Source: Parafrankia irregularis | GTDB lineage: Bacteria > Actinomycetota > Actinomycetes > Frankiales > Frankiaceae | DNA length: 64,000 nt | Direction: 5' to 3' | Assembly (NCBI RefSeq): GCF_001536285.1 | Contig: NZ_FAOZ01000042.1 | Coordinates: 1-64,000 of the forward strand | In this document: one piece after another, positions 1 through 64,000 of the stretch | How positions within the stretch are numbered: position 1 is the stretch's first letter | Layout of the letters: each line of letters opens with the position of its first letter | Notes under the pieces: generated by a model | What the model was told of the DNA's origin: nothing | The model's input: the letters and a program-made list of their open reading frames with translations, nothing else | Database searches by the model: none | Program-made: the position numbers and the translations under genes

Positions 1-365
1 GGCTTCGAACTCACCCACGGACTCGAACCCTGCTGCGCATACAGAATATGCGCACGCTTCCACTGCTCAGCCACACTCGCGTTCTGCGGCAGACCCTTAC
101 CACCCACCGCATGCCACGTGCCCGGCATGAACTGGAACAACCCACCAGCCCCAATCGAGTTCACCACACGCGGATTACCACCGGACTCACACGGCACCAC
201 AGCACTCAGGAACCTATGCGCATCCGGCCGCGCCGCAGCACCCGCCGGCTGGGACATCGCGATACCGCCACCAATCGTCGCCGCCAACACCGGCGCGACC
301 AGCAAAGCACGGCCACGACGGATGGAACGACGGTTCCTGCGAGCACCCGAAGTCATCAGGGACAA
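1..365 (-). CDS. Secreted transglycosylase (Rpf-like), 3' end outside window
   Basis: This is a small secreted muralytic enzyme of the transglycosylase/resuscitation-promoting-factor type, expected to cleave peptidoglycan glycan strands outside the cell. An arginine-rich start is followed by a hydrophobic signal segment ending near ASAA-type residues. Then comes the catalytic core, with VVPCESGGN carrying the catalytic Glu, GGLFQFMPGTW, and AEQWKRAHILYAQQG. The protein is nearly identical in plan to the gene at 6284-6670, and its C-terminal residues run off the window edge. The ATG is at 356, but an in-frame TTG at 365 sits at a better distance from GGGGAAGGG and is conserved in the second copy, so I used it. 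A c-di-AMP riboswitch lies directly upstream. Confidence 0.85.
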   Translation of the reverse strand, partial: MSLMTSGARRNRRSIRRGRALLVAPVLAATIGGGIAMSQPAGAAARPDAHRFLSAVVPCESGGNPRVVNSIGAGGLFQFMPGTWHAVGGKGLPQNASVAEQWKRAHILYAQQGSSPWVSSK

Positions 366-371
366 AATAAA

Positions 372-601
372 TACCCTTCCCCACACCTACGAAGTTAGCT
401 GTCGGGTTCGAGCCGGAAAAGCCCGGCCACACAGTGCGTGACAGGTCGACCGCACTACGCGGCTTCACCCCGAGGACGCCTGCCTACGACGCCCGGGAAC
501 CTGGGTCCCCCGCTCCCGCCTACTGGATGTCGAAGCACCGGGCGAGGCGGGATTCGGCGTGCCACCCGATGTGCGCTTCCCAGGTCGGAAGCACGTCACC
601 A
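372..601 (-). promoter_or_regulatory. ydaO/yuaA-type c-di-AMP riboswitch, copy 1
   Basis: Read on the minus strand, this leader carries the hallmark ydaO segments: GGGGGACCCAGGTTCCCGGG, then GGGGTGAAGCC, and near the 3' end CCCGACAGCTAAC followed by a purine-rich ribosome site. In Actinobacteria this riboswitch class commonly sits before rpf and other cell-wall hydrolase genes and turns expression down when c-di-AMP is high. The segment order and spacing match copy 2 at 6680-6905. Boundaries are approximate. Confidence 0.85.
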
Positions 602-997
602 ACGTTACCCACCACCCGCCCGCGATTTCCAGGTCTCCGTGAAGAGCACCACTCAGCACCAGGAGGCCTTGAAAGCCGCTGCCGGCCTCCTCGACCCGGT
701 GGAACGCCCCTTTCATGCCGCCGATATTCCATCAGCGTCAGCATCCCGCCACAGCGCAACTGGAACCACCGTGCACCCGGTGACCGCCGGACTCGGCTGC
801 GCGACGAGAAATTCTCCGGCCCGCGGAGAACACATCACGCGAAACAGACAGAACGCCGCCTGGCCACAGGGCTTCCGGCCGGCGGTGCGCGGGGGATTTG
901 TCAGTACTATCCCGCGATTGGCGACAGAGATGATGGTTGACGCCATCCGCCGATATTCGAAGTATAAGTCGCGACGCACGTCGCAGAGGAGCTCGCG
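602..997. other. Intergenic region upstream of riboswitch 1 and the P450
   Basis: This divergent stretch should hold the riboswitch promoter (minus) and the P450 promoter (plus). I see no convincing gene. A purine-rich GAGGAG ribosome site lies about 7 nt before the P450 start at 998. Confidence 0.5.
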
Positions 998-2254
998 ATG
1001 GACAGCGCACCGCCGCCGCAGAAGACCAGCGAACAGCCACCGCCGATCCTGGTCGCGCTGGACGCGGTCAGCCGGCAGAACCCGTACCCCACCTACCGGT
1101 CGATCCAGGAGAGCGGAGCGTTCGTCCGCAGTGAGGTCCGCGGCTGGGTCACCACCATCATCACCGGGCACGCCGACTGCTCCGCGGTCTTCCAGAGCCC
1201 GGACCTGGGCAGCGGCTACTCGGCCGGCCTCCACGCGGGTGCCCATCGGTCGACCGGATCCGATGACAGCGGGCTGAAGTCCCTGCTCCGGAAGGACCCG
1301 CCGGAGCACACCCGGCTTCGCGGCCTGGTGAACCGTGCCTTCACCCCGGGTGTCGTCGCGACCTTGACCGCCGAGATCACCTCGATCGTCGACACCCTGC
1401 TCGACGCGGCCCTCGCGGCCGGCGAGGTCGACATGATCGAGGCGTTCGCGCGCCCGCTGCCGCTGTCGGTCATCTGCCGCCTGCTCGGCGTCCCGGCCGA
1501 GGACGAGCCGGTCTTCAGCGAATGGGTCGTCCCGCTCGTACGCGGTCTGGCCCCCGATCTGACCCTCACACCGGAGGACCTGCGTGCCCGCGCCGCGTCC
1601 ACGCACTCCATCCAGGACTATTTCCGCGGCCTGATCGCCGAGGTCCGGGCGAAGCCACGCGAGGACCTGCTCAGCCAGCTCGTCACGGCCGGGCAGGACA
1701 ACGACGTGCTCCCGGAGCAGGAGCTGCTCGACCTGTGCATCCTGCTGCTCCTGGCCGGGTTCGAGACGACGGTGAACCTGATCGGCAGCGGCATCGTGGC
1801 ACTCCTGCGCAACCCCGGTCAGCTGGCTCTGCTGCGGGACGCACCCGAGCTCGTACCGGCGGCGATCGAGGAGATGCTCCGCTACGACCCCACGTTCCCC
1901 TTCCTGATCCGCACCGTGCTGCGGGACACCGAGCTGAACGGCCATCCGTTCAGCCGCGGCGACAGCGTGGTGCTGCTCATCGGAGCCGCGAACCGTGACC
2001 CTGACGTGTACCGCGAACCCGACCACTTCGACGTCGCCCGCTACGCGCAGACGACCAGCGCTCCCCGCCATCTCGGCCTGGGCCTGGGCATCCACTACTG
2101 CCTCGGCGCGCCGCTCGCGCGCGCGGAGGGCGCGATCGCACTGCGTGCCCTGCTCTCCCGCACCGAGAAGATCACCCTGCTGGACGAGCCCAGCTACCGG
2201 CCCAGCGCCTGGGTACGCGCGATGAGCCGACTGCCACTACGCCTCTCGGCATAG
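998..2254 (+). CDS. Cytochrome P450
   Basis: A 418-residue soluble bacterial P450, a haem-thiolate monooxygenase needing ferredoxin and reductase partners that are not encoded nearby. The oxygen-binding I-helix motif AGFETT is at residues 253-258, the ExxR pair is E292/R295 (EEMLRY), and the haem loop is LGLGIHYCLG with the ligand Cys368. The usual Phe that opens the haem loop (FGxGxHxCxG) is Leu here. The length is normal for the class and the start has a GAGGAG ribosome site. It converges on an SDR gene 31 bp away. Without a biosynthetic neighbourhood the substrate cannot be named; the CYP107-like architecture suggests a small hydrophobic substrate. Confidence 0.93.
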   Translation: MDSAPPPQKTSEQPPPILVALDAVSRQNPYPTYRSIQESGAFVRSEVRGWVTTIITGHADCSAVFQSPDLGSGYSAGLHAGAHRSTGSDDSGLKSLLRKDPPEHTRLRGLVNRAFTPGVVATLTAEITSIVDTLLDAALAAGEVDMIEAFARPLPLSVICRLLGVPAEDEPVFSEWVVPLVRGLAPDLTLTPEDLRARAASTHSIQDYFRGLIAEVRAKPREDLLSQLVTAGQDNDVLPEQELLDLCILLLLAGFETTVNLIGSGIVALLRNPGQLALLRDAPELVPAAIEEMLRYDPTFPFLIRTVLRDTELNGHPFSRGDSVVLLIGAANRDPDVYREPDHFDVARYAQTTSAPRHLGLGLGIHYCLGAPLARAEGAIALRALLSRTEKITLLDEPSYRPSAWVRAMSRLPLRLSA

Positions 2255-2285
2255 CCGGGCTCTCGGCGTAGCCGGCCTCCGAGCG

Positions 2286-3140
2286 CTAGTCCCGCTGCAC
2301 CCGCGGCAGCGGGACGGCGCCGTGATGCGAGGTCAGCCCGCCGTCGGCGACGAGCGTCGTGCCCGTGATGTAGGAGGCCGCCGCGGAGGCCAGGAACCAG
2401 ACGGCGCTGGCCTGCTCGTCCGCACGGCCCCAACGCTGCAGCGGGATCCGCTGGCTGCTGGCCTCCACGACCGCCGGCTGCGACAGGTACGGGGCCATCA
2501 GCGACGTCTCGGTCAGGCCGGGCGCCACCGCGTTCACCCGGATGTTCTGCGCCGCGTAGTCGACCGCCGCGGCCCGTACCAGATTGATCACCGCGCCCTT
2601 CGACGCGTGGTAGGCCCAGTTGCCGGGATCCGCCTGCAGCCCACCGCTCGACGCCGTCACGACGATCGAGCCCCCGCCGCCGGCCCGCAGCGCCGGTGCG
2701 ACCGACCGGATGCCGATCGCCACACCACGGACGTTCACGGCGAGGATCCGGTCCAGTCGCTCGATCGCGCCGTCGGCCTCCCAGGGCACGGTCCCGCCGA
2801 TGCCGGCGTTGAGGACGGCCACGTCCAGACGCCCGAAGCTGGCGAGCGCGAGCTCGGTCATCCGCGCGCCGCACTCCGGCGTCGAGACGTCCGCGACCAG
2901 CGTGACCAGCCGCGGGCGAACGGCTCCGTCGAGGCAGGCAGCGGGCTGCGACGCAGGCGGGGCGGGCGGGGCGGAGGAGGCAGGCGGTTCCGCGGAACCG
3001 GCGTCCGCGGCCAGATCTGCCAGCCCGGCCTCGTCCGCGTCGACCGCCACCACGCCGAACCCGCGGGCGGCGAACAGCTCGACGCAGGCCCGGCCGATGC
3101 CGGAAGCGGCTCCGGTGATGACGACAGCCTGGGCGACCAC
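2286..3140 (-). CDS. SDR family oxidoreductase
   Basis: A classical short-chain dehydrogenase/reductase of 284 residues using NAD(P). The nucleotide-binding motif TGAASGIG is at residues 9-16, NAG is at 111-113, the catalytic Ser is in TASSGG (164-166), and the Tyr-Lys pair is Y177/K181 in YHASK. The C-terminal VADGGL is typical. The start is a GTG 4-5 nt after GGAGG. A Pro/Ala-rich insert at about residues 49-72 lengthens the loop after the second strand and is unlike the compact family norm. The gene converges with the P450, so the two may act on one substrate, but that is only inference from position. Confidence 0.9.
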   Translation of the reverse strand: MVAQAVVITGAASGIGRACVELFAARGFGVVAVDADEAGLADLAADAGSAEPPASSAPPAPPASQPAACLDGAVRPRLVTLVADVSTPECGARMTELALASFGRLDVAVLNAGIGGTVPWEADGAIERLDRILAVNVRGVAIGIRSVAPALRAGGGGSIVVTASSGGLQADPGNWAYHASKGAVINLVRAAAVDYAAQNIRVNAVAPGLTETSLMAPYLSQPAVVEASSQRIPLQRWGRADEQASAVWFLASAAASYITGTTLVADGGLTSHHGAVPLPRVQRD

Positions 3141-3281
3141 GTGACCTCCGCGCGTCTCCCGACCCGGCGCCGCCGGCTCGGCCTGACCAGATCAATCAGC
3201 CAGCCGAGTCTCGCCGACCGGCATGAACGGGACGGATCGACCAGGTGAGGGCCAGCGGTCGGCTCAGGGGCCACCGTTCGC

Positions 3282-4331
3282 TCAGGCCGCCACGGCAGAA
3301 ACTGTCGAACCGTCAGCCATCCCTGCGGCACGAAGCCCGGTACCGCCCAACGTGGGCCGGCCGGCGATGCTGCGCGGCTGCTGCCGGGCAAGCTTGCCGG
3401 CGATCTGATCAGCGATCAGCTGCAGCCGTTCTATCGGCGGGGCCGGGTCGTAGCTCGTGTAATTAACGGTCACCTTGACGTGATCGACGAGGAAGAAGAG
3501 GGTGTCCGTCGCGATGTCGTAGGTGATTCCCCGGCCCCGTGCCTGCGTCGTCATTCGCACGTACCCGGTGGCTCCGGTCGGCGCCGGGGGGCTCAGGGTC
3601 CCGGTCAGCTGATATTCGAGCTCGTCGTCGCCGGCGGCGTTGCGCGCGTCCATTCTGGCCTGGGTCTCCTGGCCCAGGCAGTCCGCGAACCAGGGATTGG
3701 ACCACATCACAGTATCGAAAACAGCCTGCTTCTCGGTCACTATCTCGGCGCCGGAAATGATGACCGTTCCGTCGTCATTGTCACTCACGAAGGTCGCGCC
3801 GAGAGCGGTTGCCTCGGGCTCGTTGTCGAGGTCCTCCGCCGACAGGCCGACGCAGTCCGCGAACTCAGGTGAGTACTGTTCCACGGACTGGGCAGCGGCG
3901 ACGGCTTCGGCGGCGGCATCGGCATCGATGGGCACACCGGTGAAGCCGGCTGTCGCCGGGCCCTCGGTCAGCACAAAGTCCTCGGGCCACAGACCCAGCG
4001 CGCTCGGCGCTGACGTGGCGGGCCCCGGCGACGAACCAGCGCTCGACGAGGCCGTTCCCGAGGTGACCGCGGGTTCGGGCCTCCCAGTCGTGTCACCGTC
4101 ACCTGAGCACGACGAAACGGTGAACGCGATGACCGCCAGGAGAATCCCGTGGCGCTTCAGCGGGAGCAGTCGCGGTCGACTCCCGGGGACCGAGGGCAGC
4201 ACCTGGCCCGCGGTGTCCTTCTTCAGAACGGCATCGTGGCCCGCGGCCGACCCGCCTCGGGCCTCGGCCACCGCCCGTCCACCCAGTCGAAACAGATCAC
4301 GAACAGCCATGTCTCGCCCACCCCCACGCAT
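3282..4331 (-). CDS. Putative lipoprotein, single-domain paralogue
   Basis: I do not recognise the family. A hydrophobic segment at about residues 62-72 ends in TVSSC (Cys75), a plausible lipobox, followed by a Ser/Thr/Pro-rich linker and a domain of about 220 residues. That domain holds two FADC-type cysteines, an EIVTEKQA motif and the terminal block RLQLIADQIAGKLARQQPRS. The reading frame leaves an unusually long n-region; a GTG start around residue 44 would give a normal signal peptide. The protein is clearly homologous to both halves of the neighbour at 4417-6030, so the locus grew by tandem duplication. It is probably an exported, membrane-anchored protein of unknown role; the paired cysteines could form a disulphide. 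Confidence 0.7.
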   Translation of the reverse strand: MRGGGRDMAVRDLFRLGGRAVAEARGGSAAGHDAVLKKDTAGQVLPSVPGSRPRLLPLKRHGILLAVIAFTVSSCSGDGDTTGRPEPAVTSGTASSSAGSSPGPATSAPSALGLWPEDFVLTEGPATAGFTGVPIDADAAAEAVAAAQSVEQYSPEFADCVGLSAEDLDNEPEATALGATFVSDNDDGTVIISGAEIVTEKQAVFDTVMWSNPWFADCLGQETQARMDARNAAGDDELEYQLTGTLSPPAPTGATGYVRMTTQARGRGITYDIATDTLFFLVDHVKVTVNYTSYDPAPPIERLQLIADQIAGKLARQQPRSIAGRPTLGGTGLRAAGMADGSTVSAVAA

Positions 4332-4354
4332 GCCAGCGCCGACACAACCACCGG

Positions 4355-4392
4355 CGCCCGCAACGTCACGAGAACGCTACGGGCGCACCGGT
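4355..4392 (-). terminator. Imperfect hairpin after the fused lipoprotein gene
   Basis: The arms GCGCCCG...CGGGCGC enclose CGTCACGAGAACG. The sequence is a degenerate version of the perfect hairpin at 6222-6268, and both lie just past a minus-strand stop codon, so it fits a transcription terminator. Confidence 0.5.
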
Positions 4393-4416
4393 GTCGTCTA
4401 CTCAGGTCACCGCGCC

Positions 4417-6030
4417 TCAGGCCGCCACCGGAAGCACGGTCGAGTGGCCGGCATCTCCTGCGGCACGGAGCCCGGGACCGCCCGACGTGGGCTGGCCGGC
4501 GATGCTGCGCGGCTCCTGCCGGGCCAGCTTCCCGGCGATCTGGTCAGCGATCAGCTGCAGCCGTTCCATCGGCGGGGCCGGCTCGAGGTTCGTGTACGTG
4601 ACATTCACCTTAACGCGACCAACACGGAAGAGAAGGATGTCCCTCGCCATGTCGACGGTGACCCCCTGGCCTCGTATCTGTACCGCCAGGCGCACGTACC
4701 CAGCGGCTCCGGTCGGCGCCGGGAAAATCTGGGCCCCGGTCAGCTCGTATTCAAGCCCGTCGTCGTCGACGACGGGCCCGTCGGCTTCGGCCTGGACCTC
4801 CTTGACCATGCATTCCTCGAACCGGGGATGAGCCAGCAACGCGCGATCAGCGGCGGCCTGTTTCTCGGTCACCACTTCGGCGTATGACTCGATCGTCAAG
4901 GGCCTGTCATCGTCGCTCACGAAATTCAGTCCGTCATATGCGGCCTCGGGCTCATATCCGAGGTCTTCCGCCACCACGCCAAGACAGTTCGAGAGCTCGG
5001 CGGAGTTCAGCTCGGCCGAGCTCACCTCGTCGGCATCGGCGGGGGCACCAGTGAAGCCGGCCGTCGCCGGGCCTTCGGTCAGCACGTAGTCCTCGGGCCG
5101 CAGACCCAGCGCACGCGGCGCTGACGTGGCCGGTCCCGTGGGCCGGCCGGCGATGCTGCGCGGCTGCTGCCGGGCAAGCTTCCCGGAGATCTGGTCAGCG
5201 ATCAGCTGCAGCCGATCCATCGGCGGGGCCGTCTCGTAGTTCGTGTACGTGACGGTCACCGCGACGTGATCGACGATGAAGACGAGGGTGTCCACCGCCA
5301 TCTCGTAGGTGAAATCCTGCTCTCGCACCTGCAACGTCACACGCAGGTACCCAGCGGCTCCGGTCGGCGCCGAGGGACGCTGGACCCCGGCCACCTGATA
5401 TTCGACCCCGTCGCCGTCGGCGCCGGACTCGTCGATTCGGGCCCGGGTCTCCCTGCCCGTGCAGTCCGCGAACCGGGGACTGGCCCACATCGCGCGGACG
5501 CCAGCGGCCTGCTTCTCGGTCACTATCTCGGCGTAGGACGAGATGAACGAGTCCCCGTCCTCACTCACGAAGGTCTCGCCGACAGCGGTTGCCTCAGGCT
5601 CGTAGTCGAGGTCGGTCGCCGACAGGCCGAGGCAGTCCGCGAACTCAGGGGTGTACCGTTTCGCGGGCTGGTCACCGGCGGTATTGGTCCCGGCGGGAAC
5701 GCCGGTGAAGTATGTCGTCGCCTCACCCTCGGTCAGCACGTAGTCCTCGGGCCACAGACCCAGCGTGTTCGGCGCCGACGAGGCCGTTCCCGAGGTGACC
5801 GCGGTCTCGGGCCTCCCGGTCGTGTCGCCGTCACCCGAGCAGGACGACACGGTGAACGCGATCACCGCCAGAAGAAGCCCGTGGCGCTTCAGCGGGAGCG
5901 GTCGCGGTTGACTCCCAGGCACCGAGGGCGACAGCTGGCCCGCGGCCGGGCCGCCCCCGATCTCGCCCGGCGCCCGACCACCCAGTCGAAACAGATCGCG
6001 AACAGCCACGTCTCGCCCACCCCCACGCAT
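4417..6030 (-). CDS. Putative lipoprotein, tandem two-domain fusion
   Basis: Family unknown. The N-terminus matches the downstream paralogue (MRGGGRD, then PLKRHG and a lipobox ending TVSSC at Cys64). After that come two homologous domains, at about residues 90-298 and 309-512 by this start. The first domain ends RSIAGRPT and passes straight into GPATSAPRALGLRPEDYV, which is the linker seen before the single domain of the paralogue. The second domain has no signal peptide of its own. This is best explained by fusion of two tandem genes with loss of the inner start and signal region near position 5136. Each domain has two conserved Cys and a conserved EKQA block. An upstream in-frame start at 6084 exists, but 6030 aligns with the paralogue. 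Confidence 0.72.
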   Translation of the reverse strand: MRGGGRDVAVRDLFRLGGRAPGEIGGGPAAGQLSPSVPGSQPRPLPLKRHGLLLAVIAFTVSSCSGDGDTTGRPETAVTSGTASSAPNTLGLWPEDYVLTEGEATTYFTGVPAGTNTAGDQPAKRYTPEFADCLGLSATDLDYEPEATAVGETFVSEDGDSFISSYAEIVTEKQAAGVRAMWASPRFADCTGRETRARIDESGADGDGVEYQVAGVQRPSAPTGAAGYLRVTLQVREQDFTYEMAVDTLVFIVDHVAVTVTYTNYETAPPMDRLQLIADQISGKLARQQPRSIAGRPTGPATSAPRALGLRPEDYVLTEGPATAGFTGAPADADEVSSAELNSAELSNCLGVVAEDLGYEPEAAYDGLNFVSDDDRPLTIESYAEVVTEKQAAADRALLAHPRFEECMVKEVQAEADGPVVDDDGLEYELTGAQIFPAPTGAAGYVRLAVQIRGQGVTVDMARDILLFRVGRVKVNVTYTNLEPAPPMERLQLIADQIAGKLARQEPRSIAGQPTSGGPGLRAAGDAGHSTVLPVAA

Positions 6031-6221
6031 GCCAGCACCGGCACAACCACCGGATGCCTCCCGCGCGGCAGGCACACGCAACATACGTGCTCTATCGGGA
6101 CGGAAGGACAGCGAAGCTATCAGACTGCTGTCAGCCCGCTGTCAAATGACTGTCAGCGGACCCAATGAAGATCGGTTAGAATCGATATTTCACTACCAAT
6201 AACCACCAGAATGCCAGGCAA

Positions 6222-6268
6222 AATCAATGCGCCCGCAACGTCACGAGAACGTTGCGGGCGCATTGATT
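6222..6268 (-). terminator. Perfect 20-bp hairpin after transglycosylase gene 2
   Basis: The arms 6222-6241 and 6249-6268 are perfectly complementary over 20 bp with a 7-nt loop (CACGAGA). The hairpin lies 15 nt past the minus-strand stop at 6284 and is followed by a short T run on that strand. It is a strong intrinsic-type terminator. Confidence 0.8.
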
Positions 6269-6283
6269 GCCGCATACTGTGGA

Positions 6284-6670
6284 TCAGATCTTGCCGCCCC
6301 AACAGCTCTTCGAGGCATACCAGGGGCTGGTGCCCTGCTGGGCGTACAGGATGTGGGCACGCTTCCACTGCTCGGCGGCACTGGCGTTCTGCGGCAGGCC
6401 CTGGCCGCCGACGGCGTGCCAGGTGCCGGGCATGAACTGGAACAGGCCACCCGCGCCGATCGAGTTCACCGCGCGGGGGTTACCGCCCGACTCGCAGGGA
6501 ACAACCGCGCTCAGGAAGCGGTGTGCGTCCGGCCGGGCAGCGGCGCTCGCCGGCTGGGACATCGCGATACCACCACCGATCGTCGCGGCAAGCACCGGTG
6601 CGACGAGCAGAGCGCGGCCCCGACGGATGGAACGACGGTTCTTGCGGGCAGCCGAAACCATAGCGGACAA
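6284..6670 (-). CDS. Secreted transglycosylase (Rpf-like)
   Basis: Full-length copy of the gene at the window start: a 128-residue exported muralytic enzyme. A basic n-region (RKNRRSIRRGR), a hydrophobic stretch (LLVAPVLAATIGGGIA) and an AxA-type cleavage site precede the catalytic domain with PCESGGN, GGLFQFMPGTW and QWKRAHILYAQQG, ending SCWGGKI. The TTG at 6670 lies 7 nt after GGAAGGA, while the ATG at 6661 lies 16 nt after it. The same TTG is conserved in copy 1, so TTG is preferred. A c-di-AMP riboswitch upstream and a perfect hairpin downstream delimit a single-gene unit. Probable role: local peptidoglycan remodelling during growth or spore outgrowth, shut off when c-di-AMP is high. Confidence 0.9.
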   Translation of the reverse strand: MSAMVSAARKNRRSIRRGRALLVAPVLAATIGGGIAMSQPASAAARPDAHRFLSAVVPCESGGNPRAVNSIGAGGLFQFMPGTWHAVGGQGLPQNASAAEQWKRAHILYAQQGTSPWYASKSCWGGKI

Positions 6671-6679
6671 AGTTGTGTC

Positions 6680-6905
6680 CTTCCCCCACGCCTGCGAAGT
6701 TAGCTGTCGGGTTCGGGCTAGGGAATCGCCCGGCCGACCGGCGCGTTCAGATCGCGCCCGGTGGCTTCACCCCTGAGGACGTCCGAAGAGAAGGCTCATT
6801 CGACGTCCGGGAACCTGGGTCCCCCGCCCCTGCCTGCGGTTCTGTTAATCACCGGGTGTGGCAGGGTTCGGCGTGCCACCCGATGCGCGCTCCCCAGGTC
6901 GGAAG
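6680..6905 (-). promoter_or_regulatory. ydaO/yuaA-type c-di-AMP riboswitch, copy 2
   Basis: The minus-strand leader contains GGGGGACCCAGGTTCCCGG, CAGGGGTGAAGCCACCGGGC, and ACCCGACAGCTAAC followed by TCGCAGGCG and the purine-rich ribosome site. These are the conserved blocks of the ydaO class. The layout is the same as in copy 1, while the stem sequences differ and partly compensate. Boundaries are approximate. Confidence 0.88.
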
Positions 6906-7259
6906 CACGGCCAAGACGTTACACACGAACCGCAAACCATTTCAAAGCCTTTGTGACGAGCGCCACATCCGGCACTGCGGCCTTGAATTCCACCGGCATC
7001 GCGTCCCCTCGGCCGCATATTCACCGTTTCCTCCCGGCGTCATTCGGCCAGGGTCAGCGATTCGGCACTATCGGTCGACCCGACCGCCACGCAAGGTGCG
7101 CGACGCGTTCGTGCCCGCGACCGAAATTCCGGCCGCGGCGACGAAGAATCTTCCTGAACCGAATTCCGACACATCATGAAGTCGACCGTTTTCGACCGCG
7201 CGGCGGGACGACGGCGGGGGTGATCGGCCGGACGGCGACGGAGGCCGGCAAAGGCCGGA
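6906..7259. other. Intergenic region upstream of riboswitch 2
   Basis: No gene is convincing here. The stretch probably holds the riboswitch promoter (the AT-richer part around 6920-6960) and the end of the XRE transcription unit. No strong hairpin was found. Confidence 0.4.
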
Positions 7260-7868
7260 TCAGGGCTGGCCGGCGCCGACCTCGCCGTAGGCCACGACCG
7301 ACAGGAACCGGATAGGCAGCTGGACCAGCTCCCGCGGCCCGTGCGCGCCCTCGCCGTCAAGCTGCAGCGCGTCGCCGGGGCGCATGACGTAGCTGGCATC
7401 GCCGTGGCCGTAGATCATCTCCCCTTCGAGCATGTAGAGCAGTTCGGTGCCCGGGTGTTGGAAGAGCGGGAACTCCTCGCTGCGCTCGGTCAGCGTGACG
7501 ATGTGGGCCTCCATCCGCTTGTGCGGGCCGCGCAGTGCTCCGAGCAGGGTGTACTCGTGGCCCACCCTGGTCCCCCGCTGGGTGATCCGCGGCCCGGTGC
7601 CGGCGCGGGTGAAGACCGCCTCCCGGGCGGCGTCAGCACCGCGGAACAGGGACGTCACCGGCACGTCGAGCGTCTCGGCGAGCCGGTCGAGCGTGGTCAG
7701 GCTGCAGGAGATCGACGCGTTCTCCACCTTCGAAATCATCGCGCTGGACACACCGCTGCGCGCCGCGAGCTCGGCCAGGGTCAGCCCACGGTCATGGCGC
7801 AGGCGCCGGACGTTGCCCGCGATGGCACGCTCCAGCCGCCCCTGCCGGGACGCGTTCTCCTCCCCCAC
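7260..7868 (-). CDS. XRE-family regulator with C-terminal cupin
   Basis: A 202-residue transcription factor: an N-terminal helix-turn-helix at about residues 15-70 (RHDRGLTLAELAARSGVS, then MISKVEN) and a C-terminal cupin barrel at about 110-195 (HPGTELLYMLEGEM, MRPGDALQLDGEGAHG). Proteins of this HTH-cupin design sense a small ligand and often control amine, polyamine or amino-acid use. It is the last gene on the strand of the glnT-glxBCD operon, 142 bp downstream of glxD, so it most likely regulates that operon. The GTG start is inferred; no strong ribosome site is seen. Confidence 0.88.
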   Translation of the reverse strand: MGEENASRQGRLERAIAGNVRRLRHDRGLTLAELAARSGVSSAMISKVENASISCSLTTLDRLAETLDVPVTSLFRGADAAREAVFTRAGTGPRITQRGTRVGHEYTLLGALRGPHKRMEAHIVTLTERSEEFPLFQHPGTELLYMLEGEMIYGHGDASYVMRPGDALQLDGEGAHGPRELVQLPIRFLSVVAYGEVGAGQP

Positions 7869-8010
7869 ACCCGAAACACTAGCGATGGCGCCCTCTTTGC
7901 CCGATCCGTCCGGCAGCCTGCTCAGCTGACCGTCCGGCCGCCCGAGTGGCTGCCTGCTCGGCTGCCCGTCCAGCTGCCCGGGCGGCTCGCCGCTCAGCGC
8001 GTCTCCCCGT

Positions 8011-9345
8011 TCACCGGTCGGCGCCGGGGATCCAGGTGGTCCCGGCGAGCGGCACCCGGGCCATCGCCGCGGCTTCGACCGTCAGCGCGACGAGGTCCTC
8101 GGGCTCCAGATTGCGCAGGTGGGCCTTGCCGCAGGCACGGGCCAGCGTCTGCGCCTCCATGGTCAGCACCCGCAGGTAGTTCGCGAGTCGCCGGCCGCCC
8201 TCGACCGGATCGAGCCGGGCCGCGAGCTCCGGATCCTGGGTGGTGATGCCGGCCGGGTCACGGCCGTCCTGGAAGTCGTCGTAGTAGCCGGCCGCCGAGC
8301 CGAGCCGCTCGTACTCGGCCGCGTACCGTGGATGGTTGTCACCGAGCGCGATCAGCGCCGCCGTGCCGATGGCGACGGCGTCGGCGCCGAGCGCCATCGC
8401 CTTCGCGACGTCCGCCCCGGTACGGATGCCACCGGAGACGATCAGCTGGACCCTGCGGTGCAGGCCGAGCTCGTCCAGCGCCTGCACCGCCTGCGGCAGC
8501 GCGGCCAGCGTCGGGATGCCGACGTGCTCGATGAAGACGTCCTGGGTGGCGGCGGTGCCGCCCTGCATGCCGTCGAGGACGACGACGTCCGCGCCGGCGG
8601 CGACCGCGAGCTTCACGTCGTAGTAGGTGCGGCTCGCGCCGATCTTGACGTAGATCGGCTTCTCCCAGTCGGTGATCTCACGCAGTTCGAGGATCTTGAT
8701 GGCGAGGTCGTCGGGGCCGGTCCAGTCCGGGTGCCGGCAGGCGGAGCGCTGGTCGATACCGGGCGGCAGGGTACGCATGGCGGCGACCCGATCGGAGATC
8801 TTCTGGCCGAGCAGCATGCCGCCGCCGCCGGGCTTCGCGCCCTGCCCGAGCACCACCTCGATGGCGTCGGCCTTGCGCAGGTCGGTCGGGTTCATTCCGT
8901 AGCGCGACGGCAGGTACTGGTAGACGAGGTGCTTCGACTGGTCTCGCTCCTCGGGGGTCATCCCGCCGTCGCCGGTGGTGGTGGACGTCCCGACCTCGCT
9001 CGCGCCGCGGCCGAGCGCCTCCTTCGCCTGCGCGGAGAGAGCCCCGAAGCTCATCCCGGCGATCGTCACCGGAATGTCGAGGTGCAGCGGGTACTTCGCG
9101 TTGCGGTCCCCGAGGATCACATCGGTGCCGCACCGCTCGCGGTAGCCCTCCAGCGGGTAGCGGGACATCGACGCGCCCAGGAACAGCAGGTCGTCGAAAT
9201 GCGGCAGGGCCCGCTTCGCCCCCCAGCCGCGAATGTCGTAGACGCCGCTGCCCGCGGCCCGCTGAATGCCGGCGATGGTGGCGCGGTCGAAGGTCGCCGA
9301 CTCGCGCAGGCCATAGGTGGCGGGCGACGAAGGATAGCCGGACAT
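8011..9345 (-). CDS. glxD: FMN-binding glutamate-synthase-like subunit (GlxD/MgsC)
   Basis: A 444-residue protein corresponding to the FMN/synthase domain of glutamate synthase, the third subunit of the GlxBCD or N-methylglutamate synthase (MgsABC) type. Visible blocks are GMSFGALSAQAKEALGRGA, GDGGMTPEERDQS, QGAKPGGGGMLLGQK, KIGASRTYYDV, VLDGMQGGTAAT and VSGGIRTGADVAKAMALGAD, which together form the flavin-binding barrel. In MgsC this subunit transfers ammonia or an amine onto the acceptor amino acid. The ATG has an AGGAG ribosome site. It follows glxC with a 64-bp repeat element filling most of the gap. Substrate (2-oxoglutarate/glutamate or an alkylamine derivative) is inferred from the operon. 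Confidence 0.9.
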   Translation of the reverse strand: MSGYPSSPATYGLRESATFDRATIAGIQRAAGSGVYDIRGWGAKRALPHFDDLLFLGASMSRYPLEGYRERCGTDVILGDRNAKYPLHLDIPVTIAGMSFGALSAQAKEALGRGASEVGTSTTTGDGGMTPEERDQSKHLVYQYLPSRYGMNPTDLRKADAIEVVLGQGAKPGGGGMLLGQKISDRVAAMRTLPPGIDQRSACRHPDWTGPDDLAIKILELREITDWEKPIYVKIGASRTYYDVKLAVAAGADVVVLDGMQGGTAATQDVFIEHVGIPTLAALPQAVQALDELGLHRRVQLIVSGGIRTGADVAKAMALGADAVAIGTAALIALGDNHPRYAAEYERLGSAAGYYDDFQDGRDPAGITTQDPELAARLDPVEGGRRLANYLRVLTMEAQTLARACGKAHLRNLEPEDLVALTVEAAAMARVPLAGTTWIPGADR

Positions 9346-9384
9346 GAATCTCCTCAGGCTACGGACGATGTCCGCGGTCAGTGC

Positions 9385-9448
9385 GCCTTTTCCATCTCAC
9401 GTTTGTCGAGCGCTGTAGCCACAGGCCGGAGTCGACGGTGGAAAAGGC
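9385..9448. repeat. 64-bp element with 10-bp inverted ends, copy 1
   Basis: The ends GCCTTTTCCA (9385-9394) and TGGAAAAGGC (9439-9448) are perfect inverted repeats. The element abuts the stop codon of glxC at 9449. A second copy of identical length (44 of 64 positions matching by eye) lies at 49241-49304, also directly after a stop codon. The interior contains CACAGGCCGGAGTCGACG, close to CACAGGTCCGGATCGACG in copy 2. Confidence 0.7.
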
Positions 9449-10312
9449 TCAGTACGCGTCCGAGTTGTGGGCGGCGAAGTGGTAGAGCGTGCGGGCCGAG
9501 CCGTAGCGGCGGAACTCGGCCGGGTCGTACCCCTGTTCCCCCGGCTCCCCTGGTTTCCCGGGCTCCCCGAGGCCGGCGGCGGTGAGCAGCTCGGCCAGCT
9601 CCGCCCGGTGCTCGTCCCGCATCGGCTTCTCCACACAGTCCGCGCCGAGGGAACCGACCTTGCCGCGGACGTAGATCCGGGCCTCGTAGATCGAGTCACC
9701 GAGCCCGTCCCCGGCGTCGCCGCAGACCACCAGCCGCCCCGCCTGCGCCATGAAGGCGCTCATCGGACCGATGTCACCACCGACGACGATGTCGACGCCC
9801 TTCATCGAGATCCCGCAGCGCATCGACGCGGACCCCTCGATCACCAGCAGCCCGCCGTGCGCGGTCGCCCCCGCCGACTGCGACGCGTCCCCGCGGACCC
9901 GCACCAGCCCCGACATCATGTTCTCGGCGACCCCGGTGCCCGCGTTGCCGTGCACGACCACGGTCGCACCGTCGTTCATCCCGGCGCAGTAGTAGCCCAC
10001 ATGACCGCGGATGTCGATCGTGACCGGCGCGTTCACCCCGGCCGCGATCGCGTGCGCCCCCTGCGGCCGCAGCACCTCGAACGCTGCCGGAACGACATCC
10101 GCGACGCCGCCCGCAACGCGGTCCGACGGCCGCGCCAGGCCGGACGGCTGCCCGCTCGCGCCGCCCACGCCGCCCACGCCGCTCGCGCCAAGCGCGTGCA
10201 GCGCGGCGTTGAGCTCGCGGACCTTCGACGTCGACAGGTCGAACGTGCGGGTGTCCGTCACGCGGGTGTCCGCCCTGCTGGTAGCGGTGTCCGCCCCCGT
10301 CAGCGCTGCCAT
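9449..10312 (-). CDS. glxC: GltB C-terminal-domain-like subunit (GlxC/MgsB)
   Basis: A protein of about 287 residues corresponding to the GXGXG beta-helix domain of glutamate synthase large subunit, as in GlxC/MgsB. Repeated glycine motifs are visible: GHVGYYCAGMNDG, VVVHGNAGTGVAENMMSG, VRGDASQSAGATAHGG, VVGGDIGPMS and VRGKVGSLGADC. The ATG at 10312 overlaps the end of glxB by 13 nt (ATGGCAGCGCTGA), implying translational coupling. An in-frame extension to 10519 exists but lies wholly inside glxB in an arginine-rich unnatural frame, so it is rejected. A Gly/Val-rich linker after the N-terminus and a GEPGKPGEPGEQG tail segment are loosely conserved additions. Confidence 0.88.
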   Translation of the reverse strand: MAALTGADTATSRADTRVTDTRTFDLSTSKVRELNAALHALGASGVGGVGGASGQPSGLARPSDRVAGGVADVVPAAFEVLRPQGAHAIAAGVNAPVTIDIRGHVGYYCAGMNDGATVVVHGNAGTGVAENMMSGLVRVRGDASQSAGATAHGGLLVIEGSASMRCGISMKGVDIVVGGDIGPMSAFMAQAGRLVVCGDAGDGLGDSIYEARIYVRGKVGSLGADCVEKPMRDEHRAELAELLTAAGLGEPGKPGEPGEQGYDPAEFRRYGSARTLYHFAAHNSDAY

Positions 10313-11253
10313 GCGTAGACCCTTTCCGGCTCGGGCTCGTAGATGCGGGCGGTGTCGATGCCCGGCAGGTCCGCCAGGGCGCGGAACTCGGACGCCATCG
10401 CCACCCAGGCGTCGGTCTCGGCGATGATCGCCGGCTTGCAGGCGATCGCGTCCCGGACGACCGCGAACCCGTCGGCGCTGGTCACCAGCAGCGTGTAGAA
10501 CCCGTCGAAGCGCTCGCACAGCCCGCGCAGCGCCTTGTCGAGATCCTCACCGGCGGCCAGGCGGGCGGCGACGAAGCGGGCACCGACCTCCGAGTCGTTG
10601 TCCGAGTCGAACCGCACCCCCTCGGCCTGCAGCTCACGCCGGATCGTCGCGTGGTTCGCGAACGAGCCGTTGTGGACGAGGCACTGGTCCGGCCCGACGG
10701 AGAACGGGTGGCAGCCCTGCGGAGTCACCGCCGACTCGGTCGCCATCCGGGTGTGCGCGAGCCCCTGCCAGCCGGACGCGCCGGCCAGGTCGTAGACGCC
10801 GGCGAGCCGCCGCGGGTCACCGGTGCCCTTGTAGACGGTCAGATCCGTCCCCGACCCGACGATCAGCGCCGCGGGCAGCGCCCGACGCACCGCCGCGACC
10901 AGGTCGTCGAGGGGGACGGAGGCGGCGACCACGGTGGTGTCACCGGCCACGGTGACCAGCGGCGATGTCTGGGCACCTGCCCCTGGACGCGCATCCGCCC
11001 CTGAACCCGCATCTGCGCCGGCCAGCGCCGAGGCGATCAGCGTTCCGACATCCGCGGGTTCGGTGGACGTCCCGCCGAGCAGCAGTGAGACCGCGGCATG
11101 GCCTGGCGGACAGCGGCGGACGTCCCCGTAGACGGCGACGCCGGCCGAGTCGGGGCCGCGTTCGACGACCTGGCCCAGCATGGACTCCAGGAGACGTCCG
11201 AGCCGCGGGTACAGGTCAGGGTCACGCAGGTGGAGTCCGACGATCCCGCACAC
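10300..11253 (-). CDS. glxB: Class II glutamine amidotransferase (GlxB/MgsA)
   Basis: A 317-residue Ntn-type glutaminase domain. The sequence begins MCGIVGLHL, so removal of Met exposes Cys2 as the nucleophile. Other family marks are RGPDSAGVAVYG, GLAHTRMATES (substrate-binding Arg), HPFSVGPDQCLVHNGSFANH and DNDSEVGARF. It releases ammonia, or in MgsA handles the gamma-glutamyl amide, for the GlxC/GlxD partners. It lies 46 bp after glnT and overlaps glxC. An Ala/Gly-rich insert at about residues 90-110 (DAGSGADARPGAGAQ) is unusual for the fold but lies between strands. Confidence 0.92.
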   Translation of the reverse strand: MCGIVGLHLRDPDLYPRLGRLLESMLGQVVERGPDSAGVAVYGDVRRCPPGHAAVSLLLGGTSTEPADVGTLIASALAGADAGSGADARPGAGAQTSPLVTVAGDTTVVAASVPLDDLVAAVRRALPAALIVGSGTDLTVYKGTGDPRRLAGVYDLAGASGWQGLAHTRMATESAVTPQGCHPFSVGPDQCLVHNGSFANHATIRRELQAEGVRFDSDNDSEVGARFVAARLAAGEDLDKALRGLCERFDGFYTLLVTSADGFAVVRDAIACKPAIIAETDAWVAMASEFRALADLPGIDTARIYEPEPERVYAWQR

Positions 11254-11299
11254 GGGCCGTCTCCTCTCTGTGTTCTCTTCGGTTCTGTGTTCGCTTCGG

Positions 11300-12772
11300 T
11301 CAGAAGGCGGTGAGGTAGCGGTCGTGCTCCCAGGAGCTCACCGTGCCGTGCCAGGCGAAGAACTCGTCCCGCTTCAGCTCGGCGAAGTAGGAGCTGACGC
11401 CGGCGCCGGCCGCGTCGAGCGCGCCCCGCACCACCGGGTCCGCGTCGAGCGCCTCGACCGCGTGCAGCAACGTCGGTGGCAGGGCGGGCCGGGCCGACAG
11501 CGTCGACGGCGCGGACGGCGTCGACGGCTCCCCCGCCTGGGCCAGGCCGGGCGCGCCCGGGTCGAGATCGAGCTCGATGCCGTCGAGACCGGCGGCCAGA
11601 ACGACGGCGAGGGCCAGGTACGGGTTCGCCGAGCCGTCGGTGCCGCGCAGCTCGATGCGGTGCGGGTCGGGAACGCGCACGAAATGGGTGCGGTCGTTCC
11701 CGCCGTAGCTGGCCTGGCGCGGTGACCACGTCGCCCCCGAACGGGTCGACGTCGCACCGGTGCGCTTGTAGGAGTTCACCGTCGGGCCGAGTACGGCCTG
11801 CATGCCCGGCGCGTGCGCGAGAACGCCGGCCAGGAAGCGGCCCGCGAGGACCGACAGCCCGAACGGACCGCTCCGGGCCCTGTCCCCGCCGCCGCCGACG
11901 GCGCCTCCACCCCCGTCGCCGCCGCCGTCGCCGTTGCCGTTGCCGTTGCCGGGGAACAGTGCCTGGCCGGCGCGCCACAGCGACAGGTGCAGGTGCATGC
12001 CGGAACCGGTCTGGTCCGCGAACGGCTTCGGCATGAACGTCGCCGTCATCCCGCGCTGCTCCGCCAGCATCGAGATCAGGTAGCGGGCGGTGATGACCCG
12101 GTCGGCGGTGGTCAGCGCGTCGGCGTAGGCGAAGTTCTGCTCGAACTGGCCGTTGGCGTCCTCGTGGTCGTTGGCGTAGTTGCCCCAGCCGAGCGCGTTC
12201 ATCGCCGTCGAGACGCCGGTGAGATGGTCGTACATCCGGGTCAGGCCACGGGCGTCGTAGCAGGGCCGGGCCGCGCCGTCGCGGGCGTCGGCGGGGGTCA
12301 GACGTCCGTCGGCGTCCCGGTTGACCAGGAAGTACTCGACCTCGGCGCCGGCGAACAGCTCCAGCTCACGCTCACGCGCCCGGGCCAGCATCGTCTTGAG
12401 GATGACCCTGGGCGCGAACGGCCACGGCTGCCCGTCGACATGCGGGTCACAGTGGACGAGCGCGAGCCCGTCCCGCACCTGCGGCAGCAGCGTGTAGCTG
12501 GCCAGGTCGGGCAGCGCGATCAGGTCGGGGTCGGCCGGCCGCTGCCCGATCGCGCCGACGGCGAACCCGGCGAACCCGACCCCGTCCCGCTCGAACTCGT
12601 CCGCGGCCTCGACGGGCACCAGCTTGGCGCACGGCTTGCCGGTGAGATCGACGAACAGCGCGAGCAGGAACCGGACCCCGTCGGCCCGCGCCCGCGCCGC
12701 CAGCTCACCGCCACCACGGCCGCTGGGCGCGGGCGGGGCATCGACCGGGCCGGGGAACACGTCGAGCGTCAT
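11300..12772 (-). CDS. glnT: Glutamine synthetase family protein, type III GlnT/GmaS-like
   Basis: A 490-residue ATP-dependent ligase of the GlnT subgroup that includes gamma-glutamylmethylamide synthetase. Catalytic features are EVEYFL (144-149), NDHEDANGQFEQNF (201-214), GSGMHLHLSLW (256-266), NSYKR (333-337) and RIELRGTDGSANPYLA (372-387). The start at 12772 is preceded by GGAG at the right distance; a frame extension upstream is not needed. First gene of a glnT-glxB-glxC-glxD operon, an order known from methylamine-using bacteria (gmaS with mgsABC). A glycine/asparagine-rich loop of about 24 residues (275-298) interrupts the beta-grasp/catalytic region after LFPG and looks like repeat slippage. 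The acceptor may be ammonia or a primary amine. Confidence 0.9.
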   Translation of the reverse strand: MTLDVFPGPVDAPPAPSGRGGGELAARARADGVRFLLALFVDLTGKPCAKLVPVEAADEFERDGVGFAGFAVGAIGQRPADPDLIALPDLASYTLLPQVRDGLALVHCDPHVDGQPWPFAPRVILKTMLARARERELELFAGAEVEYFLVNRDADGRLTPADARDGAARPCYDARGLTRMYDHLTGVSTAMNALGWGNYANDHEDANGQFEQNFAYADALTTADRVITARYLISMLAEQRGMTATFMPKPFADQTGSGMHLHLSLWRAGQALFPGNGNGNGDGGGDGGGGAVGGGGDRARSGPFGLSVLAGRFLAGVLAHAPGMQAVLGPTVNSYKRTGATSTRSGATWSPRQASYGGNDRTHFVRVPDPHRIELRGTDGSANPYLALAVVLAAGLDGIELDLDPGAPGLAQAGEPSTPSAPSTLSARPALPPTLLHAVEALDADPVVRGALDAAGAGVSSYFAELKRDEFFAWHGTVSSWEHDRYLTAF

Positions 12773-13083
12773 CGGAACTCCAGATCGGGGACGTGCCGAC
12801 TGCTCAGGCCGGCGGCGAGGCGGGCTCCTGCCCACTGAATCCATGTCTTGAGAGGAGAACTTCTCTCCCCACAGGAGAACAGCGCCGGGTTTCGGCTGGA
12901 TGAACCCGCGTTAAGAACGCGCAGCACGAACCGTTCGCGACGAATCAGTCACGCCAGGCCAGCCCGCGAGCGCTGGGTGTCGCCGCTGAGCAGCACGCCG
13001 ACGCTGACTGGCTGGCTGGCTGGCTCGGATCGGATCGTGGGTGGTGCTGACGCCAGCGGACCGGCCTGTGTGAGACTCCGACG
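12773..13083. other. Intergenic region upstream of glnT
   Basis: This divergent gap should contain the glnT operon promoter. A short tetranucleotide run (GGCT repeated four times near 13010-13025) and AGGAGAAC direct repeats near 12850-12890 are visible. No gene was found. Confidence 0.4.
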
Positions 13084-13386
13084 ATGATCGTCGTCTTCGA
13101 GAGCGAGCTGTGGGAGTGGGCGGCGCGGCGCCCCGACAGCTGGGTGTTCGTCAGCCTGCCAGTCGACGTGTCAGAGGAGATCCGGGATCTGACCGGCGGG
13201 CTGCGGCGCGGATTCGGCTCGCTGCGGGTGCGGGCCACGCTCGGCGGCAGCACCTGGCGGACGTCAATCTTTCCCGACAGCAAGCGAGGCAGCTACGTAC
13301 TCCCCGTCAAACGCGCCGTGCGCAAGGCCGAGGCCCTGGAGATCGGGGACGTCACCTCCACAACCATCGAGCTCCTCGACGCCTGA
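13084..13386 (+). CDS. DUF1905 domain-containing protein
   Basis: A compact 100-residue protein that matches DUF1905: WEWAARRPDSWVFVSLPVDV near the N-terminus, a central GFGSLRVRATLGGSTWRTSI, FPDSKRGSYVLPVKRAVRKA, and a C-terminal LEIGDVTSTTIELLDA. The family forms a small beta-barrel of unknown biochemical role, sometimes fused to bacteriocin-protection domains. It stands alone; a dispersed repeat cluster separates it from the convergent neighbour. The ATG lacks an obvious ribosome site. Confidence 0.85.
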   Translation: MIVVFESELWEWAARRPDSWVFVSLPVDVSEEIRDLTGGLRRGFGSLRVRATLGGSTWRTSIFPDSKRGSYVLPVKRAVRKAEALEIGDVTSTTIELLDA

Positions 13387-13416
13387 CTCCAGCCGGCCAC
13401 GCGATTCAGATCGGCG

Positions 13417-13735
13417 CCATGGCACGGCTCGAGGAGCTGAGGACTTTCGACGCCCCAGACCCTGTCGCGGAATCGCAAGCTTCGGATCGGCCTTGCCAAC
13501 GGATCGGCCTTGCCAACGGGAAAGCGTTGAGTATTTTTGCCGCTCAGATGTCCAAAATACTCACCGCTTCGGGTCGCGACTTCGAGCCGCCGCCAGGGTT
13601 GCCGTTGCCGATGAGCAAGATTTGAGGATTTCGGCTGTTCGAACGACCAAAATTCTCACCTTTTGTCGATCGCCAGGTGGCCCTGCGGATACTTTTGAGC
13701 TTTTTGTCCTTAATTGCTGGCACGGTGCGGCGCTT
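13417..13735 (+). repeat. Dispersed palindromic repeat, compound copy A
   Basis: AT-richer than its surroundings. The left module (GCACGGCTCGAGGAGCTGAG onward) matches 48640-48710. Two palindromic cores follow: GAGTATTTTTG...CCAAAATACTC at 13529-13563 and GAGGATTTCGG...CCAAAATTCTC at 13624-13657. A tail then carries CGCCAGGTGGCCCTGCGG and TTTTTGTCCT. Similar cores and tails occur at 27895-28012, 42845-42945 and 48636-48838. A 17-bp direct repeat (CGGATCGGCCTTGCCAA) inside suggests local duplication. It fills the gap between two convergent genes. Confidence 0.75.
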
Positions 13736-13787
13736 CGAAACTCCCAGCGGGTGGCAGGCGGTGAGTGGCAGCTGGTGAATAGCAGGC

Positions 13788-14240
13788 TCAGGACCTACCG
13801 CGGACCGGGAAGCGCCGCTCGATCGCGAGAAGAGCGTCGATCAGCGGCACGAGGTCGGTCTGGTCGAGGCCGGGCAGCGAGAACCGGAGCCGATTGTGGG
13901 CCGGTGAGGACGTGCTCAGCTCTCCTTCCACCTCCAGGTGCCCGTTCCGCTCGCACCGGACCTCCACCTTGATCCATTCTTCGAGCGTCACGAGCCGGGC
14001 GCTCCCCCGCAGCTTCCGGTGCAGGTTCTGCAGTTCCTTCCGGAACGAGCACAGCTCGTCTGCCCGCAACGCGGCGTCGAGGTCCGCGGTGAAACCCGCT
14101 ATCCGGGCCGCGATGGGGCTGGTGAGCCAGTTTCCGTCCCAGAAGTCGCCGGCCCCGGGATACATCCGGTCGACAACGCGGATCAGGACATGGTCCGAAC
14201 CCCTCCGCCCAAGCACGACATCCAGAAAATCGTCCCGCAT
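13788..14240 (-). CDS. WapI-family immunity-like protein
   Basis: A protein of about 150 residues with MRDDFLDVVLGRRGSDHVLI at the N-terminus, then the DxGNWL signature (FWDGNWLTSPI), and alternating strands such as WIKVEVRCERNGHLEVEGEL. This pattern resembles WapI-type immunity proteins that neutralise contact-dependent toxins, but no toxin gene is adjacent, so an immunity role is tentative. An in-frame ATG at 14264 would add eight residues; 14240 fits the family start better. It is an orphan gene between a repeat cluster and the divergent DUF1254 gene. Confidence 0.6.
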   Translation of the reverse strand: MRDDFLDVVLGRRGSDHVLIRVVDRMYPGAGDFWDGNWLTSPIAARIAGFTADLDAALRADELCSFRKELQNLHRKLRGSARLVTLEEWIKVEVRCERNGHLEVEGELSTSSPAHNRLRFSLPGLDQTDLVPLIDALLAIERRFPVRGRS

Positions 14241-14394
14241 GGCGGAAGTGTGGCATGTGGGCACGCCACACGGACTGCGACCACCCCTCCAGCACCGACC
14301 GGGCTGGGCAAGCTACGGGGCAGAAGTGCCACCGACTTGCGGCTTTCTCGCGTGCGATGAACGCTGGTACCCACCTTCGGCGAGGGGGCTCGAC

Positions 14395-15798
14395 GTGACC
14401 GATGATCTGCTGGAGCTGGCCACCGACGCCTACATCTACGGATTTCCCCTGGTCTACAACCTCATGGAGGTCGAACGCATCTCCAACCAGGGCATGGGAA
14501 CCATTGATCCGGCGCCGTTCAATGTGCTCAGCCACGCCTCGGATCTGGCCGGGCCGGCCGACAGGTTCGTCTCGATAAACAATGACACGATCTACTCCTT
14601 CGCACAGGTCGACGTGAGTGGTGGTCCGCTCCTGCTGCATGTTCCGGATACTTCCGGGCGTTACTACGTGCTGCAGTTCATCGACGCCTGGACGAACAAC
14701 TTCGCGTATGTGGGCCGGCGGGCGACCGGGACGGCTGCGGCTTCCTTCCTGCTGGTCCCCCCGGGGTGGCGGGCCGGCGGGCCCGCCGGCGTCCCGGTGA
14801 TCGAGTTCCCGACCGCGGTGGGCTCGATCGTGGGCCGATGGGCCTGTGACGGCCCAGCCGACCTGGCCAAGGTCCGAACTCTGCAGAGCAGGCTGACCCT
14901 CGAAGCCACCGCGGGCACCACCGGCGGCGCGGGTGCCACCGGCAGTACGGGCACCACCGGCAGTACCGGCACCACCGGCGCCGCCGCCGGGCTGGTGGGG
15001 ATCCCTGCACCCACGGCTGTTCCGATCGAACTCGGTTTCTTCGAACGGATGCGAGCCTGGATGCGCGCCTTCCCTCCCGCGGGCCCGGACCTCGCCTACC
15101 AGCGACGGTTCGCACCCCTCGGGCTGCTGGACGAGACCTCGCCGTACGCCGACGCCCCGCCCGAGCTGGCCAAGGCGCTGACAGCCGGGCAGCACGCGGG
15201 CAAGCAGCGGATCGAGGACCGGCTACGGAAGGGCGGCCCGGCGCCGGTGGTCAACGGCTGGGCGATCACCTTCCACATGTTCGACTACAACCTGGATCAC
15301 CTGGGGCTGGGCACGATCGACACCCCGGAGTGGAAGATCGATGACCGCGAGGCCGGCTATCTCGCCCGCGCGCTGGCCGCCCGGGCCGGCCTGTGGGGCA
15401 ACCACGGTTACGAGGCCGCATACCCGATGACCTACACCGACTCGGACGGCGACCAGCTCGACGGCCACGGCCGCTACACAATCCGGTTCGACCAGGAGCC
15501 GCCGGTCGACGCGTTCTGGTCCATCACCATGTACGACCTGCCCGGGTTCCATCTGGTCGCCAACCGCGCGAACCGGTACTCCATCGGCGACCGCACACCT
15601 GGCCTGCAGCGCGACAGCGACGGGTCGCTCACCATCGTGATCCAGCACGACCCGCCCGCCGACACCCGCAACTGGCTGCCTGCCCCGGCAGGTCCGTTCC
15701 GTCCGATCCTGCGGCTCTACCAACCGAGAGCAGCCGTGCTCGACGGCACCTACCAGCTCCCCGCCATCACCAAGGCCGGCCCGCGGCAGACGATCTGA
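14395..15798 (+). CDS. DUF1254/DUF1214 domain-containing protein
   Basis: A 467-residue protein with DUF1254 in the N-terminal half (AYIYGFPLVYNLMEVER, RFVSINNDTIYSFAQVDVSG, YYVLQFIDAWTNNFAYVG) and DUF1214 in the C-terminal half (YPMTYTDSDGDQLDG, VDAFWSITMYDLPGFHLVAN, RYSIGDRTPGL, NWLPAPAGPF). The family function is not settled. The GTG at 14395 is 7 nt from GAGGGGG; the open frame upstream overlaps the divergent gene and is not coding. Between the two domains is a Gly/Thr repeat (GSTGTTG units, about residues 178-203) encoded by a near-perfect 15- to 18-bp tandem array, likely an expandable linker. No signal peptide is evident, though many homologues are exported. Confidence 0.87.
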   Translation: MTDDLLELATDAYIYGFPLVYNLMEVERISNQGMGTIDPAPFNVLSHASDLAGPADRFVSINNDTIYSFAQVDVSGGPLLLHVPDTSGRYYVLQFIDAWTNNFAYVGRRATGTAAASFLLVPPGWRAGGPAGVPVIEFPTAVGSIVGRWACDGPADLAKVRTLQSRLTLEATAGTTGGAGATGSTGTTGSTGTTGAAAGLVGIPAPTAVPIELGFFERMRAWMRAFPPAGPDLAYQRRFAPLGLLDETSPYADAPPELAKALTAGQHAGKQRIEDRLRKGGPAPVVNGWAITFHMFDYNLDHLGLGTIDTPEWKIDDREAGYLARALAARAGLWGNHGYEAAYPMTYTDSDGDQLDGHGRYTIRFDQEPPVDAFWSITMYDLPGFHLVANRANRYSIGDRTPGLQRDSDGSLTIVIQHDPPADTRNWLPAPAGPFRPILRLYQPRAAVLDGTYQLPAITKAGPRQTI

Positions 15799-15904
15799 CC
15801 CGACGCCGGGTGATCTCGAGGTAGCGCGGGTCGGGCGGGAGCGGTCCGGCGGGAGCGGTCGGATGATCGCCGCGGTGCCGCGGTGCCGCGGGCATCCGCA
15901 GAGC

Positions 15905-17065
15905 TCAGGGCTGCGGAATCTCCACCCGATCACGCACGTAGAGCGGGTTGTGGGCGATCACGGCCCGCGGGGTCAGACCAGCGCCGGACACCCGGTAGCG
16001 CACCCGCCCGGAGACAGCTTGGGCGATGGAGCCGATGAAGGCCTGGGCCGCGGTACGCAGCGGGCCGAGCCACCGGCCCTCAACGGCCTCATGTACCCAG
16101 ATCTGCTCCAGGTGGATCTTTTCGCGCAGGGTTGCCGCGTCCACGCTGGCCTGCTCCAGGCGGCGGTAGGCGTCGAGGAGCAGATGCGCGGCAGGCATCT
16201 CCCGCACCTCCTGCACCTTCTGCCCGTTCGCTATCTCCTCCAGCCCGATATACCTGCCGAGGCCGTACGCGCCGACCAGGGCGTTGAGGGAACGGACCAG
16301 GTCGGCCGCTGGAAGCGCCCGTCCGTCGAGCGCGACCGGCACGCCGCGCTGAAAGCTCACCTCCACCTCCACCGGCTCGGTGGCCGTGGGCGTGGTCCAC
16401 TCGTAAAGCGCTTCCGGGACGTCGATCCGCTCCGGGTCGTCGAGGCCATCGGCTTCGAACTCACGGCACCACAGGTTCACGTCCGTGCTGTACCGAGCGG
16501 ATTCGGGCCGGGAGCGTTCCACCAGCTCCAGCAGCCCGCTGTCGGCGAGTTTGAGTAGCTTCTTCTCTCGTGATGGCGCGTCGACGACGAACGGGGAACC
16601 GTAACTGCCCGCGAAACGCAGTGCCGCGAAGGTCTGGTTGAAGCGGCGCAGGCTGTTCTGCGTGCCGTCCGCGGTGTGCAGTACCGCGTCGTAGCCCTGT
16701 TCATGGGCCACCGCGGTGGCCACCTGGACCATCAGCGGTCGGGTCAACGACGCCGAGATCGGATGGGTGCCCAGGTAGACGGCCTGGGCAGCGATCGCCG
16801 GGAAGGCATAACCCGTGAGGAACTCGTCCGTCTGGTCCAGCACCAGGTGGTCGAATCCGAGCCGGTCACACACCCGCCCCGCCCGTAGGCCATCACCGCC
16901 GCCAAGCTCGATGGTGAGCGCGAGCACAGACGCCGACGGCAGCACGGACGCTATGTGATGAAGCAGATAGGTACCGTCCAGCCCACCACTGAACAGGCAG
17001 ATCACCCGGTTTTTCCGCAGGAATCTCTCGTCTATGTCCGCCAGGTCCACGACAATCTTGCTCAT
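15905..17065 (-). CDS. Argininosuccinate synthase-like ATP pyrophosphatase
   Basis: A 386-residue protein with the complete ArgG fold order but altered substrate motifs. The PP-loop is SGGLDGT (26-32), which binds ATP for adenylation. The YLGTHPISASLTRPL block (97-111) matches the ArgG YxGxYPLGTALARP region. The aspartate/citrulline loop that reads TGKGNDQVRFE in ArgG is ADGTQNSLRRFNQ here (132-144), losing the key Asp. The C-terminus keeps the GRWLGPLR...GRVRYRV...NPLYV pattern of the tetramerisation tail. It is therefore a probable adenylate-forming ligase with a different acceptor, not housekeeping ArgG. It starts 2 nt after the stop of the DUF4062 gene, so the two are almost certainly co-translated and functionally linked. 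Role unknown. Confidence 0.82.
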   Translation of the reverse strand: MSKIVVDLADIDERFLRKNRVICLFSGGLDGTYLLHHIASVLPSASVLALTIELGGGDGLRAGRVCDRLGFDHLVLDQTDEFLTGYAFPAIAAQAVYLGTHPISASLTRPLMVQVATAVAHEQGYDAVLHTADGTQNSLRRFNQTFAALRFAGSYGSPFVVDAPSREKKLLKLADSGLLELVERSRPESARYSTDVNLWCREFEADGLDDPERIDVPEALYEWTTPTATEPVEVEVSFQRGVPVALDGRALPAADLVRSLNALVGAYGLGRYIGLEEIANGQKVQEVREMPAAHLLLDAYRRLEQASVDAATLREKIHLEQIWVHEAVEGRWLGPLRTAAQAFIGSIAQAVSGRVRYRVSGAGLTPRAVIAHNPLYVRDRVEIPQP

Positions 17066-17067
17066 GG

Positions 17068-19077
17068 CTACTCTTCTCGAATTTGACGTATTTTCTGAAT
17101 GATGAGATTCGCGACGAAGAAGCAGTCGGCGGCCAGATCTCCATCATTCACGGGGGTCACGAAGGTCTCCAGCGCCGCCATCGCGGCAGGGTATCTTTCC
17201 TCAAGCCGTAGTTCGTTGACGACGTCACCAAACTCAACCGGCCCGGCGAGACGGCCGGAGTGAAATGCCTCTCGAGCCCGAGTGACGGCCTCGGAGTACT
17301 CCCGCCGGTCCCGGTGGTAACTGCTCACTATGAGTGCTCGTAGGGCGGTAAAGAAGGAACCCCGATCGAAGGTGACGAAAAAGGAGTCTTCTTCTCCGCT
17401 GACGCCCTCGTGCTCCACCGTGCTCACATGAGCCGATGCCGGCATGGTGAGCTGCGCGGCTCGCTGCTGTTCCGGCAGGTTCATCATGAGCGCCGAGATC
17501 TGTGGCAGGGACTCGTTCAGAAAGCCCTTGATGTAGCCACGCCAGAAAGCGGCGAGCGCCGGTGCTTCGGCCGGGTCGGCGGACCGCAGGAAGCTCCGGC
17601 CCACAGTGATCTTCCAGGCATCGTCCGTGACGCTGTCGAGCGTGTACGTACCCCATCCACCGGTGCGGTCCCAGTAGTTCCACAACGCCACGAAGGCCTT
17701 CGGGCCGATCGGCACGAAACGACCACCACGCAGCACGAACTCGACCAGGTCGCTCGCGGCACCTGCCCCGATCTTCTGCGCCGCGTTCTCCAGCAGGTCC
17801 ACGCGGTCCGGGAGCAGCAGCCGGAGCAGCTGGACAACCGTCTCGGTGCGGAGGATGACGTGCCGGACCCCGGCCCGGCTGATCACACCGTCCTCGGCCG
17901 AGAGACTGAATTCCGGCAGCATGTCACCCAGCCGTTTACCGGCCTCACGCAGCAGGGGATGCGTCCCGTAGGACGACCGGTCGATCGTGAACAGTGGCTG
18001 GAACGACTCCGCGAGAAATCCGAGGAAGCCCTGTACCTGCACCCGGGAGGACGAGTTCCCGGCGTCGATCAGGTCGCGGACACCCTCGAGGTCCGAGTCG
18101 AAGACGGCGTAGGCCTGGGCGGGCGCTGGGGCGTTCATCTCCCCTACTACGCGCGCGAGGTCGACCGTCACCCGGAACGCGAGGTCCGCCGGGCTGGTGA
18201 ACAGCCGTGCCGGGTGCCGACGGCGCAGCTCGTCACGGAAGTCCGCCTGGTGCTCACGCAGTTCGTCGGACGGCACGATGTCATGCGGGACGGGCAGGCT
18301 CTCATCCGCCAGGTAGACGAGAACCCGCTTACCCGTGGCCCGCGCGTAGTCGTACTCGGCCATTGCCACGGACCTGGTCGGATACTGGGAGGGCACACCG
18401 AACGTGTGCCCGAAGATACCGATGAAAACCGCACAGGCGTCCACGGCCTCCGTAGCCGGATGCTCGGGCTCCTCGACCCGGGCGCCGACCGTGGTCACCA
18501 CCACGCCGTGGTCGGTCATGCTCCCGTCGATCGCGTCGGCGACAGCCCGTCGGTGATCCGTGAGGTCGACGTATGTACCCCCGACGAACACTGTGATCCC
18601 GAGCCGCGCGGGCGCCGGCAGCTCGGCCGGGCGGGCATCCGCCGGCCCTTCGAGAATCTTGATGGCCAGTTCCTCGATGGCCTCGTTCTCGTAGTTCTCA
18701 ATCGTGTCCGGATGCAGCTTGAGCGCCTCGGCGAGCTGGCGGCGGCGTGCGGTGAGATAGCCCGGGTCGCGGCCAGGCCACGTCGCCGGCGTGGAGGAGT
18801 CCGCCGCCGGCTCCGGTACCGCGAGCGCGTTGCGCAGCGAATGCGCCTTCGCACCTGTTCCCAGGTCGACCAGCAGCGCACGCAGCAGATCGAGGGCCGC
18901 GGTCACCGATTCGGTGCGGCCAAGAAGCCGGTTCCAGTCCTGGAGCGCGACGAGCAGGGTTCCGCGTTGAGCCAGAGCGGCCAGTGACAACCCCCGACCC
19001 CTGCGTAACTGTGTCAACTCCACGACAAGAGATTTCCGGGTCCCTTCCCCATTGGTTCCCGTTTCGTTCCGGATCAC
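17068..19077 (-). CDS. DUF4062 (TIR-like) multidomain protein
   Basis: A protein of about 669 residues. The N-terminal 20-140 is an actinobacterial helical module (LRRGRGLSLAALAQRG; LLVDLGTGAKAHSLRNAL; LTARRRQLAEALKLHPDTIE). DUF4062 follows at about 160-306 with VFVGGTYVDLTDHRRAV, DACAVFIGIFGHTFG, AMAEYDYARATGKRVLVYL. This is the TIR/STIR-like fold used as an effector or sensor in bacterial conflict and signalling proteins. The C-terminal 350 residues are not recognised; FWRGYIKGFLNESLP around 500 recalls V4R-type ligand domains, but this is weak. The GTG at 19077 lies after AAAAAGGGGG; a GTG at 19104 is the alternative. It is the first gene of a tight pair with the ArgG-like ligase. Confidence 0.8.
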   Translation of the reverse strand: MIRNETGTNGEGTRKSLVVELTQLRRGRGLSLAALAQRGTLLVALQDWNRLLGRTESVTAALDLLRALLVDLGTGAKAHSLRNALAVPEPAADSSTPATWPGRDPGYLTARRRQLAEALKLHPDTIENYENEAIEELAIKILEGPADARPAELPAPARLGITVFVGGTYVDLTDHRRAVADAIDGSMTDHGVVVTTVGARVEEPEHPATEAVDACAVFIGIFGHTFGVPSQYPTRSVAMAEYDYARATGKRVLVYLADESLPVPHDIVPSDELREHQADFRDELRRRHPARLFTSPADLAFRVTVDLARVVGEMNAPAPAQAYAVFDSDLEGVRDLIDAGNSSSRVQVQGFLGFLAESFQPLFTIDRSSYGTHPLLREAGKRLGDMLPEFSLSAEDGVISRAGVRHVILRTETVVQLLRLLLPDRVDLLENAAQKIGAGAASDLVEFVLRGGRFVPIGPKAFVALWNYWDRTGGWGTYTLDSVTDDAWKITVGRSFLRSADPAEAPALAAFWRGYIKGFLNESLPQISALMMNLPEQQRAAQLTMPASAHVSTVEHEGVSGEEDSFFVTFDRGSFFTALRALIVSSYHRDRREYSEAVTRAREAFHSGRLAGPVEFGDVVNELRLEERYPAAMAALETFVTPVNDGDLAADCFFVANLIIQKIRQIREE

Positions 19078-19227
19078 TGGCACCCCCTTTTTCTTCCCGC
19101 TCACATCCGGTCAATCTCCGCTTGCCGATCACGCTGACATCAGCAACTCTAGGGACTGTACGACACGGTGCAGCGCCGGACCACAGCCGGCACCGCCGAG
19201 CAGAAGCAGCCGAAGGGAGTAGTCCAG

Positions 19228-19413
19228 ATGACCCAGCTTCTCGTCGTGCTGCTCGCCGTATCTCTCGTACTGGCGATCGGCAGCGTATTCCTTCTCACTC
19301 TTTCCAGGTTCACCGACGAGCGGCGTGACGTGGCGGATGTGGAACGGCTCCGCGCAGCACAGTACGTCATCGCCCAGGGCGGGCAGCAAGACGGCGACGT
19401 CACCCGGAAATAA
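19228..19413 (+). CDS. Small single-pass membrane protein
   Basis: A 61-residue protein: MTQLLVVLLAVSLVLAIGSV forms one transmembrane helix, followed by a charged tail (FTDERRDVADVERLRAAQYV). The ATG at 19228 has an AAGGGAG ribosome site. An upstream in-frame ATG at 19168 is less likely. It is divergent from the DUF4062 gene with a gap of about 150 bp, so the two could share a regulatory region. I do not recognise a family. Confidence 0.6.
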   Translation: MTQLLVVLLAVSLVLAIGSVFLLTLSRFTDERRDVADVERLRAAQYVIAQGGQQDGDVTRK

Positions 19414-19577
19414 CGCTGACGCCCGATCACACGGAAATAGCGCCTGTTTCACAGCGCGACATTTTCGTCGCCCCGGTCCGCCGGAAATCTCCGGTGGACC
19501 CGCGCCTCCGCCGTACATCCCGGTTCTGCCGATCGTGCCTCGGGGGGACGATCGGCGTCAGGCGGCTCCCGCCGCCT

Positions 19578-19615
19578 CTGCCCGTGGCCAGCCGAAACGC
19601 GCCGGCCACGGGCAG
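19578..19615 (-). terminator. Hairpin after the phosphotransferase gene
   Basis: CTGCCCGTGGCC (19578-19589) pairs with GGCCACGGGCAG (19604-19615) across a 14-nt loop, 47 nt past the minus-strand stop at 19662. A terminator is likely. Confidence 0.6.
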
Positions 19616-19661
19616 GCACGCTTTCCGGACTGTTCTCGGCCGCGTGCTATCGGGCCGCGTG

Positions 19662-20921
19662 CTATCGGGCCGCGGTCAGGGCGGCGCGGATCATATGGGC
19701 GGGGTCGCCCAGGTGGTAGCGGTGTTCGCTGGCCTCGATGTTGTCGAGGAACTCCTGGTAGCGCACCGCGTAGGAGACGTTGCCCAGCGGTGCGGCGAGG
19801 GTGAGCGCGCGGTGCGGGTCGCAGCCCGGCCGGCACTGCGACCAGGCGGTCGCCCACACGTCGGCGACGTGTTCCCACAGATCGTCGGGCAGGAACTCGC
19901 GGGGCCGCAGGCCGTCCAGCACCGGGTGGCCCCGGTGGCTGTCCGCGAAGTCGACGGCGACACCAGCACTGCTGCCGGTGCCGGTGGCGGCACCGGCGTT
20001 CTGGTTGTCCGATCTCCAGTTGCCGGGGTGGAAGTCACCGTGGACGAGGGTGAGCGGCAGGCCGCAGGCGGCCAGTTCGGTGACGAGATCCGGCAGGCGC
20101 GTGGCGAGGTCGCGGGCAGCGGCCAGCTCGGTGGCGGTCAGCTCTGCCCCGGCCGCACCGTCGAGCAGGCGGTCGAACTGGCCGATCAGGGCATGCGGAG
20201 TCCGGTCGGGCAGGTCCGCGGGCATCAGCTCGGGCTGCTCGGCCAGTGCCGCCTGCGCCCGCACGAGCCGACGGATCGTGGTCTCGATGTCCGTCCGCGA
20301 CGGGTTCCAGCAGTCGCGGCCCGGCACATGTTCGAGCAGGATCCGTCCCGCGGGCACATCCGCGGCCACCACGGCGGGTACCAGCGACGGGTCGATCCGG
20401 GCGAACGCCGCGATCACGTCGGGCTCCCTGGCGGCGAACGGCGGTGTCGTCTTCAGCCAGACCAGCCCGGCAGCCGTCGGGATGCGGAACAGGCCGGAGA
20501 GGTTCCAGGTCCTGACCTGTTCGGCGGCGCCGACCGGCGGGCGCCCCTCGGCCCGCAACGCCGCGTCCGCCCAGCTCAGGGCGTCCTGAAGGCCCTCCCT
20601 GGTGGCCCAGGTCGCCCGGCCCGCCGCGGGCGCCACCAGACTGTCGTGGTCGATCGGCACCACGGTGAGGCGGCCGTCGGGCGGACGCCTGGAGGCTTCG
20701 ACGTGGTAGGTGACGTGTCCGTCCCGTGCCCCTTCGCCGTTCTCGACATCGATGAGCCGCAGCACCGTCACCCGCACCCCGAGTTCGCGGCCGAGGCGGC
20801 GTACGACCGGGCCGACGTCCGCCCACCAGGGGCTGTCGGCCTCGAACGGCCCGAGACCGCCCAGACATTCGCCGCCCGTCGTCACCACCGCGCTGAACGT
20901 CCGCCCCGTCCTGCGTTCCAC
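19662..20921 (-). CDS. APH-type phosphotransferase family protein
   Basis: A 419-residue protein with an N-terminal extension of about 140 residues (possibly NUDIX-like or regulatory, with VTYHVEASRRPPDGRL) before a kinase-like domain. The catalytic loop is LVHGDFHPGNW and the metal-binding DFxD-type motif appears as VDFADSHRGHP, as in the aminoglycoside/choline kinase superfamily. These enzymes phosphorylate small molecules using ATP. The substrate is unknown and resistance should not be assumed. A hairpin terminates it, and the next gene on the same strand (21053) is separated by its own terminator, so it is transcribed alone. Confidence 0.8.
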   Translation of the reverse strand: MERRTGRTFSAVVTTGGECLGGLGPFEADSPWWADVGPVVRRLGRELGVRVTVLRLIDVENGEGARDGHVTYHVEASRRPPDGRLTVVPIDHDSLVAPAAGRATWATREGLQDALSWADAALRAEGRPPVGAAEQVRTWNLSGLFRIPTAAGLVWLKTTPPFAAREPDVIAAFARIDPSLVPAVVAADVPAGRILLEHVPGRDCWNPSRTDIETTIRRLVRAQAALAEQPELMPADLPDRTPHALIGQFDRLLDGAAGAELTATELAAARDLATRLPDLVTELAACGLPLTLVHGDFHPGNWRSDNQNAGAATGTGSSAGVAVDFADSHRGHPVLDGLRPREFLPDDLWEHVADVWATAWSQCRPGCDPHRALTLAAPLGNVSYAVRYQEFLDNIEASEHRYHLGDPAHMIRAALTAAR

Positions 20922-20989
20922 CCGCCCAATGTCACGACGGTGCGGCGTCAGGGCAAACGGTTTTCCGGAACGGTCGTTGACGGCGCGGT

Positions 20990-21025
20990 GCTGCCGCAGG
21001 CCTGAACAGGCAGGCCTGCGGCAGC
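20990..21025 (-). terminator. Perfect hairpin after binding-protein gene 1
   Basis: GCTGCCGCAGGCCT (20990-21003) pairs perfectly with AGGCCTGCGGCAGC (21012-21025); the loop is GAACAGGC. The same loop occurs in the hairpin at 25451-25488 after the paralogous gene. Confidence 0.8.
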
Positions 21026-21052
21026 GTCACGATGGACGGGTGTGTCGCCTGG

Positions 21053-22336
21053 TCACGCTGCCAGGCGCGACCCGCAGTAGTTGGGGTCGACCACCTCGAA
21101 GCTCCGCCCGCTGGCCGCGACCCGGACGAAGGCGTAGCACTCGCGAAGCTGCCCGAAGTCGGCCTCGAAATCGGTGGTGGGGACCAGTCCACCGGCGGTG
21201 TAGTCGTGAACCCCACGCAGCCCGTCGATGAAGCTCTTCCGCGTCGGGCACGGCCCCGCTTCCTGCAGGCCGCGGATGAACATGTCCGCGTTGATGTAGG
21301 CGGCGAGCGCGGTCGTCTGGTTCGGGTCGGTGGTCTCCGGCGCGTGCAGCGCCATGGCTTCGTGGTAGGCGTCCAGAGCGGGGCTGTCGAGCTCGAATGG
21401 CGTGAACGGCTCGAAGAAGGTGAGGCCAGCCAGGGACTGCCCATGCTGCTCCAGCAGCGCGGCATCGGGTGCCGTGGCCGCCAGCACCACCTTGAGCTGC
21501 ACTCCGGCCTGACGGGCGGCGCTGATGACCTCGACGATGTCGGCGGCAGAACCACCGGTCACAACAGTGTCGATGTTCTCCGCGACCATCCGCTGCGCCA
21601 GGCGCGCAGCGCTCGTGACGCCCGGCAGGAACTCCACGACCGGGTTCGCCTCATCGACCTGGACACCCGTTGTGCGAAGGCTGACCACCAGCTGACTGTT
21701 CAGATCAGTCCCGGTCAACCTGGTGGTCGGCCCGATGACCAGCGCCCGCGTGCCGCCGTGCTCCTTCACGAACCGACCGAAGGTGTCGACCGACGAGCCC
21801 TTGGTGGTCAGGTAGCCGAAGGCGAACATGTTTCGGTAGGCGGTCCAGACCTCTTCCGCCGAGATTCCGATGATCGGAATGTTCTCGTCGGCGAGATATT
21901 TCGCGGCACCTGACGTCGACGCGCTGGACTCGAGGATCGCAAACGCGTCGTAGTTCTCCACAAGATCCCGGCTGACCGCCAGGTTCCGAGCGGGGCTTCC
22001 TTCGTCGTCACGCCACTGGGCGACTATCTGACGGCCGTTCACCCCACCCTTTTCGTTCTCGACCGCGAGACGCGCCTCGAAACCGGCACGCGACGGTGAG
22101 AACGCGGCTGACAGCACACCGCTATCGGTATAGACGACACCGACCCGCACCTCGCTGCCGGTGACTCCGGCGGCCACGCAGGAATCTTCGGCGACCGGCG
22201 CCTGCGGCGACCCGGAACAGGCGGCCAGCGTGACGACCAGCGATGACACGAGCACCACACCGCACAGGCGGCGAGCGCGGCCAACGACAGCGCCACGGGA
22301 ACAGGCGGGTAAGCGTGTCGACACTCCCGGTAACAC
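21053..22336 (-). CDS. ABC transporter substrate-binding lipoprotein, branched-chain type
   Basis: A 427-residue type I periplasmic-binding-fold lipoprotein. The signal peptide ends TLAAC (Cys40). The mature part has VRVGVVYTDSGVLSAAF, ARLAVENEKGGVNGRQI, FAILESSASTSGAAKYL and IPIIGISAEEVW, which is the LivJ/urea-binding-like receptor family. It captures an amino acid, amide or related ligand for an ABC importer, but no permease or ATPase genes lie nearby, so it is an orphan receptor here. It is a close paralogue of 25515-26822. The GTG start follows GGGGG. Its terminator also matches that of the paralogue, showing that the whole transcription unit was duplicated. Confidence 0.9.
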   Translation of the reverse strand: MLPGVSTRLPACSRGAVVGRARRLCGVVLVSSLVVTLAACSGSPQAPVAEDSCVAAGVTGSEVRVGVVYTDSGVLSAAFSPSRAGFEARLAVENEKGGVNGRQIVAQWRDDEGSPARNLAVSRDLVENYDAFAILESSASTSGAAKYLADENIPIIGISAEEVWTAYRNMFAFGYLTTKGSSVDTFGRFVKEHGGTRALVIGPTTRLTGTDLNSQLVVSLRTTGVQVDEANPVVEFLPGVTSAARLAQRMVAENIDTVVTGGSAADIVEVISAARQAGVQLKVVLAATAPDAALLEQHGQSLAGLTFFEPFTPFELDSPALDAYHEAMALHAPETTDPNQTTALAAYINADMFIRGLQEAGPCPTRKSFIDGLRGVHDYTAGGLVPTTDFEADFGQLRECYAFVRVAASGRSFEVVDPNYCGSRLAA

Positions 22337-22613
22337 ATCGCCCCCACAAGGTAATCAGCCAAAGGTTGACGGAGAAGCTCCGGCCGGCAACGAAACGGCG
22401 GTCTCGTCGTTGGACCGGGTACCCGAAGCAGCGATCTGAGACCGGGCACGATTCTGCCTGGTCATCGCGCGACGAGCCAGGACGAAAGCGGCAGATCGGG
22501 GCAGATCATGCTCCAGTCCTGCGACGACCGAGGCTCGGCGCGCCCCCGTACTGTCTGACGAAGGCGCTGAAGCCGCCGCCGGAGGTCTCCGTCGGCCCGG
22601 TGAGGAGTTTGCG

Positions 22614-23807
22614 GTGTTCCGTTCACCTCGTTCACGTCCGGCTGTCTCGCTCGCCCGACTGTTCACTTCCTCGCTCGCCACGCTCGCAGCCGCCGGCACG
22701 CTGTTGGCTGGCTGCGGGCCCGGCGATACCGACGGCGCTGCACCACCCGGGGCCGCTGCACCACCCGGGGCAGAGCCACACCGGTCAGGCGCACCCGGAG
22801 CAGGCACACCCGGGACGGACGCAAGCGGGACGACGTCCGATGCGCGGGATCTGCGGCAGGTGGCAACAGATCTCACCTCGCCCTGGGGGCTGGCCTTCCT
22901 CCCGGACGGCCGTGCCCTCGTCGCCACCCGGGACAGCGGGCGCATCCTGATCGTGCCCGCGGCGGGCGGAACGCCGACGGAGGTGACGACGCTGCCCGTG
23001 CGGCATCGCAGCGAGGGCGGTCTGCTCGGGCTCGCGGTCTCGCCACGGTTCGATCAGGACCACTGGGTCTACGCCTACTACACCTCGGCGGCGGACAACC
23101 GTGTCGTGCGCTTCCAGCTCGACGGCGACCGTGCGGGCGCACCCGAGAACGTGCTGACCGGGCTACGCGCCGCACCGAACCACAACGGCGGGCGGATCGC
23201 GTTCGGCCCGGACGGCCAGCTCTATGTGGCCGTCGGCGACGCCGGCGAGCCTGCCACGGCGCAGGACCCGACGAGCCCGAACGGAAAGATCCTGCGGATC
23301 ACCGCCGACGGCGGGATACCCGCCGACAACCCGGACCCGTCGTCAGGCGTGTACAGCCTCGGCCACCGCAACGTGCAGGGCCTGGCCTGGGACTCGGCCG
23401 GGCGGCTGTGGGCATCCGAGTTCGGGCAGAACACGTTCGACGAGATCAACCTGATCCGGCCGGGCGGGAACTACGGCTGGCCGGTGGTGGAGGGCACCGG
23501 CGACGCGGCCGGCGGGCGCTACACCAACCCACAGGTCACCTGGTCGACCGACGAGGCGTCCCCCAGTGGCATCGCGATCCGGGACGACGTCCTCTATGTG
23601 GCCGCGCTGCGCGGTGAGCGCCTGTGGGTGATGGACCTGGCCGGCGGCCGCGTGGCCGGGGCGCCCCGGGCGCTGTTCACGGGCGAGCTCGGCCGCCTGC
23701 GCACCGTGGAGCCGGCGCCCGACGGCAGCCTGTGGCTGATCACATCGAACACCGACGGCCGCGGCACTCCCGGCGCGGGCGACGACCGGATCCTCGCTCT
23801 GCGTTGA
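22614..23807 (+). CDS. PQQ-dependent sugar dehydrogenase-like lipoprotein
   Basis: A 397-residue six-bladed beta-propeller of the soluble aldose sugar dehydrogenase/glucose-sorbosone dehydrogenase (YliI-like) family. The signal peptide ends LLAGC (Cys34), followed by a Gly/Pro/Ala-rich linker. Family marks are LTSPWGLAFLPDGRALV, EGGLLGLAVSPRFDQD, VYAYYTS, NHNGGRIAFGPDGQLYVAVG, SLGHRNVQGLAWD, and ASEFGQNTFDEINLI. It oxidises sugars outside the membrane if PQQ is available; no PQQ synthesis genes are present here. The GTG start has GAGGAG upstream. It is divergent from the binding-protein gene. Confidence 0.9.
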   Translation: MFRSPRSRPAVSLARLFTSSLATLAAAGTLLAGCGPGDTDGAAPPGAAAPPGAEPHRSGAPGAGTPGTDASGTTSDARDLRQVATDLTSPWGLAFLPDGRALVATRDSGRILIVPAAGGTPTEVTTLPVRHRSEGGLLGLAVSPRFDQDHWVYAYYTSAADNRVVRFQLDGDRAGAPENVLTGLRAAPNHNGGRIAFGPDGQLYVAVGDAGEPATAQDPTSPNGKILRITADGGIPADNPDPSSGVYSLGHRNVQGLAWDSAGRLWASEFGQNTFDEINLIRPGGNYGWPVVEGTGDAAGGRYTNPQVTWSTDEASPSGIAIRDDVLYVAALRGERLWVMDLAGGRVAGAPRALFTGELGRLRTVEPAPDGSLWLITSNTDGRGTPGAGDDRILALR

Positions 23808-23941
23808 GCCGCCCCGATCCGCTCAACGCGGAGCGGCTCGGGGCCAGCCGGGTACAGGACCGCCTGGATGCAGGGCCGCGCAGGCCAGCTGGGCTCAGCC
23901 TCGGATCGGCCCCACATCAGATCGGCCCAGCCTCGCTCAGG

Positions 23942-24382
23942 TCAGTGCCAGTCGCCTATCTGGACGTCACGCGGAGCCGGCGCCCCCTGCCCGGTCTCCA
24001 CCAGGGACTTCAGGCTCATCAGGTACGAGCCCCACTTGGTGCTGCAGTGGTACATGAACTCCACCGGCTCCTTCCAGCCCTGATGCCGGAACAGGACGAT
24101 CGTGTAGTCGCCGGACTGCTGCAGGTCCCAGTCGATCGTCGTCCCGACCCACTCCTCGGGTCCGTCGACCACTCGCCACACCACCCGCTCGGACGGCCGG
24201 GTTTCGACAACCTCCATGTCGAAGCCACCGGGCAGGAACCGGAACTCGAGCACACCGCCGACCTCGGCTGTGCCCTTCGTGTCGTCCGTCCACCAGCCGG
24301 CGAGACCCTCGACGGTCGTCAGCGCGTCGTACACCTTCTTCGGCTCCGTGGTCCGGACACCGATCCTGTGCAGAATGTCCAC
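23942..24382 (-). CDS. SRPBCC/AHSA1-type protein 1
   Basis: A 146-residue START/SRPBCC-fold protein: MDILHRIGVRTTEPKKVYDA, GLAGWWTDDTKG, GGVLEFRF, VVWRVVDGPEEWVGTTIDWD and WGSYLMSLKSLVETG. Such proteins bind hydrophobic ligands; when linked to ArsR regulators they are often annotated as polyketide cyclase or activator-of-Hsp90 homologues, without a proven reaction. It is the third gene of an SRPBCC-ArsR-SRPBCC operon, 24 nt after the regulator. A deleted, frameshifted relic of the same gene lies at 27006-27087. Confidence 0.87.
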   Translation of the reverse strand: MDILHRIGVRTTEPKKVYDALTTVEGLAGWWTDDTKGTAEVGGVLEFRFLPGGFDMEVVETRPSERVVWRVVDGPEEWVGTTIDWDLQQSGDYTIVLFRHQGWKEPVEFMYHCSTKWGSYLMSLKSLVETGQGAPAPRDVQIGDWH

Positions 24383-24406
24383 GATTCTTCGTGCTCCTCT
24401 TTCTGG

Positions 24407-24796
24407 TCAGCTTTGCTGTTGGTTCTGTGGCTTCTGTTGGTTCTGCTGGTTCTGCTGGGCACGTTGGATCGCCTCGGCGATCCTCTTGATCCGGCGCAGG
24501 CGGGCGTCCCAGGCCGACCCGACCGAGGCGAGCTGGGCGACCGCGCGGGCGAGCTGGGCGTCGTCCACTCGATAGCGCTTCTCCCGGCCCACCGGCGTCG
24601 CCTGGACGAGCCCGGCCCGGTCGAGGACGCCGAGATGCTTGGCCACGGCCTGGCGGGTGACCGGCAGATGTTGGCTCAGGGTGGTCGCTGTGCCGCCACC
24701 GTCGGCGAGCAGCAGGTCGAGCATGCGGCGCCGGGTCGGATCCCCGATGGCGGACCAGAGATCGTCGTCGATGGCCTCGGCCACCGCAGTGCTCAC
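24407..24796 (-). CDS. ArsR-family transcriptional regulator
   Basis: A 129-residue winged-helix repressor: DDLWSAIGDPTRRRMLDLLL, TATTLSQHLPVTRQAVAKHL (recognition helix), VLDRAGLVQATPVGREKRYR. No metal-binding Cys motif is visible, so it belongs to the ligand- or redox-type ArsR group paired with SRPBCC proteins. The GTG at 24796 overlaps the stop of the preceding gene (GTGA). The C-terminus is a Gln/Asn-rich tail (QQNQQNQQ) encoded by a 9-bp repeat, unusual for the family. It likely binds the two GCAAC-N5-GTTGC sites upstream of the operon and represses its own transcription. Confidence 0.9.
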   Translation of the reverse strand: MSTAVAEAIDDDLWSAIGDPTRRRMLDLLLADGGGTATTLSQHLPVTRQAVAKHLGVLDRAGLVQATPVGREKRYRVDDAQLARAVAQLASVGSAWDARLRRIKRIAEAIQRAQQNQQNQQKPQNQQQS

Positions 24797-25254
24797 GGAC
24801 GCACCCGCAGCGTCGCGACGTACGAGACGAGCCGCGGCAGGAAGTGGGCCCAGCCGCTGACGTGGTCGTTGTAGTGATGCTCGAGGACGGCGGCCTCCCA
24901 GCCCATCTCGCGGAAGCCGGTCTCGGTCATCCGCAGCAGCGTTCCGTCGCCGGACGGCGAAAGGTCGAACGTGACCAGCAGCGAGTTGCCCTCCGCCGCC
25001 GGCTCCCCGGCCGGATGCGTCCAGCGGAACGAGAACATCCGCGGCGGCCGGGCATCGATGACGGTGACCGGCACCACCGTCCCGCCGGCGTCGCGGTCGC
25101 CGAAGACGATCTCCCCCACGGCCCCGGGCACCGGCTCGAACCGAGCGTCGTCCGGCCACCACTCCTTCAGGTGCTCCGGACTGCTCACGACGTCGAAGAC
25201 GATCTCCGGCGACGCCTCGATGAAGATCTCGCGCTCGATGGATCCGAACTCCAT
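24793..25254 (-). CDS. SRPBCC/AHSA1-type protein 2
   Basis: A 153-residue SRPBCC-fold protein: SIEREIFIEASPEIVFDVVS, HLKEWWPDDARFEP, GTVVPVTVIDARPPRMFSFR and LLRMTETGFREMGWEAAVLE. First gene of the SRPBCC-ArsR-SRPBCC operon. The ATG at 25254 has GGAGG 6 nt upstream; a longer frame to 25314 would run through the operator and is rejected. Family members bind small hydrophobic molecules, so this may detoxify or sense the ligand that releases the ArsR repressor. Substrate unknown. Confidence 0.88.
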   Translation of the reverse strand: MEFGSIEREIFIEASPEIVFDVVSSPEHLKEWWPDDARFEPVPGAVGEIVFGDRDAGGTVVPVTVIDARPPRMFSFRWTHPAGEPAAEGNSLLVTFDLSPSGDGTLLRMTETGFREMGWEAAVLEHHYNDHVSGWAHFLPRLVSYVATLRVRP

Positions 25255-25265
25255 GCCAACCTCCA

Positions 25266-25325
25266 GCAACCTTTGGTTGCACGTCACCATAGGCGGCGGG
25301 GCGGCTTCATGCAACCATCAGTTGC
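25266..25325 (-). promoter_or_regulatory. Twin ArsR operators upstream of the SRPBCC-ArsR operon
   Basis: GCAACCTTTGGTTGC (25266-25280, a perfect inverted repeat) and GCAACCATCAGTTGC (25311-25325) share the form GCAAC-N5-GTTGC, centred 45 bp apart, about four helical turns. They bracket the expected promoter of the operon starting at 25254, a classic arrangement for autorepression. Confidence 0.75.
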
Positions 25326-25450
25326 GCTGTCGGCAAGTCCACGCGTCCAGCGCGGATACCGGCGGCCCACGGAGGCGGGGCGGGGGCGGGGCGACCCGCC
25401 GTAACAGACCGAGCGGTCACGCTGTCGCACGTCGATCCGGGCGAACGAGG

Positions 25451-25488
25451 CGCTTCCGCGGGTCTGAACAGGCAGGCCCGCGGAAGCG
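25451..25488 (-). terminator. Hairpin after binding-protein gene 2
   Basis: CGCTTCCGCGGGTCT (25451-25465) pairs with AGGCCCGCGGAAGCG (25474-25488) with one G-T wobble; the loop is GAACAGGC, identical to the terminator at 20990-21025. Confidence 0.78.
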
Positions 25489-25514
25489 TCACGGCGGACG
25501 GCTACACCGCCGGG

Positions 25515-26822
25515 TCACCCAGACAGGCGGGTCCCGCAGTAGTTGGGGTCGATCACCTCGAAATGCTTCGCGTCGGCCGCGACCCGGACGAATGCGTAAC
25601 ACGCGCGAAGCTGCCCGAAGTCGGCTTCGAAGTCGGTGGTGGGGACCAGGCCACCTGCCGTGTAGTCGTGTACCTGGCGCAGCCGATCGATGAAGCCCTG
25701 CCTGGTCGGGCACGGCCCGGCCTCCTGCAGGCCACGGATCAGCATGTCCGCGTTGATGTAGGCGGCAAGTGCGACCGTCTGGTTGGGATCGGAAATCTCC
25801 GGCGCGTGCCGTGCCATCGCCTTGTGGTAGGCGTCCAGCCCGGGGTTTTCGGACTCGAACGGCGTGAACGGCTCGAAGAAGACCAGGCCAGCCAGTACCT
25901 GCCCGTACTGCTCCAGGAGCGCTGCGTCGGGGGCCGTGGCAGTCAACACCACCTTCAGCCGCACACCGGCATTGCGAGCGGCACTGACGACCTCGGCGAT
26001 GTCGGCGGCAGCACCGCCGGACACCACCGTGTCGATCTTCTGGTCGACCATCCGCTGTGCCAGGCGCGCGGCGCTCGTCACCCCCGGCAGGAACTCCACG
26101 ACCGGGTTCGCCTCGTCGATCTGGACACCCGTTCCGCGAAGGCTCTTCACCATATGGCTGTTCAGGTCAGAGCCGGTCAGCCTGGTGGACGTCCCGATGA
26201 CCATGGCCCGCGTGCCACCGTGTTCCTTCACGAACCGACCGAAGGTGTCCACGGGCAGGCCTTTGCTCGCCAGGTAGGCGAAGGCGAACATGTTCCGGTA
26301 GGACGACCAGACCTCTTCCGCCGAGATGCCGATGACCGGAATCTTCTCGTCGGCGAGGTACTTCGCGGCGCCGGAAGTCGTCGCGCTGGACTGGAGGATC
26401 GCGAACGCGCCGTAGTTCGCCACGAGATCCCGGCTGACCGCCAGGTTCCCCGCGGTGCTCCCCCCGTCGTCACGCGGCTGGTAGACGATCCGGCGGCCGT
26501 TCACCCCACCTTTTTCGTTCTCGACCGCAAGGCGTGCTTCAAATCCGGCACGCGCCGGGGCGAAGGGAGCCGACAACGCACCGCTGTCCGTGTACACAAC
26601 ACCGACCCGCACTTCACTGTCAGTGACTCCTGGTGATGCGCAGGAACTCGCGTCGACCTGACCCCGAGGCTGCCCGGTACAGGCGGCGAGGGCTACGAGC
26701 AGCACGGACACGACGGCGGCGCCACCTATGCGGCGCACACGACTCACGACAGCTCCGCGGGAACAGTCGATAGGTACGCCGATACCCCTGTCAGCACCTT
26801 GTCCCCCCGCAAAAGTAACCAA
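25515..26822 (-). CDS. ABC transporter substrate-binding lipoprotein, paralogue 2
   Basis: A 435-residue paralogue of 21053-22336, highly similar from the mature N-terminus on (VGVVYTDSGALSAPFAPARA, VENEKGGVNGRRIVYQPRDD, SATTSGAAKYLADEKIPVIG). The lipobox is ALAAC (Cys48). Substitutions cluster in the first lobe and around the hinge, so ligand specificity may have diverged. The frame start at 26822 gives a long n-region; a GTG at about residue 27 would give a compact signal peptide. No cognate transporter lies nearby. Upstream lies the relic of an SRPBCC gene, which marks the edge of the duplicated segment. Confidence 0.88.
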   Translation of the reverse strand: MVTFAGGQGADRGIGVPIDCSRGAVVSRVRRIGGAAVVSVLLVALAACTGQPRGQVDASSCASPGVTDSEVRVGVVYTDSGALSAPFAPARAGFEARLAVENEKGGVNGRRIVYQPRDDGGSTAGNLAVSRDLVANYGAFAILQSSATTSGAAKYLADEKIPVIGISAEEVWSSYRNMFAFAYLASKGLPVDTFGRFVKEHGGTRAMVIGTSTRLTGSDLNSHMVKSLRGTGVQIDEANPVVEFLPGVTSAARLAQRMVDQKIDTVVSGGAAADIAEVVSAARNAGVRLKVVLTATAPDAALLEQYGQVLAGLVFFEPFTPFESENPGLDAYHKAMARHAPEISDPNQTVALAAYINADMLIRGLQEAGPCPTRQGFIDRLRQVHDYTAGGLVPTTDFEADFGQLRACYAFVRVAADAKHFEVIDPNYCGTRLSG

Positions 26823-27255
26823 CGGGCAATACGAGCCCGCCGAACAGACAGATACGGAGACCCGACCTCCGGATAGGGGGCTGGAACCAGCGCCCCACAG
26901 CGAGACCGGATCACGCCCGGCTATCTAACAACAAAACCGACCAGGACGATTCGTCGGGCTGCCATCGGCCGGGCGCAAGGCCGGTCGACTCTCTCCTCGA
27001 GCGGCTCAGTGCCAGTCGCCGATCTGGACGTCGCGGAGCCGGCACACCCTCGCCGGTCTCCACCAGGGTCCCGACCAGAATGTCCATTATCGTCGCAATT
27101 CTCCTTATGGCCAGACACACGGCACGCGGACAGCAGCCCGGCGATCCCCATGGGCCACGGCAGGGAGCTCGGCCCATGCCGACGAAAGCCAGGACCCGGC
27201 GACCGCCGGGCGAAATGGCTGCCTCGCCGGCGGCATCTGAGCAGAATGCTGGGAC
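26823..27255. other. Gap holding the SRPBCC relic
   Basis: Apart from the relic at 27006-27087 I see no gene. The two overlapping minus-strand frames that cross this region have arginine-rich unnatural composition. Confidence 0.5.
27006..27087 (-). pseudogene. Relic of an SRPBCC gene (internal deletion and frameshift)
   Basis: On the minus strand this reads ATG-GAC-ATT-CTG (MDIL, the start of the gene at 23942-24382), then joins directly to its last 20 or so codons (LVETGEGVPAPR). A 2-nt loss then shifts the frame, yet the final nucleotides GATCGGCGACTGGCACTGA still match the parent. About 360 bp of the gene body is missing. The relic lies upstream of the second binding-protein gene, mirroring the order of the parent region. 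Confidence 0.8.
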
Positions 27256-27888
27256 ATGACATCCACCAGACAGCTTTTTCTGGACGTCGCGACATCAGCC
27301 GCCGCGCTGCTGCGCGCTCCTGCCGTCGCCACTCGCTGGAATGCGGACAGCGCCCTGCCGAAGTTCACCGTCAGCGGGCTGGCCGGTCATCTCGCCTGGC
27401 AGGTCACCATTGTTTCTCGGCTGCTCGCCGACCATGAGCCCGAGGTGAAGCCCACCAGCCTCCTCGAGCACTACACCCAGGCGGTATGGATTGGCGCTTC
27501 CCTCGACGACGATCTCAACGTGGGCATCCGCCAGATCGGGGAGGCGACGGCCGCGGGCGGCCCGGACGAGCTCGCAGCTCGCGTCGAGGCAGCCATCGAG
27601 GAACTGAACGGCCTGCTGCCGGCCGAGCCTGCCGGCCGGATCGTGCGCATGGCGTCGTTCGTACTGTCCCTTGACGACTTCCTGACCACCCGAATCCTGG
27701 AGATCGCCGTGCACTCTGACGATCTGGCCGTCAGCGTGGGCGTGCCGACGCCGGAGCTGCCGGCAGCTGCCACCGACGCGGTCCTGGTGCTGCTGACCCG
27801 CCTCGCGGCCCACCGGCACGGGCCCACCGCGGTCCTGCGCGCGCTCAGCCGCCCCGAGCGTGCCCCGGCGACGATCGCGGGAATCTGA
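27256..27888 (+). CDS. DinB/maleylpyruvate isomerase N-terminal-type protein
   Basis: A 210-residue four-helix-bundle protein of the mycothiol-dependent maleylpyruvate isomerase/DinB superfamily: LPKFTVSGLAGHLAWQVTIV with the first metal-type His, SFVLSLDDFLTTRILEIAVHSDDLA with the later His, and a helical C-terminus. Family members use mycothiol as a cofactor for isomerisation or S-transfer and are common in actinomycetes. The ATG follows a G-rich stretch without a clear ribosome site. It stands alone, convergent with the response regulator and separated by a palindromic repeat. Confidence 0.8.
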   Translation: MTSTRQLFLDVATSAAALLRAPAVATRWNADSALPKFTVSGLAGHLAWQVTIVSRLLADHEPEVKPTSLLEHYTQAVWIGASLDDDLNVGIRQIGEATAAGGPDELAARVEAAIEELNGLLPAEPAGRIVRMASFVLSLDDFLTTRILEIAVHSDDLAVSVGVPTPELPAAATDAVLVLLTRLAAHRHGPTAVLRALSRPERAPATIAGI

Positions 27889-27894
27889 CATTCC

Positions 27895-28012
27895 ACATTC
27901 CAGGTCGAGAGGGACAAAAAGCGCGCCGACTGCCTTTGGTGAACCGCAAGAAAGCAGGATTTTGGTCGTCGGAACGACCAAAATCCTTCGCTCTTGCGAC
28001 TCGCCAAACCGG
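27895..28012 (-). repeat. Dispersed palindromic repeat, copy B
   Basis: The core arms AGGATTTTGGTCGT (27956-27969) and ACGACCAAAATCCT (27974-27987) are perfect with a 4-nt loop, inside an outer CGCAAG/CTTGCG stem. The tail with GGGACAAAAAGCGC lies on the low-coordinate side, so the element is in minus orientation relative to copies A and D. It sits between two convergent genes. Confidence 0.75.
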
Positions 28013-28075
28013 GCCGCCGGGCCACCGGGCGCGCGGGCGCGCGGAGTCACCGCCACAACCGAGTGGAGCCGCGCA

Positions 28076-28825
28076 TCAGGGCACGTCGTCGTAACCCTCG
28101 CGGAGGGCGAACCGGGTCAGCTCGACCCGGTTGCGGAGCTGAAGCTTCGCAAGCACGTTGTGGACGTGGTTCTGCACCGTCCGATGCGACACGCCCAGCT
28201 GGCGGGCCGCGTCCCGGGCGGACAGGCCCTTCGCGACCAGCCTGAGCACCTCGACCTCCCGCGCGGTGAGGCGCGGTTCGGCAGCCGAGCCCGTGCCCGC
28301 AGCCGAGCCCGGCTCCCGGGACGCCCGGGACGCCTCGCCGAGGACGAGCGCGGCCAGCCCCGCGGTGAAGACGGCGGTCCCTCGCGCGGTGCGGCGAACC
28401 GCGTCGACGAGCTCCTCAGGACGGGCTGACTTGAGCAGGTACCCGGATGCCCCGGCCTTGACGGCGTCCAGCACGTCGGCCTGTTCCCCGGAGGCGGACA
28501 CGACGAGCACCGACACCGGCGCTCCGGTCAGGGCGTTCGGGGCCTCCGTCGTGCCGACCAGGGCGCGGATCACCTCGACGCCAGGACCGTCCGGCAGCCC
28601 CAGGTCCAGGACGAGGACCTCGGGCCGGGTCGCCGCCAGGACGCGCAGCGCCTGCGCGACGGAGCCCGCCGTGCCCACCACCGAGAAGCCGGCTTCGGTG
28701 AGATCCCGGCTCAACGCCTCCCGCCACAGCGGGTGATCGTCGACGACGACCACCCGGCCGCCCACGCCAGCCCGGTCGGCGCCGGTTCCATCGCGGGTAC
28801 CCGTGCCGGCATCACCGTGGGACAC
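28076..28825 (-). CDS. NarL/FixJ-family response regulator
   Basis: A 249-residue two-component regulator: receiver domain at about 24-150 (VVVVDDHPLWREAL, LVLDLGLPDG with phospho-acceptor D74, KAGASGYLLKSARPEELVDA) and a LuxR-type HTH at about 190-249 (LTAREVEVLRLVAKGLSARD, LGVSHRTVQNHVHNVLAKL). The GTG at 28825 overlaps the kinase stop codon by 14 nt, so the pair is translationally coupled; a GTG at 28765 is an alternative. It is the partner of the kinase at 28812-30164. Targets are unknown. Confidence 0.9.
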   Translation of the reverse strand: MSHGDAGTGTRDGTGADRAGVGGRVVVVDDHPLWREALSRDLTEAGFSVVGTAGSVAQALRVLAATRPEVLVLDLGLPDGPGVEVIRALVGTTEAPNALTGAPVSVLVVSASGEQADVLDAVKAGASGYLLKSARPEELVDAVRRTARGTAVFTAGLAALVLGEASRASREPGSAAGTGSAAEPRLTAREVEVLRLVAKGLSARDAARQLGVSHRTVQNHVHNVLAKLQLRNRVELTRFALREGYDDVP

Positions 28826-30164
28826 GCAGCTCGACCTCCGTCCCCTCACCGGGGCGCCCGGTGACGGCGACGTCGCCGCCGAGCTCACGGATCCGCCCGC
28901 GGACGGACACCGCGAGCCCGAGCCGGCCCTGCGCGGCGGCCTGCTCGGCCCGCCCGGGCTCGATGCCGATCCCGTCATCGCGAACGGTCACGACAACCGA
29001 ACCGCCGTCGTCCTCAAGCAGGATCCACGCCGACGCCCCGGGGCCGGCGTGCATGGCCACATTGTCCAGCACAGCACGGACGGCCGCGACGATCTCGTCC
29101 GCATGCCTCCTCGGCAGAGGCACCGGCACGCCCGGAGTCGAGACCGTCACCTGCAGCGGCAGGTCACCGCCCGCGCCCGCGGCCATCGCCGGCTGCCTCC
29201 GGGTGATCGCCATCAACAGGCCCCCGAGATCCGCCTCGGCGGGATCGGGCCGCGAGGATCCGCCCCTGCCGCCTGGCAGGCCTGCCAGGCCTGCCAGGAC
29301 CGCCCGGACCGCCCGCCTCCCAGCGCCCTCTGGACCTTCCGGATCTTCTGGATCGACCCGCACGGCCGCGCCCGGCGACCGCAGCAGGTCACGCAGCGCT
29401 GTCTCCTGATCGGCGGCCAGCCTGGCGACGTCGGCGGCGGGCAGGCCTCGCTCGGCCTCACGGGCGATCAGGGAGAGGACCTGCAGCACTCCGTCGTGGA
29501 CGTCGCGGGCGAGCCGCTCCCGCTCGGCGTCCCCGGCCCGCGCGGCCAGCAGGCGCGCCAGGGCCGACTCGGCGCGGAACGCGGTCTGGCTGAGGTAGCC
29601 GACAACGGCTCCCGAGACCACGAAGAGAACCGCCGGACGTATCGAGGCCTGGCTCACCGAGCCGGTCGCGACGAAGGACGCCACGGCCAGGACCACACCG
29701 CCGGCGACGCCTCCCACGGTTCCACCGACGAGCGCGGCGCTGAACACACCACTCGCCGTCCACAGGGCGGGAAGGACATCCCGGGACCCGGCCGGGCTCA
29801 CCGCGCCGGCGGCCAGCAGGACCGCGACGCACACCACGACATCCGCCGCGACCAGGTAGTCGCGCAGCCGAGGCCACCGGCGGTCGGCCGCGGGCGCGAA
29901 CAACGACATGACCAACGACCAGAGGGTCACCGCGACGAACCAGAGCAGACCGGGGACCGCGGACGTGCCCTGCCCGAGGTCACGCCCGACCGTCACGACC
30001 GCGTAGCACGTCGCCACCAGGCGGAAGACCGCGAGTGAACGCCACAGCGCGCCGCGCACACCGTTCGGCCCACGGAGGCGGGCCGAACCCGGTGGCCTGC
30101 GCACCGAACAAGTCTCGCAGACAGTGACTGATCCCGCTTTCCACCAGGAGTTGGCATGGATCAC
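28812..30164 (-). CDS. NarL-type sensor histidine kinase
   Basis: A kinase of up to 450 residues. The N-terminal half has five or six hydrophobic segments (for example LLWFVAVTLWSLVMSLF, VVCVAVLLAAGAV, VGGTVGGVAGGVVLAV), then a HisKA_3 dimerisation helix with RLARDVHDGVLQ (phospho-His) and an HATPase domain (VRAVLDNVAMHAG, VRDDGIGIEPG, GRLGLAVSVRGR). The sensor is membrane-embedded with no large extracytoplasmic domain, so an intramembrane or cell-envelope signal is likely. The GTG at 30164 is the longest start; the true start may be some 20 codons later. It is co-transcribed with the response regulator. Confidence 0.88.
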   Translation of the reverse strand: MIHANSWWKAGSVTVCETCSVRRPPGSARLRGPNGVRGALWRSLAVFRLVATCYAVVTVGRDLGQGTSAVPGLLWFVAVTLWSLVMSLFAPAADRRWPRLRDYLVAADVVVCVAVLLAAGAVSPAGSRDVLPALWTASGVFSAALVGGTVGGVAGGVVLAVASFVATGSVSQASIRPAVLFVVSGAVVGYLSQTAFRAESALARLLAARAGDAERERLARDVHDGVLQVLSLIAREAERGLPAADVARLAADQETALRDLLRSPGAAVRVDPEDPEGPEGAGRRAVRAVLAGLAGLPGGRGGSSRPDPAEADLGGLLMAITRRQPAMAAGAGGDLPLQVTVSTPGVPVPLPRRHADEIVAAVRAVLDNVAMHAGPGASAWILLEDDGGSVVVTVRDDGIGIEPGRAEQAAAQGRLGLAVSVRGRIRELGGDVAVTGRPGEGTEVELRVPR

Positions 30165-30195
30165 CCTGGCCGGTCAGCCGCGGGCCGTCGGTGCC

Positions 30196-30251
30196 GTCAG
30201 GGCCAGGGCCGTCAGGGAAAGGGCCGTCAGGGAAAGGGCCATCAGGGAAAG
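30196..30251. repeat. 15-bp tandem repeat before the YiaA/B-like gene
   Basis: GTCAGGGAAAGGGCC is repeated about 3.5 times with few changes and runs into the start codon at 30252. Its AGGG segment may double as the ribosome site. Other 15-bp arrays occur at 45406-45465 and 49727-49815. Confidence 0.7.
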
Positions 30252-30602
30252 ATGAGTACGGATACTCAGGCCGGGTGGGGCGGCCGGGCCGACACTGTGC
30301 TCATGACCACCGCCAAGGCCCCCGTACCCCGGACGACGACCGCTTTCATGGTCCAGGCCACGCTTTCCTTCAGCATCTCGGTGATCGCGGTCCTCTATGC
30401 GATCGCGCATCTTCCGGGCGATGCCTGGATGCGTGGTTTCCTTCTGCTCGGCACGCTGTACATCGTCACCTCGACGTTCACGCTCTCGAAGTGCGTCCGT
30501 GACCACCAGGAGGCCTCCGCCGTCATCAGCCGGGTCGACCAGGCGCGGCTGGAGCGGCTCATGGCCGAGTACGACCCCTTCAAACAGCAGTTGACGCCCT
30601 GA
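30252..30602 (+). CDS. YiaA/YiaB two-helix membrane protein
   Basis: A protein of about 116 residues with two transmembrane helices (FMVQATLSFSISVIAVLYAI and GFLLLGTLYIVTSTFTLSKC) followed by RDHQEASAVISRVDQARLER, matching the YiaA/YiaB inner-membrane family of unknown function. The start is uncertain: ATG at 30252 directly after AGGGAAAG, or ATG at 30303, which gives the classic family length of about 99. The gene is convergent with the ABC permease, whose stop lies 15 bp away. Confidence 0.8.
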   Translation: MSTDTQAGWGGRADTVLMTTAKAPVPRTTTAFMVQATLSFSISVIAVLYAIAHLPGDAWMRGFLLLGTLYIVTSTFTLSKCVRDHQEASAVISRVDQARLERLMAEYDPFKQQLTP

Positions 30603-30617
30603 CCACCACGCCGGTGG

Positions 30618-32309
30618 TCAGCCGGCCGGCAGGTCGCGGCGCCGCAGCCCCGCGAGGCCGGCCACCACGAGCAGGGCGGCGAGAACGGTGAGCAGCGACA
30701 GCGGCAGGACGGGCACCGATCCACCGACCGAACGGCTGGTGTGGGTGAACGGTGAGACGTCCAGCAGCCAGTGGCTCGCCCCCGCCGCGGTGCCGAACAG
30801 GCCGATCAGCAGGCAGCCGGCCCATGCCGCCCAGCTCACCGCCCACAGCCGGGGGAACACGCCGAACAGCATCACCGCGATCGCCGCGAGCACCGCGACG
30901 GCGGGCAGCTGCGGCGCCGCGAGCCGCACCAGGTGCGACAGCGAACCACCGACACCGACACCGGCGCCGTCATCGCCCCCGCCGCCATCGCCACCACCAC
31001 CGCTCAGCCCGTGGACCAGCCCCGTGACGATGCTGGCGGTGAACAGTGCCGCGGTCGGGCCCAGCGCGGCGAACACCAGGTGGGACGCCGCCCACCGCAG
31101 CCGGCCGGCAGCCGTGGCCAGCACGGGCTCCGCCCGGCCGGCGATCTCCTCGGCCCGCAGTCGCAGCACGGCCTGGATCGCGTAGCCCGCGACGAGCATC
31201 GCCGTGATCGACATCACGGATGCGAAGTAGGCGTCGATGATCCCGGACCGGCCGCCCAGCCGGGTGAAGACGTCCCGCAGCCCCGGGTTGTCCCCCACCA
31301 GATCCCCGACGCTGCCGGCGACACCGCCGAACACCAGGCCGAGCAGGGCGGAGCCGGCGACCCAGCAGACAAGCAGCCCCCGGTGCAGCCGCCAGGCGAG
31401 GGCAAGCGGCGAACGCAACGACGGCGACGCCTGCGCCGGCCCCGGACGATCCGGGAACACACCGGCCCCGAGGTCGCGCCGCGTGGACAGCGCGACAGCC
31501 ACCCCGACGAGAACGATCACCATCCCGACGGCGGGTACGCACACCCACCAGTGCCGCGCGCCGAACGGGTAGCTCCGCTGAAGAAGACCGATCGGCGACA
31601 GCCAGGAAAGCCAGGCCCACCCCGCCAAACCGGCACCATCGCCACCGAGGCCGCCGCCGACGCCACCACCGCCACCTACGCCACCGCCGTCGCCGACGAC
31701 ACGCATCGCGTAGGCCGCGGCCACGACCGCGCACGCGATCCCGCGAGCACTGCCGGCACCCGTGGTGACCTGCGCGGCGACCGCCCCGACCGCCGCGAAG
31801 ACCCAGCCGCCGAGGGCCAGCGTGAGCCCGAAGGCCAGCGATCCGCCCGTGGGCAGGCCACGGCCGGACAGGCTGACCGTGACGATCACGGCGAGGACGA
31901 GGTTGGCGGCGAGCAGGACAGCCAGCGCCGCGGCGAGGCCGGAGTGCCGGCCGACCGCGGTCGCGCCGACCAGTTCCCGGCGCCCGGCCTCCTCCTCGGC
32001 CCGGGTGTGCCGGATGACGACCAGTGCGCTGATCAGACCGATGACAACCGGCAGGAATCCGGCCCGCCAACACACCAGCTCACCGAGGCTGGAGCCACGC
32101 AGCGGACCGTACAGCGCGATGAGGGCTCCGTTTCGCGCACTCGTCGCGGCGAACTGCTGCCGCTCGGCGGCCGTCGGATAGAGGCCCGCGAAGGATGCCG
32201 CCAGGGCGGCCGGCAGGATGCCGAGGACGAACACCCAGCACGGCAGCAGCACCCGGTCACGGCGCAGGATCAGCCGGATCTGCGTTCCGGTGCCGGTCAG
32301 GTGGCTCAT
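30618..32309 (-). CDS. ABC-2-type exporter permease
   Basis: A 563-residue polytopic membrane protein with about 12 hydrophobic segments, including [34 protein letters not shown] and [19 protein letters not shown]-like stretches. Its architecture matches the large permeases of actinobacterial antibiotic/polyketide exporters. The motif [17 protein letters not shown] after the second helix is characteristic of this subgroup and recurs as [16 protein letters not shown] in the second half, showing a two-repeat organisation. Gly-rich loops ([13 protein letters not shown]-like) are unusual. The ATG overlaps the ATPase stop by 4 nt. It forms a TetR-regulated efflux pump with 32306-33259. Confidence 0.88.
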
Positions 32310-33259
32310 GGCCGCGTGCCTGAACGGTCCTGCGTACCTGAACGGTCCTGCGCGCCCGCGCGGTCGTAGTGCCGCAGGAACAGCTCCTCGAGGGTTGGTG
32401 GCTGGCTGACCAGACCGCGCACGCCGGCGGCGGTGAGCCGCAGCAACGCCGCGTTGAGGGCGTCGCCGTCCGCCTCGAAGCTGACCCGGTTCCCGGCCAC
32501 GTCCACGTTGTGAAGGCCGGGGACGCCGCGCAGACCACCGAGAACGTCAAGGGCGTCCGCCGGGGCGGCGAGCTCGGCGCGGACGGACGTGCGGGTCAGG
32601 TGGCGCAGCTCGGCGAGGGTGCCGGTCTCGACCGAGCGACCGTCCCGGATGATCGTGACGCGGTCGCACAGCGCCTCCACCTCAGCCAGGATGTGGCTCG
32701 ACAGCAGGACGGTGCGCCCGTCACGCCGCTGCTCCTCCCGGATCAGCTCGCGGAACGTCTCCTCCATCAGCGGATCGAGGCCCGAGGTCGGCTCGTCCAG
32801 CATGAGCAGCTCGACGTCCGAGGCGAAGGCGGCGACCAGCGCGACCTTCTGCCGGTTCCCCTTCGAGTAGGAGCGGCCCTTCTTGCGCGGGTCCAGATCG
32901 AAGCGTTCGAGCAGGTCCGCCCGCCGCCGTGGATCGAGCCCGCCGCGCAGCCGCCCGAGGAGGTCGATCGCCTCGCCACCGGACAGGTTCGGCCACAGCG
33001 TGACGTCGCCGGGCACATACGCCAGCCGGCGGTGCAGCGCGGTCGCATCCCGCCACGCGTCCCCGCCGAGCAGGCGCACCGTGCCCGCGTCGGCCCGGAC
33101 CAGGCCGAGCACGATACGCAGCGTCGTGCTCTTGCCGGCACCGTTGGGGCCGAGGAAGCCGTGCACCTCACCGGTGCGCACGGTCAGGTCCAGGCCGTCG
33201 AGGGCACGGGTGCGACCGAAGGCCTTGACCAGCTGCTCCACCTCGATCGCCGCGGTCAC
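32306..33259 (-). CDS. ABC exporter ATP-binding protein
   Basis: A 317-residue ATPase: Walker [11 protein letters not shown]-loop region [20 protein letters not shown], signature-like [14 protein letters not shown], Walker [14 protein letters not shown], and the H-loop in [17 protein letters not shown]. The C-terminal 90 residues form the accessory domain of drug-exporter ATPases. The GTG at 33259 overlaps the TetR stop (GTGA), so an upstream in-frame start is not used. It couples ATP hydrolysis to the permease at 30618-32309 and is probably repressed by the TetR gene just before it. Confidence 0.93.
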
Positions 33260-34098
33260 TGCCGGCGCTCCCCGTCCTGCGCCCGCGACGGCTCCCCGTC
33301 CCGGGCACACAGCGGCTGCTCATCCGGGGCACCCACCGGCTCCTCGCCGCGCGCAGGCTCCGGCTCCTCGCCGCGCGCACGTGCCGGCCGGCGGGCCTGG
33401 ATCTCGTCGTACGCCGCCCGCGCCTGGGCGGCCTGCTCCGCGCTGAGCAACGAACGTGAGTGGATGTCGACGACCGCCCGGCCGAGCCGCACCTGCCCGT
33501 CGACGTCGAGCATGTCGGTTCCGAGTGCCCGCGAGACGTGGTCGTGCAGGATGAGCAGGCCGGTCTGCATCGCGACCAGCGCGGCCGCGAAGGCCCGCGG
33601 GTCGTCGTCGTCATCGGGCCCGGGCCCGGCCAGCCGGCCGGTCGCGATCCACCGCTCCGTCTCGGCGACCATGGCGTCGAACAGGCCGGCGGCTGCCGCG
33701 GAGCCGTCGACCATCGACCGGGCCACGTAGCGCTGGAGCAGCAGCAGGGTGGGATGGACGGCGACCATGAACGTCGGATCGGCCAGCCGGCCGGCCACGA
33801 CCGCCTCCTCCTTGATGGCCATCGCCCGTTCCAGCGCATAGGTGTCGCAGGCTTCGCGCAGCGCCTCCTTCGCTCCGAAGTGGTGGCGCACCAGGCCTGA
33901 CGACACCCCGGCCGCCTCGGCGACACCTCGGATGGTCGTGGCCTCGAAGCCCTGTTCGGCGAACAGGCGCAGGGCCGCGTCCCGGATGCGCGCCCTGGCC
34001 GTCAGGTCCTCGAACGCCGGACCCGCCCGGCCGTGGACGTCGTCACCGCCAGCATCACCATCGGTAGCTCGTGTGATCGCCACTTTCCGCTCGGCCAT
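33256..34098 (-). CDS. TetR-family regulator of the ABC exporter
   Basis: A 280-residue TetR-family repressor. The HTH is in [40 protein letters not shown] at about residues 37-80, followed by an all-helical ligand domain. The C-terminal 45 residues are a low-complexity, partly repeated tail ([30 protein letters not shown]), not typical of the family. First gene of a three-gene operon with 4-nt overlaps throughout. A palindrome at 34170-34185, 72 bp upstream of the start, is the likely operator. Confidence 0.9.
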
Positions 34099-34169
34099 GG
34101 CGCTTCAACCACCTCTCCCGCATCCATCACTCCTGCGGCCAGGCTGTCGCTATACGCATGAGCAGCTTA

Positions 34170-34185
34170 CTACACAAGTGTGTAG
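34170..34185 (-). promoter_or_regulatory. Probable TetR operator
   Basis: CTACACA-AG-TGTGTAG: perfect 7-bp arms around a 2-nt centre, in the AT-richer promoter region of the TetR-ABC-permease operon. Confidence 0.65.
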
Positions 34186-34224
34186 CCGACCGAGCCAAGG
34201 GCGGTCCGCACCGCTCGGCGCCTG

Positions 34225-34983
34225 TCACCAGGGCACGACTCCGGCGTCCTCGAAGAAGCCGCCGGACGGGCCATCGGCGGGGACGGTCGCGAGCCGGATC
34301 GCGATCGCCGCGCCCTGCTCGGGGGTGCGGATGCCGCGGAAGCCGTTGAGGTCGGTCGCGGTGTAGCCGGGGCAGACCGCGTTGATCAGGATGTTGGTGT
34401 CCCGCAGCTCCTTGGCGTACTGGACGGTGACGGCGTTGAGAAACGTCTTCGACGGCGAGTACGCGGCGGAGATCGGGCCGGTCATGCTCACGTCGGCGGA
34501 TTCGCTCTGCCGGGTGATGGATCCGACGCCGCTGGACATGTTCACGATCCGCGGCGACGCCGAGCGGCGCAGCAGCGGCAGCATCGCGTTGGTGACGCGG
34601 ATGACTCCGATCACGTTCGTCTCCACGACGGCCCGCACGACCGCGGGGTCGACCATGGTGGGCTGCTGCGGCATTCCGCCGGTCACCCCGGCGTTGTTCA
34701 CGAGGACGTCGAGGCGGCCGGCGCGTTCCTCGACGAGTGCCGCCGCGGCGGCGACGCTCCCGTCGTCGGCCACGTCGAGCGGCACGCCGAAGACGTCGAA
34801 GCCGGCCGCGCGCAGCTTCTCCACGGCTGCCTCCCTGCGCCCGGTGTCCCGGGCGCCGACGCCGACGCTCCAGCCGAGCGCGCCCAGACCGGCCGCGATC
34901 TCGTACCCGATGCCCTTGTTCGCGCCGGTGACCAGCGCAGTCGTCCGTCCGGGCTGCTCGTTCCGTTCGTTGCGTTCGCTCAT
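34225..34983 (-). CDS. SDR family oxidoreductase
   Basis: A 252-residue classical SDR: TGANKGIG nucleotide-binding motif near the N-terminus, LDVLVNNAGVTGG, VNMSSGVGS with the catalytic Ser, and YSPSKTFLNAV (Tyr-Lys pair), ending in the CPGYTATDLNGF block typical of carbonyl-reductase-like SDRs. The ATG at 34983 has GAGG upstream; a longer frame to 35022 adds a non-family leader. It is divergent from a LysR regulator, an arrangement that usually means the regulator controls the enzyme. The substrate is probably a small ketone or aldehyde. Confidence 0.92.
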   Translation of the reverse strand: MSERNERNEQPGRTTALVTGANKGIGYEIAAGLGALGWSVGVGARDTGRREAAVEKLRAAGFDVFGVPLDVADDGSVAAAAALVEERAGRLDVLVNNAGVTGGMPQQPTMVDPAVVRAVVETNVIGVIRVTNAMLPLLRRSASPRIVNMSSGVGSITRQSESADVSMTGPISAAYSPSKTFLNAVTVQYAKELRDTNILINAVCPGYTATDLNGFRGIRTPEQGAAIAIRLATVPADGPSGGFFEDAGVVPW

Positions 34984-35087
34984 GGGTCGATCCTCGGGGC
35001 GCGTCGGCGGGACCTCCAACACCGTCTGGGTGGGCAGCGATACCTCAGCGGCATCGATCCGGCAATCGGTGGCGGTACCGTCAGCTC

Positions 35088-35936
35088 ATGGAGACGCGGG
35101 AGCTGCGTTACTTCATCGCCCTCGCCGAGGAGCTGCATTTCGGGCGGGCCGCGCAACGCCTCGGGATCACGCAGCCGCCGCTGTCACGGGCGATCAGCCA
35201 GCTGGAGCGCCGACTCGGGGTGACGCTCTTGGAACGCAGCAGCCGCAGTGTCACGCTGACCGAGGCCGGGGCGGTGCTGCTGCGGGAGGGCCGGGCCGCC
35301 CTCGACGCGGTCGACGCCGCGGACCGCCGGACCCGCCGCGCCGCGCTCGCCGGAACAGGCGAGGCCGACCTGGTGCTCGTCACGAAGGCCGGCGCGTCCG
35401 GTGAGCTGCTGGCGAAGCTGCTCGACGCGTACGCCGCCGAACCAGGCGCGGCCACCGTCGACGTGATCCTCTGCGGGATCGCCGAGCAGGAACGACTGCT
35501 TCGCGACGGGCGGGCCGACGTGGCGCTGCTGCACCGGCCGTACGACTCGACGGTCGGGTTCGACACCGAGGAACTGTGCACCGAAGGTCAGGTCGCGCTC
35601 CTGCCCTCCGGGCATTTCCTCACCGGCCGGGCCAACCTGCGGATGGCCGACGTCGCCGCGCTGCCCGGCCTGCCGATGCCCCGCTGGCCGGGCCGTAACG
35701 GCACCTACCCCGACGGCCCCGGCCCGCAGGTTCGGGACCACACGCAGCTGTACCAGCTGATCGCGCTCGGCCGGACCTGCACCGTCCTGCCGGAGTCCTG
35801 CCGCGTCAGCCTTCGCCCCGACATCACCGCCGTCCCCGTGCTGGACGCACCGCCGGTGACGACGGTGATCGCGTGGCCGCCGCACAGCCGCTCCCGAGCC
35901 CTCGCCGGACTGGTCCGCGCCGCCACCCGTCTCTGA
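35088..35936 (+). CDS. LysR-family transcriptional regulator
   Basis: A 282-residue LysR-type regulator. The N-terminal HTH is METRELRYFIALAEELHFG, AAQRLGITQPPLSRAISQLE, LGVTLLERSSRSVTLTEAG. The C-terminal periplasmic-binding-like effector domain includes DVALLHRPYDSTVGF and LCTEGQVALLPSGHFL. It faces the SDR gene across a gap of about 100 bp, where its operators should lie, and is expected to activate that gene when its ligand is present and to repress itself. Confidence 0.93.
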   Translation: METRELRYFIALAEELHFGRAAQRLGITQPPLSRAISQLERRLGVTLLERSSRSVTLTEAGAVLLREGRAALDAVDAADRRTRRAALAGTGEADLVLVTKAGASGELLAKLLDAYAAEPGAATVDVILCGIAEQERLLRDGRADVALLHRPYDSTVGFDTEELCTEGQVALLPSGHFLTGRANLRMADVAALPGLPMPRWPGRNGTYPDGPGPQVRDHTQLYQLIALGRTCTVLPESCRVSLRPDITAVPVLDAPPVTTVIAWPPHSRSRALAGLVRAATRL

Positions 35937-36044
35937 CCACCGCACCACCCACACCTGGGGAACAGCCCGGACATCCGGCGCCCCGTCACCCGTCCCGTCC
36001 CGTCCCGGCTCGCTCGCCCGCCCCGGGCCGGGCGAGGGCAGCGG

Positions 36045-36953
36045 CTACGGCGTGTTGGGGACCTCCGTGAACTCGACCATCAACGTCGTGGGCACGAAGT
36101 CGTCGTCGCCCAGGTACTCGATGAAGATGGCGTTCGCACGGGGCGCGGTGAACGGAGCCGTGCCCGACCATGACGGGTCGATCTCGAGCGTCGCACGCCC
36201 GTTCGCGTCGAGCGTCGCCTCGAACGAGGGCAGGCCGAAGTTCTCCCTGTTGCGCACCTTGCCGGACGGAGTCCCCGATACCCCGGGAAGGCCCTTCACC
36301 TCGATATCCACGGAGTACGACTCCGCCCAGACGACAGTTCCACCGGGAATCGACGCGATGATCTGCGCATTCGCGATGTTCGCCGCCATCGTGCGCCGGT
36401 CCGGCCGGTAGGTCGCGTCGCCGCTGTAGTCGAGCGTCAGGGTGTGATAGCCGGGAGCGAGAGTGATGTCGAGGCCGCCCATGGAGTACGGATCCATGTC
36501 GCCGTGCTTGATGGTCACCGTCCCGAGGAGAGCGCTCCCCTCGTACACCTTGATGGTTCCGGTCGGCCAGGGAGTGCCGGCGCCCGGGACGGTGGCCACA
36601 CCGACATCGATCCCACCCTGACGCACGTTGCCTGCGGCCTGCACGGCGATCCGCGTGTCAGCCGCGGACGGCGACGCGCTCGGCTGGCTGGTCGTCGGCG
36701 CGGGCGTCGTGGGTGTCGTGGGCACCGGCGTCGACGTCGGGCCACCGGCGGTCGGCGTCGCGCCGCGCGTCGGGCTCGGCGCGGGCGTGGTCGTCGTGGG
36801 TGTCGGCGCCGCGGTGACGGTCGGCCCACCGCCACCCGGGCCAGAAGCGGTCGGCTCACAGCCCGCGACAAGAAAACCACAGGTCACAGTTGCGGCGAGG
36901 ACAAGCAATGACGGCCCGCCGGACATCGAGCGGGTAAGCAGCCGAAAGCCCAT
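36045..36953 (-). CDS. Ig-like-domain lipoprotein
   Basis: A 302-residue exported lipoprotein: the signal ends LVAGC (Cys32), followed by a Pro/Thr-rich wall-spanning linker (PTPTTTTPAPSPTRGATPT) and two beta-sandwich regions. The first contains TGTIKVYEGSALLGTVTI, DITLAPGYHTLTLDYSGDAT, YRPDRRTMAANI, the pattern of bacterial Ig-like repeats, also seen in the giant neighbour. The ATG at 36953 has GGAGG 6 nt upstream. It is probably a surface protein working with the two secreted proteins upstream of it, all on the same strand. Confidence 0.82.
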   Translation of the reverse strand: MGFRLLTRSMSGGPSLLVLAATVTCGFLVAGCEPTASGPGGGGPTVTAAPTPTTTTPAPSPTRGATPTAGGPTSTPVPTTPTTPAPTTSQPSASPSAADTRIAVQAAGNVRQGGIDVGVATVPGAGTPWPTGTIKVYEGSALLGTVTIKHGDMDPYSMGGLDITLAPGYHTLTLDYSGDATYRPDRRTMAANIANAQIIASIPGGTVVWAESYSVDIEVKGLPGVSGTPSGKVRNRENFGLPSFEATLDANGRATLEIDPSWSGTAPFTAPRANAIFIEYLGDDDFVPTTLMVEFTEVPNTP

Positions 36954-37277
36954 ACACACCTCCAGGGTCAACGGGAGGCGCGCGGCCGGGCTCCGAGCTT
37001 GGGCCCGCATGCCTTGCACGTCCCTGGAACAGAAACCGTTCCAAACTGCATGAGAAGCACACAGACTAGAAGCGTGGCGTAGACCCTGCGCGCCTGGCTA
37101 CCGACGACGTAGCGATCCCGGATCCCGGGCTGACTGCGCCGGGGATCCGGGATCCGTCGAACTCGAAGCGGACCGGTACCGGTTGACGGGGCCCGACGGG
37201 TCCGTCAACCGGTGGCTGGCGTCCTAACAGCACTGCCCTGACTAACGGCGCTGTTTTGACTAACGGCACTGTCCTGG
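36954..37277. other. Gap with an 18-bp tandem array beside a stop codon
   Basis: Units at 37225-37242, 37243-37260, 37261-37278 and 37279-37296 are near-identical 18-mers (TAACGGCACTGTCCTGAC). The unit nearest the gene encodes the last five residues and the stop of the giant secreted protein, so each further unit repeats an in-frame stop. The rest of the gap holds a GATCCCGG-rich inverted repeat near 37110-37160. Confidence 0.7.
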
Positions 37278-40200
37278 CTAACGGCACTGTCCTGACCGGA
37301 CGCCGTTGACGGTGTTGCCCTGCTCCCGCACGGTGGGGATGTTTCCGGTGCAGCTCAGCCCGCCGCCGATACGGTTCGCGGTGATGGCGGGGACCGGGTC
37401 GCCGGGGTCCGGTCCGTCACCGCTGTTGTCCCTGACCGTGAGTGGCCCGCTGATCGTGGTGCCACTGACCGACAGTCCGCCGGTGTTGGCGCTCACGGTG
37501 ACGGTGCCGTTGATGGTGTTGCCCGCGCAGGGCAGGTAGTCCGAGCCGATCAGGACGAGCCCGGTACCGCTCTGCACCGTGACGGAACCGCTCACCGAGG
37601 ACTGGCACAGCGTGAACGCAGCAGCCTGGTTGACCGAGAGCGCCCCGGCGATCTCGCCGCCGGTCACGGCGAGCGCGCCGCCGGGGTTTACCGTCACCGG
37701 GCCCTTCTGCTGGCCGCCGGGCCCGATGCACAGGGACTGGTCGGCCGCCACGGTGATGGCGGCCTTGTGCACGGCGGTGATGCAGGGCTGGCTGAAGCCG
37801 ACCGTGATCGTGGTCGGTGCCGTGGTGGTGCTGGGCTTGAAGGTCGGGCCCCCGCTGTAGCGGGCCGTGATCTGGTGGGTACCGGGCTGCAGGCTGGTGG
37901 TGCGCAGGACGGCCTGCCCCGCGGTCACCGGAACGACCGCCAGGAGGGTCTCCCCGTCGGAGAAGCTGACCGCACCGGTGGGGCTGCCGGCATCAGACAC
38001 GGCCGGCCGTACCGAGGCCGTCAGCTCGACGGCCCGGCCGAACAGGGGACTCGGGGTGCTCGCCGCCAGTGACGTCGCCGACTCGTGATCGAAGTCGGCA
38101 CACAACGCGAATCCGAGCGCGGGTGCGTCACCTGTCCCGCTCGAGCCGCCGGCCGCGATGACCGCACTCCAGGAGGCGGGGTTCGTGGCACCGTTGACGG
38201 CGGGATCACCCAGTGCGTCGCTGGGATAGCTCCCGCGCAGATGGGTGCCGCCGGTCACCGGCCCCGAGGTCGGGCCCTGCAGCAGATGCACACCGCCCCC
38301 GATGAGGGTGCGGCCGGTCGGGCAGGTCGCAGTGGTGATCGCGTAGCTGCTGCCCTCCTGGGGGCCGAGCCGCTCCGTCCGGACCACCTGGACGTCCATC
38401 TCACCGGGCTCGGCGCACACCGCGTACGCGAAGGTCTGCGGGGGCACGTCGAACCGCCCGTTGGCAACGCCCATACCGGTCCAGTACCGGGGGTTCAACG
38501 CCCCGTTCGGGAGCGGGTTCCCCTGGGCGTCGCTGGGGAAGCTACCCACCGCCTTCAGGGTGGCCGCTTCCGGCGGCAGCGTGTGCGAGCCACCACCCAC
38601 CACGACGGTTCCCTCCGGACACGCGGCGGTGACCAGGACGTTTCCCGCTCTGAGCGGGCCGGGGACGGAGGCGACCGAGACCACCCGGTGGTTGAGCTGC
38701 GTTCCCTGCGCGCACACCGCGAAGCTTGTGATCTTGTCGCCCTCTTCGGCCTGCCCACCGAAGTTGCCCACGGCCGCCCAGAACTGCGGGTTCTGCGCGC
38801 CGGTCGTGCTCATGGTCCCGCTCACGTCGCTGGGGAAGGACCCCTTCGCGCGCAGGCCGTTGATCGGGGGGACGGGGTCGGTGGCATCGACCTTGCTGCC
38901 CCACAGCCCCCCGCTGACCAGCACGCTGCCTTCCGGGCACGCGGTCACCGCGGTCGCGAACGCCGACGACGCCGGCGGTACGGGAAGGTCGGTGGTGGCC
39001 ACGTGGATCACCGGCTCCCGCGGGTCCGGCGGTTCCTGCGGGTCCTGCGGATCGGTCGGACCCGGACTGGGATCACTGTTGTCCTTGACCGTAAGTAGGC
39101 CGTTCGTCGTGTTCCCGATCACCTGTACGCCGCCGGTGTTGCCGGTCACAGTCAGGCTGCCCTTGATCGTGTTGCCCGCGCAGGGCAGATGGTCCGAACC
39201 GATCAGGACGAGACCGGTGCTGCCCTGCACCGTGACAGGACCGCCCACCGTGGACTGGCACAGCGTGAACGCGGAGGCGCCGCTGCTGGAAACCGTCCCG
39301 GCGATCTCGCCACCGGTCACCGCCAGCGCGCCGCCCGGTTCGACGTTCATCGGGCCCTTCTGCAGGCCACCGGGACCGATACACAGAGCCTGCTCAGGCC
39401 GCACCGTCATCGCGCTCTTGTGCACCGTGGTCAGGCACGGCTCACTGAAACCGACCGTGATCGTCGTCGGTGCCGTGGAGCTGGGGTGGAAGGTCGGGCC
39501 TCCGCTGTAGCTCGCCGTGATCGAATGGGTTCCGGGCTGCAGGCTGGGAGTACGGAGAACGGCCTTTCCCCCGGCGTTCAGGGGAACGGTCGCCAGCGGC
39601 ATCGTCTCGTCGGAGAAGGTGACGGTTCCGGTCGGGGTGCCGACATCGCGCAGCGTCGGCAGCACGGAGGCCGTCAGTTCGACCGGCCGGCCGAACAGCG
39701 GGCTCGTGGTGTTCGTCGCCAGCGACGTCGTCGTGTCGTGGTCGAAGTCGCCACACAGCGCGAACGTGCTCGCGACCTGATCGCCCGTCCCGCCGGAAGC
39801 ACCGGCGACGATGGTGGAACTCCACGACGACGGACCGGTCGACCCGTTGCCGGCGGGGACGCCCGCCTGGTCGCTGGGATAGCTGCCGCGCAGGTACGCG
39901 TCAGGCGCGTACGCCCCACCCGCGCCTCTGCTCAGATGCTGCCCTCCGCCCAGCAGAGCGAGATCCGCCGGGCAGCTGGCCGTGTAGGTCACCTGGCCGT
40001 TGCCGGCCGGCGGGCCCAGGCCGTCCTTGCGAACCACCCTGACATCCATGTCGGCGGGCTTGGCGCACATGACGCTCGCGATGGTCCGCGTGGTCGTCGG
40101 GGCCGCCCCGCTGCCGACCACCACCGCCGTCCAGTACCGAGGGTCCGCCGCCCCGTCCGGGAGCGGATTCCCCTGGGCGTCGCTGGGAAAACTGCTGACC

Positions 40201-40832
40201 GTCGTCATGCCGGCAAGCGACCCGCCTGACGCCATCAGCCCGCCGCCGCCCACCGCCACTGTTCCGCCGGGGCACGGGGCCGTCACCTGGACGGCGCCCG
40301 CCTGGGTCGGGCCGACCGCGAGGCGTGCGACGACCGACAGCTGGCCGAGCAGCCTCGCCTCCTCCACACACACCGCGAAACCGGAGACCTTGCCACCGTC
40401 CCCGGGCGGACCGGTGACATCGCCGACGGCCGCCCAGTACTCGGGAATCTCCCCGGTGCTGTCCTCGATCCGGGTCCCGTTCGCGTGGCTGGGGAAGGTC
40501 GCCTTCGCGCGCAGCCCGCTGGCGGCGGTGACATCGGTTCCGCTGGCCAGCGCACCTCCGCTGAGCAGCCGGCTGCCCGCCGGGCACGAGGTCACCGCGG
40601 TCGCGGAAGCCGACGGTGTGGCCGGGACGGTGAGCTCGGCGGAGGCGACCCGGATCACCGGTTCCCGCAGTTCCTGCGGTTCAGCCGCCGCGGCCACGAC
40701 AGGCGCTATGACGGTGGGCGCCACCGCGGCGACAGCCACCACGAGAGCGGACAGGGCGACGGCCACTCCCCGCGATCGCCCAGATCCCACCGACCGTCTA
40801 CCTCGAGCCCTGCCCCAGTCCCTGCGTCGCAT
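37278..40832 (-). CDS. Giant secreted protein with duplicated CPxG/LGGG-Ig-beta-helix module
   Basis: An 1184-residue exported protein. The N-terminus is a signal peptide (RSRGVAVALSALVVAVAAVA, AxA near 50). Two homologous modules follow, at about residues 56-590 and 603-1184, joined by a Pro/Asp-rich linker (DPQDPQEPPDP). Each module has three repeats of about 90 residues opening with CPxGxxLxGGG, carrying a SYPSDAxGxP block and PxYWTA, and closing with a second Cys (VCA). Then comes an Ig-like domain (SPLFGRPVELTASV, LQPGTHSITASYSGGPTF) and a right-handed beta-helix-like tail rich in VTGxT/CxGxNTI. No LPXTG or terminal helix is seen, so it is released or held non-covalently. The ATG has AGGGGGG 7 nt upstream. 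Function unknown; surface coat or adhesion is plausible. Confidence 0.82.
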   Translation of the reverse strand: MRRRDWGRARGRRSVGSGRSRGVAVALSALVVAVAAVAPTVIAPVVAAAAEPQELREPVIRVASAELTVPATPSASATAVTSCPAGSRLLSGGALASGTDVTAASGLRAKATFPSHANGTRIEDSTGEIPEYWAAVGDVTGPPGDGGKVSGFAVCVEEARLLGQLSVVARLAVGPTQAGAVQVTAPCPGGTVAVGGGGLMASGGSLAGMTTVSSFPSDAQGNPLPDGAADPRYWTAVVVGSGAAPTTTRTIASVMCAKPADMDVRVVRKDGLGPPAGNGQVTYTASCPADLALLGGGQHLSRGAGGAYAPDAYLRGSYPSDQAGVPAGNGSTGPSSWSSTIVAGASGGTGDQVASTFALCGDFDHDTTTSLATNTTSPLFGRPVELTASVLPTLRDVGTPTGTVTFSDETMPLATVPLNAGGKAVLRTPSLQPGTHSITASYSGGPTFHPSSTAPTTITVGFSEPCLTTVHKSAMTVRPEQALCIGPGGLQKGPMNVEPGGALAVTGGEIAGTVSSSGASAFTLCQSTVGGPVTVQGSTGLVLIGSDHLPCAGNTIKGSLTVTGNTGGVQVIGNTTNGLLTVKDNSDPSPGPTDPQDPQEPPDPREPVIHVATTDLPVPPASSAFATAVTACPEGSVLVSGGLWGSKVDATDPVPPINGLRAKGSFPSDVSGTMSTTGAQNPQFWAAVGNFGGQAEEGDKITSFAVCAQGTQLNHRVVSVASVPGPLRAGNVLVTAACPEGTVVVGGGSHTLPPEAATLKAVGSFPSDAQGNPLPNGALNPRYWTGMGVANGRFDVPPQTFAYAVCAEPGEMDVQVVRTERLGPQEGSSYAITTATCPTGRTLIGGGVHLLQGPTSGPVTGGTHLRGSYPSDALGDPAVNGATNPASWSAVIAAGGSSGTGDAPALGFALCADFDHESATSLAASTPSPLFGRAVELTASVRPAVSDAGSPTGAVSFSDGETLLAVVPVTAGQAVLRTTSLQPGTHQITARYSGGPTFKPSTTTAPTTITVGFSQPCITAVHKAAITVAADQSLCIGPGGQQKGPVTVNPGGALAVTGGEIAGALSVNQAAAFTLCQSSVSGSVTVQSGTGLVLIGSDYLPCAGNTINGTVTVSANTGGLSVSGTTISGPLTVRDNSGDGPDPGDPVPAITANRIGGGLSCTGNIPTVREQGNTVNGVRSGQCR

Positions 40833-41186
40833 CGCGCGAGCCCCCCTGACGTCAACTGGTCGGTACACAGGCGCAGCAAGTCCCCGTACCCGACGTTGCT
40901 TGCGGCCCAGCCGATCGATGGCGCGGCACCGCAGACGCCGGCGACCACACCGGTCACGGACCGTCATCCGTCTCGGCGAGCAGCACGGTACTACTTGTAG
41001 AACCGCAAAAACAACAACTTCCGACGAAATAATCCTCATATGCGGAAGCAGGAGATCGGTGGCAGTGCTCCGCGGATCCAGCACATCGGGCAGCTCGACA
41101 GGCGGGGCGATCCACCCAACGCCGCCCCACCTGTCGAGATCATCTTGTCGCTCTGTGTTACGAACGTGCCGCGCTGTGCGTGTCGA
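40833..41186. other. Intergenic region upstream of the giant secreted protein
   Basis: Contains the promoter region of the 37278-40832 gene, AT-richer around 40990-41040 (CGCAAAAACAACAACTT). A perfect inverted pair GCCCGAT...ATCGGGC-type was not found. No gene is supported. Confidence 0.4.
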
Positions 41187-42302
41187 TCAGTTGCCGGTCA
41201 GGCACAGCGCCCAGACGTGGGATGTGGTGGCACCTGTCGAGCCGCTTCCGCCGGTGTGCGTGAGGGACGTCCAGTGCGCCGGCGAGGTGGTGAGCGGATT
41301 CCCGCTGCTGTCGCTGGGGTAGCTGCCGTTCAGGTGGTCGCCCTGGGTTCCGGGTGCGGTGAAGTCGGAGGTGGTGATGTCACCGCCGCTGATACCGGCG
41401 CCGCCGCTGATCAGCGTTCCGTCTTCTTCGCCGCATCCGACCGTGGTCTCGTGCAGGTCGGTGTTGCTGGTGGGACCACTCGAGTCGTCGTATCGCACGG
41501 TGACAGTGACGCCGCTGACGTCGATTTCATCCCCACTGCAGATCGCATACGCGTACGTGACGTTGCTGGAGCTCGTGCTCATACCGCCGTACGAGCCGCC
41601 CGCGGCCCAGGAATCCGGGTTGGTCTCCCCGTCGGCGGCGGCGATGGCGCCGTTGTCGTGAGTACCGAGGCCTGTGCCGTCCAGGAAGGTGGGGTAGCTG
41701 ACGATTGGCTTGAGGGGCCCCACGGTGCCCGGGAGAGTTCGCGCGCCGCCGCCCAGCAGACGGGTGCCCTCGGGGCAGGTCGCCACCGCCAGGTCGATTG
41801 TTCCCGGGGCGGTCGGCCCCGCGACGTGGTCCATCACGATCTGGGTACCCGTGATCGTGCCACCCGGATCCAGGCACATCGCATACGGAGTCGACCCGAA
41901 GGCGGCATCGAAACCGCCTCCCGAACCACCCGTGGCACCGACCGCTCGCGCCTGGGTCGCATTGGTGCCGACGACCCCGTCCGAGTAGGAGTTCGGGAGG
42001 GTGTACTCACTGGTCCCGTTGAAGGGGACGATTCCCTTGACGTGCAGATTGCTCTGCGCTGCCGCGGTACCGATGGTCTGGAGAATGCCGACTCCGGAGA
42101 CCACGTCGTCGGTGTCGCCGCCGCTCCGGCAGTTCGCGTCGCTCGTGTTCTCCGTGTTGGCTGTGCCCGGCCCGGACGCGGGGGTCGCGGTACGTACTGT
42201 GATGGTGGTCGCCGCGTAAGCGGTTCCAGGCAGCGTGACGGCCAGCGCGGTACCCAGAACGAGTGCCGCGACCAAGGGGGATCGCAGGGACTTCTTCGCC
42301 AT
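41187..42302 (-). CDS. Secreted CPxG/LGGG-repeat protein
   Basis: A 371-residue exported protein. The signal peptide is MAKKSLRSPLVAALVLGTAL with an AYA-A cleavage site. The mature part has repeats like those of the giant neighbour: an N-terminal divergent unit, then CPEGTRLLGGGARTL with NPDSWAAGGSYGG and an AYAICSG end, and a third with GTLISGGAGISGG, SYPSDSSGNP, HWTSLT and WALCLTG. Cysteines open and close each unit and probably pair as disulphides. The ATG at 42302 has AGGAAGAAGG upstream, so the longer frame is not used. It lies upstream on the same strand as the giant protein, suggesting joint function at the cell surface. Confidence 0.85.
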   Translation of the reverse strand: MAKKSLRSPLVAALVLGTALAVTLPGTAYAATTITVRTATPASGPGTANTENTSDANCRSGGDTDDVVSGVGILQTIGTAAAQSNLHVKGIVPFNGTSEYTLPNSYSDGVVGTNATQARAVGATGGSGGGFDAAFGSTPYAMCLDPGGTITGTQIVMDHVAGPTAPGTIDLAVATCPEGTRLLGGGARTLPGTVGPLKPIVSYPTFLDGTGLGTHDNGAIAAADGETNPDSWAAGGSYGGMSTSSSNVTYAYAICSGDEIDVSGVTVTVRYDDSSGPTSNTDLHETTVGCGEEDGTLISGGAGISGGDITTSDFTAPGTQGDHLNGSYPSDSSGNPLTTSPAHWTSLTHTGGSGSTGATTSHVWALCLTGN

Positions 42303-42844
42303 CGCCTTCTTCCTCAATACCCGAATGGACAGGTCTACCAGCCACGGCGGGAAAGACATCACGAACTGCTCACGGCGATTCCAAGGTGGACCGAAGAATC
42401 GAAGAACCCCGGACGGGACCACCCCTCGGCGCTTCTCACCGAAAACGCTGTGGCACGTGAGACACCAGGCGAGTACCAGCCGAACGACCGCTTGGCTGGC
42501 TCTCCACGTCCGGGGTGACGTCGCCCGTCGCCGGACTCTCGCCGCACACCTCTCAGGTGACCGACCCGAACGAGGTGACGACGAGCGCAACAGATCTTTC
42601 CCGCGACGCAGCCCGCGCCAGGAGCAGATCTTCCGGTACGGAACATACCCGGCCAGCACCGTACCTGCGGTGTGATTGCGATAATTCATCCGCATCCACG
42701 CCACGGATCCTGCCGTACGCCGCGAGGGTCGGACGGGCGTACGCGGCATGCGCCCGGCGTCGACAGGCCCGAAGACGGATGTCCGACCGAGGCCGTGCGC
42801 GTCGGGGCACCAGGGATTCCTGCGCCGCCGCACAGCGCTAGCAA

Positions 42845-42945
42845 TTCACCACCAATAGGACAAATACGGACACGGAGTCACTCGGCAATCCGCAAGAAAC
42901 GAGGATTTCGGCTGCTGCGGCAGCCGAAATCCTCGTTTCTTTCCC
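42845..42945 (-). repeat. Dispersed palindromic repeat, copy C
   Basis: Perfect 21-bp arms at 42895-42915 and 42920-42940 with a 4-nt loop (TGCG); the core is GAGGATTTCGG/CCGAAATCCTC. The tail toward lower coordinates contains AGGACAAATACGG and CACCACCAATAGG, matching the tail of copies A and D in reverse. It is the best-formed palindrome of the family. Confidence 0.78.
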
Positions 42946-43209
42946 TGAGGCAGCGGCGGCAGCAGAAGTGGCCATTGCCGGGCAGCCCTCATCCGGATCC
43001 CATCGCGGCCAGGCTCGCCGCATCCGGCGAACGACCGAGACATTTCTGGCCGCAGCCCTCGCGCGGCGTCCGGAATCAGCGCCCAGAGTGCGACGACAGC
43101 CCGGCGGCTGTGCCCTGTCGCCGTCGCCGCGCGGACTCATCGCAACGTCCTGCAGCACCGGTCTCTCGGGCCTGCGACGTCCACGCTCTGCTCGTGAGCA
43201 CGCGGGTGT

Positions 43210-43248
43210 GTACCTCTCAGGACGTAGGAGCCGTGACCTGAGAGGTAC
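43210..43248. promoter_or_regulatory. Inverted repeat upstream of the ABC exporter operon
   Basis: GTACCTCTCAG (43210-43220) and CTGAGAGGTAC (43238-43248) are perfect inverted repeats around a 17-nt spacer, about 115 bp before the ABC ATPase start. It could be an operator for the response regulator encoded downstream or a leader hairpin. Confidence 0.5.
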
Positions 43249-43363
43249 GTGGCGGTCGCCGAAGATCGGTCTGGCGGTGGTCGGCGGCGGCCCCGAAGAT
43301 CCCTAGCGTTCTGGGACGTCAGCCGGCAGCCGGCCGGACGTCGACGACGGACGCGGGGTACAC

Positions 43364-44404
43364 ATGATCGAGGCGCGTGGGCTCACCAAACGCTACGGGG
43401 AGAAGGTCGCGGTCGAGGATCTCTCCTTCACCGTCAGGCCAGGGGTTGTCACCGGCTTCCTCGGGCCGAACGGTGCCGGCAAGTCAACCACCATGCGGAT
43501 GATCCTGGGCCTGGACCAGCCGACCGGCGGCACCGCGCTCATCGACGGCCGGCCCTACCGGGAGCTGGCCGCACCGATGCGCCACGTCGGGGCCCTGCTG
43601 GAGGCGCGGGCGATCCACACCGGGCGCAGCGCCGCCAACCACCTGCTCGCGCTCGCCCAGACGCACGGCGTCGGCCGGCGGCGGATCGACGAGGTAATCG
43701 AGCTGGTGGGCCTGCGCGACGTCGCCCACAAACGGGCCGGCGGCTTCTCCCTGGGGATGGGCCAGCGGCTCGGCATCGCCTCCGCCCTGCTCGGCGACCC
43801 GTCGACGCTGATCCTCGACGAGCCGGTGAACGGGCTGGACCCGGAGGGCATCCGCTGGATCCGCGACCTGCTGCGCGGGTTCGCCGCGCAGGGCCGCGCC
43901 GTGCTCGTCTCGTCGCATCTGATGAGCGAGATGGCGCTGACCGCCACCGAGCTGATCGTGATCGGGCGGGGCCGGCTGATCCAGGAGACGTCGGTCGCCG
44001 ACTTCGTCCGCGCCGCCTCCGGGAACCGGGTGTTCGTCCGTTCGCCACATGCCGCGGCACTCGCCGAAATGCTGGTCCGGGAGGGCGCGACGGTCACCGC
44101 GGCGCCCGACCCGGCGGCGTCCCTGCCGCCCGCCGGTGCCCCGGGCCGCCAACCCGCCGCCCCACTCGGCCACAGGCCCGACCCGACGCTCGATCAGGCG
44201 TCCGCGGCGATCGGGACCGCCGAGACGATCGAGGTCGTGGGCCTGGCCAGCGCGCGGATCGGCGAGCTGGCCCGCGCCGGCGGGATCGCCCTGCACGAGC
44301 TCACCCCCCGCCTGGTCTCCCTCGAGGACGCGTTCATGAACATCACCCGCGACGCCGTCGAGTTCACGAACGCGGCACCGGCCGGTATCGGAGCGAACCG
44401 ATGA
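43364..44404 (+). CDS. ABC exporter ATP-binding protein (BcrA-like)
   Basis: A 346-residue ATPase: Walker [10 protein letters not shown], signature SLGMGQRLGIASAL, Walker B LILDEPVNGLDPEG, H-loop LVSSHLMSEM. It resembles the BcrA/lantibiotic-immunity exporter group. A stretch with AAPDPAASLPPAGAPGRQ after the core is a Pro/Ala-rich linker inside the C-terminal accessory domain. The ATG follows GGGG; the permease starts inside its stop codon. It is followed by a sensor kinase and a response regulator, a layout often used for peptide-antibiotic sensing and detoxification. Confidence 0.92.
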   Translation: MIEARGLTKRYGEKVAVEDLSFTVRPGVVTGFLGPNGAGKSTTMRMILGLDQPTGGTALIDGRPYRELAAPMRHVGALLEARAIHTGRSAANHLLALAQTHGVGRRRIDEVIELVGLRDVAHKRAGGFSLGMGQRLGIASALLGDPSTLILDEPVNGLDPEGIRWIRDLLRGFAAQGRAVLVSSHLMSEMALTATELIVIGRGRLIQETSVADFVRAASGNRVFVRSPHAAALAEMLVREGATVTAAPDPAASLPPAGAPGRQPAAPLGHRPDPTLDQASAAIGTAETIEVVGLASARIGELARAGGIALHELTPRLVSLEDAFMNITRDAVEFTNAAPAGIGANR

Positions 44405-45342
44405 ACACCCAGTTCTCAGATCCACGGGACGGTCGGACGATCACAGCCCCCGCCGGCGGCAGGGACGTCGCGGACCCGGCGAACGCGACCCGTTCAGCGA
44501 ACGGGACCCGTTCACCGAACGAGACCGGCACCGTCGGCGCGCGCCGAGCGGTGAACGCCGCGGGCCCCGCGGGTGACGTCGTCTTTCTCGGCCTGGTCCG
44601 ATCCGAGTGGACGAAGTTCCGGTCGTTGCGGTCCACCTGGTGGACCCTGGCCCTCACCGTTGTCGCGATGATCGGCCTCGCGGTCCTGCTCTGCGCGATG
44701 GCCACCGACGGGACCACCCTCGACCCGGAGAACGCCGACTTCGACGCGACCGCCCCCAGCCTCGGCGGCGCGCTGCTGGCCCAGATCACCATCGGCGTCC
44801 TCGGTGTGCTGATGATCACGGGCGAGTACACCACCGGGATGATCCGCGCGACGCTGACCCTGGTTCCCCGGCGGCTACCGGTGCTCTGGGCCAAGGCCGT
44901 CGTGTTCGCCGGTGTCGCGTTCGCCCTCACGCTGGTCACGGGTCTGCTCTCGTTCACCGTCGGCCAGGCGATCCTCGCCGGCGATGATCTCAGCGTCTCG
45001 ATCGGCTCGCCGGGTGCGGCGCGGGCGATCGTCGGCTGCGCGTTCTTCCTGACCGCGGTGGGGCTGCTCGGCCTCGCCATCGGCGCACTGCTGCGCAGCA
45101 CCGCCGGTGCCGTGTCGGCGCTGCTCGCCGTCCTGCTCGGGCTACCGATGGTGGTGGGCCTGCTGCCTGCGAGCATGCAGTCGATCAACCGGTATCTGCC
45201 TGCCTCGATCGGCGAGGTCCTCATCTCCACCCAGGGCTCCGGCGACTCGTTCTCCCCCGGCACCGCCGTGGTGATGATGACCGTCTACCTGGTGGTGACG
45301 CTGGTCGCCGCCGCCATCGTCCTGGCCCGCCGGGACGTCTGA
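44401..45342 (+). CDS. ABC exporter permease
   Basis: A 313-residue membrane protein with six predicted helices (for example WWTLALTVVAMIGLAVLL, LLAQITIGVLGVLMITGEYT, VVFAGVAFALTLVTGLLSF). The ITGEYTTGMIRATLTLVPRR block is characteristic of ABC-2 permeases in this group. It begins with ATGA overlapping the ATPase stop. The first 60 residues are a cytoplasmic Asn/Arg/Thr-rich extension with a short repeat (NATRSANGTRSPNETG), not typical of the family. Confidence 0.9.
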   Translation: MNTQFSDPRDGRTITAPAGGRDVADPANATRSANGTRSPNETGTVGARRAVNAAGPAGDVVFLGLVRSEWTKFRSLRSTWWTLALTVVAMIGLAVLLCAMATDGTTLDPENADFDATAPSLGGALLAQITIGVLGVLMITGEYTTGMIRATLTLVPRRLPVLWAKAVVFAGVAFALTLVTGLLSFTVGQAILAGDDLSVSIGSPGAARAIVGCAFFLTAVGLLGLAIGALLRSTAGAVSALLAVLLGLPMVVGLLPASMQSINRYLPASIGEVLISTQGSGDSFSPGTAVVMMTVYLVVTLVAAAIVLARRDV

Positions 45343-45405
45343 CCACGGCCACCTCCGAGCGCGCCCGCGGGACGGCGACACCGATCGGGCCCCGCCAGCG
45401 GGTGG

Positions 45406-45465
45406 CGGGTCACGGGCCAGCGGGTCACGGGCCAGCGTGTGACGGGCCAGCGGGTGACGGGCCAG
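45406..45465. repeat. 15-bp tandem repeat before the sensor kinase
   Basis: Four units of CGGGTCACGGGCCAG with a few substitutions, in the gap between the permease and kinase genes. Confidence 0.75.
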
Positions 45466-45506
45466 CGGTGGACGGCGAGGGTGTGGGCGAGAGGAGGATG
45501 AGCGGC

Positions 45507-47033
45507 ATGAGCACGGCGGAGCCGCCGGATGTCCCCGGTGTGGTCTTCGGACGGATGCGGCACGGGCGGGTAGGCCGGGCCCTGCGGGCCCATCCGGTAT
45601 TCGTCGACTCCGCCCTGGCCTCGATGCTGGGTCTCGTCGCGCTGCCGCCCACTGTCGATCTGGCGGGTCCGTCTGTCGGGGCGCTGCTGCTCATCGTCGC
45701 GTCGGTCGCGCCGCTGTGCGTCCGGCGGCGCCACCCGATCGGAGTCTTCGCAGCCTGTTCAGCAGCCGCAGTCCTCCAGCTTCTTCTGTGGGTTCAGAAC
45801 TTCGGCACCTTGTCGCTGCTGATCGCGTTCTACACGGTCGCCGCACGGCGGCCTCGGCGGCTGGCGGCAGCTGCGGCCATGGCCCTCACCGCGCTGGTCG
45901 CCTGGTTCTGCGTCGGCCTGCCCGACGCCCGCTTCTACGACCGGATCGCTGTCGCGGTCTTCCTCGGCGCGCTCGGGATCACCGCCGGTGTGCTCGGCGT
46001 CAACATGAACACCCGGCGGGCCTACCTCACCGCCCTGGCCGACCGCGCGGCCAGGCTGGAACGGGAGCGGGACCAGCAGGCCAGACTCGCCGCGGCCCGG
46101 GAACGGGCCAGGATCGCCCGCGAGATGCACGACATCGTGGCGCACAACCTCTCCGTCATGATCGCGCTGGCGGACGGGGCCACCTTCGCCCTGCGCGGCC
46201 CGGCAGCGCCTCCTCCTGCCGCGCTCTCCGATCCGTCCCGTGCGTCCAGCCCGGCCACAGCCGCAGTCCCAGCCACGAACGTGGACGAGGGGATGGCGCG
46301 GGCGACGCGGGCGGTCGAGCAGGTCTCGGCCACCGGCCGTGAGGCGCTCGCGCAGATGCGCGGACTGCTCGGCGTCCTGCGCGACGAGCGGACCGAGATC
46401 GAACCGCCGCCCACCGTGGCGTCCGCGGCCTCCGTGGTCGGGGTGAGAGCAGGAGCCGGGGTACGAGCGGGAGCTGGGCACACGGCCGGCATCGCAGACC
46501 TGACCGCGGCCGCGCTCGCGACCGCGTCCGCCATCACCGATCCGACCGGCCCCGCCGAGACCGCGCCACAACCGGGAATCGGCGACCTCGACGACCTGAT
46601 CGACCAGATCCGGCAGGCTGGACTGACCGTGCGACTCACCAGTGCGGGAAGGCGCCGAACACTCACCGCCGACGCGGAGCTCACCGTGTTCCGCATAGTC
46701 CAGGAGTCGCTCACCAATGTTCTCAAGCACAGCGGGCCCGGCACGCGGGCACGGATTCTGCTGCGTTACGACGCCGTCGGTGTGGAGGTCGAGATCGTGG
46801 ACGACGGCCGCGGCGTGCCGGCCACCGGTCCGGCGCCGACCGGCGGACGCGGAGTTCAGGGCATGCGGGAACGCGCCGCTCTGCATGGCGGGACACTGAC
46901 CGCGGGGCCGGTCACCGGGCGGCACGACGGATGGCGGGTCACCGCTCGGATCAGGGCCGCGGACAGTTCCAACCCGACCGGCCCGCACCATCCGGACACG
47001 GCGCAGGAAACGCTGGAGGCGGGGAAATCTTGA
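45507..47033 (+). CDS. NarL-type sensor histidine kinase
   Basis: A 508-residue kinase with an N-terminal region of five or six transmembrane helices (LASMLGLVALPPTVDL, VGALLLIVASVAPL, FGTLSLLIAFYTVAAR, MALTALVAWFCVGL, VAVFLGALGITAGVLGVNM). A HisKA_3 domain with REMHDIVAHNLSVMI (phospho-His) and a split HATPase domain (ESLTNVLKHSG, IVDDGRGVP, GGRGVQGMRERAALHGG) follow. Long Ala/Pro-rich insertions lie between the H-box and the ATPase. The ATG at 45507 is 9 nt after GAGGAGG. It follows the ABC exporter genes and overlaps the response regulator. Confidence 0.9.
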   Translation: MSTAEPPDVPGVVFGRMRHGRVGRALRAHPVFVDSALASMLGLVALPPTVDLAGPSVGALLLIVASVAPLCVRRRHPIGVFAACSAAAVLQLLLWVQNFGTLSLLIAFYTVAARRPRRLAAAAAMALTALVAWFCVGLPDARFYDRIAVAVFLGALGITAGVLGVNMNTRRAYLTALADRAARLERERDQQARLAAARERARIAREMHDIVAHNLSVMIALADGATFALRGPAAPPPAALSDPSRASSPATAAVPATNVDEGMARATRAVEQVSATGREALAQMRGLLGVLRDERTEIEPPPTVASAASVVGVRAGAGVRAGAGHTAGIADLTAAALATASAITDPTGPAETAPQPGIGDLDDLIDQIRQAGLTVRLTSAGRRRTLTADAELTVFRIVQESLTNVLKHSGPGTRARILLRYDAVGVEVEIVDDGRGVPATGPAPTGGRGVQGMRERAALHGGTLTAGPVTGRHDGWRVTARIRAADSSNPTGPHHPDTAQETLEAGKS

Positions 47034-47761
47034 CGACGACCGTGCTCCTGGTCGACGACCAGCCACTGCTGCGGATGGGCTTCCGCATGGTGCTCGACTC
47101 GCAGCCGGACCTCAGGGTGGTCGGCGAAGCCGGGGACGGTGCCACCGCCGTCCGGCTCACCGCCGAGCTGGCCCCGGACGTCGTCCTGATGGACGTGCGG
47201 ATGCCGGGTGTCGACGGCATCGAGGCGACCCGGCAGATCGTCGCCTCCGGCGGCGCTTCGAAGGTGCTCATCCTGACCACGTTCGACCTCGACCGATACG
47301 CCTTCGCCGGGTTGCGGGCCGGCGCCAGTGGATTCCTGCTCAAGGACGTCCCGCCGGACGACCTGCTCGCCGGCATCCGCACGGTCGCCGCCGGGGACGC
47401 CGTCGTCGCGCCGAGCACCACCCGGCGGCTGCTCGACGGTTTCGCGCACCGCCTGCCCGACCTGGACGACACCGGGTCGGGTCCCGGTCACCGCCCGTTT
47501 GGGGCAGGACCCGGCCGGGACGGAGCGGACAGGCTCGCTCGGCTCACCGACCGCGAGCGCGACGTCCTCGGGGAGGTCGCGGCCGGCCTGTCGAACGCGG
47601 AGATCGCCAGCCGGCTCGTCCTCGCCGAAGGCACCGTGAAAACCCACGTCGGCCGCATCCTCGGCAAACTCGAGCTTCGCGACCGGGTACAGGCCGTCGT
47701 CTTCGCCTACGAGATCGGCCTCGTCCGGCCCTCGGCCAACCCACCCCGCCACCCGGACTGA
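47030..47761 (+). CDS. NarL/FixJ-family response regulator
   Basis: A 243-residue regulator: receiver domain (VLLVDDQPLLRMGFRMVLDS, VVLMDVRMPG with D55, RAGASGFLLKDVPPDDLLAG) and a C-terminal LuxR HTH (LTDRERDVLGEVAAGLSNAE, LVLAEGTVKTHVGRILGKL). The start is a TTG whose last two bases overlap the kinase stop; GGAGG lies 10 nt upstream. It probably controls the upstream ABC exporter genes in response to the sensor kinase; the inverted repeat at 43210-43248 is a candidate site. Confidence 0.9.
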   Translation: MTTTVLLVDDQPLLRMGFRMVLDSQPDLRVVGEAGDGATAVRLTAELAPDVVLMDVRMPGVDGIEATRQIVASGGASKVLILTTFDLDRYAFAGLRAGASGFLLKDVPPDDLLAGIRTVAAGDAVVAPSTTRRLLDGFAHRLPDLDDTGSGPGHRPFGAGPGRDGADRLARLTDRERDVLGEVAAGLSNAEIASRLVLAEGTVKTHVGRILGKLELRDRVQAVVFAYEIGLVRPSANPPRHPD

Positions 47762-47814
47762 CCGCCCGCCCTGCTTCCATGGTGGAAAGGTGCTGATGAG
47801 GAGGCCGGGGCGCG

Positions 47815-48606
47815 GTGCTCAGAGTGGCGACGGTCAATGTGAACGGCATCCGCGCGGCCAGGCGGCGGGGAATGGGCACGTGGCTGGAGGACCGGCGCCC
47901 GGACATCCTGTGCGTGCAGGAGGTGCGCGCCGACGACGCGATCCTGGCGGACGCGGTCGGGCCGGGCTGGCACATCATCCATGAGGCGTCGACGGCGAAG
48001 GGCCGGGCCGGGGTCGCGATCCTCGCCCGGATGGTGCCGGCGGACGTCCGCCTGGGGCTCGGTGACTTCACCGGCACCGGTCGATGGGTGGAGGCGGATT
48101 TCTCGCTCGATGGCGATCTCGGGTTGCTGACGGTGGTGTCCGTCTACGTACACACCGGCGAGGCGGACACACCCCTGCAGGATGAGAAGTACCGTTTCCT
48201 CGCCGCGATCCGGGAACGCATGGCGAAGCTGGCCGCGGACGGTCGGCACGTGCTGGTCTGCGGTGACCTCAACATATGCCACCGCGAGATCGACCTGAAG
48301 AACTGGAAGGGCAATCTCAGGAAGGCCGGATTCCTGCCCCAGGAACGAGCCTGGCTCGACCAGTTGTTCACCGATGACGGCTTCGTGGACGTCGTGCGGA
48401 ATTTCGCGGGAGAGCAGCCGGGCCCATACACGTGGTGGTCATGGCGAGGCCGTGCCTACGACACCGACGCCGGCTGGCGCATCGACTATCTGATCTCCAC
48501 CGGCCAACTCGCCGAACGGGTCCAGGCCGCCGCCGTGGACCGGGCACCGACATACGCCCAACGCTGGAGTGATCACGCGCCGGTATACGTCGATTTCGGC
48601 GTATAG
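47815..48606 (+). CDS. xth: Exodeoxyribonuclease III
   Basis: A 263-residue exonuclease III/AP-endonuclease. Metal- and substrate-binding motifs are VNVNGIRAA, LCVQEVRADD (catalytic Glu), VYVHTG, VLVCGDLNICHREIDLKNWK (Asp/Asn), WWSWRGRAYDTDAGWRIDY and RWSDHAPVYVDF (terminal Asp-His). It removes 3' blocking groups and incises at abasic sites in base-excision repair. The GTG start is followed by the conserved LRVATVNVNG. It stands alone downstream of the response regulator, 53 bp away. Confidence 0.95.
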   Translation: MLRVATVNVNGIRAARRRGMGTWLEDRRPDILCVQEVRADDAILADAVGPGWHIIHEASTAKGRAGVAILARMVPADVRLGLGDFTGTGRWVEADFSLDGDLGLLTVVSVYVHTGEADTPLQDEKYRFLAAIRERMAKLAADGRHVLVCGDLNICHREIDLKNWKGNLRKAGFLPQERAWLDQLFTDDGFVDVVRNFAGEQPGPYTWWSWRGRAYDTDAGWRIDYLISTGQLAERVQAAAVDRAPTYAQRWSDHAPVYVDFGV

Positions 48607-48635
48607 GAGTTTCGACGGGTAGGAGTTTGGCCGTG

Positions 48636-48838
48636 CTTCGGCACCGTGCCACGACTCGAAGAGTCGAGGATTTTCGTCACCCCAGAGCATGCAGCAAAAT
48701 CCCGAGCTTCGAATTTTTGGCTGCTACCGAGCAAGAGTTGAGGATTTTGGTCGTTCCGACAGCCAAAATCCTCACTTCTTTCTAATTGCCAAACGACCCT
48801 GCGCCCCTTTCGTCTCCTGTGCGGTGAACTGTCGATGC
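48636..48838 (+). repeat. Dispersed palindromic repeat, copy D (full form)
   Basis: The left module (CGTGCCACGACTCGAAGAGT to CCCGAGCTTCG, 48646-48705) matches copy A. The palindromic core has arms TGAGGATTTTGG (48739-48750) and CCAAAATCCTCA (48763-48774). The tail is TTGCCAAACGACCCTGCG, then TTTCGTCTCCTG and GTGAACTG. This is the clearest complete example of the element. The remainder of the 48607-49078 gap contains a 20-bp direct repeat (CGGACTGTCTGCGCTCCACA, at about 48866 and 48886) and the RHH operator. Confidence 0.75.
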
Positions 48839-49056
48839 GGCGCACCGCCACCTTCCACCCGCCTGCGGACTGTCTGCGCTCCACACGGACTGTCTGCGCT
48901 CCACAGGCCGGCTGGCGGGCCCGCGATCCGCCGGCACGGGATGGCGGAGCGTGACCGCAGCTCGGATCAGCCGGCGCCCCGCCACGACACCGACGGCTCG
49001 GCGGCACCGAGTCGTCGGCCGGGGACCCTGGGACCATCGGACTCGCCTCTAGATTG

Positions 49057-49068
49057 CTAGCATGCTAG
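49057..49068 (+). promoter_or_regulatory. Palindromic operator of the RHH gene
   Basis: CTAGCATGCTAG is a perfect 12-bp palindrome, with flanking CTAGATTG and GGGTAG half-sites, ending 10 bp before the GTG of the ribbon-helix-helix gene. Repeated short half-sites suit RHH repressors. Confidence 0.6.
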
Positions 49069-49078
49069 GGTAGCGACC

Positions 49079-49240
49079 GTGGGCGACGAGGACGTCAAGC
49101 AGTTCAACGTGTACCTGCCGATCGGGCTGATCAAACAGGTCAAACACCATGCCGTCGAGTCGGGGCTGTCCCTCTCGGCGCTCGTCGCCGAGGCCTTGCG
49201 CGCCTACCTCGACGACGCCCGCGGGCAGCGACCGCAGTGA
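49079..49240 (+). CDS. Ribbon-helix-helix (CopG-like) protein
   Basis: A 53-residue protein ([46 protein letters not shown]). The strand KQFNVYLP and helices [13 protein letters not shown] and [14 protein letters not shown] are the ribbon-helix-helix fold of CopG/Arc-type DNA-binding proteins, including many antitoxins. No toxin follows; instead a VOC protein and a methyltransferase do. It probably represses this small operon through the palindrome at 49057-49068. The stop codon abuts the 64-bp repeat. Confidence 0.8.
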
Positions 49241-49304
49241 GCCTTTTCCGTCCCATGATCCACGGTCACCGGATGCACAGGTCCGGATCGACGACGGAAA
49301 AGGC
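49241..49304. repeat. 64-bp element with 12-bp inverted ends, copy 2
   Basis: GCCTTTTCCGTC (49241-49252) and GACGGAAAAGGC (49293-49304) are perfect inverted repeats. The element starts immediately after the RHH stop codon. Same length and related sequence to 9385-9448. Confidence 0.72.
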
Positions 49305-49330
49305 CCAGTCATCTGGATCGGAGACCTGAC

Positions 49331-49699
49331 ATGACGACCGAAGGAATCGAAGCCGTCTTCCTGGAGACCCACAACTGGGGCAGGGCGGCAGGATTCTTCC
49401 AGGCACTGGGTTTCAGGCTGGAGTTCGACACCGGCCACAACTCCGGCCAGCTTCGCAACGGCGACGGCCCCTACGTCTTCATCGCGGAGATTCCCGAAGC
49501 CCGGGAGCTCCAGGCGCCGCGCATCGTGCTGAAGGTGCCTGACGCGGACGCATTCCAGCCCGACCCCGCCGTCGAGGTCGTCACCCCGTTCGAGGACACC
49601 CACTGGGGCACCAGGGAGATGACCGTCCGTGACCCCGACGGGCGCCTCTGGAGTCTCCAGGCCCCCGGCGGAGCTGACCTGGGAGACGCGAACGCATGA
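49331..49699 (+). CDS. VOC family (glyoxalase-fold) protein
   Basis: A 122-residue vicinal-oxygen-chelate protein: EAVFLETHNWGRAAGFFQAL, GFRLEFDTGHNSGQLRNG, RIVLKVPDAD, EVVTPFEDTHWGTREMTVRD, PDGRLWSLQAP. The C-terminal PDG-W motif is typical of glyoxalase/bleomycin-resistance folds; a His and a late Glu-type metal site are plausible. It overlaps the methyltransferase start by 4 nt. Together with the RHH protein it forms a three-gene operon. Ligand unknown. Confidence 0.88.
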   Translation: MTTEGIEAVFLETHNWGRAAGFFQALGFRLEFDTGHNSGQLRNGDGPYVFIAEIPEARELQAPRIVLKVPDADAFQPDPAVEVVTPFEDTHWGTREMTVRDPDGRLWSLQAPGGADLGDANA

Positions 49700-50637
49700 C
49701 AGGCGCAGGCCCGCGCAGCAGCGCACCGGATAGCACCGCGCCGGACAGCACCGCGCCGGACAGCGCCGCGCCGGACAGCGCCGCGCCGGACAGCGCCGCG
49801 CCGGACAGCACCGCCGTTCGCGTCGCCCTCTGGCGGGCGATGCACGTCCAGGTCGACTCGCCACCGCACGTCCTCGCCGACGAGATCGGCCTGAAGCTGG
49901 CCGCCCCCGACGGCGACTGGCGCGCCCGGCCGGACATGGACCCGCGGGCCACCAGCGGATTCCGGGCGTCGATCGTGGCCCGCGCGCGTCTCATCCAGGA
50001 CCTCGTCGCCGAGGAAGCAGCCCAGGGCGTCGACCAGTACGTCGTTCTCGGCGCCGGTCTGGACACGTTCGTCCAGCGCGAGCCGGAGATCGCCGCCCGC
50101 CTGACCGTGTACGAGGTCGACCAGCCCGGCCCCCAGGCGTGGAAGCGCCAGCGCCTGATCGACCTGGGCTACGGCATCCCGGACGGGCTGCGCCTGGTCC
50201 CCGTCGACCTTGAGACGGACGGGGACTGGCCCGCGCACCTGGCCGCCGCCGGTTTCGACGCCACGCGGCCAGCCGTCGTCGCCTCGACCGGCGTGACCAT
50301 GTATCTGTCCAAGGAGGCCACCGCCGCCACCCTGCGCCAGATCGCCGGACTCGCCCCCGGCTCGACGGTCGCGATGACGTTTCTGCTGCCGCCCGAGCTG
50401 CTCACCGATGACGCCGACCGTGCCGGGCTCGCCGCGTCCAGGAAAGGCGCGCAGGCCTCGAACACCCCGTTCATCAGCTTCTACACACCCGGCGAGATGC
50501 TCGCGATGGCCCGCAAGGCAGGTTTCCAGGACGTCAACCACATATCGGGCACGGTGCTCGCCGAGCGCTACTTCACCGGCCGTACCGACGGCCTGCGCCC
50601 ATCGAGCGGAGAGGACGTCCTGGTAGCCAGCACCTGA
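49696..50637 (+). CDS. Class I SAM-dependent methyltransferase (LCMT/TIGR00027-like)
   Basis: A 313-residue methyltransferase of the leucine-carboxyl-methyltransferase-like group common in actinomycetes: RASIVARARLIQDLVAEEA, QYVVLGAGLDTFVQRE (SAM loop), TVYEVDQPGPQAWKRQR, VASTGVTMYLSKEA, SFYTPGEMLAMARKAGF. It probably O-methylates a carboxylate or small molecule. It starts within the VOC stop codon (ATGA). The N-terminus carries a five-residue repeat (APDST/APDSA, seven times) encoded by a 15-bp tandem array, which likely varies in length between strains. Confidence 0.87.
   Translation: MTGAGPRSSAPDSTAPDSTAPDSAAPDSAAPDSAAPDSTAVRVALWRAMHVQVDSPPHVLADEIGLKLAAPDGDWRARPDMDPRATSGFRASIVARARLIQDLVAEEAAQGVDQYVVLGAGLDTFVQREPEIAARLTVYEVDQPGPQAWKRQRLIDLGYGIPDGLRLVPVDLETDGDWPAHLAAAGFDATRPAVVASTGVTMYLSKEATAATLRQIAGLAPGSTVAMTFLLPPELLTDDADRAGLAASRKGAQASNTPFISFYTPGEMLAMARKAGFQDVNHISGTVLAERYFTGRTDGLRPSSGEDVLVAST
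49727..49815. repeat. 15-bp tandem array inside the methyltransferase gene
   Basis: GCGCCGGACAGCACC-type units repeat about six to seven times, encoding an APDSx repeat in frame. Confidence 0.8.
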
Positions 50638-50706
50638 ACCCGCTTTCACCTCAGGCCCCGCGCGCCCTTGGCAGCGGCTTCATCCGCCTCCGCCCCTGCC
50701 CACGCT

Positions 50707-51291
50707 CTACGGAGCGCAGTCCGCCTCAGGGAGCAGGCGGTCGACGAGATCCCGCGCGACAGCGTCCGCGGCGGAATCGGGGTCGATCGAGACGGTGAGG
50801 CGGTCGAGCATCAGGCCGTCGATCGCGTAGTGGAACAGCGCGATGTCAGCGGCGTCGCCGGGCAGTCCGGCCGCGGTGTTGAAGGCGACGTCCGCGGCGA
50901 AGGCGTCCCGGAACCAGGGGGTGAGGCGCTGCGCGACCTCGGGGCGACGGGCTGCCTCCAATCGCAGCTCGAACAGGGCGATGGTCAGGTCGCGGTGGGT
51001 GTTCATCCGTCGGACGATGTCGCTGATGTAGTCGGCGAACAGCTCTCGCGAGGGCTCGCGCCTGCCCAGGCGTTCCAGGACCGCCGGCTCCGGCGCCAGC
51101 CGTTCACCGATCCGGCGGACGATCCCGTCGAACAGGTCGGCGCGCGAGCGGAAGTAGTTGGACGAGGTGCCGATCGGGACGCCGGCCTCGCGGTCAACCG
51201 CTCGATGGGTGAGACCTCGGGCGCCTTCCCGTGCCAGGACGGCGAGTCCGGCGTCAGCAAGTTCCGTGCGTCGTTCGTTGTTGCGGGCCAC
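50707..51291 (-). CDS. TetR-family transcriptional regulator
   Basis: A repressor of about 194 residues: ERRTELADAGLAVLAREGAR, HRAVDREAGVPIGTSSNYFR (HTH), then a helical ligand domain. A GTG at 51291 is preferred because the longer frame to 51336 would place the palindromic operator inside the gene. It is divergent from the DHFR-like gene and likely controls it. Confidence 0.88.
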   Translation of the reverse strand: MARNNERRTELADAGLAVLAREGARGLTHRAVDREAGVPIGTSSNYFRSRADLFDGIVRRIGERLAPEPAVLERLGRREPSRELFADYISDIVRRMNTHRDLTIALFELRLEAARRPEVAQRLTPWFRDAFAADVAFNTAAGLPGDAADIALFHYAIDGLMLDRLTVSIDPDSAADAVARDLVDRLLPEADCAP

Positions 51292-51313
51292 GACAAGGAG
51301 GGTAGCGCCAACC

Positions 51314-51350
51314 ACGACACCTGTCGTACAGTTCAACCACGACAGGTGCA
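51314..51350. promoter_or_regulatory. TetR operator between divergent genes
   Basis: ACGACA-CC-TGTCGT (51314-51327) is a perfect palindrome, followed by the related half-site CACGACAGGTG (51338-51348), between the TetR start and the DHFR-like start at 51366. Confidence 0.65.
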
Positions 51351-51365
51351 GTGGAAAGGGGATTC

Positions 51366-51947
51366 ATGCGCGAGCTCGTCTACTACGTCGCGGTCTCGCT
51401 CGACGGTCGAATCGCGGCGCCAGACGGCGACTTCTCGGCGTTCCCGACCTCCGGCGACCACATGGACTGGATCTTCCGGGAATACGCGGACACACTGCCG
51501 GCGCCCGCGCTGACAGCTCTCGGGCTGACCGCCGACAACTCCCGCTTCACGACCGTGCTGATGGGCTGGGAGACCTACGACGTAGGCCGCCGGGTCGGCC
51601 TGATCGACCCCTACCCACACCTGGAGCAGGTCGTCTTCACCCGTCGCCACGCGAACGAGCGGGTTCCGGCGAACGTCCGTCTGGTCTCGTCCGACCCGGT
51701 AGCAGAGGTGGAACGGCTACGCAGGCGAGATGGGGGGAACATCTGGCTCTGCGGGGGTGGCACGCTCGCGAACGCACTGGCCGAGCAGATCGACCGGCTG
51801 GTGCTGAAGGTGAACCCGGTCGTTCTCGGCGCGGGAATCTCGCTGTTCGAGGGCGACTGCCGGCCGCGTCCGGCGCGGCTGGTCGCATCCACCGCCTTCG
51901 ACTCCGGGGTCGTCGTCAACGAGTACGACCTGCGCCGTTCGGCGTAG
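51366..51947 (+). CDS. Dihydrofolate-reductase-like (RibD C-terminal) protein
   Basis: A 193-residue member of the RibD_C/DHFR superfamily: MRELVYYVAVSLDGRIAAPD, TVLMGWETYDVG (NADPH-binding), VVFTRRHANERVPANV, NIWLCGGGTLANALAEQIDR, VNPVVLGAGISLF. An NADPH-dependent reductase of unknown substrate, not the housekeeping DHFR. The ATG has AAGGGG upstream. It is divergent from the TetR regulator with a palindromic operator between them. Confidence 0.9.
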   Translation: MRELVYYVAVSLDGRIAAPDGDFSAFPTSGDHMDWIFREYADTLPAPALTALGLTADNSRFTTVLMGWETYDVGRRVGLIDPYPHLEQVVFTRRHANERVPANVRLVSSDPVAEVERLRRRDGGNIWLCGGGTLANALAEQIDRLVLKVNPVVLGAGISLFEGDCRPRPARLVASTAFDSGVVVNEYDLRRSA

Positions 51948-52159
51948 ACGAACCGGCGACGACGACACCCGGGCGGTGCCCGACGGCGGCCAGGCGGCGT
52001 CGGCCAGGCGGTGTCGGCCAGGCGGTGTCGGCCGATCCTCGGCCACGTACCTCCTGGCCCGGGCCAGTCGCCCCCGGGGGCAGCGGCCTGGAGGTCATCG
52101 CTCGCCTGTGGCCTGGGTGGTGGGTGGTGTGGAGCGTTCCGGCCGGCGCGGAGCGGGGA

Positions 52160-52567
52160 TTATGGCGCCGACGCCCGCGCCGGGACCGTCTCACAGGCGT
52201 CACCCTGGGCACCCGCCAGGCGCGCGGCGGCGATCATGGCATCGAGCGCGTCGCGAGCCGCGAGCAGGTCATCGATGGCGGCGCTGATGCGGTCACGATC
52301 CTCAACCAGGATGGGAGCCAGGTCCTCGCAGACGGGCACGAGCTTCTCACCATCCTCGATCATGCAGGGCAGTACCTCGGCGATCGTCGTCGTGTTCAGG
52401 CCCGTGGCGAGAAGCATTCGAATCTGGCGGACCGTGCGGACGTCGGCCTCCAGGTATTCGCGGTATCCGCTCGGCCGCCGTACCGGTCGAAGAAGATCTC
52501 GTTCCTCGTAGTAGCGAAGCATGCGTTCGCTGACACCGGCTCGCCGGGCGAGCTCCCCAATCCGCAC
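52160..52567 (-). CDS. MerR-family transcriptional regulator
   Basis: A 135-residue regulator: MRIGELARRAGVSERMLRYY, EERDLLRPVRRPSGYREYLE (winged HTH), then the long dimerisation helix. No metal-binding CxxC is present, and the C-terminus is short, so it belongs to the small-molecule- or redox-sensing branch (SoxR-like size). It is divergent from an imine-reductase-type gene; the promoter between them has the lengthened spacer that MerR proteins act on. Confidence 0.9.
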   Translation of the reverse strand: MRIGELARRAGVSERMLRYYEERDLLRPVRRPSGYREYLEADVRTVRQIRMLLATGLNTTTIAEVLPCMIEDGEKLVPVCEDLAPILVEDRDRISAAIDDLLAARDALDAMIAAARLAGAQGDACETVPARASAP

Positions 52568-52587
52568 GTGACCCTCACCACCGATCC

Positions 52588-52619
52588 TTGACTCTCACAT
52601 CGATGTCAGACCCTACGGT
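52588..52619 (+). promoter_or_regulatory. MerR-type promoter with lengthened spacer
   Basis: TTGACT (52588-52593) and TACGGT (52614-52619) are separated by 20 bp instead of about 17, with the palindrome ACATCGATGT inside the spacer. Transcription would begin close to the ATG at 52627, suggesting a leaderless mRNA. Confidence 0.55.
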
Positions 52620-52626
52620 GATCGAC

Positions 52627-53520
52627 ATGACAATACTCGACTCGACCAGTGACGATCAGTACCGCGTGACCGTGCTCGGTATCGGTCGCATGGGCACCGC
52701 ACTGGGCAGGGCGCTTCTGGCCGCTCATCACCGGGTGACCGTCTGGAACCGCACTCCGTCCAAGGCCGACGACCTTGTCGACATGGGCGCGGTACGCGCG
52801 GAGACGGCCGCCGCCGCAATAGCGGCGAGCCCCATAACCATCGTCTGTGTGGCGGACTATGACGGGGTTCAGAACGTGTTGGGCGCCGGGAGCGCCCTGC
52901 TGCCCGGACACACCGTGGTCAACCTCACCACTGGGACGCCCGAGGATGCTCGCGCGATGGCAACGTGGGTCACCGGACGCGGCGCGGATTACCTGGACGG
53001 GGCGATGATGGCCGTCCCCCAGTCTGTCGCCACGCCCAGCGCCTTCTTCTTGTACAGCGGCTCCCAACATGCCTTCGACCACCATCGGCATACGCTGGAC
53101 GCCCTGGCAACCAGCCACTACCTCGGTGAAGACCCTTCAGCGGCGGAGCTGTGGGACCTCGCCCTGCTCGGCAGCGGATACGCGGCCCTCACCGGTTTCC
53201 TCCACAGCCTCGCGCTGCTCGGCACCGCGAATGTCTCGCCGTCCCGGTTCGTGCCCCTGGTTTCGCGATGGCTGTCCGGGCTGACCGAGTACATGTCCGA
53301 GCTGGCGCGGGAAATCGAGTCCGGTGACTATTCGACCGGTGTTTCACCGGTTGGCATGAACCAGGTCGCGGTTGAGAACCTGACCCGCCTCAGCGAAGAT
53401 CTCGGCATCGACTCCGAAGTGCACCGTCCACTCCAGGCCCTGCTTGGTCGTCATGTCGCGCAGGGCCACGGCCACGAGAGCTTCTCCAGCTTGTTCAAAC
53501 TCATGCAAAAACGTCCGTGA
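52627..53520 (+). CDS. NAD(P)-dependent oxidoreductase, imine-reductase-like
   Basis: A 297-residue beta-hydroxyacid-dehydrogenase/imine reductase-type enzyme: VTVLGIGRMGTALGRALLAA (Rossmann motif), VTVWNRTPSKADDLVDMGA, VVNLTTGTPEDARAMATWV, DYLDGAMMAVPQSV, and a C-terminal dimerisation domain starting LWDLALLGSGYAALTGF. The absence of the catalytic Lys of 6-phosphogluconate dehydrogenases fits imine reductases, which reduce cyclic imines with NADPH. The start at 52627 sits just after the -10 box, so translation may be leaderless; an ATG at 52606 is the alternative. Regulated by the divergent MerR. Confidence 0.85.
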   Translation: MTILDSTSDDQYRVTVLGIGRMGTALGRALLAAHHRVTVWNRTPSKADDLVDMGAVRAETAAAAIAASPITIVCVADYDGVQNVLGAGSALLPGHTVVNLTTGTPEDARAMATWVTGRGADYLDGAMMAVPQSVATPSAFFLYSGSQHAFDHHRHTLDALATSHYLGEDPSAAELWDLALLGSGYAALTGFLHSLALLGTANVSPSRFVPLVSRWLSGLTEYMSELAREIESGDYSTGVSPVGMNQVAVENLTRLSEDLGIDSEVHRPLQALLGRHVAQGHGHESFSSLFKLMQKRP

Positions 53521-53682
53521 CCACCCCGAACAGACAGATCCGCCCTCCCGACAGGTGGCGATGCTGCTCCACCAACCGTCAATGACGCCCGCAGCGGAAA
53601 GGACGCGTGACGGGCGAAGCAGAAGCCAGGTCTTCCGTGGCGGCCTTGGAGCTGACGGGCGGGACACTGATTCCGATCCGGG

Positions 53683-54546
53683 TCATGAGGCGCCGAGGGC
53701 CCGTCGGTGCCTCATGACCCAGGACTGGAAACTGGTGGGAGGACGGCCCAGGACAGCGGCCACATCGTCGGTCAGGATGGCATTGTGGCCGGCGCGGACC
53801 CAGGCGGCGCCGGTAATGATCATATCGACGGCGGATCTGTCCATCCCGGCTGCGAGCATCTCGTCGGCTGCCCGCTCAGGACTTACTGCGACGGTGTCGA
53901 TCCGGCGTCCCACCGCCCGCGACAGGCAGGTCACCTGTTCGGTCATGGTCAGCAGCTCTGGTCCCGTCAGTGTGTAGATCCTGCCGATGTGCGTCGACGA
54001 CAGGAGGGCCTCGACCGCGACGGCGGCGACATCATGGGGATCGACGACTCCGTGCCGGCCTGGTCCGGTGAGATCGAGCACGGGCCGCCCCTGGTCGGCA
54101 GCCTCGACCCAGCGCAGGGCGTTCGAAGCGAAGCTGGACGGGCGCAGAATCGTCCACGCCATACCGCTGTCGCGCACCGCTCGCTCGGCCGCCAGGTGCG
54201 ATGCACCGACCACATCGGCGCCGATCTTTTCACCTGTGCCGATCGCGGACAGTTTCACCACCTTGCGCACTCCCGCCGATCGCGCTGCGTCGATTATGGC
54301 CAGGTCGTGGCGCGTGGTTGGTGAGGCCGGTGCGGTGAGCAGGAACATCGTCCGGACCGTGGCCACCGCTTGGCGCAGCGACGCGGGTTCGTCGAAATCC
54401 GCCCGGACGACCTCCACTCCCGAACGCGTCGATATCTTTTCCGGGTCACGCGTCACGGCGCGGACCCGCTGTCCGCGGACCGTCAGGATGTCGAGCACCT
54501 TGCTGCCTATGGTGCCGGTGGCACCGGTTACCAGGATCACGGGCAT
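53683..54546 (-). CDS. NmrA-like NAD(P)-binding protein
   Basis: A 287-residue atypical SDR: MPVILVTGATGTIGSKVLDI (GATGxIG), VVRADFDEPASLRQAVATV, MFLLTAPASP, VVKLSAIGTGEK, AWTILRPSSFASNAL, GVVDPHDVAAVAVEAL. It belongs to the NmrA/QOR2-like group, either redox sensors or quinone/NAD(P)H oxidoreductases. The Tyr-Lys catalytic pair of classical SDRs is absent. The start at 54546 gives the normal N-terminus; the frame to 54591 adds a Pro/Arg leader. Orphan gene. Confidence 0.88.
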   Translation of the reverse strand: MPVILVTGATGTIGSKVLDILTVRGQRVRAVTRDPEKISTRSGVEVVRADFDEPASLRQAVATVRTMFLLTAPASPTTRHDLAIIDAARSAGVRKVVKLSAIGTGEKIGADVVGASHLAAERAVRDSGMAWTILRPSSFASNALRWVEAADQGRPVLDLTGPGRHGVVDPHDVAAVAVEALLSSTHIGRIYTLTGPELLTMTEQVTCLSRAVGRRIDTVAVSPERAADEMLAAGMDRSAVDMIITGAAWVRAGHNAILTDDVAAVLGRPPTSFQSWVMRHRRALGAS

Positions 54547-54626
54547 GACGATGTCCGGCCGGACGCCGGCGCGGCTAGGAAGTTTCGGCAAACCACTGCG
54601 GTGCGCGGTCGCCTACGGTAGGAACC

Positions 54627-55260
54627 GTGTTTCTCGACGAACGTTCGATACCGATATCGGGTGCGCTTCGCCGGTGGGTCTCCGATATCAGCATCACGAC
54701 GCTGCCCTTCCACGAGCACGAGCGCACGGTCGTCGAGCCGCCGGATCATTCCGCCGCGCTGGCCCTGCGCATCTTCCCGGGCAGGCACAGCGACCTGGTG
54801 ATCATGGGGCCCCGAACACGCGCGCTCTACCATGTCGGCGAGCCGGGTCCGTTCTGTGTCAGGGCCAGGATCCGACCCGGCCACGCCGCCGCTCCGTGGC
54901 TGGCCTTCGCGACCGTGCTGTCCCGCTGAGCGAACTGTGGGGCGAGCCTGGCGCCCGGCTCGCGAAGGAACTCGCTGGCGTCGGTTCCGATCCCACCAGG
55001 ATCGAGGAAGGGTTGCTGCTCGGACGGATCGAGCAGGCGTTCACAAGCACGCTCTCCGCCGTGGCGCCCCGGCATCAGGCCCGCGGCGACCTGGCGAGCC
55101 GTGCAAGCCAACTACTGACCGGCTGCGGCGCCACAGACGGTGGACCGGAACAGGTGTCCGCCACTGCGACTCGGCTCCATGTGAGCGAACGCAGCCTGCG
55201 GCGGTCCGTTGTGATCCGCACCGCCCCACCACTGACGCCATTGCCTGGCGGACGTCTGAG
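54627..55260 (+). pseudogene. Frameshifted, truncated AraC-family regulator
   Basis: The first frame reads an AraC-type N-terminus (LALRIFPGRHSDLVIMGPRT, VRARIRPGHAAAPW) and then ends prematurely. One base around 54887-54900 shifts the frame; the continuation reads VPLSELWGEPGARLAKELAG, then a first HTH (VSATATRLHVSERSLRR) and stops matching after SVVIRT. The second HTH helix region is absent. The gene is therefore broken by a frameshift and a 3' deletion. It lies just upstream of the GntR operator. Confidence 0.75.
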
Positions 55261-55280
55261 TGAAGTTCGACTTGCCCGTA

Positions 55281-55303
55281 TGAAGCTAGTGGAGCTAGCA
55301 TCA
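55281..55303 (+). promoter_or_regulatory. GntR operator
   Basis: TGAAGCTAG-TGGAG-CTAGCATCA: eight of nine positions pair across a 5-nt centre, ending 8 bp before the GntR start codon at 55312. This fits autorepression by a YtrA-type GntR. Confidence 0.6.
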
Positions 55304-55311
55304 TACGTGTC

Positions 55312-55653
55312 ATGTTGTGGCGACTGGATCCGAATGAAGGCGCGCTCGGCGCGCAGATCGAGGCGAACGTGCGACGCGCGATCCTCGAAGGAACACTGAC
55401 GGAAGGCGAACGGCTACCTACCGCGGCGGACCTCGCGGCCACGCTGGGCGTGAACGCGAACACCGTGCTCACGGCATACCGCGCGCTGCGCCACGAGGGG
55501 CTGCTGGAGTTCCGACGCGGACGCGGCGTGACCGTCCGCGCCGGCCACACCGATCAGCACGTGATTCTCGACGCCGTGCGGCGACTGGTCGAGGTCGGGC
55601 AGACCTACGGTTATTCGACCAGCCAGCTGGCCGAGCTGGTCAGGCGCGCATGA
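55312..55653 (+). CDS. GntR-family (YtrA-like) regulator
   Basis: A 113-residue regulator of the short YtrA subgroup: MLWRLDPNEGALGAQIEANV, ILEGTLTEGERLPTAADLAA, LGVNANTVLTAYRALRHEGL, LEFRRGRGVTV (wHTH), and a short dimerisation tail. YtrA proteins typically control adjacent membrane or ABC genes. It overlaps the following membrane-protein gene by 4 nt, and a palindrome lies at its own promoter. Confidence 0.9.
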   Translation: MLWRLDPNEGALGAQIEANVRRAILEGTLTEGERLPTAADLAATLGVNANTVLTAYRALRHEGLLEFRRGRGVTVRAGHTDQHVILDAVRRLVEVGQTYGYSTSQLAELVRRA

Positions 55654-56276
55654 GCAGCGAAGACGTCTACACGAGTGTCGTCACGGGCTGGCGGAGCGCG
55701 TTCGCAGGAGTAGTCGGCTCGATGTGCGTCACCGCCGTAGCACTGGGCCTCGCAGGCATTTCGGGGCCGACCTTCGAGGCCGCGCTCGGTGCGATCGCGG
55801 TCGTCAGCGCCGGGCTTGCCGGCCGTCTCGCGACCGCGCGACTGCTGATCTCAGGCGACGGCGTACGTGTCGGTGCCGGCCTGCGCGGACGGGCGCGTTG
55901 GATTCCACGCGAACGCATCGCGAGCATCGGGACGGCACACCTGTCGTGGCCCGCCGTGTTCGGAGTCGGGCTGCCGCTGTCGCGGCTGATGACCCGCCTC
56001 ACCGTGCGTCCCGGCCCCACCGTCACGCTGAGCCTGACCTCCGGCGAACGCCTGTGGATCAGCGCCGCGAACCCGGCCTCCGCCGCGGCACTCCTCGCCG
56101 CGTTCGGAGTCCCCAGCACAGCAGGAGGTGAACCGTCAATCATGACCAACCGACGGCCCTGGTTCGGGCCCAAGCGCATCGGCTGGGGCTACCGCCCCGT
56201 GACCTGGCAGGGCTGGGCACTCACCCTGTCCCTCGCCGTCCTCGTAGTCGCGCTCAGCATCGTTCTCGGAAGCTGA
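55650..56276 (+). CDS. Membrane protein linked to GntR
   Basis: A 208-residue protein with an N-terminal helix pair (FAGVVGSMCVTAVALGLAGI, ALGAIAVVSAGLAGRLATAR), a soluble middle (RARWIPRERIASIGTAHLSW, VTLSLTSGERLWISAANPAS) resembling the DUF1648/YdjZ-like domains paired with YtrA regulators, and a C-terminal helix (WALTLSLAVLVVALSIVLGS). It is translated from a 4-nt overlap with the regulator. Function unknown, probably envelope-stress related. Confidence 0.75.
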   Translation: MSSEDVYTSVVTGWRSAFAGVVGSMCVTAVALGLAGISGPTFEAALGAIAVVSAGLAGRLATARLLISGDGVRVGAGLRGRARWIPRERIASIGTAHLSWPAVFGVGLPLSRLMTRLTVRPGPTVTLSLTSGERLWISAANPASAAALLAAFGVPSTAGGEPSIMTNRRPWFGPKRIGWGYRPVTWQGWALTLSLAVLVVALSIVLGS

Positions 56277-56419
56277 CGCCGGCCCGGGAGCCTCCGTCGG
56301 TATCCCCCGCCGGGTTGCCCTCGGCGCCTGGTGACGTCGCCACCAGGCTCATCCAGTGGAGGCCGGCCGGTCGGATCCATACATTGACGCATGGGACCCA
56401 CGTAACCGGGAGGCCGCCG

Positions 56420-56848
56420 ATGACGGTGGCTGGAGCGGTAGCAGGTGTCGGTCTGGCGCTCGCCGGGTTCCTGCACTGCGTATGGGTGTTCTCCACATGG
56501 CCGCTGTCCAGCCGTGACGAGTACGCCAGGGTGGTCGTGGGCGTCGAGGACGAAACCCGGGCACCCTCAGCTCCCTTGACCCTGACCGTCGCGCTGCTCC
56601 TGCTGACGGCGTCCTATCTGGTCGCGGCGCGTTCCGACCTGATGCCATCTGGCGGTCCGGCGTGGATTACCGACGTCGGCGCGTGGGTCATCGCCGTGGT
56701 GCTGCTGATCCGAGGCATTGGCGGGCTCGTCGTGTCCGGGTTCGGTCTCGGCGAGATGCCGCCGGAGTTCGCACGCTGGAACCTGCGCATCTACTCCCCG
56801 CTGTGTCTGGTTCTCGGCGTGCTGGCCACCGCCTGCGCCCTGGGCTAG
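56420..56848 (+). CDS. DUF3995 membrane protein
   Basis: A 142-residue protein with four predicted transmembrane helices (VAGAVAGVGLALAGFLHCVW, LTLTVALLLLTASYLVAARS, GAWVIAVVLLIRGIGGLVVS, LCLVLGVLATACALG). The motif FHCVWVFS near the N-terminus and RWNLRIYSPLCLVLG near the C-terminus match DUF3995. The ATG at 56420 has GGGAGG upstream. Function unknown; it stands between the GntR pair and a secreted lipoprotein. Confidence 0.78.
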   Translation: MTVAGAVAGVGLALAGFLHCVWVFSTWPLSSRDEYARVVVGVEDETRAPSAPLTLTVALLLLTASYLVAARSDLMPSGGPAWITDVGAWVIAVVLLIRGIGGLVVSGFGLGEMPPEFARWNLRIYSPLCLVLGVLATACALG

Positions 56849-56979
56849 CAGGTCATGGACGGCTCACCCGGAGTAGCCGAGCCGCACCCGACGCCCGGCG
56901 ACCAGGCCGAGTTCTCGGGACGGACGACAGGTCCCTTGGCGGCGCTTCGAGCAGCGCGGAGAGTCGCTATGCCGCGCTT

Positions 56980-56997
56980 ATGAGTACGTGTACTCAT
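56980..56997. promoter_or_regulatory. Palindrome at the start of the DUF4232 gene
   Basis: ATGAGTAC-GT-GTACTCAT has perfect 8-bp arms. It overlaps the first possible start of the next gene, which argues that the true start is further downstream and that this is an operator. Confidence 0.5.
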
Positions 56998-57031
56998 GAC
57001 CGATGTCGAGGTGGCGGATGTACTCGACCGT

Positions 57032-58147
57032 ATGAGGCACATCAGGGCACATATCGCACCGGTCACCGTGGCGGCGGCCATGACGGCGTGCGGGCTGGTC
57101 GCCGGATGTGACCGCGCCCCGGACACGACGGCCGCTCCGCTGCCGCCGAAGGTGTCCGCGCCGGCCACCCTCGCGGCCGACGGCACGGTTCCATGGGTGG
57201 ACGAGCCGGCGGCCGACTCCGAGTTCACCCGGCCGGCGCGCCTCCGCTGGACCATCACGACGGACCGTCACTGCCAGGCCTCCGACCTTGCCGCCGTCCT
57301 CCCCGCCTGGCAGGACCGGACCCCACACGTCGCCCCAGGTGCCGACGACCAGGAGTCGCGCGCCATCCGGCGGGCCGGTCCGTACGGCCTGATGGGCACG
57401 GTTGAGGCCACGAACATCTCGACGCAGCCCTGCACGCTGTCCGGGCGCAGCGACGCCCAACTGCTGGTCGACGACCAGCCAGCCCGAGTCGAGGTGAGCA
57501 ACGCCATCGACGAGCAGGGCGAATTGCGGATCACCCAGGTCAATCCCGGCGAGCGCGCCGGGCTGCGCCTCGACTGGTCGCCCCCTTACTGCGGCTCCCG
57601 CGGCCGGCAGGCCCTACGGCTCACCCTGCCGCACGGCGGCGGAACACTGACGGCATCCGTCACAGCGGCCTCCGCACCGCCGTGCTCCTCCAGCGAGATC
57701 CACCCCGAACTGCGCACGTTCCTGTCGGTCGGGGCATGGGACGAGCTCAATCCGGTCACCGTTCCCCACTACGCGCTCACCGGCCTGACCGCGACCCTGG
57801 TGAGCCCCACGGCGATGACGGCTCCGGTCGGCGCGACGATCGACTACGTGATCAGGCTGACGAACCCGGCCGACGCGCCGATGGACCTCCACGGCGTCGT
57901 CTACGGCCAGGAACTCTTCTCCCTGGGCGACGCCACCCGGGACGCGGTGAACACCAGGTCCACCTACCGCCTCAACACTCGGCCCGTACCCGTCCTCGCA
58001 GCGAAAGCCAGCCAGAACTTCCGTTTCCGGGTCACCCTGCCCGCGGCCATCACCCAAGGCCGCGAACTCAGCGTCTCCTGGCGGCCGGGCGGTCCCGAGG
58101 TGGAGCCCGCCGGAACATATGTGTCCTTCACCGTCACCGCCCGATGA
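57032..58147 (+). CDS. DUF4232 lipoprotein
   Basis: A protein of about 371 residues with a signal ending GLVAGC (lipobox Cys26) and two beta-sandwich halves: CQASDLAAVLPAWQ, GPYGLMGTVEATNISTQPCT, LLVDDQPARVEVSN (a DUF4232-like fold with paired Cys) and a C-terminal Ig-like half (LVSPTAMTAPVGATIDYVIR, LTNPADAPMDLHGVVYGQEL). It is anchored to the outer face of the membrane. I used the ATG at 57032 because the longer frame starts inside a palindrome. It is followed by a cupredoxin lipoprotein. Confidence 0.8.
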   Translation: MRHIRAHIAPVTVAAAMTACGLVAGCDRAPDTTAAPLPPKVSAPATLAADGTVPWVDEPAADSEFTRPARLRWTITTDRHCQASDLAAVLPAWQDRTPHVAPGADDQESRAIRRAGPYGLMGTVEATNISTQPCTLSGRSDAQLLVDDQPARVEVSNAIDEQGELRITQVNPGERAGLRLDWSPPYCGSRGRQALRLTLPHGGGTLTASVTAASAPPCSSSEIHPELRTFLSVGAWDELNPVTVPHYALTGLTATLVSPTAMTAPVGATIDYVIRLTNPADAPMDLHGVVYGQELFSLGDATRDAVNTRSTYRLNTRPVPVLAAKASQNFRFRVTLPAAITQGRELSVSWRPGGPEVEPAGTYVSFTVTAR

Positions 58148-58279
58148 ACACCCGAGTCACGAGAATGACAGAGCGCACGCGAATTGTGCGCCGGGCAGCA
58201 GCATGGTCCCCGGCCGATCCGCCGACGGTGTCGGGCCATGACACCGGAAAAGGTGGGTCACGACCTGCGAGGAGCTGCC

Positions 58280-58804
58280 GTGAACCTGGTACGTGTGACT
58301 GGAGGACGCCGAGCGGGAATGGTGGGCGCGTCCTGCCGGGTCGCCGTCGCCGGCTCCGCACTGGCCTTCCTGCTGGGCGCCTGCGGGGGCTCCGACGGTA
58401 CGGACACGGATGTCGCTGTCACGCCCAATCCGTCAGCTCCGGTGACCACGACGGCGGCCGGCGCGGACCACTCGTCCTCCTACGGATCGCACCCGGCGAC
58501 CACGACGGCCCCGGCCGCGGATTCGGGGAGCCCGACGGCGGGCGGCGCGCCGAACGCCACGACCGTGACCATCGAGAACTTCGCGTTCAGCCCGAAGACC
58601 CCGACATTCAAAGTGGGGCAGACGATAACCGTCGTCAACAACGACAGCGCACCACACACGTGGACGTCCGAAGCCGGCGGCTTCGACACCGGCACGCTCG
58701 AGAAGGGCCAGCGCGCTACGGTCACCCTGAGCAAGGCGGGAACCTTCACGGTGATCTGCAAGATCCACCCGTCGATGACCGGAACGGTGACAGTCACAGC
58801 CTGA
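58280..58804 (+). CDS. Cupredoxin-domain lipoprotein
   Basis: A 174-residue exported protein: the signal ends LLGAC (Cys35), then a Thr/Pro-rich linker and a cupredoxin domain (VTIENFAFSPKTPTFKVGQT, VVNNDSAPHTW, VICKIHPSMTG). The four copper ligands H126, C160, H163 and M166 are all present, so a type 1 copper electron carrier is likely. The GTG at 58280 is 6 nt after GAGGAG. With the DUF4232 gene it forms a small envelope pair. Confidence 0.88.
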   Translation: MNLVRVTGGRRAGMVGASCRVAVAGSALAFLLGACGGSDGTDTDVAVTPNPSAPVTTTAAGADHSSSYGSHPATTTAPAADSGSPTAGGAPNATTVTIENFAFSPKTPTFKVGQTITVVNNDSAPHTWTSEAGGFDTGTLEKGQRATVTLSKAGTFTVICKIHPSMTGTVTVTA

Positions 58805-58990
58805 CGCCGTGGCCTGACGACCCCGGCGCCCACCGCCACCCCGCGCCGCAGGCGACTGACGCAGTCGTCCGAGACAGCTCCACCGGTAGGAAACCGACCA
58901 CAGCGCGATGGCGGAGCGGCGAAGGTTCCCCGGCCCTGCTGCTGCGACCCGTCAGGTCGAGGTCCTTCGTACGGCGGATGTCATGACGGC

Positions 58991-60373
58991 GTGGCGGTGG
59001 TGAAGGCGGGACACAGGCGCCTGCGGACCATCCCGTGGAAAGCTGCCCCTGTGCCGGCCTTGCGCGAACTGGCCGAACAGACGCCGCCATCCCGGGAGCG
59101 GTACGTCGACCTGCTGCGCGCCATCTCGATCCTGCTGGTCGTCCTCGGCCACTGGCTGGTCAGCGTGATCACCCACGACAGGAACGGGCAGCTGACCGGG
59201 CATTCGGCGCTCGAGTCGATGACGTGGATGTACCCGTTCACCTGGCTGGTCCAGGTAATGCCGCTCTTCTTCATCGCCGGCGGGTACGCCAACGCCGCGT
59301 CGCTGGCCGCGCACCGCGGCCGCGGCGGCGGCACGGCCACCTGGCTGCGCGACCGCGGAATCCGCCTCCTGCGGCCCACCACCGTCTTCCTGGTGGTGCT
59401 CGCCGTCATCGCGCTGTTCGCCCAGCCGTTGGGCGCCGATCGCAGCCTCGCCCGGCTGGCCGTCTGGTTCGCCACGATCCAGCTGTGGTTCCTGTCCGCG
59501 TACCTCGTCGTGGTGCTGCTGACCCCGGCCATGTACTGGCTGCACCAGCGGTTCGGCTGGGCCGTGGTGGTGGTGCTGGTCGTCCTCGTCGCCCTCGGAG
59601 ACGTTGCCCGGATCAACGGCCATCCCGCACTGGCGAACGGTGGCTACGTCTACGGCTGGCTGGTGATGCACCAGATCGGATTCTTCTGGTGGGACGGCCG
59701 GCTGCCCTTCCGGCCGCGGGTGTGGGCACCGCTGTTGTTCGGTGGCCTGGCCACGGTGATGGCGCTGACGCTGGCCGGGCCCTATCCCGTCAGCATGGTG
59801 GACGTCTCCGGGAAGGAACCGCACAACGCCTCACCGCCGACCCTGGCCCTGATCGCCGCCACCGCGTTCCAGCTGGGCCTGGTGATGATGCTGCGCGGCC
59901 CCGCCGAGCGCTGGCTGCGCCGCCGACGACCCTGGCAGGCCGTGATCGGGGTGAACATGGTCGTTTTCACCCTCTTCCTGTGGCACATGTGCGCCGTGCT
60001 GCTACTCGTCGGCCTGCTCAACGCCCTGGACGCGCTGCCGACCCCGACGGCGGGCACCTTCTCCTGGTGGCTCTGGCGGCTTCCCTGGTTCCTCATGCTC
60101 ACGGTGATCATGACCGGGTTGGTGGCGGTGTTCGGCCGCATCGAGATTCGCGGCCGGCGTCCGGCACCCGGCCGGCTGCCGCTGTGGCCGGCACGCCGGC
60201 CCGCGAGCCCGGTCCGATGCCTCGTGCTCACCGTGGCCGCCTACACCGGGGCCCTCGCCGGGCTGATCAGCAACAACGTGGCTCCCTCCAGAGCCCACTA
60301 CCTCGTCGGCATGCCGCTGGGCGGCCTGCTCGCCTACCTTGCCGGGGCAGCCCTGCTCTGGCTGGCACGATAG
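58991..60373 (+). CDS. Acyltransferase 3 family membrane protein
   Basis: A 460-residue polytopic protein of the acyltransferase-3/OafA type: RYVDLLRAISILLVVLGHWL with the catalytic His, WLVQVMPLFFIAGGYANAAS with a conserved Gly-Gly, DRGIRLLRPTTVFLVVLAVI, and about ten helices. These enzymes transfer acyl groups to glycans or lipids on the membrane. The GTG start is the most likely; the segment before RYVDLL is a short basic leader. It stands alone and converges with the STAND gene. Confidence 0.9.
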   Translation: MAVVKAGHRRLRTIPWKAAPVPALRELAEQTPPSRERYVDLLRAISILLVVLGHWLVSVITHDRNGQLTGHSALESMTWMYPFTWLVQVMPLFFIAGGYANAASLAAHRGRGGGTATWLRDRGIRLLRPTTVFLVVLAVIALFAQPLGADRSLARLAVWFATIQLWFLSAYLVVVLLTPAMYWLHQRFGWAVVVVLVVLVALGDVARINGHPALANGGYVYGWLVMHQIGFFWWDGRLPFRPRVWAPLLFGGLATVMALTLAGPYPVSMVDVSGKEPHNASPPTLALIAATAFQLGLVMMLRGPAERWLRRRRPWQAVIGVNMVVFTLFLWHMCAVLLLVGLLNALDALPTPTAGTFSWWLWRLPWFLMLTVIMTGLVAVFGRIEIRGRRPAPGRLPLWPARRPASPVRCLVLTVAAYTGALAGLISNNVAPSRAHYLVGMPLGGLLAYLAGAALLWLAR

Positions 60374-60453
60374 GCGTGGGCGCGCGGTCGGGTGAGAAGC
60401 CGGTGGTCGCTGACTTCAGCCAGAGCGGGGCGCCCGGCCGACACAGCCGACGG

Positions 60454-62400
60454 CTACTTCTCTCCCTGGTTCCGCCACAAGTCGCTCCGCATCAGCCCGC
60501 GCAGGACGTCCACTGCCGCAGGCGGTAGGACCGGGGTGCCATCCTCAGGGTTCCTGGGCATGCGATCGGATTTCGGGTCGACGACTCCAATGGCCAGATC
60601 CTTGATCGTCTGGGTGAACGCGTCCACGATCCTGGCGACGCCGGCCAGCGCCGGATCCTGGGCAAGGCCCGAGCGCGCGCCTCCGAGCAGGTGGTCCGGC
60701 AGCGACGTCAGCACCCGCAGGGTCTCAGCGCGCAGACTGTCGAGCTCGGGGCCGCCCCGGTCCATCCGACCTCGGTCGAGCAGGGCGAACAGGGCCGGTG
60801 AGCCTGGCGGAATGTCGTCGACCCGCTTGCTGATCACGCGGACGAACATGTCGGGGTCAGGCAGGCGGGGCAGCAGGTCGATCGCCGCGAGCAGACGCCG
60901 TTCCGGGTCGACTCGGATGATGTCTCCGATCGCCTCCGCCAGTTCCGGGTGCGCGGGCAGCGCCCGGCCGAGCACTGTCAGCGCGGTCACGGCCTGATCC
61001 GGCGTGGCCGCCTTCGCGATGGTCTCGGCGAGCGACGGCGACTGGGCCAGCGCCACCGCCGCGATGTGCTCTCCGTAGGCGCTGGGGCACAGCGCCTCGA
61101 CCGCCCACCGGCCGGCGTACTGGCGACGAAGCTCGTCCAGCAGGCTCCGCAGCTCGCCGGGGCTGGTCTGAAGCAGTTCCGGCAGCATCGCGGCCAGCGC
61201 TTCCGCGTCGTCGGCCGAACCGGGACGCAGCAGGGTGACCGCGGTGATGACCTGGGCCGCGAGCCCGGTGCCAGGGCTGGTCGCGGCATCTGCGCCCGCG
61301 CCGGCGGGGTTGGGCCACCGTGTCCGTTCGTGCCGGCAGAGTGTCGTCAGCGGGCTCTCCGCTGGCCGCGCGACGGGGGCATCTGGCAGAGCCGCCAGCA
61401 ATGCCGCCGTGTGCACATCCAGCACCGTGTCCAGGTCCTCGATGTCGGCCCACGGGCCGGCGTCGGGTGCGGCGCTCGTCGCGGCGCCCAGCTCGGCGGC
61501 GAACGCGGAGCGGGCGGCAGCGAAGTGAACCTGCCTGGCGTGCGGGCCGGGGGCCAGCGGCGTGATCGTCTGTGGTTCCGCTCGGTCGAACATGCCAGCG
61601 ACCTGAGTGTCCGGCAGGGCCAGCTCGCGCAGGCCCCGGAGCAGGGCTTCGGTGGCCTGGGTCAGCAGGAGCAGCCGGCTCGCGGTCGACCGGCCCACCA
61701 GCGCGCGTGCGATCGCCAATGTTTCATCCGGCCTGAGCTCCGCGTCCTCGATGATCACCAGAGTGGGTGCGCCAGCGGTACGCAGGTATCCCAACCGGGC
61801 CGCGCTGAGTGGTGACCCCGATCGGGCCAGGACAGTCAGCCACCCTTTGGCGGTCAGATCCTCGGCGATCTGCATGGCGAGCCGAGTCTTGCCCGAACCA
61901 GCTGGGCCGGTCAGCAGGCGAGCCGATTCCCGCTGCCGCTGCGTGGCCCAGGACCGCAGGGCGGCGCGGTCCCCGTTGAGTTCCACAAAGGGCACCACCA
62001 GATAGTCGGCGCGTAGCAGAACGCTCGGCGCACAGTCCGCCGCCCGTTCCGGCGGCGGCGCGTCGAAGACCGCACCCGGCCCGCCCTCCCCAGGCGGCGG
62101 CCCGCCCGGGCCCGCGGCGGCCGCGCGCGCGAACACCTCGTTGCCGGCAAACCACTCGGCGGCCACCGCCAGCAGGCTGGCCCGGCCATCGCCGACGAAG
62201 CGGGCACGCTCGTCCAGGCGAATTCCCGCCGCCAGCACGTGCGAGACCTCGCGCCAGAACTGTTCCGCCGACTCGACGTTCCAGATCGGCTGGCGGCCCC
62301 GGCTCACACCGGCCGCCTCGAGGAGCTGGCGAGCCTCGACTCGGCCCGGGCACGCCTCGGCAAGCGCCTTGATCTCCGCGTCCGACAGACGGTCCGGCAT
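60454..62400 (-). CDS. EAD1-containing STAND-type NTPase
   Basis: A 648-residue protein. Residues 3-65 form an effector-associated domain (EAD1 pattern: EIKALAEACPGRVEARQLLE, AAGVSRGRQPIWNVESAEQFW, LLAVAAEWFAGNEVF). A P-loop NTPase follows with Walker A GPAGSGKT (165-172) and Walker B LVIIEDAE (214-221), then a long helical C-terminal region (SAYGEHIAAVALAQSPSLAE, AVTALTVLGRALPAHPELAE) that may be TPR-like. EAD1 domains couple STAND ATPases to separate effectors in actinobacterial conflict systems, so this is a probable defence switch. The ATG at 62400 has GGGAGG upstream. The effector partner is not adjacent. Confidence 0.82.
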   Translation of the reverse strand: MPDRLSDAEIKALAEACPGRVEARQLLEAAGVSRGRQPIWNVESAEQFWREVSHVLAAGIRLDERARFVGDGRASLLAVAAEWFAGNEVFARAAAAGPGGPPPGEGGPGAVFDAPPPERAADCAPSVLLRADYLVVPFVELNGDRAALRSWATQRQRESARLLTGPAGSGKTRLAMQIAEDLTAKGWLTVLARSGSPLSAARLGYLRTAGAPTLVIIEDAELRPDETLAIARALVGRSTASRLLLLTQATEALLRGLRELALPDTQVAGMFDRAEPQTITPLAPGPHARQVHFAAARSAFAAELGAATSAAPDAGPWADIEDLDTVLDVHTAALLAALPDAPVARPAESPLTTLCRHERTRWPNPAGAGADAATSPGTGLAAQVITAVTLLRPGSADDAEALAAMLPELLQTSPGELRSLLDELRRQYAGRWAVEALCPSAYGEHIAAVALAQSPSLAETIAKAATPDQAVTALTVLGRALPAHPELAEAIGDIIRVDPERRLLAAIDLLPRLPDPDMFVRVISKRVDDIPPGSPALFALLDRGRMDRGGPELDSLRAETLRVLTSLPDHLLGGARSGLAQDPALAGVARIVDAFTQTIKDLAIGVVDPKSDRMPRNPEDGTPVLPPAAVDVLRGLMRSDLWRNQGEK

Positions 62401-62573
62401 GAGACCTCCCAGATCCGGCACCGTCACCGGATGTACCGATCAGTGTCGCACCGTGTCCGGCGCCACCGATCAGACCCCTGCCGGGCATATCGCCCTGATC
62501 GGACCGCGGCCGAGTCTCCCCACAGACCGTGCTCGAAAGTCTCGGAAGACTCGGAAGGGCGGAGCAACGTCAC

Positions 62574-62586
62574 CTTGTAACACAAG
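62574..62586 (+). promoter_or_regulatory. Palindrome upstream of the toxin-antitoxin operon
   Basis: CTTGT-AAC-ACAAG, 15 bp before the antitoxin start, suits autoregulation by the antitoxin. Confidence 0.5.
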
Positions 62587-62601
62587 TGCTACCGTGAATC
62601 G

Positions 62602-62850
62602 GTGGCCGAGATAGGACTTCGTGAGATGCGGCAGAACGCCAGCGAGCTGGTGCGGCGCGCTCAGGCCGGCGAGCAGCTGACCATCACCGTTACCGGCCGA
62701 CCGGCAGCTGTCCTCGGCCCGGTGGCTCCGCACAGATGGCGGCGCTGGGACGACCTCGCCGACATCTTCTCCCTCCCAGCCGACACGGACTGGCCCAGCG
62801 ATCGCGATCTCATCGACGACACCGTTGAAGATCCCTGGGAAGCCCGGTGA
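62602..62850 (+). CDS. Phd/YefM-type antitoxin
   Basis: An 82-residue antitoxin: AEIGLREMRQNASELVRRAQ, GEQLTITVTGRPAAVLGP (Phd-like DNA-binding fold) and an acidic C-terminus (DRDLIDDTVEDPWEAR) that would bind the toxin. The GTG start is the only sensible one. The stop overlaps the toxin start by 4 nt. Confidence 0.88.
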   Translation: MAEIGLREMRQNASELVRRAQAGEQLTITVTGRPAAVLGPVAPHRWRRWDDLADIFSLPADTDWPSDRDLIDDTVEDPWEAR

Positions 62851-63230
62851 GTCGCGGCATCCTCGACACCAGCGTTCTGGTCGCCACCGACATCGCGCCG
62901 ATCCCCGGCGAACTCGCGATCAGCGTCATCAGCATCGCCGAGCTCCACTTCGGCGTCCTGGTCGCCAAGACCTCCGAGGCCCGCGCGAACCGCCTCGCCC
63001 GTCTCAGCGCGCTGCAACGACGATTCGACCCCCTGCCCCTCGACGATGCCGTCGCCGACAGCTACGGGCGGCTCGCCGCCCGCGTCGTCGAGATCGGGCG
63101 CCAGCCACGTGCCCGAACGATGGACCTCCTGATCGCGGCCACCGCGCACGCTCACCAAGCCAGCGTCTACACCCGCAACGCCGCCGACCTCACCGGCCTC
63201 GAAGACCTCATCGAAATCGTGACCATCTAG
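62847..63230 (+). CDS. vapC: VapC-type PIN-domain toxin
   Basis: A 127-residue PIN-domain ribonuclease: LDTSV with D7, AELHFG with E32, MDLLIAATAHAHQ with D93 and TRNAADLTGL with N111/D114, which form the metal-binding active site. It cleaves RNA and is neutralised by the Phd-type antitoxin just upstream. GTG start within the antitoxin stop. Confidence 0.93.
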   Translation: MSRGILDTSVLVATDIAPIPGELAISVISIAELHFGVLVAKTSEARANRLARLSALQRRFDPLPLDDAVADSYGRLAARVVEIGRQPRARTMDLLIAATAHAHQASVYTRNAADLTGLEDLIEIVTI

Positions 63231-63299
63231 AACGCACTCCTTTGGCAAACTTCCTAATGAATTAGCAGGTCAGCCGGCCTGTGCCTGGTCACGTCCGGG

Positions 63300-64000
63300 G
63301 GCGTGGTGTACGGAGAGTGACTCCGCGTGATCCTGATGGAAGGTTATGCGGCGAGGGCTTCGGGCGTCACGCTGATCTCGGGTGTGTCGGATGGGTTGTT
63401 CGCGGCGTCGACTTTGGCGAGGACTTCCACACCGAAGTAGCGGTGGGTTTCGATCCACTCGTCGTGCTGTTCAGCGAGAACCGCGCCGACGAGACGTATG
63501 ATGGCTCCGCGGTCGGGGAAGATGCCCACGACGTCGGTGCGTCGCCTGATTTCCTTGTTCAGGCGTTCCTGCGGGTTTGAGGACCAGATCTGCCGCCAGA
63601 TCTCCCGTGGGTAGGCGGTGAACGCGAGCAGGTCTGCTTTCGCTTCGGAGAGATGTTCCGCGGCACGAGGAAGTTTTTCGGTGAGCCCGTCGACGACCCG
63701 GTCGAACTGGACGACGACCTCGTTCGCGTCGGCCTGATCGAAGATTGTTCTCACGACGGTGGCGACCCAGGGCTGCGACGATTTCGGTGTGAGGACGAGG
63801 AGGTCTCGCAGGTAGTGGGTACGGCATCTCTGCCACGAGGCGCCGGGCAGGGTCGCTCCGATCGCGTTGACCAGGCCGCGGTGGGCGTCGGAGGTCACCA
63901 GGCGCACCCCGGACAGGCCCCGGGCGACCAGGCCGCGGAAGAACGCCAGCCAGCCGGCGCCGTCCTCGCTGCTCACGACGTCCAGGCCGAGGATCTCCCG
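63300..64000 (-). mobile_element. IS256-family insertion sequence, end beyond window
   Basis: The transposase gene 63344-64000 plus flanking sequence. A candidate terminal inverted repeat (CGTGGTGTACGGAGAGTGAC) lies near 63301-63322; the other end is outside the window. The stretch 63235-63299 between the toxin gene and the element holds no gene. Confidence 0.75.
63344..64000 (-). CDS. IS256-family transposase, 5' end outside window
   Basis: The visible part includes LGLDVVSSEDGAGWLAFFRG, LVTSDAHRGLVNAIGATLPG with an Asp of the catalytic DDE triad, QRCRTHYLRDLL, and NPQERLNKEIRRRTDVVGIF with the catalytic Glu, followed by the C-terminal region. The family moves by cut-and-paste. The frame stays open to the window end, so the gene continues upstream. 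Confidence 0.9.
   Translation of the reverse strand, partial: REILGLDVVSSEDGAGWLAFFRGLVARGLSGVRLVTSDAHRGLVNAIGATLPGASWQRCRTHYLRDLLVLTPKSSQPWVATVVRTIFDQADANEVVVQFDRVVDGLTEKLPRAAEHLSEAKADLLAFTAYPREIWRQIWSSNPQERLNKEIRRRTDVVGIFPDRGAIIRLVGAVLAEQHDEWIETHRYFGVEVLAKVDAANNPSDTPEISVTPEALAA

Follow-up and report, generated by a model that had tools for sequence, protein, structure and literature searches.

Gene F, carried on the minus strand of a 64,000-nt stretch of the genome of the soil actinobacterium Parafrankia irregularis (the whole stretch is referred to as the window), encodes one lipoprotein signal (...AFTVSSC) followed by two full copies, FN and FC, of a domain of about 210 residues. We read F, with a probability of roughly 75%, as the derived product of a fusion between adjacent and already diverged lipoprotein gene copies, which placed two domains on one anchor; the fusion is considered derived because all other ORFs of the family examined in Frankiaceae genomes are single-domain and because relatives carry tandem arrays of separate genes. 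Tandem-gene fusion is an already known kind of event, of which F is a clear but fairly ordinary example; the lipoprotein family that carries the F domain is unnamed and largely limited to the Frankiaceae.

On the minus strand, in the order of transcription, an rpf-like gene (6284-6670, with a transglycosylase-like domain at E 3.8e-15 in a Pfam search) is followed by F, by its single-domain paralogue S, and by an SDR gene (2286-3140). The relevant parts of F and S are:

4417..6030, minus strand: F, fused two-domain lipoprotein gene (537 aa from the ATG at 6030)
5839..5841, minus strand: lipobox cysteine of F (VSS/C), after a long n-region and GLLLAVIAFT
5149..5781, minus strand: FN, first domain of F (profile match, E 2.5e-97)
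5134..5139, minus strand: fusion junction in F, where the codons ACG (tail, 5137-5139) and GGA (linker, 5134-5136) meet, with a 2-nt parental overlap
4498..5124, minus strand: FC, second domain of F, without signal peptide (profile match, predicted model)
3282..4331, minus strand: S, single-domain paralogue (349 aa; domain 3363-4013; lipobox cysteine 4107-4109)

A first-pass annotation of this DNA had described F as one reading frame with two domains. This agrees with the ORF check and with hmmsearch, which returns two full-length matches in F (positions 1-208 and 2-208 of the 208-position model), so that FN and FC are homologous over their full length. The frame is open up to an ATG at 6084, and GTG 6009 is also a possible start. 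The lipobox was recognized by eye from the lipobox consensus: VSSC, with the signal peptide and cysteine of bacterial lipoproteins, is present in F, in S, and in the corresponding gene of Parafrankia sp. EUN1f. The cysteine at 5839..5841 marks the sole signal peptide in F, and a comparison of the F and S sequences confirms the proposal that the inner one is absent. The C-terminal tail that follows FC (4420-4497) is similar to the tail of S. At the DNA level the repeat blocks between S and F measure 109-300 nt (63-90% identity), and the three copies FN, FC and S can be aligned along their whole length (300 nt at 79-80%, the remaining blocks at 63-90%), far above chance. The linker of FN (window 5760-5800) is about 11 residues shorter than those of S and the EUN1f gene, an in-frame difference separate from the fusion, and the variable loop of FC contains a 15-nt in-frame tandem repeat of 2.7 copies (window 4994-5033).

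The first domain of F ends in ...PRSIAGRPT, matching the RSIAGRPT given earlier, and alignment also bears out that the second begins with GPATSAPRALGL, the equivalent of the linker GPATSAPSALGL of the neighbouring gene S. To the left of the junction F is identical to the S tail at 24/24 aligned bases, through ...GGCCCACG; the tail common to S and F reads ...CAGCATCGCCGGCCGGCCCACG, where F goes on GGGACCGGCCACGTCAGCG.... To the right, starting at CGGG, F tracks the linker of S; after two mismatches the sequences are identical over a long stretch. The 3' end of one copy is therefore joined to the 5' part of another with loss of the inner start and signal, as expected of a fusion of tandem duplicates. 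The crossover had been placed at about 5136, in agreement with the position 5136/5137 that we find, and had been attributed to a GGGCC microhomology, which does not hold up: in register the parents overlap by 2 nt, CG only, while GGGCC sits in the tail and its linker copy is 9 nt out of register. A crossover at this motif was considered and rejected: GGCCC is present in both parents, but the resulting gene would come out 9 nt too short. Because the parents have diverged since the fusion, their exact endpoints are not recoverable. Since the locus is repetitive and the genome is a 9.5 Mb draft in 82 contigs, a short-read assembler could in principle have produced F by collapsing three tandem genes; such a collapse, however, would require extended identity at the junction, where the parents share 2 nt in register, and the halves of F are only 58% identical in protein, with the frame open across the join, all of which makes an assembly artefact highly improbable.

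Among the family ORFs examined (103 partly redundant ORFs and the ORFs of 17 further loci), F is the only one with two full domains, and every other one, across three genera, is single-domain; ORF structure was checked on the fetched loci, a subset of the matches that includes the pairs of neighbours on one strand. The domain family is nearly confined to the Frankiaceae: 91 domain matches occur in 19 of the 35 genomes of the family and order, all six genomes of the genus have a match, and class-wide a match is found in 15/296 genomes, 14 of these 15 belonging to the Frankiaceae. Sequence searches of Pfam, NCBIfam and PDB returned nothing usable for the domain. The EUN1f genome has exactly one single-domain gene between the same neighbours. 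The same rpf/SDR locus of P. colletiae holds four single-domain genes around the SDR gene; this lipoprotein array lies between two rpf copies, and in the window rpf-like genes (28-612 and 6284-6987) are likewise found on both sides of a P450-SDR-lipoprotein block. Another genus of the Frankiaceae has recurrent tandem arrays of separate family genes, some with overlapping or abutting frames; in each of four such arrays (L087, L088, L089, L090) the domain match of one member is split by an insertion. The single-domain ORFs and the P. colletiae array identify separate genes as the ancestral state. Orthologues in which the two-domain form is ancestral, which would contradict a fusion, were looked for in the family ORFs of relatives and not seen; as all other ORFs examined in the three genera are single-domain and nothing was found in favour of the opposite polarity, we regard it as extremely improbable that the single gene arose by a later split or loss. 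The unfused gene order FN-FC-S was not found in any genome examined, and excerpts of the literature on Parafrankia/Frankia, PknH/LpqN, TiME and tandem lipoprotein gene fusion yielded no report of gene F. As a separate observation, EUN1f carries another member of the family, its coding sequence divided between two frames (L033 4633-5620; contig G004:C377, about 24.6-25.6 kb), approximately 53 kb from the orthologous locus: it is probably a frameshifted pseudogene, groups with the P. colletiae copies C2 and C4 in the tree, and is perhaps the relic of a larger array.

The order in which the copies diverged was studied with a protein tree of 52 domain rows, from which duplicate sequences and domain hits spanning fewer than 150 model positions were left out. 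The tree has the form (((S,EUN1f)100/99,FN)100/97,FC)100/100: the fused halves are not sisters, and FC joins S/FN/EUN1f before any P. colletiae copy. With all codon sites, the AU test (IQ-TREE) rejects each of the alternatives FN+S (p = 0.0033), FN+EUN1f (p = 0.0034) and FN+FC (p = 0.0018), while the SH test keeps FN+S and FN+EUN1f (p = 0.0545) and rejects FN+FC (p = 0.0386); third codon positions alone reject no alternative topology (AU p = 0.095-0.125). Among the 35 informative sites for S, EUN1f, FN and FC, S is paired with EUN1f at 30; of these, 23 show the outgroups C1, C2 and C4 siding with FN/FC and 2 show them siding with S/EUN1f, the other 5 being unresolved (the P. colletiae copy C3 was left out of both this count and the topology test). 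The codon-model dS values are 0.16 for S-EUN1f, 0.26 for FN-EUN1f, 0.30 for S-FN, 0.64 for FN-FC and 0.69 for S-FC, and those of four flanking orthologues between the window genome and EUN1f are 0.18-0.41.

These results bear on two further explanations of F. The linker and domain of a single gene could have been duplicated in place in one step, with S arising separately and no need for three tandem genes; the junction would then have the same geometry, tail end to linker start, and FN and FC are indeed kept as sisters by third positions alone (AU p = 0.095). The grouping of FN with S and EUN1f and not with FC, both in the protein tree and with all codon sites, and a dS between FN and FC about twice that between S and FN, nevertheless render an internal duplication unlikely. 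Alternatively, FC or a part of it could have been imported by recombination from another lineage, in which case its depth would reflect the import and not an old tandem copy. The identity of FC to S is mosaic (57-70% mid-domain, but 90% over the first 20 codons) and the copies appear to exchange 5' sequence, as an import might predict; against this, FC joins S/FN/EUN1f with 100/100 support ahead of any P. colletiae copy, and the 35 genomes searched contain no closer donor, so that we consider an import quite improbable.

From the dS values, the tree and the site polarity together it follows that FC had already branched off when the two genomes separated, whereas the divergence of FN from S is about as old as that separation or slightly older. 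Because FC diverged before the genomes split, EUN1f has probably lost copies, and its single gene would represent a reduced state. To read strains as a series of one, two and then three genes would mislead, as the single gene of EUN1f groups with S, and the FC lineage is older than their split; the case exemplifies a trap, in that the single-gene relative has probably been reduced to this condition and did not start from it. All dates are blurred by gene conversion among the copies: over roughly their first 375 nt the genes S, F and that of EUN1f all resemble one another to much the same degree, which is not true of the gene bodies, and this suggests exchange between tandem copies in the 5' region. 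In comparisons involving FC, omega is 0.44-0.50, indicative of purifying selection; for FN versus S and EUN1f it is 0.77-0.84, not distinguishable from 1, values that give no evidence of selection on the N-terminal domain of F. Diversifying selection between S and FN was considered on account of the Nei-Gojobori estimates (dN 0.230 > dS 0.186), but was rejected, as the codon model (F3x4) gives an omega of 0.77, not different from 1.

If F arose as we propose, by fusion of neighbouring copies, the locus would first have held a tandem row of three or more genes, FN, FC and S among them, before a single non-homologous deletion of about 460 nt joined FN to FC in frame. Provided that the parents were built like S, this deletion would have taken out the 22-residue tail together with its stop codon, the spacer of 85 nt, and some 102 codons for the signal and first linker. 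The earlier description of F as a duplication-fusion intermediate is well supported in that a gene was duplicated and a later fusion removed the inner signal peptide, in keeping with the single-domain ORFs elsewhere and the four genes of P. colletiae, although the word intermediate is too strong. Likewise, the collapse of three tandem copies to one fused and one single gene fits the tree, in which FN and FC are not sisters, but no unfused genome was found among those examined and third positions reject nothing. Three elements accompany the two genes:

6229..6262, no strand assigned: hairpin HP1, after rpf and before F in the direction of transcription
6117..6155, minus strand: four TGACAG-type repeats with 11-bp spacing, upstream of F, an inferred response-regulator-like box
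4354..4387, no strand assigned: hairpin HP2, a copy of HP1 in the gap from F to S, some 23 nt ahead of the ATG of S and lacking a T run

Only these two sites in the genome match the HP1/HP2 core within 3 mismatches, and both hairpins fold strongly (z −9.1 and −3.6, respectively); HP2, being a copy of HP1, is a mark of tandem duplication. The TGACAG box is conserved upstream of the EUN1f gene, and the segment is missing before S. A search with three units and up to one mismatch found it nowhere else in the window genome or in EUN1f; there is one further match in genome G002, for which the reversed control gives an equal count. An 11-bp repeat spacing suits regulators of the OmpR/PhoB type, and the repeats may be a response-regulator box of this kind. 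Transcription of F would then start at a promoter close to the box; S, where the upstream segment is missing, would depend on read-through or on another promoter.

Structure prediction suggests what the domain may do. The model of the S domain (pLDDT 83, 9 alignment rows) has its best match in the PknH sensor domain (PDB 4esq; Z 11.0, rmsd 4.0, 169 aligned). Next come mycobacterial TiME (Z 10.4, rmsd 4.1, 162 aligned) and, at Z 9.2 (rmsd 4.0, 159 aligned), an orthologue of Rv0999; PsbP and LpqN follow at about Z 8 (LpqN, Z 8.2). Foldseek ranks PsbP first, at low TM-scores of about 0.3-0.4. FC was predicted alone, as in alignments of whole F nearly all rows fell on one half. Its model (pLDDT 75.6) gives a list much as for S (PknH sensor domain, Z 10.6, rmsd 3.7, 161 aligned; LpqN, Z 8.1), and its fold is intact as modelled. 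The domain is accordingly predicted to have the PsbP/Mog1-like fold of LpqN and of the PknH sensor-domain family, the likeness to the latter being one of fold in two predicted models: S and F give no PknH-type Pfam match even at E 10, nor do the 9 alignment rows up to E 1, and S, FN and FC each have two cysteines within the domain, not the four of the two PknH disulfides. The PknH sensor domain is reported to contain two disulfides together with a large cleft in which a small ligand may bind (PMC3601408), and LpqN is a proposed link between MmpL3 and periplasmic proteins (PMC7458404). Because of these fold matches and reported roles, F and S can be inferred to be extracytoplasmic, lipid-anchored and ligand- or partner-binding. 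Tethered together by a single lipid anchor, the two F domains would lie outside the membrane as a pair of cleft domains of the PknH-sensor/LpqN-like kind, and might bind a small envelope ligand or a protein partner. A more ambitious scenario, which we offer as a doubtful one, is that PknH-sensor-like lipoproteins restricted to the Frankiaceae expand by tandem duplication near rpf, and that here a deletion created a two-domain receptor whose diverged clefts bind different ligands under a box unique in the genome, the third copy having lost that control.

F is of value as an instance in which the formation of a bacterial multidomain surface protein can be read off: the junction, the parental linker and tail, and the unfused relatives are all visible. 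It also draws attention to a domain family without a Pfam or NCBIfam model, with a predicted fold common to mycobacterial envelope sensors, that could be named and tested.

Among known systems, the extracellular sensor domain of PknH from M. tuberculosis resembles the S and FC domains in being an extracytoplasmic actinobacterial domain, and is the best structural match of both; it differs in that identity is 12-14% with no Pfam match, and in that the domains described here have two conserved cysteines, a lipid anchor and no kinase. LpqN/Mtc28 and the Rv0999-type envelope proteins of mycobacteria (6e5d, 4pws, 4tmd) are likewise secreted or lipid-anchored and of the same fold class, but with Z near the level of common arrangements and no sequence relation detected (no PDB sequence hit). 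We know of no fused pair of this domain among the mycobacterial proteins of that type. The lpl cluster of S. aureus (PMC4470592) also consists of clustered tandem lipoprotein gene copies; its protein family is unrelated as far as known, and in the window, unlike in that cluster, two of the copies appear to have become one gene.

Follow-up and report, generated by a model that had tools for sequence, protein, structure and literature searches.

A tightly linked ArgG-like enzyme and DUF4062 protein with a V4R-like domain: a possible metabolite-controlled module in Frankiaceae

Genomic organization of the locus

In the 64,000-nucleotide stretch of Parafrankia irregularis DNA analyzed here (the window), a gene for a DUF4062 protein is followed on the same strand by a gene for an ArgG-like enzyme, and a small membrane protein is encoded divergently upstream (Table 1). 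The open reading frames and the junction sequence (...GAGTAGCCATGAGC, i.e., stop codon, 2 nt, and ATG) confirmed the coordinates and 2-nt spacing given in a preliminary description of the locus. The likelier start of the DUF4062 protein is an alternative GTG near position 19077 with AAGGGGG just 5' of it. Junctions across the four loci carrying the pair comprised the 2-nt gap (one locus), a 4-nt overlap (two), and a natural in-frame fusion (one), and the dN/dS of ~0.13 for both genes alike indicated purifying selection on both. The one-helix membrane protein proposed earlier was real and present at all four loci, with its gene in the same position and a shared ERRD[VI]xDxxRL motif.

Table 1. 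Coordinates of the genes, domains, and motifs at the locus.
Feature	Position	Strand	Details
ArgG-like enzyme	15905..17065	-	386 aa; predicted ATP-dependent amide-to-nitrile synthetase relative (ArtA-like)
S193-T194-D195	16481..16489	-	Equivalent to ArtA S197 and D199, two amide contacts
Altered ArgG aspartate loop HTADGTQNSLRR	16643..16678	-	Residues 130-141; alignment
PP-loop LFSGGLDGTYL (ATP binding)	16964..16996	-	Residues 24-34; alignment
DUF4062 protein	17068..19104	-	678 aa counted from first GTG
V4R-like ligand-binding domain (predicted)	17359..17895	-	Residues about 404-582
TIR-like DUF4062 domain, predicted NADase	18130..18603	-	Residues about 168-325; Pfam
N-terminal helical, HTH-like region	18649..19035	-	Residues about 24-152; sub-threshold HTH_31/HTH_3 matches
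Divergent one-helix membrane protein	19228..19413	+	61 aa; ATG at 19228 (MTQLLVVLLAVSLVLAIGSVFLLTLSRFTDERRDVADVERLRAAQY...)

The ArgG-like enzyme

Alignment and Pfam matches (Arginosuc_synth, E 1e-18; Arginosuc_syn_C, E 9e-32) confirmed the SGGLDGT PP-loop and the ArgG fold families, with SGGLDG in place of SGGLDS/T being typical of the DUF4062-linked clade. The protein also matched NCBIfam NF038212 argG_rel over its full length (417.9 bits, E 3e-125), and all four DUF4062-linked enzymes scored below the curated cut-off of 425 bits (415-419 bits), with classical argG_rel members in the class sample at 550-567 bits. The best solved relative was PDB 9lei "Nitrile synthetase" (ArtA; E 1e-76, ~370 residues) compared to only 7.5e-42 for true ArgG among the solved sequences. 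ArtA is an ATP-dependent amide-to-nitrile synthetase of solved structure (PDB 9leh, 9lei; cited in PMC13060819). The four DUF4062-linked enzymes formed a separate clade (support 100/99) sister to the ArtA-type proteins. By sequence, the ligase is no new kind and is a relative of the known argG_rel/ArtA nitrile-synthetase family.

The suggestion that this protein is not a functioning ArgG, made from DGTQNS replacing TGKGND, was borne out against solved ArgGs and the true ArgG of the same genome, encoded on contig C53. A true argininosuccinate synthase acting in arginine biosynthesis was rejected due to the replaced loop and this separate ArgG; the Tyr of the ArgG (I)YExP motif was likewise absent (VREMP). 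The altered loop is present and not of the ArgG type; it is not unique, being the signature of the argG_rel/ArtA family. Q136 corresponds to the ArtA amide contact Q146, a position occupied by Gly in true ArgG, and the three ArtA amide contacts Q146/S197/D199 (residue roles from PMC13060819) were kept as Q136/S193/D195 in 4/4 DUF4062-linked enzymes; an offset of 29 between ArtA and PDB-chain numbering fits all three. Furthermore, R288, E202, and E276, which lie outside the amide site, were shared with ArtA and with the dioxygenase-linked argG_rel proteins. The enzyme therefore resembles ArtA in sequence and may be an ATP-dependent, amide-dehydrating (nitrile-forming) enzyme, with the substrate probably an amino-acid-type amide. 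A phage origin was also rejected, as no relative was identified in viral contigs and matches in phage records were only 27-30% identical, the level expected of true ArgG.

The classical argG_rel loci examined had a 2OG-Fe dioxygenase nearby in all cases except one (L045), and usually a DMT exporter too. Such small metabolic units, formed by those kin of the enzyme that have informative neighbors, raise the alternative of a biosynthetic unit in which the DUF4062 protein would transfer glycosyl or ADP-ribosyl groups, the enzyme would add a nitrile, and the V4R-like domain would sense intermediates of a secondary metabolite, consistent with nucleoside deoxyribosyltransferases being among the fold relatives of DUF4062. 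This alternative is nevertheless quite improbable, since neither such a dioxygenase nor an exporter of the DMT kind was found in the examined flanks of the four DUF4062-linked copies and no homologue of the argG_rel-associated dioxygenase could be detected in the genome to which the window belongs.

The DUF4062 protein

The TIR-like DUF4062 domain recognized earlier was supported by a Pfam match at residues 172-254 (E 1.7e-10, 41.4 bits against a cut-off of 24.7). Treating DUF4062 as a domain lacking a function no longer holds, as it is now described as a TIR-like NADase that acts in Swarozyc antiphage defense and releases nicotinamide (PMC13174449). The candidate catalytic Glu, E250 (SVAMAEYDYA), was kept in 4/4 orthologues and in two Frankia DUF4062 proteins (L015 and L018), and is a candidate equivalent of KpSwz E97 on motif position rather than direct KpSwz alignment. 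The N-terminal region contained LTARRRxLAxxxxLHPDTIENYENE conserved across all orthologues, and searches with this domain gave weak matches only elsewhere in the genome.

Nicotinamide is a primary amide (PMC13174449) and ArtA-type enzymes turn amides into nitriles with ATP (PMC13060819), such that the coupled enzyme could dehydrate the carboxamide of nicotinamide (or NAD+), removing the salvage precursor and rendering NAD+ loss irreversible. This is very unlikely, as spending ATP after NAD+ loss would be odd and the ArtA-like R288, E202, and E276, which by homology with ArgG would contact the amino-acid end of the substrate, argue for an amino-acid amide.

The C-terminus, initially described as large and unknown, was V4R-like by both profile and fold. 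Foldseek matches of a low-confidence full-length AlphaFold model gave the V4R lead (pLDDT 51 and 60 for the structure models), with the top C-terminal matches being BcsD, H-NOX, MopR, and TRAPP Bet3. The lead was retested by profile comparison, in which hhalign of the C-terminus with PF02830 members gave probability 93, E 2.8e-7, and a score of 53, whereas the reversed sequence reached 17.7 and the highest-scoring of 60 shuffles 18.7; the aligned V4R-like part comprised residues 404-530 (17515-17895). No V4R (PF02830) match above the Pfam cut-off was obtained by hmmscan, a profile search of the C-terminus against PDB sequences returned no match, nor did the viral fold library yield one, and the C-terminal Cys pair of V4R domains was absent. 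A predicted V4R-like ligand-binding domain is well supported by the combination of profile and fold. A single-sequence search recovered the same four loci only, the remaining matches being chance, and among 395 genomes the C-terminal domain occurred only in DUF4062 proteins paired with the enzyme. The usual ligands of V4R domains are aromatic or hydrophobic.

Distribution and genomic context

The pair was identified in 4 of 35 Frankiaceae genomes with 46-85% identity and was never split in those four; the DUF4062 protein orthologues included proteins 82% and 46% identical. This recurrence, together with the tight junctions and the membrane gene, indicates that the pairing is not due to chance. 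A search of 397 genomes of the phylum gave no additional match at E 1e-60, and the DUF4062 protein was not matched on the plasmids searched, where the argG_rel genes were of the dioxygenase-linked kind. The module has so far been seen in Frankiaceae only, in four genomes. Arginine or antibiotic biosynthesis neighbors, named beforehand as evidence against a dedicated system, were not seen beside the DUF4062-linked clade, and the DUF4062 gene had the same downstream neighbor in 4/4 genomes rather than random ones. F. canadensis carried the pair alongside an 80% identical copy of the membrane protein. A Ser/Thr kinase and a Fic protein (SoFic model) are encoded there at a distance of a few kb; both are common genes and weak evidence of a defense island. 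In the window, no recognized defense gene adjoined the pair and no PADLOC hit was obtained among the neighbors tested. The Ca. F. californiensis locus has a deletion of the V4R part, and what remains is joined to the enzyme, with a TGA close to the 5' end; either this copy is undergoing decay or the V4R domain is not essential.

Characterized DUF4062 defense proteins work as single genes (PMC13174449) and the four pairs all lie in one family, which would suit a stand-alone Swarozyc-like NADase beside a metabolic gene caught in the operon for, e.g., shared expression and without a role in control. Such an arrangement appears unlikely given the translational coupling or fusion in 4/4 loci, an enzyme clade of its own that has clade-specific residues, and the restriction of the C-terminal domain, among 395 genomes, to the paired DUF4062 proteins. 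The same coupling and in-frame fusion suggest contact between the proteins, as in a toxin-antitoxin-like pair with the enzyme restraining the NADase through direct binding; this is highly improbable, as the conserved catalytic residues and low dN/dS of the enzyme imply that catalysis matters and the fusion protein has no V4R domain.

Proposed mechanism

The pair looks from its sequence like an undescribed metabolite-controlled defense or self-poisoning module. The tentatively favored explanation, at somewhat less than an even chance, is a small-molecule-gated NADase, with the nitrile-synthetase-like partner producing or using up the gating molecule. The DUF4062 protein would combine a TIR-like NAD+ hydrolase as effector with a V4R-type sensor and an HTH-like N-terminal region, and the translationally linked enzyme would dehydrate an amide to a nitrile with ATP. 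Most likely, the enzyme's product, or depletion of its substrate, would set the state of the V4R domain, which would keep the NADase off or activate it in response to stress, e.g., phage infection; NAD+ loss would then lead to abortive infection or dormancy. Pair conservation, tight junctions, amide contacts, the separate true ArgG, the antiphage role of DUF4062 NADases, the V4R-like domain, and the low dN/dS speak for this explanation. Speaking against it are the occurrence in four Frankiaceae genomes only, the window's lack of an adjoining recognized defense gene, the Ca. F. californiensis copy without V4R, the low confidence of the structure models, and the usual V4R ligands, which a nitrile amino acid resembles only loosely.

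While the domain identities are well supported, we infer the coupling of enzyme and NADase, as well as the reaction of this enzyme, its metabolite being the V4R ligand, the defense output, and what the membrane protein does. NADase activity of DUF4062 and nitrile formation by ArtA were taken from the literature rather than from this protein pair and are predicted here. A more specific version is doubtful: the ArgG-like enzyme would make a nitrile-bearing (or amide) amino-acid metabolite dedicated to signaling, as a second messenger or safety signal, and the V4R domain would read it and so gate the TIR-like NADase. Precedents for a TIR NADase gated by a small-molecule-binding domain include the CARF-TIR protein Cat1 (PMC12162218).

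Novelty and comparison with known systems

The argG_rel/ArtA family and the DUF4062 NADase were already known. The literature searched contained no report of the ArgG-like/DUF4062 pairing, in agreement with its earlier designation as a candidate undescribed system, and no paper mentioning V4R together with an NADase. The known switches of TIR-type NADases in bacterial immunity are nucleotides or phage proteins; a conserved NADase/V4R/nitrile-synthetase-family pairing would point to different signal chemistry and, if true, to non-nucleotide signaling in bacterial immunity or programmed dormancy. It would also combine a TIR-like effector with a V4R sensor and provide a biological function for a family of enzymes whose other members occur in small metabolic clusters.

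The enzyme shares the HTA-x-x-x-QNSLRR loop, Q/S/D amide contacts, and full-length similarity with the nitrile synthetases ArtA and NitB, but forms a sister clade with N133 to D, S31 to G, and residue 277 H/P to E changes, a DUF4062 partner, and no dioxygenase or exporter neighbors; likewise, its full-length argG_rel match falls short of the NF038212 cut-off. Swarozyc has in common a DUF4062 domain with a candidate catalytic Glu and a multi-domain sensor-effector layout. It appears to differ in its HTH/winged AUX domain, which binds the phage portal and in place of which a V4R-like C-terminus is predicted here, and the pair studied has an N-terminal helical domain, a dedicated metabolic enzyme, and no recognized defense island. 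Residues about 404-582 are like the V4R sensors of MopR/DmpR/XylR and the H-NOX, TRAPP Bet3, and BcsD folds, although in MopR/DmpR/XylR the V4R domain sits on an AAA+ regulator compared to a TIR-like domain here, where it scores below the Pfam cut-off. Finally, in Cat1 (CARF-TIR), Thoeris, and Panoptes, a partner enzyme similarly makes or withdraws a small molecule that controls the effector, be it a TIR-type NADase or another protein; their signals are nucleotides, whereas the partner enzyme here belongs to an ArgG-related amide/nitrile-forming family.

Occurrence and organization of the gene pair

The ArgG-like enzyme gene and the DUF4062 protein gene form a close pair in the window, with 2 nt between the DUF4062 stop and the ArgG-like start, and the coordinates, Pfam domains, and spacing confirmed the arrangement given in the preliminary description. 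Searches of each protein against 35 genomes of the order identified the enzyme in five genomes (E ≤ 1e-70) and strong DUF4062-protein matches in four (E ≤ 1e-100), lying directly upstream of the enzyme in 4/4 cases. The named relatives were Frankia canadensis, Ca. Frankia californiensis, and Protofrankia coriariae, all from the window's own family Frankiaceae, with identities to the window proteins of 85, 58, and 57% for the enzyme and 82 and 46% for the two full-length DUF4062 orthologues. The fifth enzyme copy, in a further Frankiaceae member (G013), was of another type with an adjoining dioxygenase. The pair junction was an ATGA overlap in F. canadensis, a GTGA overlap in P. coriariae, and an in-frame fusion of both genes in Ca. 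F. californiensis. The dN/dS values between the window and F. canadensis were 0.13 (enzyme) and 0.14 (DUF4062 gene). Comparison of flanks placed the F. canadensis pair beside a histidine-kinase region whose window counterpart is ~10 kb off, and the examined Protofrankia flanks had nothing in common with the window besides the pair. Based on this co-occurrence together with the junctions, identities, dN/dS, and flanks, the pair is a unit with patchy occurrence inside one family. The divergent one-helix protein, also noticed earlier, occupied the same place in 4/4 pair loci and is probably part of the unit.

Other genes observed near the pair or elsewhere in the window are included in the table. 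The large protein encoded just after the pair in the two Protofrankia-type genomes had no Pfam match and was absent at the window locus, and the glutamine synthetase-like gene run was not found at the relatives' pair loci.

Location of the features in the window and in compared loci (L-numbers)
Feature	Location	Strand	Remarks
ArgG-like enzyme gene	15905-17065	-	386 aa; both ArgG domains confirmed by Pfam
DUF4062 protein gene	17068-19104	-	678 aa; DUF4062 confirmed by Pfam
One-helix protein gene	19228-19413	+	Divergent; VFLLxLxRxxxERRD[VI]xDxxRL in four loci
DUF4062/ArgG-like in-frame fusion	L009:4083-6425		Natural fusion, 780 codons open
Large protein	L041:12816-15785; L042:6542-9442		~970-990 aa; directly downstream of the pair
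Apparent glutamine synthetase-like/amidotransferase/glutamate-synthase-like run	8011-12844		Near the pair; by eye
Likely antitoxin/PIN-type toxin pair	62602-63230		By eye
ArgG-like lineage with HSAT/HTAE...QN loop	L028:7995-9278; L029:6001-7206; L048:8362-9354		Tied to TauD-type dioxygenases

Identity of the ArgG-like enzyme

The window's genome (9.5 Mb, 82 contigs) also carries a true ArgG, located on contig C53 and showing the TGKGND loop. The protein encoded by the window is therefore not the arginine enzyme, and that identity was rejected. Its closest solved relatives, 9lei and 9leh, carry the name nitrile synthetase and matched at E 1e-76, with true ArgG structures far behind (E 7.5e-42 at best). 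ArtA and NitB are described as carrying out only the ATP-dependent amide-to-nitrile step, with ArtA contacting the amide through Q146, S197, and D199 (PMC13060819, whose reference 13 deals with the structure of an argininosuccinate-synthetase-like nitrile synthetase). The 9lei chain counterparts are Q175, S226, and D228, and we infer that 9lei is ArtA because the offset of 29 is constant across all three. Window residues Q136, S193, and D195 align with them and were kept in 4/4 DUF4062-linked proteins, while the Q136 position is Gly in true ArgG. The reported change of the aspartate loop was confirmed and is therefore a signature of the nitrile-synthetase family, being expected where an aspartate nucleophile is no longer used.

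In a maximum-likelihood tree of 21 proteins, the four DUF4062-linked enzymes formed one clade (support 100/99), sister to 9lei and proteins from Streptomyces, Rhizobium, Agrobacterium, Burkholderia, and Vibrio. Among ten sister-clade loci examined, a 2OG-Fe dioxygenase was near the enzyme at all but L045, a DMT exporter was present at most, and a homologue of the window DUF4062 protein at none (0/10). Neither the dioxygenase nor the exporter occurred in the examined flanks of the four DUF4062-linked loci, and no dioxygenase homologue was detectable in the window's genome. The DUF4062-linked enzymes scored 415-419 against argG_rel (NCBIfam NF038212), just below the cut-off of 425 bits, versus 550-567 for five other actinobacterial proteins, one of them from G013. 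Their substrate may differ from that of ArtA because of clade-specific residues including G31, D133, and E277.

The ArtA-like argG_rel family with a 2OG-Fe dioxygenase and mostly a DMT exporter constitutes a widespread small metabolic unit (L026, L027, L025, L024, L023, L044, L046, L047, and L040), located on conjugative plasmids of rhizobia and in genomes of the Streptomyces type. The tree position of the HSAT/HTAE...QN lineage was intermediate between those of true ArgG and of argG_rel, with long branches that make it uncertain.

Domain structure of the DUF4062 protein

The DUF4062 family was assigned to the TIR-like NADases in May 2026, and its Klebsiella member Swarozyc was reported to confer abortive antiphage defense that is triggered by the phage portal and requires the active-site Glu (PMC13174449). 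The TIR-like domain proposed for the window protein was supported. The protein retains Glu E250 in the S-x-x-x-x-E-[YF]-x-x-A motif, a residue also present in its orthologues and other Frankia DUF4062 proteins. The N-terminal 150 residues were helical with HTH similarity below threshold.

In addition to TIR domains, the low-confidence whole-protein model (pLDDT 51) matched H-NOX, BcsD, and TRAPP subunits, and the C-terminal 350 residues were therefore modeled alone (pLDDT 60, core 70-86). Nearly all of the best 50 Foldseek PDB matches belonged to one fold group, comprising BcsD/AxCesD, H-NOX, TRAPP Bet3/TPC6, the MopR phenol sensor, and YslB, with high probabilities but modest E-values (0.005-0.2). 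An independent profile-to-profile comparison with gathered proteins matching Pfam V4R (PF02830) aligned residues 404-530 (probability 93, E 2.8e-7, score 53). In the controls, the reversed profile scored 17.7, the highest of 60 column shuffles 18.7, and unrelated alignments <19. The following segment, VSTVEHEGVSGEEDSFFVTF, can be read as the V4R domain end without its Cys pair. The ligands of V4R and related domains are small molecules, for example phenols (MopR), haem (H-NOX), and fatty acyl groups (Bet3). The C-terminus, previously described as of unknown kind, is thus V4R-like by profile and fold, and the HTH similarity, DUF4062 domain with its Glu, and V4R evidence together predict a protein in which an HTH-like region is followed by a TIR-like NADase and then by a V4R-like ligand sensor.

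The Ca. F. californiensis fusion joins the DUF4062 protein up to ~residue 440 to the enzyme, supporting a functional tie between the two. This copy may be decaying, since the V4R domain is deleted and a TGA lies upstream, close to the 5' end and expected start.

Proposed function and comparison with known systems

The coupling of a small-molecule sensor on an effector to a small-molecule enzyme suggests that the ArgG-like enzyme controls the ligand level of the V4R-like sensor. A chemically attractive alternative is that the enzyme dehydrates nicotinamide freed by the NADase. The enzyme shares R288, E202, and E276 with ArtA in the alignment, which by homology to ArgG we take to be contacts to the amino-acid end of the substrate, and an amino-acid-type amide is thus the probable substrate. 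Where the dedicated enzyme sets the ligand level, the ligand could hold the NADase off, so that ligand loss during infection would trigger it as in decoy systems, or could switch the NADase on.

The distribution of the pair was narrow (four of the 35 genomes). As the preliminary description held for a ligase with a TIR-like partner, the combination of these parts was not found in the literature searched. Every single part of the module belongs to a known family, and there is a substantial chance of new signaling chemistry in this predicted TIR-type NADase module.

Follow-up and report, generated by a model that had tools for sequence, protein, structure and literature searches.

The minus strand of a 64,000-nucleotide stretch of Parafrankia irregularis DNA (hereafter the window; genome of 9.5 Mb, family Frankiaceae) carries a conserved two-gene cassette, in which a secreted triple-repeat protein, C, is accompanied by a secreted partner that is exchanged between loci. 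According to structure models, C and the modules of its partner in the window, B, probably adopt a prism fold like that of the C-terminal domain of PCSK9, with the three repeats predicted to close into a pseudo-threefold beta-prism. Both the cassette and this predicted closure had been missed in an earlier note on the same DNA. If the bacterial family has the same architecture, it would place the PCSK9 C-terminal domain in a broad comparative context and give a name to a domain that current annotation lists as "hypothetical protein". For Frankia and Streptomyces, it would also define a secreted system of two proteins that is open to testing.

Secreted genes of the window and the CPxG repeat

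Gene C (41187..42302, minus strand) was assigned from its open reading frame and ribosome-binding site. It starts at the ATG at 42302, is the first gene of the cassette and encodes a secreted protein of 371 aa. Gene B (37278..40832, minus strand) encodes its secreted double-module partner of 1184 aa, and gene A (36045..36953, minus strand) a lipoprotein. The end of gene A and the start of gene C agree with the interval 36045-42302 previously given for three secreted minus-strand genes. Typical export signals were read at the N-termini of C and B, the signal peptide of C ending in AYA. A scan for promoters and terminators found none.

The two modules of B measure 549 and 578 residues, not 570 each as first described, and are 58% identical to each other. 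The architecture reported for this protein was correct: each module contains, in order, three two-Cys repeats of the CPxG type, an Ig-like Big_3_5 domain and a Cys-containing beta-helix, all on the minus strand. In module 1, the repeats (39741..40604; cores 40356-40604, 40053-40292 and 39741-39992; profile E 2.4e-28, 2.8e-26 and 1.2e-27) are followed by the Ig-like domain (39453..39716, residues 373-460, Pfam PF16640) and a beta-helix (39048..39437). Alignment to a protein of the sister genome G399 that retains the C-terminal end of the helix showed that this end is missing from module 1, where a Pro/Asp-rich linker follows. In module 2, the repeats (38088..38957; cores 38700-38957, 38403-38639 and 38088-38342; profile E 1.4e-31, 3.8e-30 and 5.9e-31) are modelled with 18 strands. 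The Ig-like domain (37857..38081) matches Pfam Big_3_5 in two stretches and has modelled strands E312-E386, and the C-terminal beta-helix (37281..37817, pLDDT mostly >90) has no Pfam match and ends in SGQCR, with a conserved Cys.

Gene C encodes three repeats of the B type without an Ig domain, as the earlier note had seen, the first of them being divergent. Repeat 1 (41868..42206, minus strand) contains Cys58/Cys143 and strands E33-E145; repeat 2 (41532..41852, minus strand) contains the motif CPEGTRLLGGG, Cys176/Cys255 and six strands, E153-E256; repeat 3 (41196..41513, minus strand) contains Cys290/Cys367 and six strands, E266-E369. Profile comparison of repeat 1 with repeat 3, and of repeat 2 with repeat 3, gave a probability of ~96% in each case. 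Gene A also proved to be what had been proposed, an Ig-like lipoprotein, with the lipobox VAGC and a Big_3_5 match of 44 bits, against 123.8 bits in B and a Pfam cut-off of 35.5. It also carries a long Thr/Pro-rich stretch.

The repeat first written as CPxGxxLxGGG is real, but its motif is less strict than originally stated: the exact string occurs in only two of the nine repeats, and in four when any residue is allowed at the L position. A profile of eight repeats matched all B repeats and the last two C repeats, with E values from 7e-24 to 1e-31. Elsewhere in the genome it matched two C paralogues only; the repeat is thus not a chance pattern. Within the C family (39 sequences), all six Cys are invariant wherever the column is present; each repeat thus has a single invariant Cys pair, whereas known members of the double-layered beta-prism fold have more. 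Gene C is under purifying selection (dN/dS ~0.1-0.3 in close pairs).

The repeat had been described as one without a name in a family of secreted proteins, and indeed no model in Pfam, NCBIfam or PHROGs matched it. Searches of PDB sequences gave no match either (two chance-level hits in one search), B had no match among phage records, and viral structures yielded none at E<=1e-3. Structure prediction did not reveal a common named domain throughout these proteins. The domain goes by "hypothetical protein" in current annotation, and Pfam has a name for the Ig part alone.

Predicted fold of the triple repeats

A 2018 paper described the APCbeta domain and the V domain of PCSK9 as a rare double-layered beta-prism: three direct repeats make up the fold, its layers are held together by disulfides, and it was then reported from these two eukaryotic proteins only (PMC6294395). 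In APCbeta, each repeat has six strands (PMC5943054) and the layers are disulfide-linked (PMC6294395, PMC5943054). No earlier report of bacterial PCSK9-like prisms was found in the literature searched, which does not prove that there is none.

The AlphaFold model of C, built from 39 family members, is confident and all-beta (pLDDT 78.7, pTM 0.82). A Foldseek search of the PDB returned four matches at E<=1e-3, namely three PCSK9 chains (best E 4.6e-6, prob 1.00) and the APCbeta domain of TgPLP1 (E 1.9e-4, prob 0.98), with loose superpositions (TM 0.37 and 0.30, rmsd 7.7). For the B module, whose model came from another alignment (pLDDT 86.2, pTM 0.63), PCSK9 filled the first 18 places of the match list, with E values down to 1e-8. 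Against the isolated PCSK9 C-terminal domain, 7anq_A, the module reached a TM of 0.64 when normalised to 7anq_A, in a superposition that was again loose (rmsd 7.2 over 307 columns). The structure matches of both proteins cover all three repeats (~310-340 columns), and the models have about six strands per repeat. C and the B module thus have the three tandem repeats per chain of a double-layered prism and resemble a solved member in their predicted fold, C more weakly.

Homology to PCSK9 was not detected by sequence or profile comparison. The third PCSK9 repeat scored 2.2 bits against the repeat profile, a value reached by 339 of 2993 shuffled sequences, and its hhalign score was equalled in 33 of 500 shuffles. 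With sequence scores at shuffle level and loose superpositions, a similar fold is supported, and common descent is not.

The predicted prisms of C and B share with the C-terminal Cys/His-rich (V) domain of PCSK9 the fold, the three tandem repeats per chain, a first Cys that lies in the pattern C-x-x-G-x-x-L-x-G, and a Cys that ends the last strand of the repeat. They differ from it in being bacterial, in having no protease domain or detectable sequence homology, and in having one Cys pair per repeat, whereas the PCSK9 V domain has three disulfides per repeat. APCbeta, found in apicomplexan perforin-like proteins and the second-best fold match of C, likewise consists of three direct repeats of about six strands each; unlike C, it has two disulfides per repeat, an attached MACPF domain and a membrane loop, and the match to it is weaker.

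A two-gene cassette with exchanged partners

Relatives of C were found in Frankia, Parafrankia, Protofrankia, Streptomyces, Kitasatospora and Streptacidiphilus. Among the 40 loci with readable neighbouring DNA (the remaining ones being cut by contig ends or truncated), 39 have a partner on the same strand, and a single locus (L044) has C alone. We regard the pairing of C with a partner as highly probable. Three of these loci belong to the genome studied here, which has three separate cassettes with three different partner types.

Partners of the prism-Ig-helix type, such as B, occur in the window and at loci L007-L010. A second type, Gly-rich-Ig-helix, is encoded at 13 loci and on contig C4 of this genome; its Gly-rich domain corresponds to Pfam ALK_LTK_GRD (PF12810, 45.1 bits, cut-off 24.5). 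This domain forms the N-terminal part of a partner that is common in Streptomycetaceae and also occurs in some Frankiaceae; it is absent from B, in which CPxG repeats occupy that place. The third type, at 6 loci and on contig C19 of this genome, is a Gly-rich/propeller lipoprotein whose propeller matches Lactonase/YNCE families, and at 13 loci the partner is a second copy of C. Several cassettes are without any helix or Ig part, and since some loci have C only or C in tandem, a helix partner is not necessary everywhere. When mapped on the C tree, the partner labels change 6 times, against a mean of 20.8 in shuffled labels, and none of 200 shuffles was as low; partner type therefore follows the C tree. 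Wider synteny gave no further conserved neighbour of C and its partner. Gene A was considered as a third member and rejected: no relative was present in the fetched loci scanned, which places it outside the conserved unit.

A cassette gene is present in 12 of 24 Frankiaceae genomes, decayed copies counted, and in 2 of 397 genomes across the phylum. The Frankiaceae genomes without it include four that are assembled in one or two contigs. The cassette is thus accessory, and its rarity and occasional decay indicate that it is not essential. A relic in Parafrankia EUN1f (L048:10001-10204) retains about the first 69 residues of C, 91% identical to the window protein, before the broken frame continues into ABC-transporter-like sequence.

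In the tree, the C copies of Frankiaceae fall at four places among those of Streptomycetaceae. Holding them together was rejected (p-AU 0.014), a value to be read as indicative since the group was picked post hoc from the tree. This scattering and the rejected monophyly suggest horizontal transfer of C. A 666 kb linear plasmid of Streptomyces carries a C-type gene and, next after it, a gene for another hypothetical protein, both near transposase genes (L066:8001-10114), a setting that fits mobility.

The sister genome G399 (L100:1739-7229) encodes the two modules of B in separate tandem genes (633 and 639 aa) with 63 bp between them, and both products have a signal peptide and a helix end of their own. 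Identity is 80% between window module 1 and the first product and 72% between module 2 and the second, against about 60% in the cross-comparisons. Given these separate genes and their one-to-one identities, B is best read as a fusion of two tandem single-module genes, joined at the Pro/Asp-rich linker. The C gene of G399 itself appears frameshifted.

Proposed function and alternative readings

C is secreted, has no recognisable catalytic domain, has one predicted bridge per repeat and has a co-inherited kind of partner. On these grounds, we favour the view that C and B form a secreted two-protein binding or adhesive cassette, with C as binding head and the partner as scaffold, and judge it reasonably likely. 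C would be a stand-alone double-layered beta-prism whose three repeats, each bridged by one predicted disulfide, close as in the PCSK9 V domain, and B would contribute two more prisms, with an Ig spacer and then a beta-helix behind each. C would act together with its partner, probably docking on the partner's N-terminal domain, which would be a prism here and an ALK/LTK-type glycine-rich domain elsewhere. Outside the cell, the Ig, helix or propeller parts may then lengthen the complex or help it to assemble. At the cell surface, the likely role would be adhesion or the capture of a ligand; the binding or adhesive role as such is a suggestion held with some reserve. Nothing on these proteins was found in the main texts of published exoproteome studies of Frankia coriariae and Parafrankia soli.

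The layered envelope structure proposed in the earlier note gained no direct support. In its fuller form, a polymerised surface layer or a spore or vesicle coat with the beta-helix as polymerising part, it would suit proteins that are secreted, Cys-rich and modular with a beta-helix C-terminus, and the carriers found belong mostly to hyphal, sporulating genera. The accessory distribution speaks against it, with the gene missing from half of the Frankiaceae genomes searched and so rare in the phylum, as do the cassettes that do without helix or Ig. Neither Pfam nor NCBIfam gave an S-layer or wall-anchoring match at E<=1, no anchoring motif was seen apart from some lipoprotein partners, and gene A lies outside the conserved unit. 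We consider such a layer unlikely, and the favoured view does not require it. The place of APCbeta among the four best matches of C raises another reading, in which the prism would be a lipid- or membrane-binding module directed at other cells, as APCbeta binds PS and PE via a tryptophan-tipped loop (PMC6294395). Against this, the window proteins and two partner proteins scanned contain no MACPF or other pore or catalytic toxin domain, and we hold this reading to be quite improbable.

The resemblance to PCSK9 could also be no more than convergence on a beta-prism, the repeat then being an unrelated all-beta lectin-like domain. The lack of sequence-level support for a PCSK9 link and the loose superposition of C make this a serious candidate, though one we would not expect to hold in the end. 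It has to contend with the agreement in three-repeat order and in a conserved Cys pair per repeat, with PCSK9 holding every top place for two proteins whose models came from different alignments, and with the first-Cys motifs of the CPxG repeat and PCSK9, which align in the expected register (VTVACEEGWTLTG vs VTATCPAGTVLVGG). A further reading, which we advance tentatively, is an ancient and unnamed bacterial family of resistin/PCSK9-like prisms that comprises trimerising single copies on collagen stalks and tandem triples, the actinobacterial triples residing in mobile two-gene cassettes with an exchanged partner (prism, ALK/LTK-type glycine-rich domain or beta-propeller). If it is true, the domains of animals and apicomplexans would have a common origin with a secreted module of bacteria.

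Single repeats were found twice across the phylum, once in L084 and once behind a collagen-like stalk in a distant actinobacterium (L080:1495-2346). The latter protein has the same repeat at its C-terminus, but as a single copy. Since a collagen stalk trimerises, one repeat per chain could form the same prism from three chains, and by analogy this protein is a possible trimeric version that would need a homotrimer, as resistin would compared with PCSK9; the title of a PDB entry states that the PCSK9 C-terminal domain resembles resistin. Divergent triple repeats are present in L082 and L083.
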